Part shown: piece by piece, positions 1 to 37,641 of the stretch
How positions within the stretch are numbered: position 1 is the stretch's first letter
Layout: each line of letters starts with the position of its first letter
IMG/VR virus record: IMGVR_UViG_3300042868_006295
Span: 1-37,641 of that record
Strand: one strand, 5' to 3'
DNA length: 37,641 bases
DNA from: a virus
Position numbers and translations under genes: made by a program
Notes under the pieces: generated by a model
Databases searched by the model: none
What the model saw: the letters and a program-made list of their open reading frames with translations, nothing else
Told to the model about the DNA's origin: nothing

Positions 1-118
1 CTCCTACAAATACACCCAAGCAGGCCGGACCATTAACGACATCGACATCCCGAACATGGTTCGCATCGTGAACGGCACAGACCGCCTCGCAGCCCAGCGC
101 AACGCAATCGGCATTTAA
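1..118 (+). CDS. FII: Tail tube protein, 3' end (duplicate of the end of 37123-37632)
   Basis: This is the last part of the tail tube gene, read in frame up to a TAA at 116-118. It is partial only because the circular genome was cut here; the full gene is at 37123-37632. Once the ends are joined, the tube gene is followed after 9 bases by the tail assembly chaperone at 128. Confidence 0.9.
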   Translation, partial: SYKYTQAGRTINDIDIPNMVRIVNGTDRLAAQRNAIGI

Positions 119-127
119 TCCGGCGCA
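1..127. repeat. Left copy of 127-bp exact terminal repeat
   Basis: These 127 bases are identical to 37515-37641. The repeat begins inside the tail tube gene and ends one base before the next ATG. A repeat that cuts a gene at an arbitrary point, with length 127, is what a de Bruijn assembler run at k=127 leaves when it closes a circle. I read it as an assembly overlap of a circular or circularly permuted genome, not as a biological terminal repeat. Confidence 0.95.
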
Positions 128-391
128 ATGGCCAACAAAAAATCCACCGTCGAAATCGAACTCGATTTCCCGATCAAAATCGAAGGCGTCGAATGCCGGC
201 GTCTCACCCTCCGCAGGCCGAAGGTTGGCGACATCCTCGCAGCCGAGGAGGGGAGCAAAGGCGGCGGCGACAAAGAGACGGAAATACTGACCTTTGCCAA
301 CCTGTGCATGGTGACGCCCGTGGAAATCCGCGACCTCGATCTGGGCGACTACAAGAAGCTCCAGAAAGCTTTTTCCGGTTTTTTAGCCTAA
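128..391 (+). CDS. E: Tail assembly chaperone, gpE-like (short frame)
   Basis: An 87-residue protein resembling the P2 gpE / Mu gp41-type tail assembly chaperone. Such chaperones coat the tape measure protein while the tail tube polymerises and are not kept in the virion. The recognisable features are a beta-rich start with an L-x-L-R-R-P motif near residue 28 and a small acidic helical end. It lies between the tube gene and the tape measure gene, the standard place for this gene pair. The ATG at 128 has no Shine-Dalgarno sequence. Near its end the frame carries the heptamer T TTT TTA (379-385), in phase for a -1 shift into the E' frame. Identification rests on position plus sequence feel. 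Confidence 0.8.
   Translation: MANKKSTVEIELDFPIKIEGVECRRLTLRRPKVGDILAAEEGSKGGGDKETEILTFANLCMVTPVEIRDLDLGDYKKLQKAFSGFLA
379..385 (+). promoter_or_regulatory. Programmed -1 frameshift site (T TTT TTA)
   Basis: The heptamer is in phase X XXY YYZ with the gpE frame (codons GGT TTT TTA). A one-base slip back continues into the frame that ends at 513. Tail chaperone genes in this position are known to use -1 frameshifts, in P2 at a run of T. The shift yields a 128-residue E-E' fusion (86 codons before the slip, 42 after). Confidence 0.8.
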
Positions 392-513
392 CGCGGGAGG
401 ACGCCATGCGCGGCACTCTCGCACTGGCAAGCCACACCGGATGGAGCCTCGCAGAGATCAGCGCAATGACCGCCGAGGAGCTTGTGGACTGGTGCGGGAA
501 ACTTCCTAAATAA
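385..513 (+). CDS. Tail assembly chaperone E' extension (reached by -1 frameshift)
   Basis: After the slip at 379-385 translation continues S-L-T-R-E-D-A-M and ends at the TAA at 511-513, adding 42 residues. The added part contains a W-S-L-x-E-I-S-x-M-T-A-E-E-L motif. I recognise this as typical of the second domain of tail chaperones and of their lambda G-T counterparts, where it binds the tape measure protein. The frame has no good start of its own at the junction, and it ends just before the tape measure ATG at 517. Both points favour expression as a fusion. Confidence 0.75.
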   Translation, partial: SLTREDAMRGTLALASHTGWSLAEISAMTAEELVDWCGKLPK

Positions 514-516
514 AAA

Positions 517-2391
517 ATGGCGACCGAGAAAAAATACAAAGCGACAATCGAGATCGGCGGGGCCGTGGCAGGCTCGCTGAAATCGTCGTTTGCCGCCGTC
601 ACCGGGAACACGAAGATTCTTGGCGCTTCGATGTCGAAGCTAAGAACCCGCATGAAAGAAGTCGGTGCGGCGATGAAAGAGTCCGGCGCGGATACCGTCA
701 CGCTCGGCAAAGAGCTTGCCGCTCTGCAACGCAAAGCGGACGCAACCCGCAAAGTGATGGACTCGTGGGGAAAAATCAAACCCATCGGCGACAATTTTCA
801 GACCGTCCTTAAGCGCACCGCTGGCGGATTCGTCGCCATCGGCGCAGCAGCCGCCGCAGCAAGTGCTGCCGTGTGGAAACTCGGAACCGGCTTTGGTAAC
901 TTCGCCGACTCCGCAGCGGAAGGCGCGGCAACCCTTGGGACGGATGCAAACTTTCTCCTGTCCGTGCGCTACGCCGCAAGCCAAGTCGGAGCCTCCGCAG
1001 AGATGGCCGACAAAGCGCTTTCAGAAATGAACATCCGCCTTGTGGATGCTGGCGAGGACGGCAACAAGACCGGCGAGGCATTGAGCGAGCTTGGCCTCGA
1101 CATCGGCAAGCTCCAAAAAATGGACACAGCCTCGCAGTTCGCCACTATCTCGCAGGCGTTCAGCAAATACACCGGCAGCGTCAACAAAGCTAAGATCGCG
1201 ACGGACATTTTCGGCAAGGCAGGGCGCAAAATCCCGAACCTCCTCAACCTCGGCAAGGAAGGTCTGCAAGGCTACGCGCAAGCCGCGCAAGATGCGGGCT
1301 ACCTCCTCAGCGATTCCGACATGCTCATGGGCGATGCGTTCGACGAGGCGATGGGCCAATTCAACCTCGCTCTGCAAGGTTCACAAAACATCATCGGGCG
1401 CGAACTTCTTCCCGTGCTAACCGAGCTGATGACTTCCCTCGGTTCATTCATCCGCGAAAACGCGCCAAACATCAGAGCAATGGCGCAAGAGTTCGGCGGC
1501 TGGCTCAAAACCAACGGCCCGATCATCGGCGGACAGATCCGTGACATGGCGAAAAGCCTGGTCGAAATGGGCAAGGCCGCTTGGCCGTTCATCGAATCGG
1601 TTGGCGGCGTCAAAGCCGTGCTCGTGGGAATCGCCGCCGTAGCATTCGCCCCAGCTATCGCCGCAGTGGTCTCGCTTGGTGCATCTATCGTGATGGCGCT
1701 GCCCGCAGTGGTCTCCCTCACGACAGGACTCTGGGGCATGGCCGCAGCCGCAGCAGGAGGAAGCGCAGCTCTCCTGCCAATCATCGGCACGGTTGCCGTG
1801 GTCGCCGCTGGCGTGGTCGCCCTCGGCTTTGCCGTCAAGCATGTGGCCGACAACTGGGACACCTACGCATGGGCGCTAAACCAGGCATGGACGGCAACAA
1901 CCGGTTTCATTTCAAACATGGGCAGCGCAATCGGCGAATGGGTCAACAATACCACCATGGCCATCGCAGACATGGGAACGAGCATCTACGACTCGATAGC
2001 CGGAGCCTTCGACCGACTCACAGGCAAAATCGGCGCGTGGTTCTCATGGGTGCGCGAAAAATTCGCCAACCTCGGCAGCTCAATCAAAGGCGTCTTCACA
2101 GGCGGAGACGGCCCTGCACCGATTGACGGCGCACGCGCATCCGGCGGACCCGTGTCCGCAGGGAAGAACTACCTTGTCGGAGAGCGAGGCCCCGAAATCT
2201 TCTCACCCTCATCATCCGGGTCGATCATCCCCAACCACCGCGCAGGCGGCAGCGTAAGCAACGACAACCGCACGATCACCATCAACATCACCGCCAGCCC
2301 CGGCATGAACGAGCGCACGCTGGCCGACCTCGTGCTCGCTCGCCTCGATGGACGCCAAGCCGCCCTCGCTGGTGGCGCACTCTACGACTAA
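517..2391 (+). CDS. T: Tail tape measure protein
   Basis: A 624-residue protein that fixes tail length and probably helps DNA cross the envelope. The N-terminal third is charged and helical, with an Ala-rich hydrophobic stretch near residues 100-125. A second, long hydrophobic region spans about 355-445, as is usual for tape measure proteins. Near residue 541 the conserved C-terminal signature begins: G-G-P-V, then Y-L-V-G-E-R-G-P-E-I-F, then I-I-P-N. P2 gpT is about 815 residues, so a somewhat shorter tail than that of P2 is expected. It follows the E/E' chaperone and precedes U, X and D. The ATG sits in AAAAAATGG with no Shine-Dalgarno sequence. Confidence 0.92.
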   Translation: MATEKKYKATIEIGGAVAGSLKSSFAAVTGNTKILGASMSKLRTRMKEVGAAMKESGADTVTLGKELAALQRKADATRKVMDSWGKIKPIGDNFQTVLKRTAGGFVAIGAAAAAASAAVWKLGTGFGNFADSAAEGAATLGTDANFLLSVRYAASQVGASAEMADKALSEMNIRLVDAGEDGNKTGEALSELGLDIGKLQKMDTASQFATISQAFSKYTGSVNKAKIATDIFGKAGRKIPNLLNLGKEGLQGYAQAAQDAGYLLSDSDMLMGDAFDEAMGQFNLALQGSQNIIGRELLPVLTELMTSLGSFIRENAPNIRAMAQEFGGWLKTNGPIIGGQIRDMAKSLVEMGKAAWPFIESVGGVKAVLVGIAAVAFAPAIAAVVSLGASIVMALPAVVSLTTGLWGMAAAAAGGSAALLPIIGTVAVVAAGVVALGFAVKHVADNWDTYAWALNQAWTATTGFISNMGSAIGEWVNNTTMAIADMGTSIYDSIAGAFDRLTGKIGAWFSWVREKFANLGSSIKGVFTGGDGPAPIDGARASGGPVSAGKNYLVGERGPEIFSPSSSGSIIPNHRAGGSVSNDNRTITINITASPGMNERTLADLVLARLDGRQAALAGGALYD

Positions 2392-2393
2392 CC

Positions 2394-2846
2394 ATGGCCA
2401 ACGACACCATGCTCGCGCTCGGCGCTTTCCGGTTCTCCATTTCGACTGCCGCATATCAGCAACTGGAGCGGCAATCCTCCTACAAATGGGAGGAAGTCGA
2501 GCGATTCGGACAAGCCCCGCTGATGCAGTATTGTGGCTACGACTCCGAGACCATCAGCCTCCAAGGAACGATCTTGCCCGAATACAAAGGCGGTCTTGGA
2601 CAAATGTCGCAAATGCGCGTTCAAGCCTCCCTCGGAATCGCTCTGCCACTGGTAACTGGGACGGGGAACTATTACGGACTCTGGGTGGTCGAATCGATCA
2701 CCGAGGCGCAAGAGGTTTTCTGGTCAAACGGCCAGCCCCGCAAAATCGACTTTCAAATCAACCTCAAAAAATACGCCGAGGTAACGCTAAAGATCGGGCC
2801 TTTCAATGTGTCCGTGTCCGGGCTTCTGGGATCATTACTACGATGA
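2394..2846 (+). CDS. U: Tail protein U (P2 gpU-like)
   Basis: A 150-residue protein of the P2 GpU family, a tail protein essential for contractile tails, active near the baseplate end. The start M-L-A-L-G-x-F-x-F, the S-Y-K-W motif near residue 28 and the G-P-Y/G-Y-D to I-S-L-x-G segment near residues 47-57 are typical. The C-terminal Y-W-V/L-W-V-V-E-x-I and F-x-I-N-L-K motifs also fit, and length agrees with the family. It starts two bases after the tape measure stop (TAACCATGG) and its stop overlaps the start of X by three bases. The U-X-D order matches P2-like tail operons. Confidence 0.92.
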   Translation: MANDTMLALGAFRFSISTAAYQQLERQSSYKWEEVERFGQAPLMQYCGYDSETISLQGTILPEYKGGLGQMSQMRVQASLGIALPLVTGTGNYYGLWVVESITEAQEVFWSNGQPRKIDFQINLKKYAEVTLKIGPFNVSVSGLLGSLLR

Positions 2847-3058
2847 ACGTCTACAAAACCAAACAAGGCGACATGCTGGACGAAATTTGCCACAAGCACT
2901 ATGGCAGCACCTACGGGCAACAGGTCGAAACCGTCCTCGAGGTTAACCGCTCGCTTCGCCTAGCAGAGCAAGGCCCATATCTTCCCGCCGGAATCCACAT
3001 CGTCCTGCCCATCATCGAAGCACCGAAAGCCAAGGAAACGGTCTCGCTCTTCTCGTAG
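2843..3058 (+). CDS. X: Tail protein X (P2 gpX-like, LysM-type fold)
   Basis: A 71-residue protein of the phage tail X family. It opens with the signature K-T-K-Q-G-D-M-L-D-E-I-C-x-K-H-Y-G, which resembles a LysM domain and is nearly diagnostic for gpX. It ends with L-P-A-G-I-x-I-V-L-P. In P2, X is needed for tail assembly; the LysM-like fold suggests binding to peptidoglycan or to the hub. The ATG at 2843 overlaps the U stop, implying translational coupling. The next gene, D, starts three bases after the TAG. Confidence 0.92.
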   Translation: MNVYKTKQGDMLDEICHKHYGSTYGQQVETVLEVNRSLRLAEQGPYLPAGIHIVLPIIEAPKAKETVSLFS

Positions 3059-3061
3059 GCA

Positions 3062-4171
3062 ATGAAGCCAGACTTCAGAATCACAGGCCAAGGCGGCGAC
3101 CTCACGAAAACCTACGCTCAACGCCTCGCCAGCCTCACGATCACGGACAACTCGACCGAACAGGCTGACACGGTGTCCATCGAACTTTCCAACCACGACG
3201 GCAAACTCCCGATCCCATCCGAAGGCGAAATCCTGAGTATCGCCATCGGCTACGAGGGCAACACCGTGGACAAAGGCCAGTTCGTCATCGACCAAATTTC
3301 GCTCTCCGGTTTCCCAGAGCGCATGAGCCTATCCGGCAAAGCCGCCCCCTTCGCAGCGGCAGGAGGATTCTCGCCATTCCAAAGCCGCAAAACCCGCAGC
3401 TTCGACAACATCACCCTTGGCCAGCTTGTCACCAACATCGCCGCCGAGTGCGGCCTCATCCCCGGCATCGCGCCCCAATACTACACGGTGACGATTCCCC
3501 ACCTGGACCAAACCAACGAGAGCAACATGAACCTCCTCACGCGCCTCGCTCGTGATTACGAGGCGCTCATGAAGCCCACATTCGGGCGACTTCTCTTCCT
3601 GCCGCGCTCCACCGGCGCGAGCATTACCGGCGCACTCATCCCCGGCCCGACGATCACCAAAAGCGAGGTCGCCACCTACAGCGCCCAATTCAGCCAGCGC
3701 ACCAAATACGGCAGCGCGACAACCCGCTGGCACGATCCAACCACAGGCGAAACAAATTCCTTCAAGCTCGACGGAGAAGGGAGCGGAGCCGACTACGAGG
3801 CCCCGAACCTCTACCCCGACGAGACCGCCGCCAAAAACGCCGCCAAATCATTTTTAAAAAGCAGCGAGCGAGGCAGCGAATCGATAACGCTCTCCATGTC
3901 AGGCAGACCCGACATCATTGCCGAGGGCCTCATCACGCTCTCAGGATTCCCCGATGCGATGAACAAAAGCTGGACGATAAAGACCGTAACTCACTCTCTA
4001 AGCCCCAGCGGGTTCACAACCTCCGTGCAGGCCGAAATCAAAGACCTCTCCAGCACAAGCAACGCCGAGGCCACCCCGAACACGACGAGCGCAGCGAACA
4101 ATCCATCGACCCCCGCAGGCCGAAACATCGAGGCCGTGACTTGGAATCCTGAGACGAATTCGTTCGAGTAA
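3062..4171 (+). CDS. D: Baseplate hub protein D (P2 gpD-like)
   Basis: A 369-residue homologue of P2 gpD, close to the 387 residues of P2. It is the baseplate hub, equivalent to T4 gp27, and joins the tube to the gpV spike. The early L-T-I-T-D-N-x-x-x-Q-A-D-x-x-x-I-E-L-x-N motif near residues 25-45 is characteristic. Further matches are G-Y-x-G, an I-D-Q-I-S-L-S-G segment and the late W-x-I-x-x-V-x-H-S-L motif near residue 305. It is the last gene of the tail block that starts with the sheath gene at 36008, and is followed by terminator-like hairpins. Confidence 0.92.
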   Translation: MKPDFRITGQGGDLTKTYAQRLASLTITDNSTEQADTVSIELSNHDGKLPIPSEGEILSIAIGYEGNTVDKGQFVIDQISLSGFPERMSLSGKAAPFAAAGGFSPFQSRKTRSFDNITLGQLVTNIAAECGLIPGIAPQYYTVTIPHLDQTNESNMNLLTRLARDYEALMKPTFGRLLFLPRSTGASITGALIPGPTITKSEVATYSAQFSQRTKYGSATTRWHDPTTGETNSFKLDGEGSGADYEAPNLYPDETAAKNAAKSFLKSSERGSESITLSMSGRPDIIAEGLITLSGFPDAMNKSWTIKTVTHSLSPSGFTTSVQAEIKDLSSTSNAEATPNTTSAANNPSTPAGRNIEAVTWNPETNSFE

Positions 4172-4189
4172 CGGACATCTTCCTCCCGC

Positions 4190-4218
4190 CGTGACAAAAT
4201 AAATTTTTTTCTGTCACG
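4190..4218. terminator. Probable bidirectional terminator after the tail operon
   Basis: CGTGACA (4190-4196) and TGTCACG (4212-4218) are perfect inverted arms around an A/T-only core ending in seven T. The site lies about 20 bases after the D stop, where the tail transcript should end. The arms match the heptamer of the putative origin modules at 11703-11733 and 11917-11947, which may be chance or shared protein binding. Confidence 0.55.
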
Positions 4219-4252
4219 CCCGCTGCGCTTGTGTTCATGCGGCTCTGCGGGC
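4218..4252. other. GC hairpin next to the terminator
   Basis: GCCCGC (4218-4223) pairs with GCGGGC (4247-4252), followed by A/T-rich DNA. It could reinforce termination. The stem is only 6 bp, so support is weak. Confidence 0.3.
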
Positions 4253-4288
4253 CTCCAAAATTATTTTCATCTTTTTGAAAAAAAATTG

Positions 4289-4317
4289 TTGACGAGAAAT
4301 CAAGTTTGTGAGAGATT
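4289..4317 (+). promoter_or_regulatory. Possible promoter for the 4327-4956 small genes
   Basis: TTGACG (4289-4294) matches five of six positions of a -35 box. Seventeen bases later comes GAGATT (4312-4317), a poor -10. The site follows the tail terminators and precedes the small gene at 4327, and the surrounding DNA is markedly A/T-rich. The -10 is the weak point. Confidence 0.35.
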
Positions 4318-4326
4318 GATTGCGTT

Positions 4327-4494
4327 ATGAAAAACAACACCACGACAAAAATCCAAATGAGCAACAACGAAAGCCTGACACGCGGAATCACCCGCAACAA
4401 CGACGGCACATTTACAGCCATCACATTCAGCGCCTCCAAAACATTCAAAACCCAAGCCGGTGCAGTCCGCTGGCTTTCCGCCCGCCTCGGATAA
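4327..4494 (+). CDS. Small hypothetical protein, 55 aa
   Basis: The frame runs from ATG at 4327 to TAA at 4492-4494 and encodes 55 residues. It begins M-K-N-N-T-T-T-K-I, continues with an R-N-N-D-G-T-F-T-A-I-T-F strand-like segment and ends K-T-F-K-T-Q-A-G-A-V-R-W-L-S-A-R-L-G. The second half looks like a small beta-beta-alpha domain, and the W-L near the end is typical of a packed helix. I recognise no family. It is the first gene after the tail terminator and has a promoter-like sequence upstream, so it may be a cargo gene expressed separately from the tail genes. Confidence 0.5.
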   Translation: MKNNTTTKIQMSNNESLTRGITRNNDGTFTAITFSASKTFKTQAGAVRWLSARLG

Positions 4495-4505
4495 TCAAAC
4501 CAACC

Positions 4506-4643
4506 ATGAAAAACCAAACCATCAAACAAACGACGGCAGCAGGAAATATTGTGTGGGCTTTAAGCAAAAGCACGCTGGCTACAAAAACTAAAGTTGGAGC
4601 AGCAAAAGCCACGATCAAAGCAAACTTGAAGTTTTCAAAATAA
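4506..4643 (+). CDS. Small Lys/Thr-rich hypothetical protein, 45 aa
   Basis: A 45-residue frame with an ATG at 4506 in the AACCATG context shared by many genes here, 11 bases after the previous stop. The product is strongly basic and rich in Lys, Thr and Ala (A-T-K-T-K-V-G-A-A-K-A-T-I-K), resembling a small nucleic-acid-binding or histone-tail-like peptide. No family is recognised. The start context and spacing support expression, but a frame this short could be fortuitous. The complementary strand also has a hydrophobic open frame here, which I regard as a shadow. Confidence 0.4.
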   Translation: MKNQTIKQTTAAGNIVWALSKSTLATKTKVGAAKATIKANLKFSK

Positions 4644-4653
4644 TCCGCCACCC

Positions 4654-4680
4654 GGCGCGGGTTCGATCCCCGCGCCAGCC
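4654..4680 (+). other. tRNA 3'-end-like hairpin (T arm plus acceptor strand)
   Basis: GCGGG-TTCGATC-CCCGC (4657-4673) is a canonical tRNA T arm, followed by GCCAGCC (4674-4680) where the 3' acceptor strand would lie. The hairpin extends to 8 bp (4654-4661 with 4669-4676). A partial partner for the acceptor strand, GCTGGC, lies at 4574-4579, but that is 100 bases away and no good anticodon arm lies between. It may be a truncated tRNA, an old attachment-site remnant or just a hairpin. Confidence 0.4.
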
Positions 4681-4716
4681 TTGACCAACCAAACCAAAAA
4701 CCAAAAAATCAAAAAA

Positions 4717-4956
4717 ATGAAAACCTACAAAATCGCTCACGCAAAAAAATTAGCCAACGGATGGGACTTGGAATTTTCTTCTTACGGAGAATTTTTCACC
4801 AAACTAAATGAAGCTCAGGAACAAGCCGATTTTAAAAACAAAAAACTCATGCAAAGTTACGCAGACGGAAATGGAATGAACCTGCAAGAGTTTATCGACT
4901 CCGGTCGCGCCAACGAAATCGAGGAATACTACCATGTCATCGAAGTCGCTGAATAA
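4717..4956 (+). CDS. Hypothetical protein, 79 aa
   Basis: I place the start at ATG 4717 (M-K-T-Y-K-I-A-H), not at the upstream TTG 4681, because the extra N-terminus would be low-complexity and would overlap the tRNA-like hairpin. The 79-residue product has an N-terminal beta hairpin (Y-K-I-A to W-D-L-E-F) and a middle helix rich in Glu, Gln and Lys. An acidic end follows (E-I-E-E-Y-Y-H-V-I-E-V-A-E). No family is recognised. The codons are more A/T-rich than in the tail genes, which hints at separate acquisition. It overlaps the next gene by 23 bases. Confidence 0.6.
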   Translation: MKTYKIAHAKKLANGWDLEFSSYGEFFTKLNEAQEQADFKNKKLMQSYADGNGMNLQEFIDSGRANEIEEYYHVIEVAE

Positions 4957-5227
4957 GCCCACCCACGGCGGCCCGCGCAAAGGAGCGGGTCGCCCGCAAG
5001 GCAAGAAGTCAGCCAACGCCAAAGGCCGAACCGCAGTGACGCGCAGCGTCTCCATGCAGCCCGAATCCTGGGACAAGCTCGACCGGCTGCGCGGCACGAT
5101 GAGCCGAGGCAAGTTCATTGAGTCGATGCTTCCAGCCGGGGGAGGCGGGAAACAATACGAGGTCGTTTGCGATATCCAAAAAGGCGAAATCCATTTATTG
5201 GAGCTAAAATCGGGTAACAGCGGGTAA
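4934..5227 (+). CDS. Small ribbon-helix-helix-like DNA-binding protein beside attP
   Basis: A 97-residue basic protein. The N-terminus has G-G-P-R-K-G-A-G-R-P (residues 12-21), an AT-hook-like G-R-P motif common in small phage regulators. Residues about 35-65 fit a ribbon-helix-helix fold: T-R-S-V-S-M as the strand, then two short helices ending R-G-K-F-I-E-S-M-L. It is the last gene before attP, and two of the CGGGTAACA arm repeats overlap its final codons and stop. That location suits a recombination directionality factor or an integrase-region regulator, but the role is inferred from position only. Confidence 0.6.
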   Translation: MSSKSLNKPTHGGPRKGAGRPQGKKSANAKGRTAVTRSVSMQPESWDKLDRLRGTMSRGKFIESMLPAGGGGKQYEVVCDIQKGEIHLLELKSGNSG

Positions 5228-5230
5228 CAG
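5211..5230 (+). repeat. Arm-type repeats, left side of attP (2 copies)
   Basis: Two perfect tandem copies of CGGGTAACAG occupy 5211-5220 and 5221-5230, to the left of the tRNA-derived core. Three more copies of CGGGTAACA lie to the right of it. Repeats flanking an attP core and close to the integrase gene are the expected arm-type binding sites for the N-terminal domain of a tyrosine integrase. Confidence 0.7.
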
Positions 5231-5267
5231 CCGCGCAAGCCGTTGATTTACAAACACCTAAAACAGA

Positions 5268-5322
5268 CTTAAAATCCCTTATTCCGAAAGGAGTGTGCGG
5301 GTTCGAGTCCCGCCGCCGGCAC
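5268..5322 (+). other. attP: attP core: 3' half of tRNA-Leu(UAA)
   Basis: The sequence matches a tRNA-Leu from its anticodon loop to its 3' end. The loop is CTTAAAA with anticodon TAA at 5270-5272, and the 3' anticodon strand is TCCCT. A long class II variable arm (TTCCGAAAGGAG) follows, then the T arm GCGGG-TTCGAGT-CCCGC (5297-5313), and finally CGCCGGC plus discriminator A (5314-5321). The 5' anticodon strand is not complementary, so tRNA identity begins at the anticodon loop. That is the usual crossover point of tRNA-targeting tyrosine integrases. Confidence 0.85.
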
Positions 5323-5392
5323 TGGGTGGGAGGGCTTCTTTGGCGCTCTGGGTGCGGGTTGGCGGGGTTTTCTTGTCGCTACTCTGCTCAAC

Positions 5393-5421
5393 TTGTCAAT
5401 ACTTCAAAAAGCGTTTTTACT
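5393..5421 (+). promoter_or_regulatory. Possible integrase promoter
   Basis: TTGTCA (5393-5398), a 17-base spacer and TTTACT (5416-5421) match five and four of six consensus positions. Transcription would start near 5428, directly at the right arm repeats (5430-5459), so integrase binding there could repress its own gene. The boxes were chosen by eye. Confidence 0.4.
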
Positions 5422-5429
5422 TGGTTTTT

Positions 5430-5459
5430 CGGGTAACACGGGTAACAGTTCGGGTAACA
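5430..5459 (+). repeat. Arm-type repeats, right side of attP (3 copies)
   Basis: CGGGTAACA occurs at 5430-5438, 5439-5447 and 5451-5459. The last copy ends on the A of the integrase ATG. The spacing of 9 and 12 bases differs from the perfect 10-base tandem on the left arm. Confidence 0.7.
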
Positions 5460-6484
5460 TGAAAGCCCGATACTTTGTTACTCCACACACGGCACGACCT
5501 GGCACTTGGAAGCTTGAGATTCCTGCGTCGGTGTCGGGGAGCAGGATCAAGCGGTTTTTCCGCACGGAGGCGGAGGCTTGGGCGGCGGGCCCTGCTCTTT
5601 TGGAGGCTTTGCAAAAAACAGGGACGGAAGGACTGAAGGAGAAGGAACAAGCGGGGCTTTCGATGCGTTCGGCGATTCGGGATTATGTTGCGACCAAGGC
5701 CAAATCCTCTGAGGAGCACAAGTCGAAGGTTGAGCGGGTCTGCGGTAAGTTGCTGGAGGCGTTCGACGGGCCGGTGGCGAATGTGACGCCGCTCAAGGCG
5801 GGGAAGTGGTTTGACTCGGTGGAAGGATCACCGACGACACGGGCGGGCTGGCATCGCTACGCGAGCGGTTTTTTTGCGTGGTGCGTCGATATGGAGCTTA
5901 TCGACCGAAATCCGCTGCGGCGGATACGAGCGCCAAAGGCCGAGGCGAAAAGGTCGCTCGTCACAGCCGGGGAAATGGGAACGATCTTGGCCGAGGACAT
6001 GAGCGACGAGCTTCGGGCGTGGTTTCTCCTCGGAGGGTTTGCGGGGCTGCGATCCATCGAGGTGCGGCGGATGCGGTGGGAGGATATTGACGCCGCGAGG
6101 GGAGAGATCGAGGTGCGGCGGGAGGTTTCCAAGCAATCCAGCGGACTGCCAGAGCGTATCGTTGATTTCACCGAGCCGTTGACGCGAAGGGCGGCGTTCT
6201 TTGTGGGCGATAAAAAGAAGGGGCTGATTTTGCCACCAGCCTCTCTGCGCATTTATCAAGAGCGTCAGGCGCTCATCAGGCGCTTGCACAAGGCGGGCAA
6301 GGTGCCGTGGTCGCAGTTTCCAGAAAACGCCCTGCGGCATTCCTTCGCAACCTACCACTTGGGGCGCGGGCAGGATGCTGGGAAAACCGCTCACCAGCTT
6401 GGACACTCAACGACCGCGATGGTAAAAAGGGTCTATGCCGTGCCATCGCGCCGTGCGGATTGGCGGGCGTGGTGGGCCGTTTAA
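5459..6484 (+). CDS. int: Tyrosine-family site-specific integrase
   Basis: A 341-residue tyrosine recombinase that should integrate the phage at tRNA-Leu(UAA), whose 3' half lies 137 bases upstream. A core-binding domain occupies about residues 70-150. Catalytic residues are visible: the first Arg in G-L-R-S-I-E-V-R near residue 200, the L-R-H-S-F-A-T box with Arg near 293, the L-G-H-S motif near 315, and the nucleophile Tyr326 in R-V-Y-A-V. The usual first His of the H-x-x-R box is Asn, a variant also seen in related integrases. I start at ATG 5459: the frame is open upstream from a TTG at 5393, but that stretch reads through the arm-type repeats. It is convergent with the RHH gene. Confidence 0.93.
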   Translation: MKARYFVTPHTARPGTWKLEIPASVSGSRIKRFFRTEAEAWAAGPALLEALQKTGTEGLKEKEQAGLSMRSAIRDYVATKAKSSEEHKSKVERVCGKLLEAFDGPVANVTPLKAGKWFDSVEGSPTTRAGWHRYASGFFAWCVDMELIDRNPLRRIRAPKAEAKRSLVTAGEMGTILAEDMSDELRAWFLLGGFAGLRSIEVRRMRWEDIDAARGEIEVRREVSKQSSGLPERIVDFTEPLTRRAAFFVGDKKKGLILPPASLRIYQERQALIRRLHKAGKVPWSQFPENALRHSFATYHLGRGQDAGKTAHQLGHSTTAMVKRVYAVPSRRADWRAWWAV

Positions 6485-6529
6485 GGCTGCGCGCAGAAAA
6501 GCATTGGTAAAACGATAAAAGCCAACAAG

Positions 6530-6685
6530 TTACCCCCCCCCCCCGCATTCTGCGTGGGAGGTTAGGTCTATCACCTCGGCTATCCAGTCTTCTGGGATCG
6601 GTCCGTCCCAGCTTTCGAGGACCCAGTGTCTAAATTCGCGGACAGCTTCAAGGTCTTTACACCAACAGGCTCTGGGGAGGCTGCT
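6530..6685 (-). CDS. -1 frame extension of the RHH regulator
   Basis: On the minus strand the RHH frame passes G GGA AAA (plus-strand 6691-6685), a textbook -1 slippery heptamer in the correct phase. After the slip, 51 codons continue to a TAA at 6532-6530. The product reads L-P-R-A-C-W-C-K-D-L-E-A-V, then H-W-V-L-E-S-W-D-G-P-I-P-E-D-W-I-A-E-V-I-D-L. This looks like a real folded domain, unlike the 0-frame tail. The frame has no start codon of its own near the junction. The fusion would be 110 residues and ends in four Gly encoded by the G12 run. A frameshift mutation is the simple alternative. Confidence 0.5.
   Translation of the reverse strand, partial: SSLPRACWCKDLEAVREFRHWVLESWDGPIPEDWIAEVIDLTSHAECGGGG
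6533..6544. repeat. Homopolymer run of 12 C
   Basis: Twelve C on the plus strand (G12 on the minus strand) lie between the convergent integrase and RHH genes. In the -1 frame of the RHH gene they encode four Gly just before the stop. Length changes by slippage would alter that C-terminus. Confidence 0.9.
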
Positions 6686-6861
6686 TTTCCCTGTTCTTCG
6701 GCGTCTCTCATGTTTTGAACGGCGTCTGCGATCAATGCACTGCGACTTGTTTTGAATCGGCGATCTCTGCGGTTCATTTCTTTCACTTTTGCGTCAATCC
6801 AATCGCGTAATTCTTTCTCCATGGAGATCGTAAATTTTTCAGAATTATTTTTGTCGCTCAT
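6580..6861 (-). CDS. Ribbon-helix-helix regulator, candidate lysogeny repressor (0-frame form)
   Basis: A 93-residue protein on the minus strand. Residues 9-52 fit a ribbon-helix-helix fold: K-F-T-I-S-M as the strand, E-L-R-D-W-I-D-A-K-V as helix 1, and T-S-R-S-A-L-I-A-D-A-V-Q-N-M as helix 2. Such proteins bind DNA as dimers and often repress their own genes. It is the only gene in the window well supported as leftward. It is divergent from the early operon, next to the integrase, with a perfect palindrome just upstream of its start. I see no CI-type repressor, so this protein could hold the lysogenic state. Its C-terminal 34 residues look like filler; see the -1 extension. Confidence 0.75.
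   Translation of the reverse strand: MSDKNNSEKFTISMEKELRDWIDAKVKEMNRRDRRFKTSRSALIADAVQNMRDAEEQGKAASPEPVGVKTLKLSANLDTGSSKAGTDRSQKTG
6685..6691 (-). promoter_or_regulatory. Putative -1 slippery heptamer (GGGAAAA on minus strand)
   Basis: In the RHH frame the codons are CAG GGA AAA GCA, so G GGA AAA is in phase for -1 slippage after residue 59. The -1 frame then encodes a protein-like 51-residue extension. I found no obvious stimulatory stem-loop by eye. Confidence 0.45.
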
Positions 6862-6866
6862 TACTT

Positions 6867-6881
6867 CTCGGTAATACCGAG
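6867..6881. promoter_or_regulatory. Palindromic operator candidate beside the RHH gene
   Basis: CTCGGTAATACCGAG is a perfect 15-base palindrome around a central A, five bases upstream of the leftward RHH start codon. It is well placed for autoregulation by a dimeric regulator. Its binding protein is unknown. Confidence 0.6.
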
Positions 6882-7018
6882 TATGCGATTTTTCAAGTTT
6901 TTATTTTTTAGGTAAAAAAAATTTTCGTCCGCAAACGTAGTGTTTATGCGGGTGTCAACTGTTTTTTTGATGGTAGGTGTCCTCCCCAATTGACAGGTTT
7001 CAAAATTATTCTTGTCAC

Positions 7019-7049
7019 TTGGTATGACCAGTAATAATTGGTATGACCA
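7019..7049 (+). promoter_or_regulatory. Repeated operator candidate TTGGTATGACCA (2 copies)
   Basis: TTGGTATGACCA occurs at 7019-7030 and 7038-7049, 19 bases apart, with the second copy ending on the A of the start codon at 7049. Each copy contains the dyad TGGT-ATG-ACCA. Two operators on the same helical face, overlapping the start of a small RHH gene, suggest repression of the early operon. A TTGACA at 6990-6995 may be its -35, but I see no convincing -10. Confidence 0.55.
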
Positions 7050-7210
7050 TGCAAACGGAATACGCGAAAACGAGTGTAAGTCTACCGGCTGACCTCCTCG
7101 GATACCTGAAAGAAAAGTCGGATGAACTTGGGACTCCAGTGAGTCGGTTGATTTCCCAAGCGGTCAAAGCCATGCGGGAAACAGAGCCAAAAAGAAGGGC
7201 GCGGAAATGA
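7049..7210 (+). CDS. Small ribbon-helix-helix (CopG-like) regulator, 53 aa
   Basis: A 53-residue protein with a compact ribbon-helix-helix fold. A-K-T-S-V-S-L-P is the strand, A-D-L-L-G-Y-L-K-E-K-S-D-E-L helix 1, G-T-P-V-S-R-L-I-S-Q-A-V-K-A-M helix 2, and the tail is basic (P-K-R-R-A-R-K). Size and layout match Arc/CopG-type repressors. It is the first gene of the rightward early operon and is divergent from the RHH gene at 6580-6861, so it may play the part of a Cro-like antirepressor. Repeated operators overlap its start. Its stop overlaps the next ATG (ATGA). Confidence 0.75.
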   Translation: MQTEYAKTSVSLPADLLGYLKEKSDELGTPVSRLISQAVKAMRETEPKRRARK

Positions 7211-7410
7211 GAGGCACGATCACCGTGAAGCAAGCCGCCGAGGAAACCGGAGCGCACACCGAGACAATTCTCCGCCACATTCGGCGCGGAAGTTTCTCAG
7301 CCTGCAAGCCGCTCGCAAATAAAGGCGGCTGGAGGATTTTTCAGGCGTCATTCCAGAACTGGATGTCTGACCAGATCGGGGCCACCTCAAACCGGAGGCC
7401 CGCGAAATGA
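7207..7410 (+). CDS. Small helix-turn-helix protein, excisionase/AlpA-like
   Basis: A 67-residue protein with a MerR-type winged helix-turn-helix of the kind annotated as DNA-binding domain, excisionase family. I-T-V-K-Q-A-A-E-E-T-G forms the first helix and turn, T-E-T-I-L-R-H-I-R-R-G-S-F the recognition helix, and G-G-W-R-I-F the wing. Such proteins act as recombination directionality factors or small activators. It is coupled to the preceding RHH gene by a 4-base ATGA overlap. With the RHH protein at 4934-5227 it is one of two candidates for the excisionase that pairs with the integrase. Confidence 0.7.
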   Translation: MRGTITVKQAAEETGAHTETILRHIRRGSFSACKPLANKGGWRIFQASFQNWMSDQIGATSNRRPAK

Positions 7411-7547
7411 AATCCCCCCGCCTCTACCTCTGCCAGTCAGGCGACATCACCGACACGATCCGCGCCTGCGGGTTCGGGGATGCCCGCATCAAGTTTTTTC
7501 AAAAGCACGGCGTTCAAGCTGCGCATGTCACACCCACAAAACTATGA
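7407..7547 (+). CDS. Small hypothetical protein, 46 aa
   Basis: A 46-residue frame coupled to both neighbours by 4-base ATGA overlaps (7407-7410 and 7544-7547). The product begins M-K-S-P-R-L-Y-L-C-Q-S-G-D-I-T-D-T-I-R-A-C-G-F and includes K-F-F-Q-K-H-G-V-Q-A-A-H-V-T-P-T. It looks like a small alpha/beta peptide with two Cys. No family is recognised. The unbroken overlap chain is the main evidence that it is translated. Confidence 0.55.
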   Translation: MKSPRLYLCQSGDITDTIRACGFGDARIKFFQKHGVQAAHVTPTKL

Positions 7548-7663
7548 TTGATATAAACGACCCACAATCCGTCTGCCGCTCCATCGGCTACTTCATCACC
7601 TACCTCGGAACCATCGCCCCGCTCGTCGGGCTGGCTTGGGCAACCTGGAGGCTCGCACGATGA
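7544..7663 (+). CDS. Single-pass small membrane protein, 39 aa
   Basis: A 39-residue frame starting at the ATGA overlap with the previous gene and ending in an ATGA overlap with the next. Residues 14-34 (I-G-Y-F-I-T-Y-L-G-T-I-A-P-L-V-G-L-A-W-A) form one probable transmembrane helix followed by a short basic tail (W-R-L-A-R). The acidic N-terminus and basic C-terminus predict N-out, C-in orientation. Small early membrane peptides of temperate phages often act in superinfection exclusion or host takeover; no such role can be shown here. Confidence 0.55.
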   Translation: MIDINDPQSVCRSIGYFITYLGTIAPLVGLAWATWRLAR

Positions 7664-7917
7664 GCGCCTTCTATGTCATCGACACGGAGGCCGAGAAGGT
7701 CGGGATGATGAACATTTTCGGACCCTACGAGACCCGCGCAGGGGCAGAGGCATTTATCCGAAAAGACTTTGCGGACTGGTGGGAAGAGTCAGACACGCCG
7801 CTAAAAGATCGGGATGCCGCATCGTCCGCGACTTATCAAATTCTCCAACTGGTGGCCGAGGTGCGTCCGGTCGGGAGCGCCTTGCTGAAGGTCAAACTTG
7901 TGGAGGAAGCGAAATGA
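7660..7917 (+). CDS. Hypothetical early protein, 85 aa
   Basis: An 85-residue protein; I choose ATG 7660, in the ATGA overlap, over the TTG at 7636. It begins F-Y-V-I-D-T-E-A-E-K-V-G, has a G-P-Y-E-T-R-A-G-A-E-A-F-I segment like proteins that track amounts of a small substrate, and an acidic W-W-E-E-S-D-T patch. The C-terminal half alternates as beta strands (Y-Q-I-L-Q-L-V-A-E-V-R-P-V). The family is not recognised. It belongs to the tightly packed early operon and its stop overlaps the start of the DUF551-like gene. Confidence 0.6.
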   Translation: MSAFYVIDTEAEKVGMMNIFGPYETRAGAEAFIRKDFADWWEESDTPLKDRDAASSATYQILQLVAEVRPVGSALLKVKLVEEAK

Positions 7918-8132
7918 CCTCGGCAATCGAATGGATCGCGTCCACCGACGAGCTGCCGGATGCCGACGAGACGGTGATCCTCGCCCTCGAGGACGGGGAT
8001 GTCACAACCGGATTTCTGGACGGAGATACTTGGCGGGACATTTCAGCCGACCGCCTGCCGGATGCGCCTATTTTCTGGGCGAGGTTTCCTGAGCCTCCGC
8101 AGCCACGGACAAAGAAGGGGAAGAGAAAATGA
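7914..8132 (+). CDS. DUF551-like small protein, 72 aa
   Basis: A 72-residue protein matching the layout of the DUF551 family common in phage early operons. It has W-I-x-S-x-x-E-L-P near the start, an acidic V-I-L-A-L-E-D-G-D strand, a central G-F-L-D-G-D-T-W segment, and the ending F-W-A-R-F-P-E-P-P. The family function is unknown. The gene starts in an ATGA overlap and is preceded by GGAGGAAG, one of the few convincing Shine-Dalgarno sequences in the window. The C-terminus is basic (K-K-G-K-R-K). Confidence 0.7.
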   Translation: MTSAIEWIASTDELPDADETVILALEDGDVTTGFLDGDTWRDISADRLPDAPIFWARFPEPPQPRTKKGKRK

Positions 8133-8278
8133 GCGCCACCCTTGCCATTTCCATCGCCTTTCTAACCCTCGGCTCGTGCATCGCCTCCTATTACCTCGGC
8201 CGCGATAGCTACCGCAACGAAATCCGTGACTTCCAAGAGCGGAGACGCCGATGGGAAGAGTTCGACGACGAGGACTAA
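8129..8278 (+). CDS. Small membrane protein with charged tail, 49 aa
   Basis: A 49-residue frame coupled to the DUF551-like gene by an ATGA overlap. Residues 3-24 (A-T-L-A-I-S-I-A-F-L-T-L-G-S-C-I-A-S-Y-Y-L-G) form a transmembrane helix. They are followed by a strongly charged helix (R-D-F-Q-E-R-R-R-R-W-E-E-F-D-D-E-D). A Cys at residue 17 sits in L-G-S-C, which resembles a lipobox but has a very short, uncharged N-region, so a simple membrane anchor is more likely. It ends the first early gene cluster; an intergenic hairpin follows. Confidence 0.55.
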   Translation: MSATLAISIAFLTLGSCIASYYLGRDSYRNEIRDFQERRRRWEEFDDED

Positions 8279-8307
8279 CCAAATTTTCCACCCCGGAACA
8301 AAAAAGT

Positions 8308-8337
8308 GCCTTCGACGGGCGGTAACCCGACGAAGGC
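8308..8337 (+). other. Intergenic hairpin before the recombination genes
   Basis: GCCTTCG-a-CGGG and CCCG-a-CGAAGGC pair around the loop CGGTAA, giving an 11-bp stem with one A-A mismatch. No T run follows, so it is not a classic terminator. It may be an attenuator, an RNA-processing site or a protein-binding RNA that separates the early cluster from bet. Confidence 0.5.
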
Positions 8338-8368
8338 GATGAGTAACCCAAAAACTGAGTAACAAAAA

Positions 8369-9241
8369 ATGACTAACCAAATAATCGTTGCACCGCAACA
8401 AAAACCTTCCGCGCTGGCTGTGATGGCTTCGCGCTGCAATGTGGACCCGGCAAAGCTCCACTCCACCCTTAAAAACACGGTCTTCAAAGGCGCAACTGAT
8501 GACGAGCTTTTGGCTCTGGTCGTGACCGCCAACACCTACGAACTCAACCCGATCTTGAAGGAGCTTTATGCTTTTCCGAAAAAGGGCGGGGGCATCACTC
8601 CGATGGTGGGGGTGGATGGCTGGATCAAAATCGCCAACCGCCAACCGAATTTCGACGGCATGGATGTCGAGGTTTACGGAGACGGCAAAACACCGACTCA
8701 CGCAACGGGGACAATCTACCTCAAAGACCGCAGCCACCCGGTGAAGGTGACTGAGTATTTCGACGAGTGCAAACGCAACACCGACCCGTGGAACCAAATG
8801 CCTCGCCGGATGATTCGCAATAAGGCGATCATTCAAGCGATCCGCTTGGCCTTCGGTGTGAGCGGCATCCATGACGAGGACGAGGCGAGGGACATCAGCG
8901 GCCAAGTGCAAATCGTTTCCGGTGCGAAGCCCGTTTTCCGCCCTCGTGCGGTGGAACCGGAGGACATCGAGGACGACATCCCGATGGGTGAGCCGGTGCA
9001 GGAGGTGCAATCCGTGGAAGAATTGCCAAAGTTTGAGGCGGATACGCCACAACGACAGATTCAAGTGGCGATCACAGATGCAGGCGTTTCTGAGGCGGAT
9101 TTCCTCAAAGCACTGAAAGCAACGGCCCCGCAACTGGTGGGCAAGTCAAAGCTGGTCTCCGAACTCTCGGACGATGCCGCAAATGCCGCGCTCGCAGACC
9201 TCAACGAAATCCTCACAGCTATCGAGGAGGGCGCGAAATGA
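8369..9241 (+). CDS. bet: RecT/Bet-family single-strand annealing recombinase
   Basis: A 290-residue protein of the RecT superfamily, Bet subgroup. It anneals complementary single strands during phage recombination and works with the exonuclease encoded next. The diagnostic segments are E-L-N-P-I-L-K-E-L-Y-A-F-P and G-G-G-I-T-P-M-V-G-V-D-G-W (about residues 60-90), then P-R-R-M-I-R-N-K-A-I-I-Q-A-I-R-L-A-F-G near 145-165. The C-terminal 100 residues are acidic and variable, as in other Bet proteins. The start at 8369 has no Shine-Dalgarno sequence. The stop overlaps the nuclease start by four bases. Confidence 0.93.
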   Translation: MTNQIIVAPQQKPSALAVMASRCNVDPAKLHSTLKNTVFKGATDDELLALVVTANTYELNPILKELYAFPKKGGGITPMVGVDGWIKIANRQPNFDGMDVEVYGDGKTPTHATGTIYLKDRSHPVKVTEYFDECKRNTDPWNQMPRRMIRNKAIIQAIRLAFGVSGIHDEDEARDISGQVQIVSGAKPVFRPRAVEPEDIEDDIPMGEPVQEVQSVEELPKFEADTPQRQIQVAITDAGVSEADFLKALKATAPQLVGKSKLVSELSDDAANAALADLNEILTAIEEGAK

Positions 9242-10047
9242 GCGCCTTCCAAGACGGAGCGGAGGGGGTTTATTTCGACCTTGCGGAGGATACCTACCGC
9301 GCAGCCACAGGCGTCAACATTTCGGCCCTTAAATCGATGGGCAAAAGCCCTGCGCATTACCTCGCGCAACTCACGCAGCCAAAGAGCGAACCGACTCCCG
9401 CCATGGTATTCGGAACGCTTCTCCACCGTGCGGCCTTGGAGCCGCACAGGTTGGAGGGTTCGTTTGCGGTGAAGCCGGACGGAATGACCTTCGTGACCAA
9501 AGAGGGCAAGGCATGGAGGGACGCGCAAACGCTACCGATCATATCAGCAGAGCAAAACGAGGCGCTCAAGGGCGCGGCGGTATCGGTGGCATCGCACCCC
9601 GCAGCGGCGGCGATCCTCGACGGAGCCAAGCGGGAGGTGTCCGTTTTCCGGCGCATCGTTCGGAACAACCCGGAGGGGCTATTGCTCAAGGGCCGTCTGG
9701 ACATAGTAGCCGTGGACTCCCAAGGGGCGACTACCATCGGTGACATCAAGACCACAGAGGACGCATCGCCCGAAGGCTTTGCAAAATCCATCGCGGCTTT
9801 TGGCTACGCTCAACAGGCGGCGTATTACATGGACCTCTTGGAGGCGAGTTTCTTCCTCTTCATCGCGGTGGAAAAGGTCGCGCCTTATGCGGTCGGGGTT
9901 TACTGCCTCGACGCCGAAAGCATCGCCCTCGGACGGGAAAAGAACACCCGGCAGCTTGACCTATTGGAACAATGCCAGGAGTCGGGAATCTGGCCCGCTT
10001 ACTCGCAGGAGATCGAAACCATCACCCTGCCCCGCTGGGCTAAGTAA
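9238..10047 (+). CDS. PD-(D/E)XK exonuclease, RecE/DUF3799-like
   Basis: A 269-residue nuclease that should resect double-stranded ends to give the 3' tails on which the Bet annealase acts. The catalytic layout is visible: His63 in G-T-L-L-H-R-A-A-L, Glu133 in K-R-E-V, Asp155 in G-R-L-D-I-V, and Asp169-Ile-Lys171 in G-D-I-K-T-T. A Tyr/Gln helix, Y-A-Q-Q-A-A-Y-Y, follows near 190-197. Length fits the DUF3799 / exodeoxyribonuclease VIII-like family. It starts in a 4-base overlap with bet after a strong Shine-Dalgarno-like GAGGAGGG, so the pair is translationally coupled. Confidence 0.9.
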   Translation: MSAFQDGAEGVYFDLAEDTYRAATGVNISALKSMGKSPAHYLAQLTQPKSEPTPAMVFGTLLHRAALEPHRLEGSFAVKPDGMTFVTKEGKAWRDAQTLPIISAEQNEALKGAAVSVASHPAAAAILDGAKREVSVFRRIVRNNPEGLLLKGRLDIVAVDSQGATTIGDIKTTEDASPEGFAKSIAAFGYAQQAAYYMDLLEASFFLFIAVEKVAPYAVGVYCLDAESIALGREKNTRQLDLLEQCQESGIWPAYSQEIETITLPRWAK

Positions 10048-10048
10048 T

Positions 10049-10303
10049 ATGGAAGATTACAACGACATCGAGCTTGAAGAGGCCAAGGCGCTCGTGGGTG
10101 ACATCCTCGAAACGCACTGGAGCGGCATCCTCCGGGCGGTCTCGGACAGCGAAGACCAGAACGGCAGCGTGAGCATCGCGGTGAAGCTCGACCACAGCGG
10201 GCCGACTCGAAACCTCAAAGTTCGCCTCTCGTATGCGGTCAAGACCACGGATGAGACCGAGAAGAATGTGAGCAACCCCGCACAGCAGGAGCTTGCCATA
10301 TGA
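10049..10303 (+). CDS. Hypothetical protein of the recombination operon, 84 aa
   Basis: An 84-residue acidic protein starting two bases after the exonuclease stop. The N-terminal helix (L-E-E-A-K-A-L-V-G-D-I-L-E-T-H-W) is followed by two strands, S-V-S-I-A-V-K-L-D-H and N-L-K-V-R-L-S-Y-A-V-K-T-T. Its position between exonuclease and RusA suggests an accessory factor for recombination, such as a small nuclease inhibitor or adaptor, but nothing in the sequence proves it. The C-terminus overlaps the next start in ATGA. Confidence 0.6.
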   Translation: MEDYNDIELEEAKALVGDILETHWSGILRAVSDSEDQNGSVSIAVKLDHSGPTRNLKVRLSYAVKTTDETEKNVSNPAQQELAI

Positions 10304-10632
10304 CGATGCAACTTGAGCTTTTCCGCCCAAAGAAGGGCGTGCCGAAGATAACGCCTGAGCGTGTTGAGGATTTTGTGGAGCGGCTGGCTCGCGCCGGGAC
10401 ATGGGTCTCGGCGCGGGCCTTGGAGGAACCGGACTGCAACGACCGCACGATCCGGGCCTTGGCCAACGCCAGCGGGGGCAGGGTCATTAGCGGCCAGCGA
10501 GGCTACAAGGCGGCATCGTGCGCAGACTGCGAAGAAATCGCCCACGCCGCGAACTGGCTGGAACACCAAGCACGGGAGATGACGCAACGGGCGGCTGAGA
10601 TCCGCCGCGCAGCGATTTACTGCCGAGCATGA
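10300..10632 (+). CDS. Winged-helix-like hypothetical protein, 110 aa
   Basis: A 110-residue basic protein. Residues about 20-70 fit a helix-turn-helix or winged helix: R-V-E-D-F-V-E-R-L-A-R-A as helix 1, A-R-A-L-E-E-P-D-C-N-D-R-T-I-R-A-L-A-N-A as the HTH, and G-G-R-V-I-S-G-Q-R-G-Y-K as the wing. The C-terminus is a helix with C-A-D-C upstream. I know similar small proteins near RusA and replication genes in phages but no assigned function. It sits between two 4-base overlaps in the operon. Confidence 0.6.
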   Translation: MTMQLELFRPKKGVPKITPERVEDFVERLARAGTWVSARALEEPDCNDRTIRALANASGGRVISGQRGYKAASCADCEEIAHAANWLEHQAREMTQRAAEIRRAAIYCRA

Positions 10633-11078
10633 AGGCCATCACCTTCCAAGTCTTTGCCGAGCCGAAAGGCCAACCACGGCCCAAAGCCTTCGCCCGCAAC
10701 ATGGGGGGAGGAAAATTCGCCGCTCGCGTTTACGACCCCGGCACGGCAGAGGCATGGAAAAGTGCCATCGCAGAGGCGGCGACAAAGGCCGGCGCTCAGA
10801 ACCTCATGGCGGATGTCCCGATTAGGGTCTCGCTGTGGTGTCACTTTGCGCGACCAAAATCCCATCTTACGAGCAAAGGCGCTCTCAAACCAACAGCCCC
10901 AGAGTGGAAAACCAGCAAACCGGACGCCGACAACATTTTCAAGGCGGCAACGGACGCCCTCACGCAAATCGGAGTCTGGCGCGACGATGCGCAAATCGTC
11001 TCGGCGCTCATTCACAAAAAATACGCACACGAGCGGTCTGCATCGTGGGCTGAAATCACAATCTCAGAAATGAAATGA
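10629..11078 (+). CDS. rusA: RusA-like Holliday junction resolvase
   Basis: A 149-residue RusA-family endonuclease that cuts four-way junctions formed by phage recombination and replication. The family signature K-P-D-A-D-N-I-F-K-A-A-T-D-A-L lies at residues 97-111. The acidic pair Asp119-Asp120 in V-W-R-D-D-A-Q-I, which binds the metal, is also present. The N-terminal G-x-P-R-P-K motif (residues 14-19) is typical too. It starts in an ATGA overlap and ends in another. Together with Bet, the PD-(D/E)XK nuclease and the SSB-tail-like protein it forms a full recombination module. Confidence 0.92.
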   Translation: MKAITFQVFAEPKGQPRPKAFARNMGGGKFAARVYDPGTAEAWKSAIAEAATKAGAQNLMADVPIRVSLWCHFARPKSHLTSKGALKPTAPEWKTSKPDADNIFKAATDALTQIGVWRDDAQIVSALIHKKYAHERSASWAEITISEMK

Positions 11079-11278
11079 ACGAAATCCTACAAGAAAACAA
11101 ACGGCTTCGGGCCGAGGTCGATCACCTCCTTATCGAAAACATGGAGCTAACGGCAGTCATCCGGGCGCTACGCAAGAACGCCCGCGAGGATGCGGCAAGC
11201 ATTGAGACAGCGAAGCGGGAATTATGGCTCTGGAAGAACGGAAAATACGAAAAGAGCACGGAGGCGGCAAATGATTAA
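11075..11278 (+). CDS. Coiled-coil hypothetical protein, 67 aa
   Basis: A 67-residue protein predicted to be almost entirely helical. Heptad-like spacing of Leu and Ile runs through residues 1-45 (L-Q-E-N-K-R-L-R-A-E-V-D-H-L-L-I-E-N-M-E-L), giving a short coiled coil. A small W-L-W-K-N-G-K-Y segment and an acidic end follow. No family is recognised. It overlaps RusA by four bases and the next gene by eight, so it is translated in the same chain. It may be an adaptor or dimerisation peptide in the replication module. Confidence 0.6.
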   Translation: MNEILQENKRLRAEVDHLLIENMELTAVIRALRKNAREDAASIETAKRELWLWKNGKYEKSTEAAND

Positions 11279-11573
11279 GGCGAGCATCAATGTCACCAAG
11301 ATCGAGAAGGCCGAAATCTATGTCGGGAAGAACGGGAAATATGTCGGGCTGGCATTCTTTGCCAATAAAGGCGGGCCTGACCAGTTTGGAAACGATGGCT
11401 TCGTGACTCAGGAGATTTCCAAGGAACGGCGGGACAATGGCGAGCGCGGCCCGATCATCGGCAATTGGAAGTATCTCAAAAAAGCCAGCGTGCCAGCGGG
11501 GAAACCGCAAGGCCCGGCTGACCGATACCAAGGCCGGACACACGACGACACGGGGGAGGAGATACCGTTTTAA
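11271..11573 (+). CDS. Candidate phage single-strand DNA-binding protein, 100 aa
   Basis: A 100-residue protein with a beta-rich N-terminal half (I-K-A-S-I-N-V-T, A-E-I-Y-V-G, Y-V-G-L-A-F-F-A). A Gly/Pro/Arg-rich linker leads to the end D-D-T-G-E-E-I-P-F. The acidic stretch followed by I-P-F is the classic C-terminal tip of SSB proteins, which recruits replication and recombination partners. A small OB-like domain plus this tail, next to RusA and the replication initiator, suggests a phage SSB or an SSB-tip mimic. No conserved SSB core motif is recognised, so the call is an inference. Confidence 0.55.
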   Translation: MIKASINVTKIEKAEIYVGKNGKYVGLAFFANKGGPDQFGNDGFVTQEISKERRDNGERGPIIGNWKYLKKASVPAGKPQGPADRYQGRTHDDTGEEIPF

Positions 11574-11574
11574 T

Positions 11575-12219
11575 ATGGCCGGTGAATGGATCAAGGTGGA
11601 GTTGCACCTACACGAAAAGCCGGAGGTTTTTCAGATAGCAACGGCCACAGGAATGGACCCCGATACGGTAGTGGGAAGGCTTCTGAAAATATGGGGCTGG
11701 GCGTCACGAAATTGTCACGCTGATGGCGTGACACATATCGCGGCACTCGCGCATTTGAACAAAATTGCAGGAAACGAAAGATTCGCTGAGAGCATGCAAG
11801 AAGCGGGCTGGCTTGAGTTAAAAAACTCGAAAATCATCTTCCCGAACTTTGACAGGCATTGCTCGCAAAGTGCTAAGGAAAGAGGGCTTGCCTCAATGCG
11901 GAAGGCTAAGGAAAGAGTCACGAAAATGTCACGCTCAGACCGTGACAAAAGTGTGACCAGAGTAGAGAAGAGAAGAGAAGATATTACTACAGACCTACCA
12001 ACGCGCGAGGAGCCAGTCGGCGACCTTGAAACGGAAAACGCGGAATGGTTGGAGAACATGCGGCGGAATTTCCCTGACCGCGATGTCGATGGCGAGCTGA
12101 AGACCTTTCAGCGTTACTGCGCCAGCAAAGGAACCGCAGCAAACCAACGGGGCTTTTTCGGATGGCTCAAAAAATCCAGCCCGGCAATCCCCGCTCAAAA
12201 ATCACAATGGAGTTACTGA
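11575..12219 (+). CDS. Phage replisome organizer / replication initiator (lambda O-like role)
   Basis: A 214-residue protein whose N-terminal domain (W-I-K-V-E-L-H-L-H-E-K-P-E-V, then V-V-G-R-L-L-K-I-W-G-W-A-S-R-N) matches the winged-helix domain of phage replisome organizers. Such proteins bind the origin. A charged linker (about residues 100-150) leads to a small C-terminal domain likely to contact the helicase loader. The gene precedes a DnaC-like loader, as O precedes P in lambda. Two modules of GTCACG/CGTGACA sites lie within its coding sequence, so the origin may be inside the gene. The ATG at 11575 follows the previous stop by one base. Confidence 0.8.
   Translation: MAGEWIKVELHLHEKPEVFQIATATGMDPDTVVGRLLKIWGWASRNCHADGVTHIAALAHLNKIAGNERFAESMQEAGWLELKNSKIIFPNFDRHCSQSAKERGLASMRKAKERVTKMSRSDRDKSVTRVEKRREDITTDLPTREEPVGDLETENAEWLENMRRNFPDRDVDGELKTFQRYCASKGTAANQRGFFGWLKKSSPAIPAQKSQWSY
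11703..11733. other. Putative origin module A (three heptamer-type sites)
   Basis: GTCACG starts at 11703, TGTCACG at 11713 and the inverted CGTGACA at 11727. The same three sites with the same 10- and 14-base steps recur 214 bases downstream. Iterons inside the initiator gene are the arrangement seen in lambda. Confidence 0.55.
11917..11947. other. Putative origin module B (three heptamer-type sites)
   Basis: GTCACG at 11917, TGTCACG at 11927 and CGTGACA at 11941 repeat module A with identical spacing. A further GTGTGAC follows at 11951, then a purine-rich stretch (about 11960-11985) that could be an unwinding region. Confidence 0.55.
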
Positions 12220-12944
12220 ACGACATGCAAACGATGACAACACGAGAGTGCGCGGACTGCGCAACGGGGTTTACTCCGCATGATGTGGAGTTCGGCGGAA
12301 GGACGATCTTCACGCAGACACGCTGCGAGGCGTGCCAAGAACGGGCCTGCAAGGCGTCGGAGGATGCCGAGAAGGTCAGGGTAGCGGAGGCGAAGAAAAA
12401 AGCGCGGGAGGATGCCTTTCTGGCGATTTGCCCGCCTCTCTACCGCGACACCGACCCCGAACGAATCCATGCACGCTTCCGCGAGGCGGCTTTCACCTGG
12501 ACATGGAACCCGGTGGGAGTCGGCTTCGTGGGGATGGCTGGCAAGGGGAAAACACGGGCGGCTTATCTGCTGATGAACCGGATGGTGCAAGCAGGCCACC
12601 GATGCGCGGCGATGACCTCGACCACATTCGGGAAAATATGCGTCGATCAATTCGCCGATGACAAAGCACGCAAAGCGCAAGCGGAAAAAGACCTCCGCGC
12701 ATGCTACACGGCAAGCGTGTGGTTTCTCGACGACCTCGGCAAACAACGCATGACCGAGAGGGGAGAAATGGAGCTTTACGCCGTGCTGGAACACCGCACG
12801 GCCAACATGTTGCCGACGATCTGGACGGCCAACGCCAAAAGCGATGTCCTTTGCAAGATGTTCAGCGAAGACAGAGGCGAGCCGATCATGCGGAGGCTCA
12901 TCGAGTTCTCGCGGATTACAGCGGTATGGAGGGACGGGCAATGA
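12207..12944 (+). CDS. DnaC-like helicase loader ATPase
   Basis: A 245-residue AAA+ ATPase of the DnaC/DnaI family, expected to load the host replicative helicase at the phage origin. Cys15/Cys18 and Cys40/Cys43 form a zinc-binding N-terminal module as in DnaI-type loaders. Walker A is G-M-A-G-K-G-K-T (109-116), Walker B V-W-F-L-D-D (171-176), and the sensor 1 region T-I-W-T-A-N. The end R-R-L-I-E-F holds the likely arginine finger. I favour ATG 12207, overlapping the initiator by 13 bases. ATG 12162 is also open but would overlap by 58. Confidence 0.88.
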   Translation: MELLNDMQTMTTRECADCATGFTPHDVEFGGRTIFTQTRCEACQERACKASEDAEKVRVAEAKKKAREDAFLAICPPLYRDTDPERIHARFREAAFTWTWNPVGVGFVGMAGKGKTRAAYLLMNRMVQAGHRCAAMTSTTFGKICVDQFADDKARKAQAEKDLRACYTASVWFLDDLGKQRMTERGEMELYAVLEHRTANMLPTIWTANAKSDVLCKMFSEDRGEPIMRRLIEFSRITAVWRDGQ

Positions 12945-13165
12945 GCGCCACGCCTGAGACGGACGCGCTCTATGCGCAAATGCTGGCCGAAAACCCCGGC
13001 AACTTCATCCACCTTGAGGAGTTTCTGGAACTGGCTTGCCGATTGGAGCAGGAGCGCGACGAGGCGAGGGAGGAACTCGCCCACCTCCGCGCATGCGTCT
13101 TCGATGTTCTGCATTGCGTTAAAACAGGAGCCTTTGAGGAGCTTGAAAAGGCATGGAAGAAATGA
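12941..13165 (+). CDS. Hypothetical coiled-coil protein, 74 aa
   Basis: A 74-residue acidic helical protein. It begins T-P-E-T-D-A-L-Y-A-Q-M-L-A-E, a start I have seen in small phage proteins annotated only as hypothetical. A long charged helix follows (E-F-L-E-L-A-C-R-L-E-Q-E-R-D-E-A-R-E-E-L-A), likely coiled coil. It starts in a 4-base overlap with the helicase loader and overlaps the sigma-like gene by 13 bases, linking replication to late-regulator genes in one transcript. Confidence 0.6.
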   Translation: MSATPETDALYAQMLAENPGNFIHLEEFLELACRLEQERDEAREELAHLRACVFDVLHCVKTGAFEELEKAWKK

Positions 13166-13698
13166 CCCCAGAGGACGCCATGACCTCCTGCCTGCAACGC
13201 ATCGCCACAGGCGACCAAGACGCGATGGCCGAGCTGTTCACCCTCACGCAGCCAGAAGTCACGCGCATCATCGCGTCCATCGTCCCGGCTGACGATGCAG
13301 GGGACATCTACCAGACCGCCATGCTCAAGGTATGGCAGAAGGCCGGAACATTCCGCGCCGGGGCGCCGGTCATGCCGTGGCTTATCGGCATTGCCCGCCG
13401 AACTGCCTTTGACCTCCTGCGCACTCGGAGGCGTCGAGTCGCCCTATTTGAAAAAAATAACGACTCGGAAGGCTCTCTCGTGCCGTCATTAAAGGAAGAC
13501 CGGCGCGAAATACGCCAACACCTGGACAACCTGCCAGCCATGCAAAGTAAAATCATCCGCCTTAGCTTTTTCAAAAGCATCCCTCTCAAAGACATCGCCG
13601 CACAGGAAGGAATCACGCTCAACCAAGCCCGAACTCTTCGCCGCAAAGCACTTAACACACTCAAGAAAAGCCTAAACCTTGAAAATCTCCTCGCTTAA
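13153..13698 (+). CDS. Phage-encoded ECF-like sigma factor
   Basis: A 181-residue protein with the two-domain layout of group IV (ECF) sigma factors. Region 2 spans about 15-95: D-A-G-D-I-Y-Q-T-A-M-L-K-V-W matches the -10-binding and core-binding helices, followed by P-W-L-I-G-I-A-R-R-T-A-F-D-L-L-R. Region 4 spans about 120-172: L-D-N-L-P-A-M-Q-S-K-I-I-R-L-S-F-F, then an HTH (I-P-L-K-D-I-A-A-Q-E-G-I-T-L-N-Q-A-R-T-L). Its place, last in the replication block and before packaging genes, is where phages put late regulators. It could direct host polymerase to the five late promoter motifs found here. Confidence 0.85.
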   Translation: MEEMTPEDAMTSCLQRIATGDQDAMAELFTLTQPEVTRIIASIVPADDAGDIYQTAMLKVWQKAGTFRAGAPVMPWLIGIARRTAFDLLRTRRRRVALFEKNNDSEGSLVPSLKEDRREIRQHLDNLPAMQSKIIRLSFFKSIPLKDIAAQEGITLNQARTLRRKALNTLKKSLNLENLLA

Positions 13699-13876
13699 AT
13701 ACAAAGACGGGACAGCTCACCACGCTGCCCGTGGTTATGTCGTGCTATGGGCAACGCTCATGGCACACGCCAAGCCAAACCATCGCGGCTCTATCGCCGA
13801 AATCAGCCGCGAAATGATGGAAGCCATAGATGTCGATGAGCAACGCCAAGACAAAGGGGAGGCGCATGAACTCTGA
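13679..13876 (+). CDS. Small hypothetical protein downstream of the sigma factor, 65 aa
   Basis: A 65-residue frame starting at TTG 13679, overlapping the end of the sigma-like gene by 20 bases and the Mor-like gene by 11. The product contains H-H-A-A-R-G-Y-V-V-L-W-A-T-L-M-A-H-A and a helix I-A-E-I-S-R-E-M-M-E-A-I-D-V-D-E. A small gene directly after an ECF sigma is often an anti-sigma. The H-x3-C-x2-C zinc motif and a transmembrane helix are both absent, so that role is only a guess. The weak start codon lowers confidence. Confidence 0.45.
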   Translation: MKISSLKYKDGTAHHAARGYVVLWATLMAHAKPNHRGSIAEISREMMEAIDVDEQRQDKGEAHEL

Positions 13877-14339
13877 AATCCCTCTACCACCCACGGCTCA
13901 AGTCGTTGCCGATGTCATAGGACGCGAGGCCACGCTGGCCCTTGCCATGTCCTGCCTCTATCGATGCCTGTATGTGCCAAAAGGAAAGCTGGCACCGGAC
14001 AGCTATCTCGTGCGCACAATCGGAGAAGAGAAAGCCAAGCTCATGCAAAGGGAGTTCTGCGGCATGCTCTTACCGCTGGCAACCTGCCACCACATCGCCG
14101 TATTTGAACGCCAACAACGCATCCGTGCTGCCGTAGCAGAAGGGAAGACACACGCACAAGTCGCAGTCGCTTATGGCCTCACGGTCAAATGGGTGCGCAA
14201 CCTATGCGCCCGCAAGCCAGACGAGTATCGCTATCCACTCAAAGCCTACGACCAGCCACCAGCCGGGGGGGTAGTAGGTTCTTCCACGGGGGGACGGGAG
14301 CGGGTATGCGGAAACTTGCAGAGTTTGGCTAGAGATTGA
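13866..14339 (+). CDS. Mor/C-family transcription activator
   Basis: A 157-residue protein resembling the Mor transcription activator family of Mu-like phages, whose members Mor and C switch on middle and late genes. V-V-A-D-V-I-G-R-E-A-T-L-A-L starts the dimerisation domain (residues about 13-75). An HTH follows at 85-113 (R-I-R-A-A-V-A-E-G-K-T-H-A-Q-V-A-V-A-Y-G-L-T-V-K-W-V). I start at ATG 13866 after a good GGGGAGG; 13830 and 13836 are also in frame. The last 40 residues are Gly-rich and encoded by G runs. With the sigma-like gene it makes a two-gene late-regulator candidate. Confidence 0.75.
   Translation: MNSEIPLPPTAQVVADVIGREATLALAMSCLYRCLYVPKGKLAPDSYLVRTIGEEKAKLMQREFCGMLLPLATCHHIAVFERQQRIRAAVAEGKTHAQVAVAYGLTVKWVRNLCARKPDEYRYPLKAYDQPPAGGVVGSSTGGRERVCGNLQSLARD
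14265..14304 (+). other. G-run cluster, possible G-quadruplex
   Basis: Runs of 7, 6, 3 and 3 G occur at 14265-14271, 14288-14293, 14296-14298 and 14302-14304, near the end of the Mor-like gene and just before the modification and packaging genes. One loop is long (16 bases), so a stable quadruplex is not assured. Confidence 0.4.
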
Positions 14340-14367
14340 CCAAAAAACTGCCGTTTGATTTTACAAA

Positions 14368-15153
14368 ATGAATATCACGATTCCAAAGAAAATCGAGAGC
14401 ATAAATGTTGCCTCTTTAATTCCTTATGCTGCAAACAGCCGCACCCATAGCGATGCGCAAGTTGCTCAAATAGCGTCTTCAATCCGAGAGTTCGGGTTTA
14501 CCAATCCCGTTTTGATCGACGGGGAGAACGGAATCATTGCCGGGCATGGGCGACTTCTGGCCGCTCGCAAGTTGGAAATGCAAACCGTGCCGTGCCTTCG
14601 GCTGGGACATCTGAGCGAAAGCCAACGCCGCGCTTATGTCATCGCCGACAACAAGTTGGCACTAAATGCAGGATGGGACGAGTCGATGCTAAAGGCGGAA
14701 CTGGACAGGTTGACGGCGGACGGGTTCGATATCGAGCTTACGGGATTCGATGCCGGCGAAATTGATGCGTTCGGAACAGGGGAGAGAACCGGGGACGCTT
14801 ACACCAGAAAAATCGAAGCCCCTAAATACGAGCCAAAGGGAACAAAGCCGGAAGTCGCGGAGCTTTATGATGAGAAAAAAACAAGGGCGATAATGGAAAA
14901 GATCGAAGTAGCCAAAATCGAACCTGCCTTAAAATCCTTCCTGATCGCGGCGGCTCATCGGCACACCATATTCGACTTTGAAAACATCGCCGAGTTCTAC
15001 GCCCATTCGGATCCGCTCGTTCAAGACCTGATGGAAGATTCGGCCCTGGTAATCGTAGACTTCGATAAGGCAATCGAAAAAGGGTTCGTGGTTTTCAGCA
15101 ATCACATCGCCGAGATGTTCGACAAGGACAACCCCGCCCATGATGAAGAATAA
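14368..15153 (+). CDS. ParB-like N-terminal domain protein of a DNA-modification cassette
   Basis: A 261-residue protein. Residues 5-130 form a ParB/sulfiredoxin-type domain: L-I-P-Y-A-A-N-S-R-T-H-S, I-R-E-F-G-F-T-N-P-V-L-I-D, the G-H-G-R nucleotide-binding box at 59-62, and Y-V-I-A-D-N-K-L-A-L-N-A-G-W-D near 92-106. In phages this domain is usually fused to a DNA methylase. Here the methylase part is absent and residues 150-261 form a different helical domain (L-K-S-F-L-I-A-A-A-H-R-H, D-P-L-V-Q-D-L-M-E-D-S-A-L-V-I-V-D-F-D-K). It overlaps the next gene by 14 bases, so the pair probably acts in one pathway. Confidence 0.8.
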   Translation: MNITIPKKIESINVASLIPYAANSRTHSDAQVAQIASSIREFGFTNPVLIDGENGIIAGHGRLLAARKLEMQTVPCLRLGHLSESQRRAYVIADNKLALNAGWDESMLKAELDRLTADGFDIELTGFDAGEIDAFGTGERTGDAYTRKIEAPKYEPKGTKPEVAELYDEKKTRAIMEKIEVAKIEPALKSFLIAAAHRHTIFDFENIAEFYAHSDPLVQDLMEDSALVIVDFDKAIEKGFVVFSNHIAEMFDKDNPAHDEE

Positions 15154-16006
15154 AAACTTCGTCGCCATCATTATGACGCACGGGCGACCTGATCGGGTCC
15201 ATACCGCTCGCGCCTTGAAGCGGCAAGGCTACACTGGTCGAGTCATCATCCTGATCGACAACGAAGACAAAAGCCGGGTCGAATATGAAAAGCGGTTTAA
15301 AGGACAGGTGCACGTCTTCGACAAAAAAGGAATCTCAGACACCTTTGATGAGGGCGACAACTTCGGAGACCGGAGGGCCATCGTTTACGCTCGAAACGCA
15401 TGCTTTGAAGTAGCGAAAGAAGTGGGCGCAGAGTGGTTCATCGAGCTGGATGACGATTACCAAGATTTTCGGTATCGAGCGGATGGGAAACTTCAATTTT
15501 GCGATAAAACAAATATCTCAAATCTGGATGGGGTGTTCGATGCGATGGTGGATTTTCTCAAAGTGAGCAAGGCGGCAACTATTGCGATGGCGCAGAACGG
15601 GGATTTCATCGGCGGAAAAAATGGGTCGATGGCGAAGAAGTTAAAACTAAGGCGAAAGGCAATGAACACATTCGTATTTAATACCGCTTGCGATTTTCGG
15701 TTTTTCGGCAGGATCAACGAAGACGTAAATTCCTACACGTGCGCAGGCAGGCGCGGGGTTTTATTTTTGACCGTTCCCAATATCGGAATCTGCCAGAAGC
15801 AAACGCAAGCCAACTCAGGCGGAATGACCGAGCTTTATTTGGAATCTGGCACATACGTTAAATCATTCTACTCCGTCATGTATGCGCCGAGCTGTGTAAA
15901 GGTCGCTGATATGGGTCCGGTTTATCGGAGGATGCACCACCGCATAAAATGGAGAAACGCAGTTCCGTGCATCGTCGGTGAAGAACTCAGAAAGACACGA
16001 CCATGA
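15140..16006 (+). CDS. TET-associated-type DNA base glycosyltransferase (probable)
   Basis: A 288-residue protein with a GT-A-like fold. The start F-V-A-I-I-M-T-H-G-R-P-D-R-V-H-T is followed by V-I-I-L-I-D-N-E-D, Y-A-R-N-A-C-F and E-L-D-D-D-Y-Q-D-F-R. The triple-Asp segment is the expected metal and nucleotide-sugar site. Later come A-Q-N-G-D-F-I-G-G-K-N-G-S, G-R-I-N-E-D-V-N and K-Q-T-Q-A-N-S-G-G-M-T. I recall this pattern from phage proteins called TET-associated glycosyltransferases (TAGT), which decorate oxidised 5-methylcytosine; the family call is from memory. A cytosine methyltransferase lies nearby, but no TET-like oxygenase is visible in the window. Confidence 0.7.
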   Translation: MMKNKNFVAIIMTHGRPDRVHTARALKRQGYTGRVIILIDNEDKSRVEYEKRFKGQVHVFDKKGISDTFDEGDNFGDRRAIVYARNACFEVAKEVGAEWFIELDDDYQDFRYRADGKLQFCDKTNISNLDGVFDAMVDFLKVSKAATIAMAQNGDFIGGKNGSMAKKLKLRRKAMNTFVFNTACDFRFFGRINEDVNSYTCAGRRGVLFLTVPNIGICQKQTQANSGGMTELYLESGTYVKSFYSVMYAPSCVKVADMGPVYRRMHHRIKWRNAVPCIVGEELRKTRP

Positions 16007-16713
16007 AAACCGAAGAGCCAGCAAAAAACTTAGCGCAAAAAATTCGTGATGCTGAATTTAAAAACATCCTGCAAAAGCTGAAGGATGGAAAAACCCTAAC
16101 GGCGCGAGAGTCAAAACTTGCGTATGAACTTGCGGAAAGAAACGGAGAAGCTGAAGAAAGCGAAGGGCGATATTCCAACGCTGGAGTTGATGAGGTCGCA
16201 GAGCTGTTCGGAGTCACCCCGGCAAGAGTCCATCAACTCGTTGCCGATGCCGTTGTAATACGGACAAGTCGCGGAGCGTATGACCTCTGGCAATCGGCGC
16301 ACAATTACATTCGTTTTCTGCGAACTCGTAAAGCAAATCAATGGGAGAACAATGAATCCGGCGACTACGAGGTGCAACGAACCAGAGTTTACAAAGCCCG
16401 CGCCGAAATCCTCGAAGCGCAATCGATGGCGATGCGGGGAGAACTCCATGATGGCGCTTGCATTGCCGAGGTGATGGGTGAGGGGCTGGCCAACATCCGG
16501 GCAAAGCTCTTGGCAATCCCAACCACGGCAGGCCCTCGCGTGGCAGACGAGACAGACCCAAACAAATGCGCGGCCCTCATCGAGACCCTACTGCATGAGG
16601 CGATGGCGGAATGCTCAAAATACAACGGACGGGAGATTCTGAACCGCTATCTCAAACGGAGCGAGGCGAAGCCGGAAGAGTCTGAAGAGGCCGGCGAAGG
16701 TTGGGAGACATGA
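16003..16713 (+). CDS. terS: Terminase small subunit (Nu1-like)
   Basis: A 236-residue DNA-packaging recognition protein. A winged helix-turn-helix (V-D-E-V-A-E-L-F-G-V-T-P-A-R-V-H-Q-L-V, about residues 62-80) would bind the packaging start site. A Y-x-x-x-R-A-E-I-L-E-A-Q segment near 125-140 begins the helical oligomerisation part. A-N-I-R-A-K-L-L-A-I-P near 165 is typical of phage Nu1-like small terminases. It is separated from the large subunit by the methyltransferase gene, an unusual insertion. It starts in an ATGA overlap with the glycosyltransferase gene and ends in one with the methyltransferase gene. Confidence 0.82.
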   Translation: MKTEEPAKNLAQKIRDAEFKNILQKLKDGKTLTARESKLAYELAERNGEAEESEGRYSNAGVDEVAELFGVTPARVHQLVADAVVIRTSRGAYDLWQSAHNYIRFLRTRKANQWENNESGDYEVQRTRVYKARAEILEAQSMAMRGELHDGACIAEVMGEGLANIRAKLLAIPTTAGPRVADETDPNKCAALIETLLHEAMAECSKYNGREILNRYLKRSEAKPEESEEAGEGWET

Positions 16714-18017
16714 TCGATAACAAAAAGACAAACAATGTGGATACTACCAAAACAATTACACACCTCGGACTTTGTGCCGGATACGGCGGCATTGAGCTTG
16801 GACTCCACCGAGTTATCCGAAATCTGCGCACGGTCGCTCTTTGTGAGGTCGAAGCCTTCTGCTGCGCGAATTTGGTCGCAAAAATGGAAGCGGGACTCAT
16901 GGACGCAGCACCTATCTGGACGAATCTTAAATCCTTCCCATGGGCAGAGTTTCGTGACCGCGTGGACATCCTCACTGGGGGGTATCCCTGCCAACCATTC
17001 TCCGCAGCCGGAAAGCGACTCGGCACAGAAGACCCTCGCCACCTCTGGCCATTTATCGCAGACGGAATTCGGATTCTGCGACCCAAGCTCTGCTTCTTTG
17101 AGAATGTCGAAGGACACATCAGCCTCGGACTCCGAGAGGTCATTGGAGAATTGGAATCAATCGGTTATAAAAGCTCGTGGGGAATATTCTCGGCGGCTGA
17201 AGTCGGCGCACCTCACCAACGCAAGCGGGTGTTTATCTTGGCCTACGATCAGAGCCAGCGAATACAAGGACACGGGGCCGATTGGCTCCAAGAGTCACGA
17301 CCACATGCTGGGCAAGGGCTACCTCTGCGCGGTGGTGACGCAGGATGCTTGGCAAACTCCAACGACCAACATGGACATGGTGAGGAGCGAGGAGGGAGTC
17401 CAGAAGAGGATCGCATTTCGAGCGAGCATCGGGAGGAAGAGCATTCCAGACGGGAACTTAGGCGAGCAGATGCAGCGCCTGCATGGCCTTCCCGCCCCGG
17501 CGAACCCCAGCACGGATGGGAGCCGCCAAGGGTTGTGGCGAACCCCGTCATCGTCGGACGGCGAGGGCGGTGTGATGGAGATGCGGGAGGGCTGTGCGGG
17601 GAAATACAAACTGCGGGATCATGTGGTGGCGGAAGAGAAGATGTGGCGAACCCCGTCCGTAGCAGAGGAGAAGAACCAGAACACCTCAACGCAAATCTAC
17701 CTTCAGAACCAAGTGGGGGCGACTCCAAAGGCTTGGGCAACGCCGATCATGGGCGACTCGCATCTGGCATCGACGCCGGAAGTGGCACAGAAGCGGATCG
17801 AGGAGGGCAAAGTGACATTGAGCAGGCAGAACCCCGGCAAGCTCAACCCTCGCTGGGTCGAGACGCTGATGGGTCTGCCGGTGGGCTGGGTTATGCCGAG
17901 CTGTGCGTCTCCTGTGACAATCGAACCGACGAACTACGACTGCTCGGTAACGGAGTCGTGCCTGCCACAGCCGAGCGAGCTTTTAGAATCCTGATGGAAG
18001 AGATCATTTCAGCATGA
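16710..18017 (+). CDS. DNA cytosine-C5 methyltransferase (Dcm-like)
   Basis: A 435-residue enzyme that transfers methyl from S-adenosylmethionine to cytosine C5 in DNA. Motif I is L-G-L-C-A-G-Y-G-G (19-27), the catalytic motif IV G-G-Y-P-C-Q-P-F (90-97; Cys94), motif VI E-N-V (131-133), motif VIII Q-R-K-R (170-173), and motif X L-L-G-N-G-V-V-P (411-418). The stretch 185-400, where the target recognition domain should lie, is low in complexity with repeated A-N-S/A-N-P/G-N-A-D/G-Y-A units. It is overprinted by a second long frame at 16735-17994. I start at ATG 16710 (ATGA overlap); TTG 16701 is possible. Confidence 0.9.
   Translation: MIDNKKTNNVDTTKTITHLGLCAGYGGIELGLHRVIRNLRTVALCEVEAFCCANLVAKMEAGLMDAAPIWTNLKSFPWAEFRDRVDILTGGYPCQPFSAAGKRLGTEDPRHLWPFIADGIRILRPKLCFFENVEGHISLGLREVIGELESIGYKSSWGIFSAAEVGAPHQRKRVFILAYDQSQRIQGHGADWLQESRPHAGQGLPLRGGDAGCLANSNDQHGHGEERGGSPEEDRISSEHREEEHSRRELRRADAAPAWPSRPGEPQHGWEPPRVVANPVIVGRRGRCDGDAGGLCGEIQTAGSCGGGREDVANPVRSRGEEPEHLNANLPSEPSGGDSKGLGNADHGRLASGIDAGSGTEADRGGQSDIEQAEPRQAQPSLGRDADGSAGGLGYAELCVSCDNRTDELRLLGNGVVPATAERAFRILMEEIISA
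16735..17994 (+). CDS. Overprinted protein with W-x-T-P repeats inside the methyltransferase gene
   Basis: A 419-residue frame, ATG 16735 to TGA 17994, lies entirely within the methyltransferase gene in the +1 frame. The start M-W-I-L-P-K-Q-L-H-T-S and the segment S-Q-K-W-K-R-D-S-W-T-Q-H-L-S-G-R are compositionally normal. The second half has recurring units W-P-T-I, W-Q-T-P, W-R-T-P (twice) and W-A-T-P, each followed by a polar stretch. The end is L-N-P-R-W-V-E-T-L-M-G-L-P-V-G-W. From memory, proteins with W-P-T-P repeats and this C-terminal signature occur in many phages. Both frames are likely translated. The function is unknown. Confidence 0.65.
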   Translation: MWILPKQLHTSDFVPDTAALSLDSTELSEICARSLFVRSKPSAARIWSQKWKRDSWTQHLSGRILNPSHGQSFVTAWTSSLGGIPANHSPQPESDSAQKTLATSGHLSQTEFGFCDPSSASLRMSKDTSASDSERSLENWNQSVIKARGEYSRRLKSAHLTNASGCLSWPTIRASEYKDTGPIGSKSHDHMLGKGYLCAVVTQDAWQTPTTNMDMVRSEEGVQKRIAFRASIGRKSIPDGNLGEQMQRLHGLPAPANPSTDGSRQGLWRTPSSSDGEGGVMEMREGCAGKYKLRDHVVAEEKMWRTPSVAEEKNQNTSTQIYLQNQVGATPKAWATPIMGDSHLASTPEVAQKRIEEGKVTLSRQNPGKLNPRWVETLMGLPVGWVMPSCASPVTIEPTNYDCSVTESCLPQPSELLES

Positions 18018-19936
18018 CGCCCCAACAACTCGACCGCGCCAGCGACCTCATCGCGGCATGGTCGGCCATCATTTCACCGCCTCCAAAATGGACGATCAGC
18101 GAATGGGCAGACCACCGGCGCAAACTCTCCGGCGAGGCGGCAGCGGAGAAAGGCCAGTGGCGAACAAACCGCGCCGAATACCAGCGAGGCATTATGGACG
18201 CCGTAGCCGATCCGACCATTGAGCAGGTTGTCGTCATGTCATCGGCACAGGTGGGAAAAACCGAGGTGCTTCTGAACTGCATCGGCTACTATGTTGATTT
18301 CGACCCCTCGCCCCTCATGCTCGTCCAACCCGACGAGGCTATGGCAGAGACATTCAGCAAGGACCGCCTCGCGCCTATGTTCCGAGACTCGCCCAGCCTC
18401 CGCTCCAAGGTGCGACCGGCGAAGACCCGCGACAGCGGAAACACGATCCTCCACAAAAGATTCCCCGGCGGGCATGTCACGCTGGTCGGAGCCAACGCCC
18501 CCAGCGGCCTCGCCTCTCGCCCGATCCGCATCCTCCTGCTTGACGAGGTAGACCGCTACCCCGCAAGTGCCGGGAGCGAGGGCGATCCGGTGAACCTCGC
18601 CATTGCCCGAACAAAGAACTTTTGGAACAGAAGAATCGTGATGGTCAGCACCCCGACCGTCAAAGGTCTCTCTCGCATCGAACGCGCTTTTGAGCTTTCC
18701 GACCAGCGGCATTTCCTTGTGCCGTGTCCGCATTGCCAACACGAGCACCCGCTGCGGTGGGGCAATGTCGTATGGCAGGACGGACGCCGCGACCTTGCAA
18801 CCCTCCGGTGTCCCGCCTGCAACGGCACGATCACCAACGCGCAGAAAAACCAAGCGGTCTCCCGTGGTCGGTGGCAGGCCAGCGCCGGACCCAGCCGGAT
18901 CGCAGGCTTTCACTTGAACGAACTCTATTCCCCCTGGCGAAGCATAGCAGACATCGCCATCGAGCATGGGCGTGCCAAAGACGACCCCTCAACTTTGCAA
19001 GTATGGATCAACACCAGCCTCGGCGAAACATGGGAAGAAGGAGGCGAACGCATCAGCGAGCATGCCCTCATCGAGCGATGCGAACCCTACCCGCAGGCAG
19101 ATGTCCCCGCCCGTGGGTTGATCCTGACGGCTGGCGTCGATACTCAGCAAGACCGGCTCGAGGTTGAAGTGGTCGCATGGGCAGGCGGCGAAGAAAGCTG
19201 GAGCGTTGCCTATCATGTCATTCTCGGAGACCCCGACATTCCCGAAGGCACAGAAGGAAGCCCGTGGACGCACCTCACCGACTACCTTCGCAAACGCTGG
19301 ACATCCGAGGCAGGCGGCGAAATGGTCATCGAAACCACCTGCATCGATACCGGCGGCAGCAACACGCAGGCCGTTTACGGCTATGTGAAGCGGCACAAGG
19401 GAGACAGAGTTTACGGCGTGAAAGGACAAGGCGGACCCGGCTTGCCCATCGTCGGCAACCCCGCCCGCCGCAGGGCAGGAAAAAAAACCACGCGCCCCAT
19501 CGATGTCTACATTGTGGGAGTCGATTCCGCGAAATCCATAGTTTACAAGAGACTGCGCATCACGGAACCCGGCTCTGGATATTGCCACTTCCCGCAAGGG
19601 CGCAGCGCCGAGTATTTCAGAGGGTTGACCGCAGAAAAGGCCGTGACGAAATTCGTAAAGGGATTCCCCCGGATGGAGTGGCACAAAACATCCGGCGCAC
19701 GCAACGAACCGCTCGACTGCCGGGTTTACGCATTCGCCGCGCTCGTCCTTCGCGCCCCGCAGTTTGACAAGCTCGCCCTACGGAGGCGGCAGACCATGCC
19801 CACGCCCAAGCCCGCCGAGGTCGAGACGCCCCAGCCAACGGAACGCCCCGCAGAAGACACCCCCAGACCGGATGCCAACAATGCCGCGAAACGCAAGCGC
19901 ACCACGCGCAGGGCGTCCTTCGTGCATCAATGGTGA
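18014..19936 (+). CDS. terL: Terminase large subunit (lambda GpA-like)
   Basis: A 640-residue DNA-packaging motor and nuclease of the GpA family, the same length class as lambda gpA (641). The ATPase domain has Walker A S-S-A-Q-V-G-K-T (76-83) and Walker B I-L-L-L-D-E-V-D (173-180). The C-terminal nuclease begins near residue 370 with T-A-G-V-D-T-Q-Q-D. Four Cys at C-P-H-C and C-P-A-C (about 236-276) form a zinc finger, as in this family. The gene starts in a 4-base overlap with the methyltransferase. Its C-terminal tail is low-complexity and contains the first late-promoter motif (19840-19860). Confidence 0.95.
   Translation: MTPQQLDRASDLIAAWSAIISPPPKWTISEWADHRRKLSGEAAAEKGQWRTNRAEYQRGIMDAVADPTIEQVVVMSSAQVGKTEVLLNCIGYYVDFDPSPLMLVQPDEAMAETFSKDRLAPMFRDSPSLRSKVRPAKTRDSGNTILHKRFPGGHVTLVGANAPSGLASRPIRILLLDEVDRYPASAGSEGDPVNLAIARTKNFWNRRIVMVSTPTVKGLSRIERAFELSDQRHFLVPCPHCQHEHPLRWGNVVWQDGRRDLATLRCPACNGTITNAQKNQAVSRGRWQASAGPSRIAGFHLNELYSPWRSIADIAIEHGRAKDDPSTLQVWINTSLGETWEEGGERISEHALIERCEPYPQADVPARGLILTAGVDTQQDRLEVEVVAWAGGEESWSVAYHVILGDPDIPEGTEGSPWTHLTDYLRKRWTSEAGGEMVIETTCIDTGGSNTQAVYGYVKRHKGDRVYGVKGQGGPGLPIVGNPARRRAGKKTTRPIDVYIVGVDSAKSIVYKRLRITEPGSGYCHFPQGRSAEYFRGLTAEKAVTKFVKGFPRMEWHKTSGARNEPLDCRVYAFAALVLRAPQFDKLALRRRQTMPTPKPAEVETPQPTERPAEDTPRPDANNAAKRKRTTRRASFVHQW
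19840..19882 (+). promoter_or_regulatory. Late promoter motif, copy 1 (upstream of connector and portal genes)
   Basis: GGAACGCCCCGCAGAAGACA begins at 19840, inside the 3' end of the large terminase gene. Sixteen bases after AGACA lies CAACAAT, a weaker version of the [C/T]AAAAT box seen in copies 2-4. The next gene starts about 50 bases downstream. Being in coding sequence, this copy is also constrained by the protein (E-R-P-A-E-D-T). Confidence 0.55.
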
Positions 19937-20427
19937 CTATTACGGCAGGCGAAACATTTGAGGTTACGGTATCGGCAGACCCCGCCGCGACCGTCCTTGT
20001 GCAATTCGCTGGAATGCAATCGCGCAATGTCGCCGCCACCGGCACGGCAGGCACCTTCACCGCTGCCGCAAATACGAGCGGCTGGATTCCAGGACACTAC
20101 ATCTGGGAGGCATGGGCAACGGTCGCCGCGCACCGCGCCCTTGTCGGAACCGGCGACCTCCTCGTGCGTGAATCCGCAGCCACCCTCGCCCCCGGTGCGG
20201 AGGTTCGCACGCAGGCCCGCATCGCCGTGGCACACATCCAAGCCATGCTCGCAGGTGGGGCAACGCTTGAAGCTAAACGCTACAAAATCAACAACAGAGA
20301 GTTGGAGCGGCACAGCATCGCCGAACTCCTTCAGCTCCTCTCCTTCTGGAGGCGTGAGCTGTCCCGCGAGTCCCGACTTTCTTCCGGCATCTCGTCCATC
20401 GGCCAATCCATTTCCGTTCGCATCTAA
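19930..20427 (+). CDS. gpW-like head-tail connector protein with N-terminal beta domain
   Basis: A 165-residue protein just upstream of the portal, where lambda-like phages carry gpW. The C-terminal part (about 95-150) has the gpW-like pattern: V-A-H-I-Q-A-M-L-A-G, K-R-Y-K-I-N-N-R-E-L and H-S-I-A-E-L-L-Q-L-L-S-F-W-R-R-E-L. The N-terminal 85 residues are beta-rich (I-T-A-G-E-T-F-E-V-T-V, A-G-T-F-T-A-A), like a small immunoglobulin-type or fibre domain, and include G-H-Y-I-W-E-A-W. The role is therefore a connector or decorated joining protein. It overlaps the terminase end by seven bases. Confidence 0.65.
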   Translation: MVTITAGETFEVTVSADPAATVLVQFAGMQSRNVAATGTAGTFTAAANTSGWIPGHYIWEAWATVAAHRALVGTGDLLVRESAATLAPGAEVRTQARIAVAHIQAMLAGGATLEAKRYKINNRELERHSIAELLQLLSFWRRELSRESRLSSGISSIGQSISVRI

Positions 20428-20432
20428 TCCCC

Positions 20433-22241
20433 ATGGGCCTCCTCGACTTTTTTTCCCGCACCACCACGAAGACGCCCGCGCCAAGCCGCGCCGACCAGCC
20501 TCGCCTCTGGTCGGCGCGGTCCATTCTTTCCGACACCATCGGCAGCTTCGCCACCGCAGGCATGCCGCAAGCCGCAGGCGCTGGCCGTCTGGAATCCACA
20601 TGGGCAGGCACACCGACCACGATTGACGCATGGATTTTCCAGTATTGGAGCCGCATCGTCGCCCGCTCCCGTGAGCAGGCAGAGAACAACGACCACCTCA
20701 AAAAATTCCTGCAAATGGCCCGCGACAACATCGCAGGACCGACAGGCTTCACCTTCAACGCCCAAATCCGCGACCCCAGCGGAACGATGGACACCGTGGC
20801 CAGCTCCGCCATCGAGGACGCCTTTGCCGATTGGAGCAAGCGCGGAAACTACGACATCACCGGCCAACTCTCCCGCGCCGATGGCGAACGCCTGGCAGTC
20901 ACGACCGCCGCGATGGATGGCGAGGTCATCTGCATAAAAAAATACGGCGAAGACCTCAACAAATGGGGCTTCGCCGTGCAGTTCATCGACCCGGTTTTGC
21001 TCAACCCGACCAAATGGGAAAAGCTGAACAACGGCAATGTCATCCGTCACGGCATCGAGTTTAATCCGAACGGTCGCCCAGTGGCCTACCATTTCCGCAA
21101 CTACGACGAGCAAATGATGGGCTATGTGAACCACAACGGCGAGAGCTTCCAGCGAGTCCCAGCCGATCAGGTGATTCATCGCTTCCTCCCGGAGCGAGTC
21201 GGCCAAAAGCGCGGCCTCCCGTGGGCACGCACAGCCCTCTGGCGCATGCGCATGCTGGCAGGCTTCGAGGACGCCGCCGTGGTCAACGCTCGCGTGTCAG
21301 CCAGCAAGATGGGCTTTTTCAGAAACCTCGATGGCGACAGCGACGACATCCTCGAAATGGACGCCGAACCCGGCAAGTTCGAGGACATCGGCAACCGCGA
21401 GTTCATCCCCTACACCCCGCAATTCCCCGACCAAGCATTTGACCCCTTTTGCAAAGCCATGCTTCGCTCGATTTCCTCCGGCCTCGGCGTGAGCTACAAC
21501 AACCTCGCCAGCGACCTCACGAGCGTCAATTTCTCATCGATCCGCCAAGGCGCACTCGACGAACGCGAAGTCTGGAAGGGCCTGCAAGAATGGCTCATCA
21601 GCGGCTTCGTCATGCCCATATACGAGGCATGGCTTGAGCGTTCACTTCTCGCCAACAAAATCCTCATCGCTGGCAAGCCGCTGAAATTCGACCGCCTCGA
21701 AAAATACAAGCAAGTCGCTTTCACTGGCAGGCGCTGGGCATGGATCGACCCATCCGCAGAAATGGCCGCAAACGAAAAGGCCATCTCGCAAAAACTCAAA
21801 TCCCGCAGCGAGATCATCCGGGAAACATCGAACCGCGACCCAGAAGATGTCTGGAGCGAGATCGAGCGCGAAGAAGTCGAACTCAAAAAGCGCGGCATCG
21901 TCCCGCTCATTCCGGCAGGCGCAGCCGCGCCGGATTCATCGTCGCTCGATTTCACAGAAGACGCTTTGCCAGTTGCGACAATCGGAAAACCAAAAGAGCT
22001 ATCGAACGAGCAAGCCGCCGCAACGGGCAACGTCCAAGACACGGCACTGAACGGAGCGCAAGTGCAGGCGCTCAACGAACTGGTGCAGGAGGTAGCAGTT
22101 GGAAGGCTACCAATGGAAACAGCGCAAGCCATCGCCGCCGCCGCATTCCCGCTCATCACGAAAGAAAACCTCGGCAAGATTTTCTTACCGCTGAAAAATT
22201 TTACAGCCGCTCAACCCGCACAGCCCGACCCCCAGCCATGA
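20433..22241 (+). CDS. Portal protein (lambda gpB-like)
   Basis: A 602-residue portal of the lambda family, forming the dodecameric DNA gate of the capsid and the docking site of terminase and tail. Typical segments are I-V-A-R-S-R-E-Q-A-E-N-N-D (about 72-84), the D-G-E-V strand near 165, V-I-H-R-F-L-P-E-R-V-G-Q-K-R-G-L-P-W near 249-266, and S-S-G-L-G-V-S-Y-N-N-L-A-S-D-L near 350-364. These match phage_portal_2 proteins. The C-terminal 100 residues are Ala/Gln-rich and may act in assembly. The ATG at 20433 lies in CCCCATGG with no Shine-Dalgarno sequence. Confidence 0.94.
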   Translation: MGLLDFFSRTTTKTPAPSRADQPRLWSARSILSDTIGSFATAGMPQAAGAGRLESTWAGTPTTIDAWIFQYWSRIVARSREQAENNDHLKKFLQMARDNIAGPTGFTFNAQIRDPSGTMDTVASSAIEDAFADWSKRGNYDITGQLSRADGERLAVTTAAMDGEVICIKKYGEDLNKWGFAVQFIDPVLLNPTKWEKLNNGNVIRHGIEFNPNGRPVAYHFRNYDEQMMGYVNHNGESFQRVPADQVIHRFLPERVGQKRGLPWARTALWRMRMLAGFEDAAVVNARVSASKMGFFRNLDGDSDDILEMDAEPGKFEDIGNREFIPYTPQFPDQAFDPFCKAMLRSISSGLGVSYNNLASDLTSVNFSSIRQGALDEREVWKGLQEWLISGFVMPIYEAWLERSLLANKILIAGKPLKFDRLEKYKQVAFTGRRWAWIDPSAEMAANEKAISQKLKSRSEIIRETSNRDPEDVWSEIEREEVELKKRGIVPLIPAGAAAPDSSSLDFTEDALPVATIGKPKELSNEQAAATGNVQDTALNGAQVQALNELVQEVAVGRLPMETAQAIAAAAFPLITKENLGKIFLPLKNFTAAQPAQPDPQP

Positions 22242-22582
22242 GCCAGAATTTCGACATCACCATCCCCGCCGGCGAATCGTTCTTTTTTGAAACGACGATC
22301 AGGCAATCCAGCGAGCCGAACGCCCAGCCGATCAACTTGGCTGGCTTCACCGCAGTCGGCCAACTCCGCGAGGATTGGGATAAGCCTCTACTCGCGTCTT
22401 TCGAGATCATTTTCCTCCAGCCACGCACAAACGGCAAAATCCGCTTCGTTCTCAGCGACGAGGTGACACGCGCCCTGCCAGTGAGCCGCGCCCGATACGA
22501 CATATTCATCACCGACCAAGAAGGAACTACCCGGAAATTACTGGAAGGCATCGCCTTCATCACCCGCAACATCTCCCGATAA
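22238..22582 (+). CDS. Small head-region protein, 114 aa, beta-rich
   Basis: A 114-residue protein overlapping the portal by four bases. It begins F-D-I-T-I-P-A-G-E-S-F-F-F-E-T-T-I-R, and the pattern of alternating strands continues (G-F-T-A-V-G-Q-L-R, K-I-R-F-V-L-S, Y-D-I-F-I-T-D). The end is G-I-A-F-I-T-R-N-I-S-R. Proteins of this shape often precede phage fibres and form their anchoring or baseplate-upper-protein-like domain. It is followed by a collagen-like fibre gene, so an adaptor for head or neck fibres is likely. No named family is certain. Confidence 0.6.
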   Translation: MSQNFDITIPAGESFFFETTIRQSSEPNAQPINLAGFTAVGQLREDWDKPLLASFEIIFLQPRTNGKIRFVLSDEVTRALPVSRARYDIFITDQEGTTRKLLEGIAFITRNISR

Positions 22583-22586
22583 AACC

Positions 22587-23336
22587 ATGGCCGCCGTAGA
22601 CCTCACCATTTTTCCCAAGCCGCAAGTCATCGTAAGCCCCGGCATCGTGATGCCCATCGGCGCAGGCGCTCAAGGCCCCGCCGGAACGCTCACCATCGGC
22701 ACCATCACGCAACTCCCCACAGGCTCCGCGCCCACGATCACGAATGCAGGAAGCCCAGAAAACGCCGTCCTAAATTTCGGCATCCCCCTCGGAGCGCAAG
22801 GCCCCGCTGGCACGCTCGCCATCGGCGCCGTGCAGACCGTGGCAGGCGACCAAAACGCCAGCGTTTCCAACGTCGGCACAACGCAAAACGCCGTCTTAAA
22901 TTTCACCCTGCCCCGTGGACTCTCCTCGACCATCGCAGTCGGCACCGTCTACACCCTGCCCGCAGGCTCGCAGCCTGTCGTGGCCAATGTCGGCACGCAG
23001 GAAAATGCGATCCTGAATTTCGGCATCCCGCTCCAAGCCGAGGGCCAGCGCGGAGAGCCTGGACCCGCAGGTGAGCGAGGCCCCGCCTTCGTCTATGGCT
23101 CCATCTCCTTCCTTTCCGATGTCTCCGACGATCACCTCACCCACTGGATCGGACGCGCCAGCGCAGGCACCGGCACGGATTTGAATCTCTGGACCATCAC
23201 CCGCAGCATCTTCACGCCCAGCGGCGAACTCATCGCCCGTGGCGTCGCCGCCCGTGTCGCGTGGGACAACCGCACCACCGTCGAATATGTCGCTGGCGTG
23301 GTATCCACCAGCGAGATCGACGCAGGGTTCTTCTAA
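22587..23336 (+). CDS. Collagen-like / repeat fibre protein
   Basis: A 249-residue protein built of about four repeats of roughly 36 residues. Each contains a G-P-A-G-like turn, a T-I-G-T-I/V-x-x-L-P strand, a V-x-N-x-G-x-x-x-N-A-V-L-N-F strand and a G-I-P-L end. A true collagen-like G-x-x stretch (G-Q-R-G-E-P-G-P-A-G-E-R-G-P) lies near residues 152-166. The last 80 residues (D-H-L-T-H-W-I-G-R to the end) form a globular tip. It sits between portal and capsid genes, so it is more likely a head or whisker fibre than a tail fibre. A terminator follows. Confidence 0.7.
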   Translation: MAAVDLTIFPKPQVIVSPGIVMPIGAGAQGPAGTLTIGTITQLPTGSAPTITNAGSPENAVLNFGIPLGAQGPAGTLAIGAVQTVAGDQNASVSNVGTTQNAVLNFTLPRGLSSTIAVGTVYTLPAGSQPVVANVGTQENAILNFGIPLQAEGQRGEPGPAGERGPAFVYGSISFLSDVSDDHLTHWIGRASAGTGTDLNLWTITRSIFTPSGELIARGVAARVAWDNRTTVEYVAGVVSTSEIDAGFF

Positions 23337-23352
23337 GAAATCGCAGCAAAAC

Positions 23353-23399
23353 AAAACCCGCCACGCCTCTCCACGGAAGCGCACCAAGGCGGGTTTTTT
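23353..23399 (+). terminator. Rho-independent terminator after the collagen-like fibre gene
   Basis: AAAACCCGCC (23353-23362) pairs with GGCGGGTTTT (23388-23397) as a 10-bp stem, ending in six T. It lies 17 bases after the stop and upstream of the next late promoter motif. Confidence 0.8.
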
Positions 23400-23411
23400 G
23401 TGTCACTCCCC

Positions 23412-23449
23412 CTCCGTGTCCTCCGTGCTCTCCGTGGTGAAAACCGCAC
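23412..23449 (+). repeat. CTCCGTG-type dispersed repeat, copy 1
   Basis: Three near-identical nonamer units of the type (T/C)CTCCGTG followed by GTGAAAA occupy the 38 bases before the late promoter motif. A second copy of exactly the same length lies at 27120-27157, also between a terminator and the motif. Read on the minus strand such units give T-T-E-S-T-E-D-T-E peptides often misannotated in environmental bacteria. Confidence 0.7.
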
Positions 23450-23491
23450 GGAACGCCCCGCAGAAGACACGGATTTTCGCAGCGGCAAAAT
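23450..23491 (+). promoter_or_regulatory. Late promoter motif, copy 2 (upstream of fibre genes)
   Basis: GGAACGCCCCGCAGAAGACA at 23450-23469 is followed exactly 16 bases after AGACA by CAAAAT (23486-23491), a -10-like box at normal spacing. The next gene starts 54 bases further on. The terminator just upstream isolates this unit. Confidence 0.65.
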
Positions 23492-23544
23492 AACGCCCGT
23501 CCACCACGGACACCGCAACCACAACCACCACACCACAAAAAATC

Positions 23545-24303
23545 ATGTCTGTCCCAATTCGCATTCGCCGCCGCCAATCCGGTTCCGCCGGAGCACCCGG
23601 AGTTCTCAAATCAGCCGAACTCGCCTTCAACGAAGTCGATGGAATCCTTTACTACGGTAAAGGTGCCGACGCCCAAGGCAACGCCACACAAATCGTTGGC
23701 ATCGGCGGCAACGCCTCCAGCAGCTACGCTGACGACCTCGTCGCCACAGAGCGTGACGCACGCATCGCTGATGTTAATGCAGAAGAGACTCGCGCCCTTG
23801 CCGCTGAATCGGATTTGAGCACACGAGTGAACAGCGAGAAAAATCGCGTTGATGCGATCCTTTCCGCTTCACAGGCCGATAAAGACAGCTTCGCCGAGAT
23901 CGTAACTTTGATCAATTCGGTGGACCTGACGAACGACAACGCGCTCGCAGCCGCCGTCCTCGCGATCAATAATTCCGTTGACGCAGAAGTGACCCGCGCC
24001 ACTGGCGAAGAGAACAGCATCAAGTCGGCAGCGACCGCGCTCACGACCCGTGTGAGCACAGCCGAGAGCAGCATCACAGCCCTTCAATCCCGCGCCACCA
24101 CCATCGAAGGTGCAGCGACCTCGCTTACCAGTCGAGTCACATCAGCCGAGAGCGCAGCGACCGCGCTCACCAGCCGGGTTTCCGCAGCAGAGAGCGCAGC
24201 CACCAGCGAGCAAAACGCCCGCATCGCAGCCGACGACGCTTTGAGCGCCAGAGTGCTGGCACTCGAGCCACTCCTCGTGGAGATCGACGGCGGCACGTTC
24301 TAA
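23545..24303 (+). CDS. Coiled-coil fibre protein with receptor-binding-type N-terminal domain
   Basis: A 252-residue protein. The first 45 residues (V-P-I-R-I-R-R-R, A-P-G-V-L-K-S-A-E-L-A-F-N-E-V-D-G-I-L-Y-Y-G) match the N-terminal attachment domain found in Mtd-like and other phage fibre proteins. The rest is a long trimeric coiled coil with recurring units such as T-A-L-T-S-R-V-S-A-A-E-S-A-A and ends D-D-A-L-S-A-R-V-L-A-L-E-P-L-L. The DNA of the repeats is itself repetitive (about 24015-24240). No tip domain is present, so it probably forms a shaft with the neighbouring proteins. Confidence 0.7.
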   Translation: MSVPIRIRRRQSGSAGAPGVLKSAELAFNEVDGILYYGKGADAQGNATQIVGIGGNASSSYADDLVATERDARIADVNAEETRALAAESDLSTRVNSEKNRVDAILSASQADKDSFAEIVTLINSVDLTNDNALAAAVLAINNSVDAEVTRATGEENSIKSAATALTTRVSTAESSITALQSRATTIEGAATSLTSRVTSAESAATALTSRVSAAESAATSEQNARIAADDALSARVLALEPLLVEIDGGTF

Positions 24304-24381
24304 GCAAACGGCCCACAGGGCCGGTCAACCTCGTGTCCATACATGACGACCGGCTCTCAAAAATCTTCCGAGTCCATACTC

Positions 24382-24756
24382 ATGCCAGTTCCAATTAAGC
24401 CTAAAAAAACCGTCGTGCCGGGTCGCATCCCCAGCACGGCGGATTTATCGCTTGGCGAGGTCTGCATTAACTACGCCGACCGCAAAATCTACGGACGCCA
24501 CCCGCAATCCGGCGCAGTCATCCAACTCACCACTCCTCCCCGCAACGAAATCCCCGCCATCCTCGTCCACGCCGTGGACGGAGCGAACCTCTACATAGGC
24601 CGCCTTGAGTGGGACGACTACCCCGCCGCAGGCCAACCAGACGACTCCCCCGCCTGGACCATCTACAAAATCACCACCAACTCCGCAGGCGATGTGCTCT
24701 CGGAGCAATCGGCCGTCGGGCAATGGTCGAACAAGCAATCTCTCACCTACAGCTAA
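24382..24756 (+). CDS. Fibre-associated protein with Mtd-like N-terminal domain
   Basis: A protein of 124 residues from ATG 24382; ATG 24343 would add 13. I prefer 24382 because the resulting start, V-P-I-K-P-K-K-T, parallels the V-P-I-R-I-R-R-R start of the previous gene. Both continue with a D-L-S-L-G-E-V or A-E-L-A-F-N-E-V segment and then an I-Y/L-Y-Y-G strand. The C-terminal half is a beta domain (A-I-L-V-H-A-V-D-G-A-N-L-Y-I-G-R-L-E-W-D-D-Y). The two genes thus share an attachment domain that may bind the same virion site. It ends three bases before the next start. Confidence 0.65.
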   Translation: MPVPIKPKKTVVPGRIPSTADLSLGEVCINYADRKIYGRHPQSGAVIQLTTPPRNEIPAILVHAVDGANLYIGRLEWDDYPAAGQPDDSPAWTIYKITTNSAGDVLSEQSAVGQWSNKQSLTYS

Positions 24757-24759
24757 AAC

Positions 24760-26142
24760 ATGATCGCAAACGCACTCCCTCGCCCGCTCACCGCAGGCTC
24801 TGTTGACAACGCCATCCTCCGCGCAGACGGCACGGGGGGAACAATCCTGCAAACCTCCGGCCTTATCGTGGACGATGCCGTCGTGCCATACTCCGTCACA
24901 GGCGATGCCGCCACGGATTTCATTACGGCGACAGGTCACAATTTTATCGCTAATCAAGGAGTCATGTTCTCATCCCTGACAGGAGGCAGCGGGTTAAACA
25001 CCACCACCGTCTATTTCGTCCGCGACATCTCCGGCAGCACATTCAAGGTCTCCGCCACCAGCGGCGGTGCAGCTATCAATTTCACAACCAACATCACAGC
25101 CGGAACGGTCATTGCCATCCAAGCAAATGTGGCCATTTCGCAAAACACCACCGAAACCAACTCTGCACTCGTCCTCACGCCGAAAGGCGCTGGATCGCTG
25201 ATCGCTCAAAAACCCAACGGCGCGGCGAGCGGAGGCAATGCCCGTGGAGCGAGTGCTGTGGATTTTCAGATGTCTCGATCTGCTGCAACACAAGTTGCAA
25301 GTGGAGCAAATTCGGTAATTTGCGGAGGAGTCAATAATACTGCATCAGATTCGCAAGTTTTTATCGGAGCAGGAACATCTAATTCCATAACAACTCCAAA
25401 TAATAGCAATTCTGGAATTATTGCAGGAACCTCCAATTCAATAAATGGGGGAAGCTTAACATCGAACTGTTTTATTGGCGCTGGAGCAAGCAATTCAATC
25501 ACAAATGCAGCGCGAGGCTGTATCGTTTCAGGAAATACAAATGTGATGACTGGCGGCGCATTTCAATCGTTTATTGGCGCTGGAGTAGAAAATTCAATTA
25601 CAGGCGCAGATAGTGGAGTTATTGGTGGAGGATATTGGAATGTTTGTAACACACAGCTTGCATCGATATTAGGAGGTCGGCAAGCCACCGTAGATCGTTA
25701 CGGAATGCAAGCCCATGCAAACGGCAGTTTTGGGCCAAATAGCACTGGTGGCAGTGGTCAAGCCCAACGCGCCCGCTTCGTCATGCGTAACAAGACGACG
25801 ACAAACAGCGCAGTCGAGCTATTCCTCGACGGCAGCAGCATTCGCCTCACAATCCCCAGCGGCAAGGTTCTTGGCCTCACCATCAACATCACAGGTATCT
25901 CCAGCACAGGTGCGGCAGTCGCACACTACATGAGGCAGTATGCGCTCAAGAATGTTGCAGGCACGACCACCGAGGTTTACGCGCCCGTCACCATCGGAAC
26001 TGACAACGCTGCTGGCACATCCATCGCACTCTCCGCAAGCGATGCGTCAGACGCCCTTGTCGTGAGCGTCACCGGCACAGCATCTACAATCTGGCGCTGG
26101 GTTGCCTCGGTCGATGCCGTCGAAATCGCATTCGGAATTTAA
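24760..26142 (+). CDS. Large fibre/adhesin-like protein with beta-roll repeats
   Basis: A 460-residue probable receptor-binding fibre. Residues 1-165 form a beta-rich shaft domain. Residues about 175-315 hold at least seven repeats of 15-20 residues built around G-A-G-x-S-N-S-I-T, A-G-T-S-N-S-I-N, S-G-N-T-N-V-M-T, G-G-G-Y-W-N-V-C and G-G-R-Q-A-T-V. These resemble the left-handed beta-roll of YadA-type adhesin heads. Residues 330-460 form a C-terminal beta domain. The repeat-coding DNA (about 25260-25690) is distinctly richer in A and T than either flank, which suggests a host-range module acquired by recombination. Confidence 0.7.
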   Translation: MIANALPRPLTAGSVDNAILRADGTGGTILQTSGLIVDDAVVPYSVTGDAATDFITATGHNFIANQGVMFSSLTGGSGLNTTTVYFVRDISGSTFKVSATSGGAAINFTTNITAGTVIAIQANVAISQNTTETNSALVLTPKGAGSLIAQKPNGAASGGNARGASAVDFQMSRSAATQVASGANSVICGGVNNTASDSQVFIGAGTSNSITTPNNSNSGIIAGTSNSINGGSLTSNCFIGAGASNSITNAARGCIVSGNTNVMTGGAFQSFIGAGVENSITGADSGVIGGGYWNVCNTQLASILGGRQATVDRYGMQAHANGSFGPNSTGGSGQAQRARFVMRNKTTTNSAVELFLDGSSIRLTIPSGKVLGLTINITGISSTGAAVAHYMRQYALKNVAGTTTEVYAPVTIGTDNAAGTSIALSASDASDALVVSVTGTASTIWRWVASVDAVEIAFGI

Positions 26143-26154
26143 CCAAACACAACC

Positions 26155-26382
26155 ATGAGAACATACGGTCTTATATTCGCAGACGGACGCCAAGAACTCG
26201 CCAGCATCGTGCTGGACGAAAACGACGAGCCACGCATCGACACCATCCGCCCATACCCCTGCCCGGAAGATTGGGTTGATCCAATGATCGTCCCCCTCGT
26301 CAAAATCGATCAACCCGAAAGCGGCGACTGGGAACCGAACCTCGTCTGGTTCGCAGATCGCGTCGAGCGCCAGTGGATTTGA
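26155..26382 (+). CDS. Small hypothetical protein of the fibre cluster, 75 aa
   Basis: A 75-residue acidic protein starting 12 bases after the large fibre stop in the AACCATG context. It begins M-R-T-Y-G-L-I-F-A-D-G-R-Q-E-L-A-S-I-V-L-D-E-N-D-E-P, a beta hairpin, and ends N-L-V-W-F-A-D-R-V-E-R-Q-W-I. Three Trp and a P-Y-P-C-P-E-D-W motif suggest a compact structural or chaperone fold. A small gene directly after a fibre gene is often a fibre assembly chaperone, but nothing in the sequence confirms this here. Confidence 0.6.
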   Translation: MRTYGLIFADGRQELASIVLDENDEPRIDTIRPYPCPEDWVDPMIVPLVKIDQPESGDWEPNLVWFADRVERQWI

Positions 26383-26406
26383 GCTAACTCCTAACCAAAC
26401 ACGACC

Positions 26407-27063
26407 ATGCCAAACGAACTAAATATCGCCCTCGCCACCACCGGCCTCACCGTCACCGCCCAGCCATACCAAAACGGAGCCTCCGTAGGATCTGCCATCT
26501 CCTGCCCCGAAACCGGCACCACCGGATTCTACTCTGGCAACATGGCAGGGAGCGCAGGAACCTACCAAATCGCATTCCGCGCCGCCGGAGCCAATGTCGG
26601 CAGCGGCAATATCGTGTGGGACGGAACCGCTGAAGTCGCCAGTAGCGCGCCATCAGCAGCTCAAAACGCAGCAGCCGTTTGGAGCCAAGCGACTCGCACC
26701 GTAACTGGCGGAACGGTGGACACTCTCACCAACGCGCCAACCGTGCCATCGGCCTCGGCTATAGCGTCACAGGTCAGAACTGAGCTATCCGTGGAGCTTG
26801 GGCGAGTGGATGCCTCAATCTCCAGCCGGGCGACCGCAGCCAACATCCCGACCGCAGACATCTCGGCCATCAAAGCAAAAACGGACAACTTGCCCGCCTC
26901 GCCAGCAGCGACCGGAGACATCCCTACCGAGTCGGAAATAGCCGCTGAGGTCTGGGCCAAGCCCACCACGGAATTGACGATCACCGGAAGCATCGGCGAA
27001 CGCGCCAAAAATCAAAGCACGGTCAGCACGACCGGCGCTCAACTGGCCGCAGCACTCTCGTAA
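26407..27063 (+). CDS. Fibre or decoration protein with coiled-coil region, 218 aa
   Basis: A 218-residue protein. The N-terminal 75 residues are an immunoglobulin-like or fibre-attachment beta domain (L-N-I-A-L-A-T-T-G-L-T-V-T-A, G-F-Y-S-G-N-M-A-G-S-A-G-T-Y-Q-I-A-F). Next come an A-A-A-V-W-S-Q-A-T-R-T-V-T segment and a helical region (I-A-S-Q-V-R-T-E-L-S-V-E-L-G-R-V-D-A-S-I-S-S-R). A second A-A-E-V-W-A-K-P-T motif lies near 180. Such A-x-V-W repeats occur in phage proteins encoded next to capsid and portal genes. It is the last gene before a strong terminator. Confidence 0.6.
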   Translation: MPNELNIALATTGLTVTAQPYQNGASVGSAISCPETGTTGFYSGNMAGSAGTYQIAFRAAGANVGSGNIVWDGTAEVASSAPSAAQNAAAVWSQATRTVTGGTVDTLTNAPTVPSASAIASQVRTELSVELGRVDASISSRATAANIPTADISAIKAKTDNLPASPAATGDIPTESEIAAEVWAKPTTELTITGSIGERAKNQSTVSTTGAQLAAALS

Positions 27064-27080
27064 GTTGGTTCATAGGTTAT

Positions 27081-27115
27081 CCCGGCGTGGGCCAAAACCC
27101 ACGCCGGGTTTTTTT
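27081..27115 (+). terminator. Strong rho-independent terminator before the capsid gene
   Basis: CCCGGCGTGGG (27081-27091) and CCCACGCCGGG (27098-27108) form a perfect 11-bp stem with a six-base loop, followed by seven T. It ends the fibre transcript 17 bases after the stop at 27063. Confidence 0.9.
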
Positions 27116-27119
27116 GTAT

Positions 27120-27157
27120 CTCCGTGGCCTCTGTGTCCTCGGTGGTTAAACCTCCTC
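27120..27157 (+). repeat. CTCCGTG-type dispersed repeat, copy 2
   Basis: Three nonamer-like units (CTCCGTG, GCCTCTGTG, TCCTCGGTG) followed by GTTAAAC span 38 bases between a terminator and the late promoter motif. This is the same length and order as copy 1 at 23412-23449. Confidence 0.7.
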
Positions 27158-27199
27158 GGAACGCCCCGCAGAAGACAGCCCGCCGCCCGCTGGCAAAAT
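27158..27199 (+). promoter_or_regulatory. Late promoter motif, copy 3 (upstream of capsid gene)
   Basis: GGAACGCCCCGCAGAAGACA at 27158-27177 is followed after exactly 16 bases by CAAAAT (27194-27199). Transcription would start near 27206, only a few bases before the capsid ATG at 27210, so the mRNA would be almost leaderless. Confidence 0.65.
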
Positions 27200-27209
27200 T
27201 CGCGCACAC

Positions 27210-29078
27210 ATGAAGCCCGCCGCGAAAGAACTTTTCAACCAGCCCATGCGCCGAGTCATGACCATCGGCACGATCAGCGCAGAGTCGCGCACGGTGGAGC
27301 TTGCATTTTCGAGCAACGCCGAGATCGAGCGTTGGCCCGGCATGGTCGAAGTCCTCGATCACTCTGCCGATGCCTGCGACCTCTCGCGGCTCAACGACCG
27401 CGCAAATCTTTTGTTCAACCATGACGCATCCGAAGTCCTCGGAGTCGTCGAGACCGCCCGCATTGACGCTGACGGGATGGGCCGAGCGTTGGTTCGCTTT
27501 GGCAAATCCGAACGCGCCGAAGAAGCGTGGCGAGATGTTGAGGACGGAATCCTCACGAAAGTCTCAGTCGGCTACGCAATTCGTGAAGTCAAATTGACCG
27601 AAGAACGAGAGGGCGTGGATGTCTACACCGTGACCCGGTGGCAACCCCATGAAATCTCCCTCGTCACAATCCCGGCGGACCCCTCATGCGCAGTGGGTCG
27701 GAGCCTCAACAACCCGCCAGAGGCGACCAGCCTCGGCACAATCACCCAATCCAATATGCAAGACACACCCAATCCCGCGCCACAAGCGCCCGCACCGGCG
27801 GCCCCGGAGATCAACATCGTCGCCGAGCGCAATGCCGCTGTGAAAGGCGAGCAAGACCGCACCCGCTCCATCTTGGAAGCAGGCGACAAATACGGAATGC
27901 CCGCCCTCGCCGCACAGATCGTGCGTGACGGTGGCAACCTGCTCGACTTCCAAGCCGCAGCCCTTGCCGAGAAAGACAAGCGCAGCGCCCAAGTCCGCGA
28001 AGGCCATGCACCCATCGGCCTCAACGAACGCGAAGCTGGCAGCTTCTCCTTCGTGAAGCTCATCCGCGCCCTCGCCGCAGAGCCAACCGACAAAAAAGCC
28101 CGTCAAGACGCAGCTTTTGAACTGGAAGCCTGCGAAGCAGCGGCCGGCCAAGTAGGACACCGCAACGTAAAGGGAACAATGATTCCCGTGGATGTCCTCA
28201 CCGCAGGCTACGGCCAGCGCGGAACTAACACCGTTTCCGGCAAAGCCGCCGCTGGCTACACCGGCACAGGCAACAACACCGTGCAGACCAACCTCCTCGC
28301 CTCCTCGTTCATCGATGTGCTCCGCAACAAAGCGGTCATCATGAACCTCGGCACCGAGCTGGCTGGCCTCGTCGGCAATGTGGACATGCCCAAGCAAACC
28401 ACATTCGGCACTGGCTACTGGATCGGTGAAGACGACGACGCGACAAAATCCGACATTGACTTCGGACTCGTCTCGCTCCGTCCTCGCACCGTTGCCAACT
28501 TCGGCGAAATCACCCGCCGCATGTTGATGCAGCCCTCGCTGTCCGTCGAAGCCCTGCTTCGTAACGACCTCGCCCAAGGCTTGGCCCTTACCATCGACTC
28601 CGCAGCCTTCTACGGCACCGGACTCAGCAACGCCCCGACCGGAATCAAATCCGCCGCAGGCGTCCTCTCGCAGTCCTTCGTCGCAGTTCAGCCAACCTTC
28701 GCGGAACTCGTGAACATGGAAAGCCTCGTCAGTGCGCAGAACACCGATGTCGCCAGCATGGCATTCGTTGCCAACCCAAGCACACGCGGCATGGCAAAGA
28801 CCGCGCTCAAATTCCCAACCGGCTCCACCAACGGCGGAACCATCTGGGAAAACGGCACGATGAACGGCTACCGCACCGAGATCACCAACCAGATCACCTC
28901 TGGCGATGTGTTCTTTGGCAACTTCGCCGACTTCATCATCGGCCTCTGGGGGGGCCTCGAAATCACCGTGGACCCATACAGCAACAGCACAAAAGGCCGT
29001 CTCCGCATCGTTTGCATGCAGGATGTGGACTTCGCTGTCCGCCGCGCCCAGTCCTTCGTTTACGGCAAAAAGCCCTAA
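27210..29078 (+). CDS. Prohead protease-major capsid protein fusion (HK97 fold)
   Basis: A 622-residue fusion. Residues 1-165 are an HK97-type prohead protease: His71 in L-F-N-H-D-A-S, Ser119 in K-V-S-V-G-Y, and the P-H-E-I-S-L-V-T-I-P-A-D motif near 148-159. Residues about 170-320 are a Pro/Ala-rich linker and charged helical delta-like scaffold region. Residues 330-622 are the HK97-fold major capsid protein (S-F-I-D-V-L-R-N-K-A, W-I-G-E-D-D-D, then D-P-Y-S-N-S near the end). The protease would release itself and the scaffold by cleavage. Separate protease and capsid genes are more common, but such fusions are known. A terminator follows. Confidence 0.93.
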   Translation: MKPAAKELFNQPMRRVMTIGTISAESRTVELAFSSNAEIERWPGMVEVLDHSADACDLSRLNDRANLLFNHDASEVLGVVETARIDADGMGRALVRFGKSERAEEAWRDVEDGILTKVSVGYAIREVKLTEEREGVDVYTVTRWQPHEISLVTIPADPSCAVGRSLNNPPEATSLGTITQSNMQDTPNPAPQAPAPAAPEINIVAERNAAVKGEQDRTRSILEAGDKYGMPALAAQIVRDGGNLLDFQAAALAEKDKRSAQVREGHAPIGLNEREAGSFSFVKLIRALAAEPTDKKARQDAAFELEACEAAAGQVGHRNVKGTMIPVDVLTAGYGQRGTNTVSGKAAAGYTGTGNNTVQTNLLASSFIDVLRNKAVIMNLGTELAGLVGNVDMPKQTTFGTGYWIGEDDDATKSDIDFGLVSLRPRTVANFGEITRRMLMQPSLSVEALLRNDLAQGLALTIDSAAFYGTGLSNAPTGIKSAAGVLSQSFVAVQPTFAELVNMESLVSAQNTDVASMAFVANPSTRGMAKTALKFPTGSTNGGTIWENGTMNGYRTEITNQITSGDVFFGNFADFIIGLWGGLEITVDPYSNSTKGRLRIVCMQDVDFAVRRAQSFVYGKKP

Positions 29079-29099
29079 GCGATAGCTGACAACTCAACC

Positions 29100-29135
29100 G
29101 CCTCCGCCGTGTGCAATTCGCGGCGGAGGCTTTTG
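29100..29135 (+). terminator. Terminator after the capsid gene
   Basis: GCCTCCGCCG (29100-29109) pairs with CGGCGGAGGC (29121-29130) in a perfect 10-bp stem, followed by TTTTG. It lies 21 bases after the capsid stop and would limit read-through into the lysis genes. Confidence 0.85.
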
Positions 29136-29151
29136 TTAGGAACCGCAGATT

Positions 29152-29319
29152 ATGGAACCTCAAAAAATCACACTTCTTCAAAGCCTCATGATTGCCGGCG
29201 AATCCTGCCCGGTCGGCAGTGATGTTGAAGTCTCGCCATCATTCGCTCGCGAACTCATCGCCCTTGGCCTCGCCAAGCCATTCATCGAAACAGCCGCCGA
29301 GCCTAAGAAGAAAAAATGA
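29152..29319 (+). CDS. Small hypothetical protein, 55 aa
   Basis: A 55-residue frame from ATG 29152 to TGA 29319, overlapping the i-spanin start by four bases. The sequence M-E-P-Q-K-I-T-L-L-Q-S-L-M-I-A-G-E-S-C-P-V-G-S-D-V-E is followed by S-F-A-R-E-L-I-A-L-G-L-A-K-P-F and a lysine tail. This resembles small head proteins that follow capsid genes, with the A-R-x-L-I-x-x-G-x-A pattern. Location and pattern suggest a minor head protein and not a lysis protein. The GGAACCGCAGA just upstream is a shortened match to the late motif. Confidence 0.6.
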   Translation: MEPQKITLLQSLMIAGESCPVGSDVEVSPSFARELIALGLAKPFIETAAEPKKKK

Positions 29320-29582
29320 GCCTCGACGAAAAGGACGGACGCCCCGCCGTGAGGCTGAACCTCGCCGAAGCCATCGCCGCTCTGGCCCTCGTGGCAACGG
29401 TCTTCTCATCGCTCAACGGCTGGATCGTCCTGCCGGAACAAATGCGCCAAGTCAGAAATGAAAACGAACGCCAAGACATCCGCCTTCAAGCCATCGAACG
29501 CCTCGCCAGTGAGCGAAGCGAAACACTCGCCCGCATCGATGAAAGAACCAAGCGCATCGAGGAAAGCCTCAAAGCCAAATGA
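29316..29582 (+). CDS. Probable i-spanin (inner-membrane spanin subunit)
   Basis: An 88-residue type II membrane protein. After a short charged N-terminus, residues 17-34 (A-E-A-I-A-A-L-A-L-V-A-T-V-F-S-S-L) form one transmembrane helix. The rest is a periplasmic charged helix (R-N-E-N-E-R-Q-D-I-R-L-Q-A-I-E-R-L) suited to coiled coil. The next gene encodes a tiny lipoprotein, and the two genes overlap by four bases. A membrane-anchored coiled coil followed by a lipoprotein, inside a lysis cassette with holin and endolysin, is the hallmark of a two-component spanin. Spanins fuse inner and outer membranes at the end of lysis. Confidence 0.75.
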   Translation: MSLDEKDGRPAVRLNLAEAIAALALVATVFSSLNGWIVLPEQMRQVRNENERQDIRLQAIERLASERSETLARIDERTKRIEESLKAK

Positions 29583-29758
29583 AGCGCCTGCTGGCACTCC
29601 TGCCGCTCCTGCTCCTGCCCGCCTGCGTAAGCGTCCCGCTGCCGCCAAGCGGCGACAAGATGGGAAGCCTCGGGCGCGTGGAGGTCGGCATCCGTTACTT
29701 CCCGCCAGTCACAATCGACTGGTTCAACCCCCAAATCCCCAGCCTCAAAGACAAATGA
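29579..29758 (+). CDS. Probable o-spanin (outer-membrane lipoprotein)
   Basis: A 59-residue lipoprotein. The basic start M-K-R is followed by a Leu-rich hydrophobic core and the lipobox L-P-A-C, with the lipidated Cys at position 16. The mature part is only about 44 residues, Pro-rich at first (V-S-V-P-L-P-P-S-G), as in Rz1-type o-spanins. It ends P-S-L-K-D-K. It overlaps the i-spanin stop and the holin start in ATGA motifs. It should sit in the inner leaflet of the outer membrane and bind the i-spanin, which implies a Gram-negative-type host envelope. Confidence 0.78.
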   Translation: MKRLLALLPLLLLPACVSVPLPPSGDKMGSLGRVEVGIRYFPPVTIDWFNPQIPSLKDK

Positions 29759-29931
29759 AAATCCTCGATTACATACTCGCCCGCCTCGCCGAATCATCCA
29801 CTTGGCGCGGCCTCGTATTCGTCGCCTCCGCTGCCGGAATCGTTCTTGATCCCGACAAATTCAACGCCATCGCCGCTGCCGGAATGGCCGTGGCCGGAGC
29901 GATCAACATTTTCCGCAAAGAGAAGAAGTGA
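29755..29931 (+). CDS. Holin
   Basis: A 58-residue membrane protein with two helices: about 18-30 (W-R-G-L-V-F-V-A-S-A-A-G-I) and 38-53 (A-I-A-A-A-G-M-A-V-A-G-A-I-N-I-F). They are joined by a short D-P-D-K turn, and the C-terminus is basic (R-K-E-K-K). This W-R-G-x-V/L-x-x-x-x-A-x-G hairpin layout is common among small phage holins. It lies between the o-spanin and the endolysin genes. It should make the inner-membrane lesions that let the endolysin reach peptidoglycan. The start overlaps the o-spanin stop by four bases. Confidence 0.8.
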   Translation: MKILDYILARLAESSTWRGLVFVASAAGIVLDPDKFNAIAAAGMAVAGAINIFRKEKK

Positions 29932-29940
29932 TTCACTGAA

Positions 29941-30450
29941 ATGCTTCACCGACTCCTCGCCATCGCCCAAGCCGAGATCGGAATCCGCGAAGAAGGCGGC
30001 AACAATCGCGGCCAGCGGATACGCGACTACCAACGCGCCACCGACCTACCACCCGGCCCGTGGCCATGGTGCGCTGCCTTCGTTTCATTTTGCGTGCAGG
30101 AATGGCTGAAGGAAAACGATGTCCCAGAGTGGCTGCGCCTCACCCGCACGCCCGCCCAATGGCAACCCCGCACCGCGCTGGCGTATGGATTCCGCCAATG
30201 GGCAAAAGATCGCCCTCGCACCACGAGCATCTACACCGACCAAGACCCCGCCCAGCCGGGCGACATCGTGACCTTTGATTTTTCCCATGTCGGCATCGTC
30301 CTCGAAGACGATGGAAAAAACGTCGTGACGGTCGAAGGGAACACGAATTTTTCTGGAACACGCGACTCCGAGGCAGGCGATGGAGTCTGGCGCAAAATCA
30401 GGCCAAAATCCCTCGCTCGAAACTTCATCCGCATCCACCCCGCCCGATGA
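29941..30450 (+). CDS. Endolysin, CHAP/NlpC-P60-type amidase or peptidase
   Basis: A 169-residue cysteine hydrolase that cleaves peptidoglycan at lysis. The catalytic Cys44 lies in W-P-W-C-A-A-F-V-S-F, and His116 in F-S-H-V-G-I-V. Asn134 in V-E-G-N-T completes the triad expected for CHAP-like enzymes. The N-terminal I-A-x-A-E-I-G-I-R-E-x-G-G-N-N motif is typical of phage and bacterial CHAP proteins. There is no signal peptide and no separate cell-wall-binding domain, so release depends on the holin. It overlaps the next gene by four bases. Confidence 0.88.
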   Translation: MLHRLLAIAQAEIGIREEGGNNRGQRIRDYQRATDLPPGPWPWCAAFVSFCVQEWLKENDVPEWLRLTRTPAQWQPRTALAYGFRQWAKDRPRTTSIYTDQDPAQPGDIVTFDFSHVGIVLEDDGKNVVTVEGNTNFSGTRDSEAGDGVWRKIRPKSLARNFIRIHPAR

Positions 30451-30740
30451 CCTACGGCAACCTCGATGTCTTTTTCAGCGGTCTCGACCACACCGAAATC
30501 CTGTTTGCCCTGCCGACCGGAACCCGGATCGTGCGCGGCTATTTCGACAACGCCTTTTTCGACAGCGCCGTGGGCGAAGTAGTCCTCGACAGCACTCAGC
30601 CCCGCTTCCAATGCAAAGAGTCGGATGTCGCCAGCATCCCCCGCGAAACCGCCTGCAAGGTCGAAGGGAAAGATTACACCGTCATGGAAATCCAGCCAGA
30701 CGGCACCGGCCTCGCCACCGTCACCCTCGCGCATGAGTGA
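30447..30740 (+). CDS. Head-tail joining protein (lambda gpFII-like)
   Basis: A 97-residue beta-rich protein in the place where lambda-like phages encode the FII head completion protein, just before a gpZ-like gene. The features are the Y-F-D-N-A-F-F-D segment near 32-39, the L-D-S-T-Q-P-R-F-Q-C strand, and the end V-E-G-K-D-Y-T-V-M-E-I-Q-P-D-G-T-G-L-A-T-V-T-L. The last block is the common signature of the family. It should form a ring between connector and tail terminator. It overlaps both neighbours, so it is part of a tightly coupled string. Confidence 0.75.
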   Translation: MTYGNLDVFFSGLDHTEILFALPTGTRIVRGYFDNAFFDSAVGEVVLDSTQPRFQCKESDVASIPRETACKVEGKDYTVMEIQPDGTGLATVTLAHE

Positions 30741-31248
30741 CATGATTTTCATCAACGCCAAGGGACTCGACCGCATCGGGCGCGACCTTGGGGCAACGCA
30801 AAAACAGATCGAGCCAGCCATGCGCAGCGCCGTCTCTCGCGTCACCCGCTGGGCAGGCAACGAAGCCGCCCGCCGAATCTCCAAAGCGACCAAAGTCACC
30901 GGCAAAGTCATCAAAGGCAGGATGCGCGTCGAAGTCATGGGCAAAGATGGCGTCCTCGGTCGCGTGTGGGCAGGACTCCGAAACATCCCGCTGAAGGCAA
31001 TGAAGCCCCGCCAAACAAAAAGCGGAGTCACAGCAGGCCCCGCCAAGCGCCCCGGCGCATTCATCTCCAAAAAAATGGGCGGGCATGTTTTCGAGCGGGT
31101 CGGAAAAAAACGCCTGCCCATTAAAAAATCCGAAGGCGTCAACATCCTCGACCCCGGCATGGACGCCATGGGGAGTCTCGAAAACGAAATCGGCGAACGC
31201 CTCCAACGCGAATTTGAATCCCAACTAAAATGGCAACTCAGCAAATAG
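30733..31248 (+). CDS. Minor tail protein Z-like (tail completion)
   Basis: A 171-residue basic protein like lambda gpZ and the minor tail Z family, which finish the head-proximal end of the tail. I-x-x-K-G-L-D-R-I-G-R-D-L near residues 7-19, the long helix P-A-M-R-S-A-V-S-R-V-T-R-W-A-G and R-V-W-A-G-L-R-N-I-P-L near 75-85 are the family pattern. Lys/Arg-rich loops follow. The start ATG 30733 overlaps the joining protein by eight bases; ATG 30742 is an alternative. It overlaps the next gene by 19 bases. Confidence 0.8.
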   Translation: MSDMIFINAKGLDRIGRDLGATQKQIEPAMRSAVSRVTRWAGNEAARRISKATKVTGKVIKGRMRVEVMGKDGVLGRVWAGLRNIPLKAMKPRQTKSGVTAGPAKRPGAFISKKMGGHVFERVGKKRLPIKKSEGVNILDPGMDAMGSLENEIGERLQREFESQLKWQLSK

Positions 31249-31772
31249 ACCTCGCCGTCCTCCACACGAAGATTGCCGAGAAGATCAACGCCAAGTTCGG
31301 CAGCACGGTCAAAACCATCGCCGCCTATTCGCGTTACATGGACAAGATCGAAGTCCCTGCCATCACTTTCGAGTTGGACACCATCGAGCCAAACGCCACC
31401 GCAGACATCGGCACGCAGCAACTCCAGGTCGATCTCCGCTTTTCCGCCTCGCTGATTTACAGCTACAAACAAGGCAACAAATTCGCCGTGCGCCTCATGT
31501 CGGCAAACTTCGCCGCATTCCTGCAAGGCCAGCGGTTCGGCATGCCCGTCACACCCGCCCGATTCATCGCCGCCACCCCGCAAGAGTTCGACGCTGAAAA
31601 TCCCGAATACGAAGTCTGGAGGGTCGAATGGGAGCATACCTGCCTGCTCGGTGAAACCGCATGGCCAGAAGGTGGAGCACTGCCCACAGACATCCGCGCT
31701 TCATGGGCGCCCAAGATCGGAGTCCCCCACGAGCCGGACTATGTGCCGATTCAAGACATCCTCGCCACATGA
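31230..31772 (+). CDS. Tail terminator / Mu gp37-like protein
   Basis: A 180-residue protein encoded between gpZ-like and gpV-like proteins, where the tail terminator is expected. Features are an N-terminal helix (I-A-E-K-I-N-A-K-F-G-S-T-V-K-T-I), then V-P-A-I-T-F-E-L-D-T-I-E-P, a beta layer L-Q-V-D-L-R-F-S-A-S-L-I-Y, and the late E-V-W-R-V-E-W-E-H-T-C-L-L-G. The alternating alpha/beta layout fits tail terminators of the lambda U / Mu gp37 kind, which cap the tube. Identification is by position and fold impression. Confidence 0.65.
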   Translation: MATQQIDLAVLHTKIAEKINAKFGSTVKTIAAYSRYMDKIEVPAITFELDTIEPNATADIGTQQLQVDLRFSASLIYSYKQGNKFAVRLMSANFAAFLQGQRFGMPVTPARFIAATPQEFDAENPEYEVWRVEWEHTCLLGETAWPEGGALPTDIRASWAPKIGVPHEPDYVPIQDILAT

Positions 31773-32542
31773 GCAACGCCCGCATCGGAGAGCTTGAGCG
31801 CCGTCTGTCGAACACCATCCGACCCGGCACCGTGCTGGAGGCGGACTACGCCAAGGCTCGCCTGCGTGTCACGATGGGCGACAACACCAGCGCATGGCTC
31901 CCGTGGCTCACCAGCCGCGCCGGTGAAGACCGGACATGGCACGCGCCCGAAGTCGGAGAGCAGGTCATCGTCATCGCCCCCGGCGGCGAACTCTCAGCGG
32001 GCTATGTCATGCCAGGAGGCATTTACAAAAACGACTATCCAGCCAACGCCGACAAAGCCGAGATCAGCCGAACCACCTACAAAGATGGCGCGATCCTCGA
32101 ATACGACCGGGAGAACCACACGCACCTCCTGCAACTCCCCGAAGGATCCGCAACGGTCAAAGTCGGAGACGACGCACAGACCGAGATCACGCCATCGAAG
32201 ATCACGGCCAAGGTCGGATCAGACGCAAAAACCGAAATCACCGCCTCCAAAATCCTCGCGCAAATCGGAAACGATGCAAAAAGCGAAATCACCGCCAGCA
32301 AAATCACCCACACCCTCGGCAGCAGCAGCAAAATCGAAGTCACCAGCGGGAGCGTGAAAATCACAGTCGGAGGAACAACCCTCGAAATCGCCAGCGGCGG
32401 AATCACGATCACCGGCAACGTCACGCAGACAGGAAACTACGATCAAACAGGTCTGATGAAATCGAACCTGATCACCCTCTCCACCCACACGCACGGTGGA
32501 GTTATGTCAGGACCAGCAATCACAGCCGTCCCGAACCCTTAG
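31769..32542 (+). CDS. V: Baseplate spike protein V (P2 gpV-like)
   Basis: A 257-residue membrane-piercing spike. Residues 15-85 form the OB-fold (A-R-L-R-V-T-M-G, S-A-W-L-P-W, G-E-Q-V-I-V-I-A-P-G-G). Residues about 125-220 contain at least five beta-helix repeats of about 16 residues such as V-G-S-D-A-K-T-E-I-T-A-S-K-I, forming the trimeric shaft. The apex has S-T-H-T-H-G-G-V near 236-243; in P2 the H-x-H pair binds an iron ion at the needle tip. The last residues (A-I-T-A-V-P-N-P) also match gpV. It precedes W, J and I as in P2. Confidence 0.92.
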   Translation: MSNARIGELERRLSNTIRPGTVLEADYAKARLRVTMGDNTSAWLPWLTSRAGEDRTWHAPEVGEQVIVIAPGGELSAGYVMPGGIYKNDYPANADKAEISRTTYKDGAILEYDRENHTHLLQLPEGSATVKVGDDAQTEITPSKITAKVGSDAKTEITASKILAQIGNDAKSEITASKITHTLGSSSKIEVTSGSVKITVGGTTLEIASGGITITGNVTQTGNYDQTGLMKSNLITLSTHTHGGVMSGPAITAVPNP

Positions 32543-32544
32543 AA

Positions 32545-32586
32545 GGAACTCCCCGCAGAAGACACCCGCCCTTGCGTCCCTAAAAT
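32545..32586 (+). promoter_or_regulatory. Late promoter motif, copy 4 (upstream of baseplate W-J-I genes)
   Basis: GGAACTCCCCGCAGAAGACA at 32545-32564 starts three bases after the gpV stop. Exactly 16 bases later is TAAAAT (32581-32586), the best -10 of the set. Transcription would start near 32593, next to the W start codon at 32595. AAAATTCGC is shared with copy 3. Confidence 0.65.
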
Positions 32587-32594
32587 TCGCCAGC

Positions 32595-32930
32595 ATGCGA
32601 GGCATGAGCAGCGACACCGGGAAAGCGCTTTCCGGGCTGGACCATTTGAAGCAGTCGATTCGGGACATCTTAACAACCCCGCTCGGCTCTCGCGTCATGC
32701 TCCGCGACTACGGCTCGCGCCTGTTTGACCTCGTGGACGCGCCAATGAATCGCGGAACCATCGTCGAAATCTATGTCGCCACCATCGAGGCGATCCGCAA
32801 ATGGGAACCTCGCGTTGAGATCACCCGCGTCATCGCCCAGGCTATCGAACCCGGCAAGATCACCATCGCCCTCGAAGGCGTCTATCTGCCCACCGGAACC
32901 GCGCTCACGCTCGACGGGATGGTTGTATGA
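32595..32930 (+). CDS. W: Baseplate wedge protein W (P2 gpW / gp25-like)
   Basis: A 111-residue protein of the gp25-like baseplate wedge family. The signature I-R-D-I-L-T-T-P-L-G-S-R-V-M-L-R-D-Y-G-S-R-L-F-D-L-V-D (about 22-48) is clear, ending with an E-P-R-V-E-I-T-R-V strand. It helps start sheath polymerisation from the baseplate. ATG 32595 follows the predicted late promoter by a few bases; ATG 32604 is an alternative start. It overlaps gene J by four bases. Confidence 0.93.
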   Translation: MRGMSSDTGKALSGLDHLKQSIRDILTTPLGSRVMLRDYGSRLFDLVDAPMNRGTIVEIYVATIEAIRKWEPRVEITRVIAQAIEPGKITIALEGVYLPTGTALTLDGMVV

Positions 32931-33826
32931 GTTACACGCCCATCGACCTCAGCAGCCTCCCGGCGCCGACGATTGTCGAGAGTCTCGACTACGCCGCGAT
33001 TTTGCAAGAGATGGTGGACGATCTCAAAGCCCGCGATCCGGCATTCACCGCCATCGTGGAAAGCGACCCCGCCTTTAAGATTCTGGAAGTCTGCGCATAC
33101 CGCGAAATGTTGATTCGCCAGCGGGTCAACGATGCCGCTCGTGGAGTGATGCTCGCCTATGCAACCGGCGCTGACCTCGACCAACTTGGAGCGATCTTCG
33201 GAACCTCTCGCAAAGTCCTCGTGCCCGCAGCCCCGACAGCAATCCCGCCGCGCTTGGCCGTCATGGAGACCGACACCGATTTCCGCTATCGCGTCACACT
33301 CGCCTTGGAAGGACTCAGCACGGCAGGCCCGGAGGGAAGCTACCTCTACCACGCGCTAAAAGTGGCCGGCGTGAAACACGCGACCATCGTCGGCCCTCCT
33401 ACCGTCTCCCCCGGCAATGTCCTCGTGACCGTCCTCGGACTCACAGGAAACGGCGCACCCTCGGCAACCGTCATTTCCAACGTATCGCTTGCCCTCAACG
33501 ACGAATCCGTGCGCCCGCTCACGGATGCCGTGGAGGTCAAAGGCGCATCGATTCAAAACTACGCAATCACGGCGACGATCTTTACCTTTCCCGGCCCCGA
33601 CTCCTCAGTGGTCATGGCCGAAGCCCAAGCCAGCGCCCAAGCATTCGCCACGCAAAACCACAAAGTTGGCAACGACATCAACCTTTCCGCCATCTTCGCG
33701 GCTCTCCATGTGGACGGCGTGCAAAAAGTCAACCTTGCTGCCCCGACGGCAAACATCGTCTGCGACCACACGCAAGCCCCTTTCTGCACGGCAATCAATC
33801 TGACATACGGAGGCTTGAGCCAGTAA
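32927..33826 (+). CDS. J: Baseplate wedge protein J (P2 gpJ-like)
   Basis: A 299-residue baseplate protein of the gpJ family, equivalent to T4 gp6, which forms the ring of the baseplate. The N-terminus S-Y-T-P-I-D-L-S-S-L-P-A-P is near-diagnostic. It continues D-P-A-F-K-I-L-E-V-C-A-Y-R-E-M-L-I-R-Q-R-V-N-D-A-A-R-G-V-M-L-A-Y and G-A-D-L-D-Q-L-G near 80-90. The C-terminal half contains two beta domains with Y-L-Y-H-A-L-K and G-V-Q-K-V-N-L. Its length is close to the 302 residues of P2. Gene I follows after one base. Confidence 0.94.
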   Translation: MSYTPIDLSSLPAPTIVESLDYAAILQEMVDDLKARDPAFTAIVESDPAFKILEVCAYREMLIRQRVNDAARGVMLAYATGADLDQLGAIFGTSRKVLVPAAPTAIPPRLAVMETDTDFRYRVTLALEGLSTAGPEGSYLYHALKVAGVKHATIVGPPTVSPGNVLVTVLGLTGNGAPSATVISNVSLALNDESVRPLTDAVEVKGASIQNYAITATIFTFPGPDSSVVMAEAQASAQAFATQNHKVGNDINLSAIFAALHVDGVQKVNLAAPTANIVCDHTQAPFCTAINLTYGGLSQ

Positions 33827-33827
33827 A

Positions 33828-34598
33828 ATGAGCCGCTCGATTTACCAATACCTGTCAGACCAAGACGGCCTTTTCTGGTATTACGGGCAGGCTCCAGACG
33901 CCGCAGCAGTCACGGATTTAATCTGGAACATCCTACGGCAGGAATACAACTCGTCCGGCGAGCTGATTGAAACCCGCATCGCTCTTAACACCTCGTGGGA
34001 GCAACGCACCAACGCAGACTATCAAATCCCGTCCACGGAAACGGAGGAAATCGCCCCCGACCTTTCGTTGCGCGACCTCCTTCCTTCCAATGCGACCGCC
34101 CCAGAGCGATCCATTTCACTCGCCACCGCCCGACTCGGCTCAATCGACACCCCCATTCGATCACTCTGGAATCCCGACACCTGCCCGGAGGCCCTTCTCC
34201 CATGGTTAGCCTGGGCGACATCCGTCGATGAATGGGATGCCAACTGGACAACAGCCACAAAGCGGAATGTCATCAAGAACTCTGCCGAGATTCACCGCAA
34301 AAAAGGCACCGTCGCCGCTGTCAAAACACTCCTCGACTCATTCGGCATCGCGCTCCAACTCAGCGAGTGGTGGCAGACAACGCCAAAAGGCACTCCCCAC
34401 ACTTTCGCAATCGCCCTCGGCTGGCTCCAAACCCCTGCCGAAGTGCAGGACTCAATCAGCAAAGCAGTGTCTGCCGTCAAACCCGTGCGCAGTTCGTTCA
34501 CCCTCTCAGCCCTCGAATCCTTTGTTGGCAGCGTGAACATCGTCGGCATCTGTCGCCCCGCCACATTCAACCGGCTCGACTGCGCCGCCACCTACTAA
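33828..34598 (+). CDS. I: Baseplate protein I (P2 gpI-like)
   Basis: A 256-residue protein whose middle matches the P2 gpI tail family. P-E-A-L-L-P-W-L-A-W-A-T-S-V-D-E-W-D near residues 120-137 is followed by R-N-V-I-K-N-S-A-E-I-H-R-K-K-G-T-V-A-A-V-K. These features mark the protein that links the baseplate wedge to tail fibres. It is longer than P2 gpI (176). The extra N-terminal 75 residues (Y-Q-Y-L-S-D-Q-D-G-L-F-W-Y-Y-G) may be a separate docking domain. It precedes the tail fibre gene, as expected. Confidence 0.88.
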   Translation: MSRSIYQYLSDQDGLFWYYGQAPDAAAVTDLIWNILRQEYNSSGELIETRIALNTSWEQRTNADYQIPSTETEEIAPDLSLRDLLPSNATAPERSISLATARLGSIDTPIRSLWNPDTCPEALLPWLAWATSVDEWDANWTTATKRNVIKNSAEIHRKKGTVAAVKTLLDSFGIALQLSEWWQTTPKGTPHTFAIALGWLQTPAEVQDSISKAVSAVKPVRSSFTLSALESFVGSVNIVGICRPATFNRLDCAATY

Positions 34599-34604
34599 CC
34601 CATC

Positions 34605-35933
34605 ATGGCCCTTCAATTCATCATCACCGACGCAGGCCGCGCCGCCATCGCCCAAGTGGGCGGGGCCATCGGCCCTGTCACCCTCACAAAAATCGCCATC
34701 GGCAGTGCAGGATACACGCCCACACCCAGCCGCACCTCGCTGCAAACAGAGATCAAACGCCTTGATCCAAGCGGAAGCAGCGTGCCAGTGCCGGGAACGA
34801 TCCACATGACCGCGCAGGACGATTCCGCAGACAGCTACTCGGTCAAAGAAATCGGCCTCTATACGAACAACGGCGTCCTCTTCGCCATCTACTCGCAGAC
34901 AGGCGTGATCCTCACCAAAGGGAGCACGGCATCAGCCCTCTTCGCGCTCGATTTCGTGATGACCAATGTGCCAGCCGGAACGGTTGTCGTCGGAGACGCA
35001 GGGTTTTCCTACGCGCAAGCGAACGAAACCCGCCTCGGAGTGCTCGCCATCGCCACAACAGCCGAAGCGCAGGCCGGAACGGTTGACAACAAAATCATCA
35101 CGCCGCTCAAGTTGGCCCAAGTTACAGCCACAGAATCCCGCCGAGGCGTCATCGCGCTGGCTACCACAGCCGAGGCGCAGGCTCTTGCGCCAGACGACAC
35201 AAAGGCCATCTCGGTGGCGCGGCTCGTGGATCGCACAGCAACGACAGGGCGTGTGGGAGTGGTCGCGCTTGCCACAAACGCCCAAACCCAGACAGGGACA
35301 GACGCCACACGCGCCGTCACTCCTGCAAGCCTCGCCAGCGCAGCCTCGCTCTTTGTTCCTCCGGGCGCAGTCATGCCATTTGCCTCGGCAGTCACACCAT
35401 CCGGGTGGCTGGCTGCAAACGGAAATGTCGTTCCTAACGGCATCGGCACCGTGCAAGGAATTACCGCTAATTTTGCCGCGCTCTTTGCGGTGGTCGGAAC
35501 AACATACGGAGCGGCAGGGACATTACCCGACTTGCGTGGATATTTCGTGCGCGGTAGCGGGACAAATTCGGACGGCACGGCGTCGGGGACTTTTGGACAA
35601 AAGCAGGCGGATGCTTTTAATAGCCATTCGCATACAGGATCAACTGGGGCGGGAGGAGACCACACACATACAGCGAGCACAAACACAGCCGGAAATCATA
35701 GCCACGGATACAGCGCGCCAAACAGCTACCAACAAGATACTACTAATTCACCAGCAAATGGTAAGCGCGCAACAAGCAATGCAAATCTAAATACAAGTGC
35801 TGCTGGAGATCACTCACACACAGTAACGATTGGAGCGGCAGGGAATCACTCGCACACAGTAACGATTGGAGCGGCAGGCGGAACCGAAACCCGCCCCAAA
35901 AACATCGCCCTGCTTTACTGCATCAAATTCTAA
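34605..35933 (+). CDS. H: Tail fibre protein (gpH-like) with collar domain and His-rich tip
   Basis: A 442-residue tail fibre. Residues 1-150 form the P2-type fibre N-terminus (Q-F-I-I-T-D-A-G-R-A-A-I, then K-E-I-G-L-Y-T-N-N-G-V-L-F-A-I-Y-S). Residues 145-235 hold three repeats of G-V-I/L-A-I/L-A-T-T-A-E-A-Q-A-G-T. A tail collar domain (F-A-V-V-G-T-T-Y-G near 300, L-P-D-L-R-G-Y-F-V-R-G near 315) precedes a tip rich in H-S-H/H-T-H motifs, which probably binds metal. The tip contains a 36-base direct repeat in its DNA (35809-35878). It ends A-L-L-Y-C-I-K-F, a common fibre C-terminus. No assembly chaperone gene follows. Confidence 0.88.
   Translation: MALQFIITDAGRAAIAQVGGAIGPVTLTKIAIGSAGYTPTPSRTSLQTEIKRLDPSGSSVPVPGTIHMTAQDDSADSYSVKEIGLYTNNGVLFAIYSQTGVILTKGSTASALFALDFVMTNVPAGTVVVGDAGFSYAQANETRLGVLAIATTAEAQAGTVDNKIITPLKLAQVTATESRRGVIALATTAEAQALAPDDTKAISVARLVDRTATTGRVGVVALATNAQTQTGTDATRAVTPASLASAASLFVPPGAVMPFASAVTPSGWLAANGNVVPNGIGTVQGITANFAALFAVVGTTYGAAGTLPDLRGYFVRGSGTNSDGTASGTFGQKQADAFNSHSHTGSTGAGGDHTHTASTNTAGNHSHGYSAPNSYQQDTTNSPANGKRATSNANLNTSAAGDHSHTVTIGAAGNHSHTVTIGAAGGTETRPKNIALLYCIKF
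35809..35878 (+). repeat. Tandem direct repeat in the fibre tip (2 units, period 36)
   Basis: Units at 35809-35842 and 35845-35878 differ at one base and encode H-S-H-T-V-T-I-G-A-A-G twice. Such repeats can expand or contract by slippage and change the length of the receptor-binding tip. Confidence 0.85.
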
Positions 35934-35975
35934 GGAAGTCCCCGCAGAAGACACCAGCACGCTCATTTCCCACAC
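35934..35975 (+). promoter_or_regulatory. Late promoter motif, copy 5 (upstream of sheath gene)
   Basis: GGAAGTCCCCGCAGAAGACA at 35934-35953 begins immediately after the fibre stop. The -10 position holds CCACAC, so the [C/T]AAAAT box is missing in this copy. The sheath ATG is about 55 bases further. This copy would serve the whole sheath-to-D tail operon. Confidence 0.5.
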
Positions 35976-36007
35976 TCACCACCGCAACCGCAACCAACTA
36001 AACAACC

Positions 36008-37114
36008 ATGTCAAATTTTCTCCACGGAGTAGAAGTCCAAGAAATCACAGGCGGGCCGCGCCCGATCAAAACCGTTTCCTCATCTGTCATCGGCCTCGTC
36101 GGCACAGGCGCGACACACGTTGATTTTCCGCTGAATACGCCCGTCCTCGTCACCTCTCCCACGGGAGTTTCGACCAAGCTCGGCGCGACCACCTACCTCG
36201 GCAAGGCCATTGAAGCTATTTATGCACAGACCGGCGCGGTTGTTGTAGTGGTGCGGGTTGCCGCTATGGCGGATGTCGCGGGAAGCTCCAGCCTGCTCAC
36301 AGGCGTCCACGCCCTCCGCAAAGCGCAAGCTGAACTCAATGTCACGCCTCGCTTGATCGTCGCCGAAGGCGCTTATGAGACGACCACAATCGATGACGTG
36401 AAAATCGTCGCCTCCGCTCTCCGTGCGGTTGCAATCGCTGGACTCGTTTCAAGCGTTGCCGCCATCGACACCGCCACCGAAGCATCTGCATGGGTCACAG
36501 CAAACGGCAATGATCGCATCTATGGCATCTGGCCAGCCGTGAACGGCGGCGAAGACCCCGCGCCATATGTGGCAGGCGTCATGGCTCGCATCGATAACGA
36601 GCGCGGCTTCTGGTGGTCGCCATCGAACAACGAAGTTTCCGGCATCGAAAAGATCGACAAGAGCGTGGACTTCGTGCTCGGCGATACCTCCTCGCTCGCC
36701 AACGTGCTCAACCTCGGCAATGTCGCCACCTTCATCCGCAGCGGTGGGTTCCGCCTCTGGGGCAACCAGACCGGATCGACCGATGCAAAATACCAATTCG
36801 TCAATGTTCGCCGCACAGCCGACCTCATTTTCGACAGCCTACAACGCGCCCACCTCTGGGCAGTGGATCGCCTCATCTCGAAGACCTACCTCGAAGATGT
36901 CACCGAGAGCGTCAACGCCTACCTCGCAAGTCTCAAGAACCAAGGCGCGATCCTTGGCGGCAAATGCTGGGCAGACCCAGACCTCAACACCCCGGCAAAC
37001 ATCCAACTCGGCAAGGTCTATTTTAACTTCACGTTTACGCCGCCTTACCCAGCCGAACACATCACATTCCGTGGTGAGCTGACCAACGAATACCTCTCCG
37101 AAATCCTCAACTAA
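36008..37114 (+). CDS. FI: Tail sheath protein (P2 FI-like)
   Basis: A 368-residue contractile sheath subunit, near the 396 residues of P2 FI. The start F-L-H-G-V-E-V-Q-E-I-T-G-G-P-R-P-I-K-T-V-S-S-S-V-I-G-L-V-G-T-G-A is the hallmark of the family. The F-R-L-W-G-N-Q-T segment near residue 249 and N-V-R-R-T-A-D-L-I near 266-274 are equally typical. The C-terminal I-Q-L-G-K-V-Y-F-N-F-T-F-T-P-P-Y-P-A-E-H-I-T-F forms the handshake arm. It leads the tail operon that continues across the contig ends. The ATG lies in AACAACCATGTC with no Shine-Dalgarno sequence. Confidence 0.95.
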   Translation: MSNFLHGVEVQEITGGPRPIKTVSSSVIGLVGTGATHVDFPLNTPVLVTSPTGVSTKLGATTYLGKAIEAIYAQTGAVVVVVRVAAMADVAGSSSLLTGVHALRKAQAELNVTPRLIVAEGAYETTTIDDVKIVASALRAVAIAGLVSSVAAIDTATEASAWVTANGNDRIYGIWPAVNGGEDPAPYVAGVMARIDNERGFWWSPSNNEVSGIEKIDKSVDFVLGDTSSLANVLNLGNVATFIRSGGFRLWGNQTGSTDAKYQFVNVRRTADLIFDSLQRAHLWAVDRLISKTYLEDVTESVNAYLASLKNQGAILGGKCWADPDLNTPANIQLGKVYFNFTFTPPYPAEHITFRGELTNEYLSEILN

Positions 37115-37122
37115 AAAAAATT

Positions 37123-37632
37123 ATGGCAACCGCATCGAACATCTTAAAAAACTTCAACTTGTTTGTCGACGGGCGCGGTTTCGCAGGCGTCTGCGACGAA
37201 CTGCAACTCCCGACCCTTGGCCTCGTGGTCGAAGATTTCCGCGCTGGTGGCATGGACGCGTCCGTGGCCGTCGAGATGGGCCAGGAAAAACTTGAAGCCT
37301 CTTTCGTGCTCAGTGGCTACGAGGAGAATGTCCTCAACCTCTGGGGAATGGGACAAGGCCAGACCGTGCCACTCGTGGCCCGTGGCGCTCTCGAAAGCCT
37401 CGACGGCGCAGTCACGCCCGTTGTCGTTTATATGAACGGCACAATCCGCTCGATGGAACCCGGCGCATGGAAAGCCGGCGAGAAATCAACGATCAGCTTC
37501 ACGATGGATTTGCGCTCCTACAAATACACCCAAGCAGGCCGGACCATTAACGACATCGACATCCCGAACATGGTTCGCATCGTGAACGGCACAGACCGCC
37601 TCGCAGCCCAGCGCAACGCAATCGGCATTTAA
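37123..37632 (+). CDS. FII: Tail tube protein (P2 FII-like), complete copy
   Basis: A 169-residue inner tube subunit, close to the 172 residues of P2 FII. The start I-L-K-N-F-N-L-F-V-D-G-R-G-F-A-G, the L-P-x-L-x-x-x-x-x-x-F-R-A-G-G-M-D-A segment and I-S-F-T-M-D-L-R-S-Y-K-Y near residues 124-135 are family hallmarks. It forms the hexameric tube inside the sheath through which DNA passes. It starts eight bases after the sheath stop. The final 118 bases of the gene appear again at the left end of the window because the circular genome was cut there. Confidence 0.95.
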   Translation: MATASNILKNFNLFVDGRGFAGVCDELQLPTLGLVVEDFRAGGMDASVAVEMGQEKLEASFVLSGYEENVLNLWGMGQGQTVPLVARGALESLDGAVTPVVVYMNGTIRSMEPGAWKAGEKSTISFTMDLRSYKYTQAGRTINDIDIPNMVRIVNGTDRLAAQRNAIGI

Positions 37633-37641
37633 TCCGGCGCA
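37515..37641. repeat. Right copy of 127-bp exact terminal repeat
   Basis: Identical to 1-127. Joining the two copies restores an uninterrupted tail tube gene followed directly by the tail assembly chaperone gene, which is the P2-like order. This supports a closed 37,514-bp circle. Confidence 0.95.

Follow-up and report, generated by a model that had tools for sequence, protein, structure and literature searches.

A candidate replication origin of paired inverted heptamers and an AGAGA tract inside a phage initiator gene

Described systems and the setting of the initiator gene

Origins that lie inside initiator genes are already known as a kind. In lambda and the Stx phages, inverted-repeat iterons are located within the O initiator gene and a weak region lies alongside them (PMC7466680). 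The Rep protein of plasmid pSK41 binds four boxes located centrally in rep through its N-terminal domain, and the segment coded by the ori serves as a linker (PMC5703833). The oriV of the repABC plasmid p42d is contained in repC, and silent mutations in its A+T-rich stretch abolish its function (PMC3155836). In the PLE satellite of V. cholerae, a RepA_N domain covaries with the origin, and experiments have exchanged the two as one module with the C-terminal part kept (PMC8263062). The Rac prophage has an active origin, oriJ (PMC3945230). The position of oriJ within Rac was not found in the available parts of PMC3945230 or PMC11014345; in the latter, oriJ appears only through citation of a paper on oriJ plasmids.

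The locus described here is carried by the IMG/VR virus record IMGVR_UViG_3300042868_006295, whose whole 37,641-base stretch was analysed and is referred to as the window (Table 1). In a profile search the product of the 11575-12219 gene matched phrog_2509 (replication initiation protein) over residues 1-172 with an E value of 1e-43, and the gene that follows it also gave NCBIfam DnaC/DnaI-like matches, below cut-off. The order of initiator and then DnaC-like loader is that of lambda, and the phrog_2509 and phrog_50 assignments fit the proposal, made in a sequence-only reading of this DNA, that the initiator gene is the positional equivalent of lambda O. The window protein had no Pfam match; PF17948 (DnaT) matched 4 of 54 members of the initiator family (best 2.6e-12), the window protein not among them. 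A PDB sequence search with the initiator returned nothing, and its predicted model (pLDDT 74.2, pTM 0.47) had no Foldseek match in the PDB at E≤0.001. VIA structure matches of this middling model were all at Z < 5, with RepA_N/DnaD winged-helix entries at Z 3.9-4.5 amid many other winged-helix entries, which supports a winged helix as the predicted N-terminal fold in general terms only. The nearest relatives in named genomes are Verrucomicrobia MAGs (L162, 70%; L163, 57%), and the virus is one of bacteria, probably of Verrucomicrobia.

Table 1. Positions of the genes, domains, sites and tract in the window
Feature	Position	Strand	Basis or remark
Replication initiator gene, 214 aa, carries the sites	11575..12219	+	phrog_2509 profile match
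Initiator winged-helix domain, N-terminal	about residues 1-95		predicted model
Initiator helical domain, C-terminal	about residues 151-201		predicted model
DnaC-like helicase loader gene, partner of the initiator	12162..12944	+	phrog_50, E 4.6e-20
GTCACG, doubtful site, Ala-Ser-Arg codons	11703..11708	+	constant in 23/23 TGTTACG-class loci
Module A site TGTCACG	11713..11719	+	offset and class-specific base same in relatives
Module A inverted site CGTGACA	11727..11733	-	relatives
Module B site 1 GTCACG	11917..11922	+	relatives
Module B site 2 TGTCACG	11927..11933	+	relatives
Module B site 3 CGTGACA	11941..11947	-	relatives
Module B site 4 TGTGACC	11952..11958	-	conserved last site before the tract in relatives
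AGAGA-pentamer purine tract	11959..11981	+	A/G except T at 11963; conserved in relatives

Two other parts of the window were noted in passing. The gene directly upstream of the initiator (11190-11573) gave only phrog_24909, of unknown function, in the profile search, and its product ends in DTGEEIPF, which may resemble the acidic tip of single-strand binding proteins. Two stretches (4640-4680 and 5280-5325) that lie upstream of the integrase gene (5393-6484) look like tRNA 3' ends and are possible attachment sites; ARAGORN found no whole tRNA.

The layout of the locus shares with lambda the placement of inverted-repeat iterons inside the initiator gene beside a weak region (PMC7466680), a helicase-loader gene (P in lambda) next to the initiator, and a purine run after the sites, which in lambda comprises 18 purine-only bases after iteron 4. 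The lambda motif is different, however, and consists of four 18-base iterons in one cluster as opposed to two heptamer modules; its purine run is A-rich and lacks the AGAGA pentamer, and the comparison is one of layout. With pSK41-type RepA_N rep/ori the locus has in common sites placed centrally in the initiator gene (PMC5703833), and the initiator model gave a weak fold match to the RepA_N structures 4pql, 5kbj and 4pta (VIA Z < 5); pSK41, in contrast, is a staphylococcal plasmid and not a phage, and no match came from the PDB search by sequence.

Sites, modules and the purine tract

According to the sequence-only reading, GTCACG, TGTCACG and CGTGACA occur as two modules with the same steps, at 11703/11713/11727 and 11917/11927/11941, and all six are present as described. 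The 31-mers that span them (11703-11733 and 11917-11947, 214 bases apart) are identical at 26 of 31 positions; across 300 synonymous-codon shuffles of the initiator gene the best 31-mer pair averaged 19.5 identities and never exceeded 22, so that none reached 26. Two three-site clusters are present in the gene, compared with a mean of 0.006 over 5,000 such shuffles, 2 of which attained two. The window contains 10 copies of TGTCACG where 3.98 would be expected, and 1 of 100 shuffles attained 10. Modules A and B are read in different frames, and protein repetition therefore does not explain them, as had been argued. The division into three sites per module fared less well than its coordinates. 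GTCACG at 11703 (offset 128 from the gene start) falls in codons for a conserved Ala-Ser-Arg and is constant in all 23 loci of the TGTTACG class (L044-L047, L059-L064, L066-L078); since it stays GTCACG where the other sites of these relatives have changed class, it is probably coding sequence only. Conversely, we take the reverse TGTGACC that precedes the tract, and that the three-site division lacked, to be a member of the module B set.

The same heptamer forms the arms of a palindrome after the tail gene (CGTGACA-15-TGTCACG, 4190-4218). The sequence-only reading had tied it to the origin modules; its arms are there, and the tie was dropped. The palindrome is a facultative element found behind the same gene in 6 of 23 readable relatives (27 examined: carriers L345, L350, L357, L358, L359 and L362), with TGTCACA as its right arm in 4 of the 6. 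It is lacking from L361, on the contig of L084, whose initiator is the closest relative (100% identical by tblastn), and no covariation with initiator class was shown, and we rejected it as a second origin or operator. As RNA it has a folding z of -1.56 and was not called a terminator.

A search of viral contigs yielded 80 loci, the 77 closest of which (L003-L079) include two that end within the gene. In most of these 77, sites lie at offsets of about 138/152/161 (module A) and about 343-390 (module B) from the gene start, and the heptamer is TGTCACG, TGTAACG or TGTTACG, with GGTAACG in two. Initiator homologues were also found at 36 loci in bacterial genomes and in 46 phage records, from which 15 regions were examined; they include Rac ydaU of E. 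coli, epsilon15, SPN1S and Xanthomonas phage CP2. Similar in-gene inverted heptamers occur in phages or prophages of Verrucomicrobia, Planctomycetes and Proteobacteria, and when 7-mers were searched de novo against a synonymous-shuffle null, many homologues showed in-gene repeats (L081, L164, L166 and L183 are among those without significant repeats). The Pseudomonas/epsilon15 group uses the word GTCCGC, and its module A sits at 54-78. Plasmid minimal replicons bearing the initiator were looked for and the idea was abandoned: two family members matched 19 and 3 plasmid records, N-terminal-domain matches were all in records of 41-66 kb, and the sole small one (4.6 kb, Klebsiella) matched just the C-terminal part.

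For a held-out test, 68 representatives (<93% identity) were drawn from 135 genes, and the exact inverted arm was learned from module B in 58 of them (10 had none). The same arm then occurred 122 times in bases 1-300 of these 58 genes, compared with a codon-shuffle mean of 31.0 and a maximum of 49 in 1,000 shuffles; taken singly, 39 of the 58 had at least two copies and 35 reached p≤0.05. By synonymous-codon shuffles, then, repeated in-gene sites exceed coding expectation. Module A is missing or degenerate in some relatives that have module B (L080-L082, L174, L194, L195), which indicates that it is not essential everywhere. One MAG contig carries two initiator-like genes about 5.4 kb apart (L162:10001-10453 and 15387-16103), both with GTAACG-class sites, the second also with a long AGAGA tract.

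The purine stretch that had been noticed after module B is real and is conserved in relatives, where its distance from that module is fixed, and it is the window's only match to AGAGAAGAGAAGA at up to 1 mismatch. A regular expression for an AGAGA-like A/G run found it in 56 of the 68 representatives (none in 12), nearly always directly after the last reverse site, whether GTNACC, GCGGACC or GTTAGCT. Its DNA is the same in two reading frames (44 and 12 representatives), and AGA makes up 104 of 105 Arg codons inside the tract, compared with 72 of 897 in the rest of these genes. In an unselected set, identity was 0.89 at a lag of 5 bases and 0.61 at a lag of 3, a period that assigns the repeat to the DNA and not to the codons. 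In many genes taken singly the length of the run did not reach significance by itself, since the protein has an abundance of Glu, Lys and Arg in this part anyway. Representatives aligned for a stability profile (98 of 127 alignable, partly selected by pattern) had an AT content of 0.61 at the tract (0 to +39) versus a background of 0.444, and a stability of -1.21 versus -1.49 kcal/mol per step, which makes the tract the least stable stretch of the region and places a region of low stability beside the repeats. We regard the tract as the likely melting or loading element.

A reverse search, in which a 19-base DNA pattern of last site plus tract was run on viral contigs, returned at least 120 stretches, compared with 13 for the pattern read backwards. 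The pattern shares an open frame with the N-terminal domain in 110 of 117 loci. Of the rest, 2 lay behind a frameshift in a family gene, 2 started inside a cut family gene, and 3 were outside initiator genes (L246, L267, L311); none of the 13 reversed-pattern control loci had an N-terminal-domain match. The three exceptions (oriented positions 1259 in L246, 2515 in L311 and 3309 in L267) combine iteron-like sites with an AGAGA tract, and no initiator was found in the stretch examined. L246 and L311 carry more sites about 250 bases upstream, and one that spans the stop codon of another gene.

Homologous genes of described phages and prophages have the same anatomy. In Rac ydaU, GCGTTAC is found at 148/160/172 and 367/379/402 and a purine tract is present, but the site class is another and the tract is of AGAGGA type; a further GCGTTACA directly upstream of the ydaU start codon (L198:1208-1215) is a possible extra site. 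The epsilon15 initiator has GTCCGCA at 54/65 and 333/344, together with additional GCGGAC sites and an AGAGA tract; this GTCCGC class differs from the window in that module A lies about 80 bases further upstream.

Concerted change of site class and exchange of domain and sites

The base that defines the site class varies among phages and, within a phage, is the same in both modules, whichever strand or reading frame the sites are in; this is the mark expected of sites bound by one protein. We quantified this in 231 genes, including those from the reverse search, which gave 127 representatives below 90% identity: two or more GTNACG sites are present in module B of 100 of them, and 87 have two in each module. 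With the offset-128 GTCACG left out, the majority base at position 4 was the same in modules A and B in 84 of these 87 genes (permuted mean 48.0, maximum 64 of 10,000), the discordant ones being L163, L242 and L281. A tree of the N-terminal domain from which site-coded columns had been removed (118 rows and 79 columns, with many unresolved forks) requires at least 16 changes of site class, and agreement between modules thus does not reflect a single inherited state. Concordance between pairs of sites inside module B was weaker than that between modules (466 of 670 versus 0.450 expected), being blurred by CGTTACG, which is readable on both strands; our argument relies on the comparison between modules.

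Natural exchanges of the sites were found as well. Identity between the window and L087 is 92.7% over 8501-11639 and 94.5% over 11959-12946, while the 319 bases between (11640-11958), which comprise the rest of the domain and both modules, have no match in L087. L088 gives much the same block, its match stopping at 11631 and restarting at 11969. The swapped block carries GGTAACG-class sites in L007/L008, which lie on the same contigs as L087/L088, and its right edge coincides with the start of the purine tract. From these alignments, the DNA-binding domain and both modules were exchanged as one block, and the tract and C-terminal domain were kept. The exchange recalls PLE, where DNA-binding domain and origin are likewise exchanged together, although the PLE origin lies in a non-coding region and has iterons of about 30 bases (PMC8263062).

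In the Verrucomicrobia MAG initiator L163 (346-798), module A has TGTCACG and module B GTTACG. Its left part is 97-100% like L040 and its right part 97-100% like L067, with the junction between the modules; it looks like a recombinant of two types, and may be a functional gene or an assembly error. Within the local clade, the A, C and T classes have V, K and M, respectively, at residue 110, with C in two lineages; residues 108 and 113 also separate the classes, and all three lie in a helix (97-118) whose type in L163 is that of its own module B. The lineages are too few for a claim that these are specificity residues, and we set that idea aside.

Probable origin function and its alternatives

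We consider it highly probable that these elements form an iteron replication origin embedded in its own initiator gene, with the tract adjoining and the N-terminal domain as reader of the sites. The sites, their concerted change, the block exchange and the conserved tract are directly visible in the sequences compared, and the last three support the candidate origin that the sequence-only reading had placed inside this gene. We infer that the domain reads the sites, that replication starts here, in what way the strands open and what part module A plays. In the scheme we favor, the winged-helix N-terminal domain of the 11575-12219 product would bind the inverted heptamers of modules A and B, subunits assembled on module B, beside the fixed AGAGA tract, would help to open the tract or retain a single strand of it, and the C-terminal domain would bring in the DnaC-like loader and with it the host helicase. 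The sites lie within the sequence that codes for the domain reading them, so a single recombination could replace reader and sites together and preserve their match. By analogy, the scheme is most likely that of lambda O, in which sites are bound, an adjoining weak stretch is opened, and loader and helicase are recruited.

In the principal alternative the sites are operators inside the gene, used by the initiator or some other phage protein to repress its own transcription, and replication starts elsewhere. Autoregulation is common among plasmid initiators, paired inverted heptamers resemble operator half-sites, and concerted change would be expected for any protein that binds the sites. Nor does GC skew turn here: the skew test that had been suggested as a check shows no sign change at 11.7-12.0 kb, whereas there is one near 5 kb and another near 18 kb. 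Most genes are on one strand, and we take the skew neither as confirming the origin nor as refuting it. Operators alone, however, would leave unexplained why 56 of 68 representatives have an AGAGA tract directly against their last site, in two reading frames, as well as the loss of stability at the tract, and the sites are 130-380 bases within the gene and not at its start. We regard this alternative as unlikely, and an operator role could exist in addition to the origin. It is very improbable that the sites serve a host or other phage protein (in segregation, packaging or recombination) and that the initiator gene carries them by chance; the initiator is a putative reader, but the sites were swapped with its N-terminal domain in a background otherwise more than 92% identical, and, with the two frameshifted and the two cut genes included, 114 of 117 loci with the 19-base pattern lead to that domain.

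RNA hairpins in the initiator mRNA that control translation or stability would fit the ability of each inverted pair to form a stem whose arms stay complementary through class changes. Pairing, on the other hand, requires neither a base common to A and B nor that the direct copies change along with it, yet the two modules agree in 84 of 87 genes, and three pattern matches fall outside initiator genes; we give this reading an extremely small probability. Chance or repetition at the protein level draws on a linker rich in Val-Thr, Ser-Arg, Arg-Asp and Glu/Lys/Arg, and on tract lengths that do not stand out gene by gene; it is refuted by the synonymous-codon shuffles, the different reading frames and the concerted class changes, and its likelihood is practically nil.

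A more specific extension of the origin reading is that the initiator reads class-specific heptamers and then assembles on a near-universal AGAGA strand, one subunit per pentamer, as a widespread phage counterpart of the DnaA-trio, with oriJ located in Rac ydaU. We put this forward tentatively, as a proposal with somewhat less than an even chance of being right. The pentamers of the DnaA-trio and of RctB ori2, whose repeats are also 5 bases long, share with the tract a short tandem unit adjoining the nearest double-strand site (PMC10797057); they differ in that the initiators and sequences are others, and a single-strand role of the pentamer here is conjectural. Were the proposal true, a double-strand code would drift freely next to a single-strand code that is fixed, and specificity would switch as one block written in the reader's own gene.

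The finding is sound and larger than first stated. In the open-access literature searched we found no description of the origin of this initiator family or of an AGAGA tract in a phage origin, a weak absence, with subscription papers mostly outside that scope. Within the literature searched, class-switching paired modules with a fixed AGAGA tract across this initiator family were found described nowhere. If the origin reading is right, inverted heptamers with an abutting AGAGA tract in an initiator gene would predict origins from sequence in many uncharacterised phages and prophages, including prophages of Akkermansia and Pseudomonas and the Rac prophage of E. coli. The TGTCACG, TGTAACG, TGTTACG, GGTAACG and GTCCGC classes form a natural series of matched readers and sites which, together with the natural swaps, offers a way to learn how an initiator changes specificity with its function kept, and the AGAGA tract is proposed as a defined strand-opening element that is open to synonymous mutation.

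Follow-up and report, generated by a model that had tools for sequence, protein, structure and literature searches.

Genes at the end of the replication block

The stretch of DNA analysed here (the window) is the complete genome of a temperate myovirus, 37,641 nt in length (IMGVR_UViG_3300042868_006295), with a 127-bp direct repeat at its ends that indicates circular closure. We found no tRNA genes in the window and no near DNA match to it among isolated phages. Genes for an integrase, an excisionase, RecT/exonuclease, RusA, a replication initiator and a DnaC-like loader all precede a cluster made up of a sigma factor gene, a small gene and a Mor-family gene, and those for ParB, terminase, portal, capsid, baseplate, sheath and tape measure proteins lie downstream (Table 1). 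The three open reading frames of the cluster were found where the original prediction had placed them. Its view that the sigma and Mor pair stands at the end of the replication block was borne out as well, with the loader gene on one side and the genes for ParB, TerS and TerL on the other.

Table 1. Features of the window (numbering of the 37,641-nt stretch)
Feature	Position	Strand	Details
DnaC-like loader gene	12162-12944		directly before the sigma and Mor pair
ECF-type sigma factor gene	13153-13698	+	regions 2 and 4 only; profile matches, predicted model, dN/dS
65-codon gene	13679-13876	+	TTG start; overlaps sigma and Mor genes; conservation, dN/dS
Mor-family (PHROG_836) late transcription activator gene	13866-14339	+	profile matches; HTH at residues about 80-117
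Conserved DNA element, candidate cos/packaging site	14277-14345		overlaps 3' end of Mor gene
Predicted late promoter 1	19840-19882	+	box 19840-19859 within terL 3' end; -10-like AACAAT 19877-19882; before gene 19930
Predicted late promoter 2	23450-23491	+	box 23450-23469; -10-like CAAAAT 23486-23491; before gene 23545
Hairpin and T run, probable terminator	27080-27115		just upstream of late promoter 3
Predicted late promoter 3	27158-27200	+	box 27158-27177; -10-like CAAAAT(T) from 27194; before major capsid gene 27210
Predicted late promoter 4	32545-32587	+	box 32545-32564; -10-like TAAAAT(T) from 32581; before baseplate wedge region
Predicted late promoter 5	35934-35976	+	box 35934-35953; -10-like CACACT 35971-35976; before tail sheath gene 36008

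The sigma factor gene

The 181-aa product of the first gene had been predicted to be an ECF sigma factor with regions 2 and 4, and both profile searches and structure prediction placed it inside that family. It exceeded the Pfam gathering scores for Sigma70_r2 (4.8e-11) and Sigma70_r4 (3.9e-7), and scored 76.1 bits against the NCBIfam sigma70-ECF model TIGR02937, which has a cut-off of 42.9. Pfam found only region 2 (residues 28-95) and region 4 (residues 124-172) in the protein, without regions 1.1 and 3. The predicted model (mean pLDDT 77, with a low-confidence linker at residues 98-113 between the two regions) matched the solved ECF sigma factors SigE of E. coli, SigK of M. tuberculosis and SigW of B. 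subtilis, which likewise consist of regions 2 and 4 only, and its region 2 superposed on that of E. coli SigE (TM 0.85 of the target). The gene start at 13153 may be slightly early because relatives begin at a methionine matching window position 13162, and this conserved residue may be the true start.

When the gene was compared with its homologues, dN/dS against the window copy was 0.11-0.27. This purifying selection argues that the sigma gene is used and is functional. In one relative the region-4 half (L005:10300-10537, compared with 13450-13698) had diverged further than the region-2 half, with synonymous distance equal for the two halves, a candidate case of relaxed or diversifying change, or of recombination. 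An anti-sigma gene usually, though not universally, lies next to an ECF sigma gene. Unlike SigE, SigK and SigW, the window sigma is phage-borne and has no recognisable anti-sigma gene beside it, and its 65-codon neighbour gave no significant family match. Phage ECF sigmas had been described as rare, and only 14 of 50,697 phage records matched the protein at E<=0.01, every one at less than 60% identity. Such sigmas are thus uncommon, yet known before: crAss-like records are among the 14, and phiEco32 and 7-11 also encode sigma factors (PMC8948821).

The Mor-family gene

The Mor/C activator layout proposed for the third gene was upheld by a match of its 157-aa product to PHROG_836, 'late transcriptional activator', at 1.9e-22 over residues 5-120, and by a C-terminal HTH. 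Against the Pfam Mor model the window protein reached 24.5 bits, 0.4 bits short of the 24.9 cut-off, and relatives at 40-50% identity exceeded that cut-off. With Mu Mor/C (PF08765; 1RR7, 9L0X) it has in common a family-level sequence match, the C-terminal HTH and a gene position just before the late genes, and it differs from them in a longer conserved N-terminal LPPTAQ segment. Comparison of the predicted model with the solved structures 1RR7 and 9L0X gave a Z of 5.1 over the HTH half only (47-51 residues), tied with many HTH proteins, and a whole-model Foldseek search returned no match at E<=0.001. The start at 13866, which follows AAGGGGAGG, is conserved in close relatives, and with a dN/dS of 0-0.05 the gene is the most constrained of the three.

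At its 3' end the gene runs into a conserved DNA element of approximate sequence RGGTNCTTCCNNGGGGG. Elements of this type precede the terminase genes of other phages whatever the reading frame (L031:10763; G026, G027 and G024; L180:15610; L181:43574; L182:3213, minus strand), and are a candidate cos/packaging site.

Five predicted late promoters

The box GGAASKCCCCGCAGAAGACA occurs exactly five times in the window, where 0.03 copies would be expected by chance, and none of 100 shuffles reached five. The core did not vary across 121 distinct copies in the window's own group, in part by selection as most copies were fetched by the core pattern, while the -10 positions, which lie outside that pattern, were A38 in 100%, A40 in 94% and T42 in 76%. 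In eight phages a -10-type A(38)...T(42) pair stood at one fixed offset from the box at 33 of 38 sites, against at most 7 at any other offset, with the -10 hexamer 37 bp from the box start. Taking the start point as 7 bp after the -10, the box spans about -49 to -30 and no proper -35 is present. A box upstream of a sigma70-type -10 without a proper -35 is the layout of Mor/C-type promoters, as the original prediction had held on the basis of the motif geometry. At Mu Pm the -35 is replaced by a Mor-binding element whose centre is at -43.5 (PMC4390567), and the window box is placed where Mor binds there, again with a sigma70-type -10 and no proper -35. The Mu Pm site consists of 5-bp inverted repeats with a 6-bp spacer, whereas the window box, as read from its 20-bp consensus, has no 5-6-5 arrangement in any register and is therefore not classed as a Mu-type site. 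Unlike Mu, moreover, the window has one box repeated at five promoters.

A strong hairpin, CCCGGCGTGGGCCAAAACCCACGCCGGG, with a T run lies just upstream of promoter 3 and is a probable terminator separating late units. The -10 of this promoter is so near the capsid ATG (about 10 bp; 27194-27212) that the predicted transcript would be nearly leaderless, and promoter 4 looks similar.

When one genome from each of 84,980 prokaryote species was scanned for the box, three scattered matches were obtained (Hungatella, Nitrospirae and Chloroflexi), which is about the chance level. The box would therefore belong to phages rather than being a promoter common in hosts, and a host-wide motif was rejected; the same scan identified no prophage or host. 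ParB was considered as the reader of the box and rejected, as the box-bearing phages G003 and G004 have no ParB. No description of these late promoters was found in the literature searched.

Distribution of the sigma gene, the activator and the box

Relatives drawn from IMG/VR fell into four groups: sigma with full Mor (group A; the window, L001-L006 and L008), full Mor without sigma (group B; L027 and L028), sigma with a Mor lacking the HTH (group C; L007), and HTH-less Mor plus a 148-aa gene, without sigma where the upstream region is covered (group D; L031, L033-L036 and L038-L040; L032 and L037 do not cover the sigma slot). The core of the late box was identical in all four groups. Five copies were present in G000, G003-G007, G017 and G018, and four in G010, G012, G016 and G008. 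Sensitive profile searches detected the PHROG_836 activator family in all 20 records compared; an ECF sigma exceeded the cut-off in 7 of them. These counts include related contigs and some fragments. Every sigma-bearing contig has the box, and the sigma-less relatives G010, G016 and G018 have the 20-bp box with its core unchanged, in 4-5 copies. Absence from a fragment is weak evidence, and weight is therefore placed on the complete isolates and on four long records, G010, G018, G026 and G027, with G016 (29.5 kb) as a supporting record.

In relatives the sigma slot is taken by a 75-aa gene or by no separate gene, suggesting that this position, directly before the small gene and Mor, is exchangeable and that the ECF sigma is an accessory gene in its own right. 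The 75-aa gene of group D (L031:9581-9805; PHROG_7024 match at 8e-6) was considered as a sigma substitute and did not turn up in groups A-C. The 65-codon gene was kept in 8 of 8 close relatives with a dN/dS of 0.02-0.12, which indicates a real, constrained gene. Sigma-less relatives still have it directly before Mor, with only the first residues exchanged in group B and in a more diverged version in group D. Because it stays by Mor where sigma is absent, it appears to belong with Mor and not with sigma, contrary to the suggestion that it could regulate the sigma factor.

Seven further phages with the activator and no sigma above the cut-off have related boxes with the same -10 spacing. Three are uncultured (G026, GGAAATCCCCGCACAAGAC, four copies; G027, GGAAAGACCCGCACAAGAC, four copies; G025, GAGCAAACGCGCACAAGAC, five copies) and four are isolates with five copies each, namely ep3 from E. 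coli (L180; GACAAACCCCAAGAAGA), Mica from Burkholderia (L181; GGAAATCCCACGGGAGGA), Persinger from Pseudomonas (L182; GGAAATCCCACAAGAGGA) and FoX5 from Xanthomonas (L179/L183; GGAAATTCCGGACATGG). Five of the seven thus have five box copies, at matching late-gene places. A de novo search for repeats in the isolates gave the box as the top-ranking 17- or 18-mer. Like the window, they combine a PHROG_836 activator and a similar late-gene order with the five related boxes, which lie at the terL 3' end, before or in the capsid gene, before the wedge, before the sheath and at the activator/holin junction. Unlike the window they have no ECF sigma; the window has no box at the activator/holin junction and an extra copy at 23450. 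The literature searched contained no description of these five-copy boxes.

The sigma factor and the late promoters

The original prediction had allowed either protein to recognise the late motif. For the sigma factor this would mean that GGAAC in the box serves the phage sigma holoenzyme as an ECF-type -35. GGAAC does resemble the usual ECF -35, and the box is present in all sigma-bearing contigs. There is also precedent in phage-encoded sigma factors that partner the host polymerase and act on phage middle or late promoters, such as phiEco32 gp36 and 7-11 gp47 (PMC8948821). However, unlike these, the window-type sigma gene need not be present for the late boxes, which are intact in G010, G016 and G018 and have related forms in the seven sigma-less phages, largely refuting the reading. 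Some copies, above all that before the sheath gene, have GGAAG, and relatives have GGAAA. Furthermore, no conserved ECF -10 lies 16-17 bp from GGAAC, and a sigma70-type -10 is fixed at 37 bp. A late sigma of this kind is thus highly improbable.

The sigma factor might instead time late expression by driving an internal promoter that serves the small gene and Mor. The gene order, the overlap of the genes and the purifying selection on the sigma gene agree with such a cascade. Against it, the order of small gene and Mor stands without sigma in G010, G016 and G018, and a search of the phage for an ECF-like promoter specific to sigma gave none: sigma-bearing relatives were not richer in GGAAC-N15-17-CGT-type patterns than sigma-less ones, and the 16-mers exclusive to sigma-bearing genomes came down to seven short stretches in or beside late genes, none ECF-like on reading. 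We consider the cascade improbable. As a sigma-specific phage promoter was not seen, host promoters are the likelier targets, and some of the host RNA polymerase is probably diverted by the factor to other promoters, those of the host being more likely than those of the phage. Collectively, the comparisons indicate that sigma and Mor are not a two-part late switch.

Activators without the HTH

In some relatives Mor is cut after about 95 residues and lacks the HTH (L007/G007, at L007:10693-10983, and L031-L040, at L031:10001-10291), and the boxes are unchanged. In L031-L040 an overlapping 148-aa gene (L031:10281-10724) replaces the HTH and is followed by residual DNA from the 3' part of Mor. 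The 148-aa protein gave no useful family or structure match and no recognisable DNA-binding domain. The window and G026 have almost identical boxes, yet their HTH recognition helices are very different.

These observations count against Mor as the reader of the box, as do the missing Mu-type 5-6-5 dyad and the middling structural match to Mor/C, confined to the HTH half. They also raise the idea of an HTH-independent Mor-type activator, in which the N-terminal domain mainly recognises the box, alone or with the 148-aa partner. What every box-bearing phage retains of the activator is its N-terminal domain, the box persists in groups C and D despite the loss of the HTH, and recognition helices diverge between phages whose boxes remain alike. 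On the other side, DNA binding by Mu Mor depends on its HTH, the 148-aa protein has no recognisable domain for the task, and loss of the HTH may be a degenerate condition, or one that an unseen factor makes good. Recognition through the N-terminal domain is therefore unlikely as a general reading; if it held, lineages with the 148-aa gene in place of the HTH would still activate the same promoters. For groups C and D themselves, either the N-terminal domain or the 148-aa partner would carry specificity, or another factor would stand in.

A proposed Mor-activated late programme

The late promoters follow the activator across the group and not the sigma gene, and are read here as most likely class-II, activator-dependent promoters of the host primary sigma. 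We propose, with a probability of about 0.75, that the Mor-family protein is the late activator of the five promoters and that the ECF sigma is a separate accessory gene. Mor would be made from the early/replication transcript and would bind the box GGAANNCCC...AAGAC of the five late promoters. It would then recruit host RNA polymerase with the host primary sigma, which would read the -10 hexamer at its fixed distance from the box start, and the ECF sigma would direct part of the host polymerase elsewhere. This proposal draws on family identities, co-occurrence, box conservation, the fixed -10 spacing and purifying selection. Confidence is held at this level by the HTH-less groups C and D, the divergence of the recognition helices and the missing 5-6-5 dyad.

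If so, late promoters throughout a large phage group, some of whose members are isolates in laboratory hosts, would be assigned to a named activator family, and the predicted box and -10 are directly testable. The ECF sigma would be removed from the late-promoter role, which sharpens the question of its function in the host as an optional phage gene.

Follow-up and report, generated by a model that had tools for sequence, protein, structure and literature searches.

The locus studied here quite probably encodes one heterodimeric DNA cytosine-5 methyltransferase (C5-MTase), the two chains of which would be read from two frames of the same DNA. The alpha chain is probably catalytic, and the beta chain probably serves target recognition and carries motif IX. 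This assignment is drawn from the absence of stop codons in the +1 frame, a switch of selection between the frames, the position of motif IX in the +1 frame, relatives with a split arrangement, and the lack of a stand-alone beta among the loci listed.

Organization of the locus

The window, i.e. the whole stretch of DNA analysed, is a virus record 37.6 kb long. Two frames of one strand are open and overlap over 1.26 kb: the MTase frame (frame 0), at 16710-18017 (435 aa), and the +1 frame, at 16735-17994, which has its own ATG, as described in an earlier note on this DNA. A further in-frame ATG for alpha is located at 16710, upstream of the likely start GTG at 16737. The names of alpha motifs I, IV and VI below follow general knowledge of C5-MTases.

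16735..16739, + strand: overlapping start codons ATGTG (beta ATG and, very probably, alpha GTG)
16737..18017, + strand: alpha, probable catalytic C5-MTase chain, frame 0; PF00145, 5e-33; phrog_363, 7e-56; likely start GTG 16737
16735..17994, + strand: beta, second chain, +1 frame, 419 aa, own ATG; phrog_1008, 7e-21; stop absence; substitution pattern
16767..16802, + strand: alpha motif I (GLCAGYGGIELG)
16977..17003, + strand: alpha motif IV (GGYPCQPFS, catalytic Cys)
17097..17117, + strand: alpha motif VI (FENVEGH)
17214..17243, + strand: alpha motif VIII (HQRKRVFILA)
17239..17349, + strand: beta WxTP module 1 (WPTIRASE...)
17350..17535, + strand: beta WxTP module 2 (WQTPTTNM...)
17536..17643, + strand: beta WxTP module 3 (WRTPSSSDGEGG...), module family of 11 betas
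17644..17733, + strand: beta WxTP module 4 (WRTPSVAEEKNQ...), module family of 8 betas
17734..17841, + strand: beta WxTP module 5 (WATPIMGD...)
17842..17889, + strand: beta motif IX-like sequence LNPRWVETLMGLPVGW; L, N, W, V, L and G invariant in 106 aligned betas
17934..17984, + strand: alpha motif X (LRLLGNGVVPATAERAF), frame 0

The five W-x-T-P-type units reported earlier were recovered with starts at 17239 (WPTI), 17350, 17536, 17644 and 17734, and the C-terminal signature of the second frame, LNPRWVETLMGLPVGW, was located at 17842-17889. The suggestion that the A-N-S/P stretches of the MTase frame were shaped by the other frame is borne out by the codon correspondence, in which TGG-NNN-ACN-CCN in the +1 frame is read in frame 0 as (L/M/V)-(A/G/D/E/V)-(N/D/H/Y)-(A/S/P/T). 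However, the statement that the MTase frame holds all main motifs had to be corrected. PF00145 covers only the first half of alpha (residues 19-186, matched to profile positions 4-168 of 324, E 5e-33), which carries motifs I-VIII with the catalytic PC in motif IV; motif X is present, but no motif IX was seen in frame 0, and the IX-like sequence is located in the +1 frame. Alpha does not combine IX, a TRD and X on the same chain as I-VIII.

The beta of the window had no Pfam or NCBIfam match. It is matched by phrog_1008 (PHROGs, 'DNA methyltransferase') with E 7e-21, and four other betas match the same family with E 6e-33 to 6e-35. The phrog_363 and phrog_1008 entries carry the label 'DNA methyltransferase' only, and neither the overlap nor a subunit relation is indicated in the search output. 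Among the 20 other proteins of the window that were scanned, no restriction enzyme was recognised. PF12851 (TET) had no match in the window, nor in 16 relatives, where the control was unmatched too.

Stop codons in the +1 frame

The second frame codes for a protein and is under selection. Relatives were gathered with the frame-0 protein, with the +1 protein and with the DNA pattern LNPxWVExLMGxP from viral contigs and GTDB genomes. In a set of 58 non-redundant genes, selected solely through frame 0 from the best 80 of at least 597 relatives of P0001, no +1 stop was present in 21,174 codons, compared with approximately 332 expected from synonymous-codon shuffles within each gene, which hold amino acids and codon usage constant; the 25 codons preceding motif X were excluded from this count because some beta frames end there. 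The frequent stops in relatives that the earlier note had named as evidence against a second protein were thus absent from these genes. The +2 frame of the same relatives was not depleted (973 stops seen, 916 expected). Gene sets chosen via the +1 frame pointed in the same direction, but are selection-biased. The MTase ORF matches, 278 in number, were reduced to 238 distinct sequences and then to 174 with all three regex motifs, which were used in the stop and substitution tests. Over motifs IV-VIII these 174 genes contained 4 stops, all in L122, versus 313 expected. In the pattern-chosen set, 192 stops were seen and 212 expected over I-IV, where beta has often not yet begun, with 4 versus 157 over IV-VIII and 3 versus 123 beyond VIII.

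High-G+C genomes often carry long chance open frames, and the open +1 frame might accordingly be read as a consequence of G+C content or codon usage, particularly as gene G+C is below 45% in only 6 of the 202 dual loci listed and below 40% in none. Since these loci are mostly not AT-rich, the support for openness at low G+C is thin, and is represented by L093 (gene G+C 44.9%, locus 37.8%), in which the +1 frame stays open from roughly motif IV onwards. Against this reading, amino acids and codon usage are held fixed by the shuffles, the +2 frame shows no loss of stops, and substitutions track the codon positions of the +1 frame. Refuted by the shuffles together with the codon-position test, it retains hardly any probability.

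Substitution patterns

In a frame that encodes a protein, the fastest change is expected at codon position 3, and position 1 of frame 0 is position 3 of the +1 frame. Protein-aligned distant pairs were uninformative after motif VIII because the repeats misalign, and were replaced by nucleotide alignments of closer pairs under a local identity filter; the substitution pairs are not mutually independent. Over motifs I-VIII, the fastest change was observed at frame-0 position 3. Between VIII and IX, change at frame-0 positions 1-3 was 0.099, 0.024 and 0.017 in pairs with 90-99% identity, and 0.165, 0.048 and 0.046 in pairs with 80-90% identity. Changes in this region that are nonsynonymous in frame 0 and synonymous in the +1 frame reached 0.138 at 90-99% identity, compared with 0.023 for the reverse class and 0.016 for those nonsynonymous in both. 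The comparison of substitution classes proposed in the earlier note therefore returned selection on frame 0 over I-VIII and X, and mainly on the +1 frame between VIII and X.

On a finer map, the switch of selection to the +1 frame falls about ten codons past the start of VIII, and its return to frame 0 about ten codons before X. In five-codon bins, several within VIII-X were mixed and not clearly +1, and some over I-VIII were also mixed; the first bin (about three beta codons) was +1-like, and the following ten codons were mixed. The same frame switch was obtained when the window was compared with its 12 nearest relatives, with 0.132, 0.037 and 0.031 at frame-0 positions 1-3 between VIII and IX. 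Over I-IV, this comparison showed both frames equally constrained (0.078 and 0.078, versus 0.020 for changes altering both).

In genes with an internal beta start, the share of differing four-fold sites of alpha was 63.9% upstream of that start and 43.0% downstream (228 pairs, 83 genes), at equal amino-acid identity on either side (0.654 and 0.659). Bootstrapping over genes placed the four-fold difference at 0.153-0.250. No such difference was seen in one control set with beta overlapping throughout (-0.082 to 0.040), and a second control set of this kind showed the reverse. On these comparisons, the part of beta that overlaps motifs IV-VIII is constrained.

The dual coding reported previously thus stands, as the second frame is real and selected. 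The accompanying picture, in which a separate protein of unknown function overprints a complete MTase, is not supported, because frame 0 is weakly constrained between VIII and X, where the +1 frame seems to supply the variable region and motif IX.

Start codons and translation

In all 78 distinct starts of the window type, the beta ATG is located 1-3 codons ahead of a conserved W codon, in the form ATGTGG in 48, ATGACATGG in 27 and an ATG nine bases before TGG in 3. Since W is encoded by TGG, alpha receives an NTG codon (GTG or ATG) at the same place, and several relatives have an alpha frame that is already closed one or two codons further upstream; alpha therefore very probably starts at the codon overlapping the beta ATG. 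The majority N-terminus of 106 aligned betas is MWILPKQLHT. In other groups the beta start is internal to alpha, and a Shine-Dalgarno match of at least 5 bases precedes 46 of 102 such starts, compared with 7.9 expected; in this and the four-fold test, beta was assumed to begin at the first ATG of its open frame, an assumption that may fail for individual genes. No clear Shine-Dalgarno sequence precedes 16735 in the window. From the conserved overlapping starts, the beta N-terminus and the Shine-Dalgarno enrichment at internal starts, we infer that beta is initiated independently and is not reached by frameshifting.

A programmed +1 ribosomal frameshift after VIII would instead join frame 0 (I-VIII) to the +1 frame and produce one full-length MTase with no separate beta. 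Such a shift would suit the passage of selection to the +1 frame about ten codons past the start of VIII, as well as L037, L050 and Gordonia phage Upyo, in which the alpha frame stops shortly after VIII. However, a shift at VIII has no need of a +1 frame that is open and constrained upstream of VIII, loci with X in frame 0 would need a second shift back, and the conserved beta start and N-terminus and the Shine-Dalgarno enrichment also oppose it. We consider this frameshift very improbable, and separate initiation of the two chains is preferred.

Motifs IX and X

The sequence LNPxWVExLMGxPxGW near the beta C-terminus, with six invariant residues in 106 betas, would correspond to C5-MTase motif IX on the strength of its pattern, its position and a non-significant PDB match. 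The motif of reference is that of M.HhaI. A profile of eight natural IX-X segments returned 4onj and 4onq as the best two of 177,635 PDB sequences with a non-significant E of 0.069; both entries are named 'DNA methyltransferase' and are presumably plant C5-MTases, and the profile aligns at LEPDEVEMLLGFP...LGNS. Of five IX-X queries against Pfam, one reached PF00145 with E 0.037, below the cut-off. The beta profile matched no PDB sequence. AlphaFold2 models of two betas were poor (pLDDT 54.5 and 62.9), and a Foldseek search of the PDB with the better, low-confidence model returned nothing at E <= 0.001; thus, no TRD fold is supported.

The beta frame runs on into motif X, and alpha ends before IX, in L037, L050, L058, L113, L288, L291 and Gordonia phage Upyo. 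Ten of the loci listed have an alpha interrupted before IX: X is in the beta frame in 6 of these 10 and is kept in the alpha frame, behind a stop, in L025, L054 and L298, and L093 is also among the 10.

WxTP modules

The part of beta between VIII and IX consists of consecutive W-x-T-P-initial units (median 37 residues; 1-9 mechanically cut units per beta), which recur at differing places in different betas. Of 838 cut units, some of which are false and derive from the beta N-terminal part, 602 with the start pattern, at least 24 residues and a known alpha were kept. A unit at least 65% identical is shared by 155 of 18,042 beta pairs whose alpha N-halves are less than 45% identical, any pair for which BLAST gave no alpha alignment of 100 residues being scored as <35% identical. 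The shared unit occupies a different ordinal position in 118 of the 155 pairs, and 116 of 223 betas are involved. For example, unit 4 of L044 and unit 3 of L084 are 89% identical, whereas their alphas are 33% identical. This sharing between divergent alphas suggests that the WxTP units are exchangeable target-recognition modules, and modular exchangeable units between VIII and IX, as in multispecific phage C5-MTases, were thus found. The published consensus of the TRD 'TL' motif, P(STCA)PT(ILV)(TASV), as given in the part of the source available, was present in strict form in 1 of 602 modules, and a relaxed pattern in 62 of 602.

Distribution of the paired frames

A total of 238 motif loci were listed (120 viral, 118 genomic). 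As these are part of what the two pattern scans matched, and the pattern demands LNPxWVE, the counts describe a sample. Alpha is in the -1 frame and runs past IX in 202 of the 238; the others comprise the 10 with an interrupted alpha, 18 cut by contig ends, 7 with other frame relations and 1 3' remnant, L366, in which both frames are still open. The seven (L356, L325, L122, L028, L022, L038 and L026; 5 in the same frame, 2 in frame +1) resemble dual genes that indels have rearranged. In L122, IX and X are in the alpha frame and the +1 frame keeps WxTP units; this locus either shows that motifs can move between the frames or is a decaying copy.

The loci come from viral contigs and bacterial genomes, with record titles spanning several phyla. 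The beta of the window has matches in 59 of 50,697 phage records and a short beta in 151; among 72,556 plasmid records, one beta is matched by 10 and a second one by 7. Frames were read in 15 of the matching phage and plasmid records. The earlier statement that the signature occurs in many unrelated phages is thus borne out by matches across phage records and viral contigs. The records of Paenibacillus larvae phages carry submitter annotations of an 'internal gene' or of a second methyltransferase, in coliphage K1ind3 a 'putative Mte8-like protein' is in the +1 frame, and Gordonia phage Upyo is a further named example. In the available part of PMC6070908, on 48 P. larvae phages, two DNA-cytosine methyltransferase rows (gp62 and gp63) appear without comment.

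Beta was linked with alpha in every informative locus. Stand-alone homologues of the second frame, expected from similar phage proteins, were not present among the 238 loci listed, of which the 18 cut by contig ends are uninformative. This bears on another explanation, in which beta is a functionally separate overprinted protein (e.g. anti-restriction or regulatory) and the likeness to motif IX is coincidental. The lack of a significant fold or family match tying beta to a TRD and the modules without a strict TL motif would agree with such a protein, but its constant company with alpha in the informative loci among the 238, the split relatives in which X follows the IX-like motif in the beta frame, and the little selection on alpha exactly where TRD and IX should be all argue against it. 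We hold this explanation to be improbable and retain the two-chain enzyme.

Proposed two-chain enzyme

Herein, we propose that alpha (frame 0) would provide AdoMet binding and catalysis (I-VIII) as well as motif X, with a weakly constrained linker at the position of the variable region, and that beta (+1) would provide an N-terminal part, a WxTP array in place of the TRD, and motif IX. Each chain would be translated from its own start codon, here within the overlapping ATGTG, and the two chains would form one enzyme. Each module may read a DNA target, letting phages swap specificities, and such swapping would probably serve resistance to host restriction. As to origin, an ordinary C5-MTase gene might have been split by a frameshift after VIII into AquI-like chains; a start might then have been recruited upstream in the +1 frame, and motif X might later have returned to frame 0 in most lineages. 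A broader proposition, for and against which we see about equal grounds, is that nested two-chain C5-MTases occur phage-wide as multispecific enzymes with a plug-in WxTP array, in which each module reads one target and is recombined against host restriction, the opposite frame is a near-free linker, and ATGTG sets the chain ratio.

If the two-chain reading is true, a family that carries no label beyond 'DNA methyltransferase' or 'hypothetical' would be accounted for, and phage MTases annotated as a single complete gene could miss part of the enzyme. The arrays would form a natural library of possible target-recognition modules, and expression of the annotated frame alone, with its codons recoded, would likely give a dead enzyme.

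Comparison with known systems

In M.EcoHK31I, of which M.EaeI is an isoschizomer, the coding sequence of the small chain reportedly lies within that of the large chain, in a different frame (Lee, Kam and Shaw, 1995); a beta nested within alpha in a different frame is present here. According to the available part of PMC3404938, M.EcoHK31I is a two-polypeptide C5-MTase with I-VIII and X on the large chain and only IX on the small chain, and its predicted TRD is on the large chain, whereas the TRD is assigned to beta here. The motif layout of the window fits that of M.EcoHK31I as far as that source describes it, the likeness being one of layout, with the identity of IX judged from pattern, position and the non-significant match (E 0.069). 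Unlike that of M.EcoHK31I, the beta described here carries a WxTP array that seems to stand in for the TRD, and in the window its length comes close to that of alpha. Furthermore, the pair is found here in phages and bacterial genomes, with no restriction enzyme recognised among 20 window proteins, and the start codons overlap in the group of the window. For M.AquI, the motif layout is, in the partial source, that of the loci with X in beta; however, these loci keep the beta frame open through all or most of the catalytic half of alpha, and the alpha of the window retains X.

The multispecific C5-MTases of Bacillus phages (SPR/phi3T group) are said, from the work of Trautner and colleagues, to carry arrays of exchangeable TRDs in the variable region; these TRDs are roughly 40 residues long and the enzymes are single-chain. 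The present arrays are similar in having exchangeable units in the variable region of a phage C5-MTase, but differ in that the modules are in the other frame, on a second chain and without a strict TL motif.

To our knowledge, bacteria and their viruses rarely have long same-strand overlaps in which both frames are under selection, and such an overlap recurs in 202 of the 238 loci listed here. Only a few long prokaryotic overlaps are fully established, according to the available part of PMC9927249. The ShiLan HNH element (PMC11855218), a hidden out-of-frame gene in a phage methylase, is described in the accessible text as an inserted endonuclease and differs in kind from beta. No description of the present overlap was found in the titles and abstract openings of the open-licence literature searched, and the available portions of PMC5582158, PMC6456624 and PMC12707154 contained nothing on the two-chain layout; for the modular specificity part, likewise, these limited searches returned no prior description. 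Taken together, the locus is best interpreted as a nested C5-MTase of two chains; very few enzymes of this kind are known, and here it would be recurrent in phages and prophages.

Gene neighborhood of the methyltransferase

Two genes abut the cytosine methyltransferase (MTase), and a third lies nearby:

15140-16006, TET-associated glycosyltransferase (PF20691 match, 1.9e-31), with the MTase two genes downstream
16003-16713, gene directly upstream of the MTase
18014-19936, terminase large subunit gene (GpA)

Modified cytosine could be a substrate of the TET-associated glycosyltransferase. No match to TET was observed within the window. The link between glycosyltransferase and MTase is not conserved among the 16 relatives tested, all of which lack the glycosyltransferase.

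At the 5' junction, the stop of the upstream gene overlaps a possible ATG of alpha, the MTase chain, at 16710 (ATGA), and the ATG of beta, the chain in the +1 frame, lies 21 bases beyond the end of that gene at 16713. Translational coupling of the upstream gene to the start of either alpha or beta is possible. At the 3' end, alpha and the terminase gene overlap by four bases.

Related loci

In the AlphaFold2 model of beta from the related locus L352, which is of low overall confidence, residues 69-89 form a predicted beta-hairpin overlapping the alpha region immediately before motif VIII; this hairpin is the most confidently predicted part (blocks 71-90, pLDDT 83-88).

The dual MTase gene of L274 (1293-2783, Paenibacillus polymyxa plasmid pAP1) carries in its +1 frame two successive LNPxWVE motifs separated by stops, an arrangement that, from the sequence, looks as if the 3' part of the gene had been duplicated. 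In L122, a relative of low G+C (38.4%), a single frame carries motifs I-VIII, IX and X together, and the +1 frame retains the WxTP units without IX.
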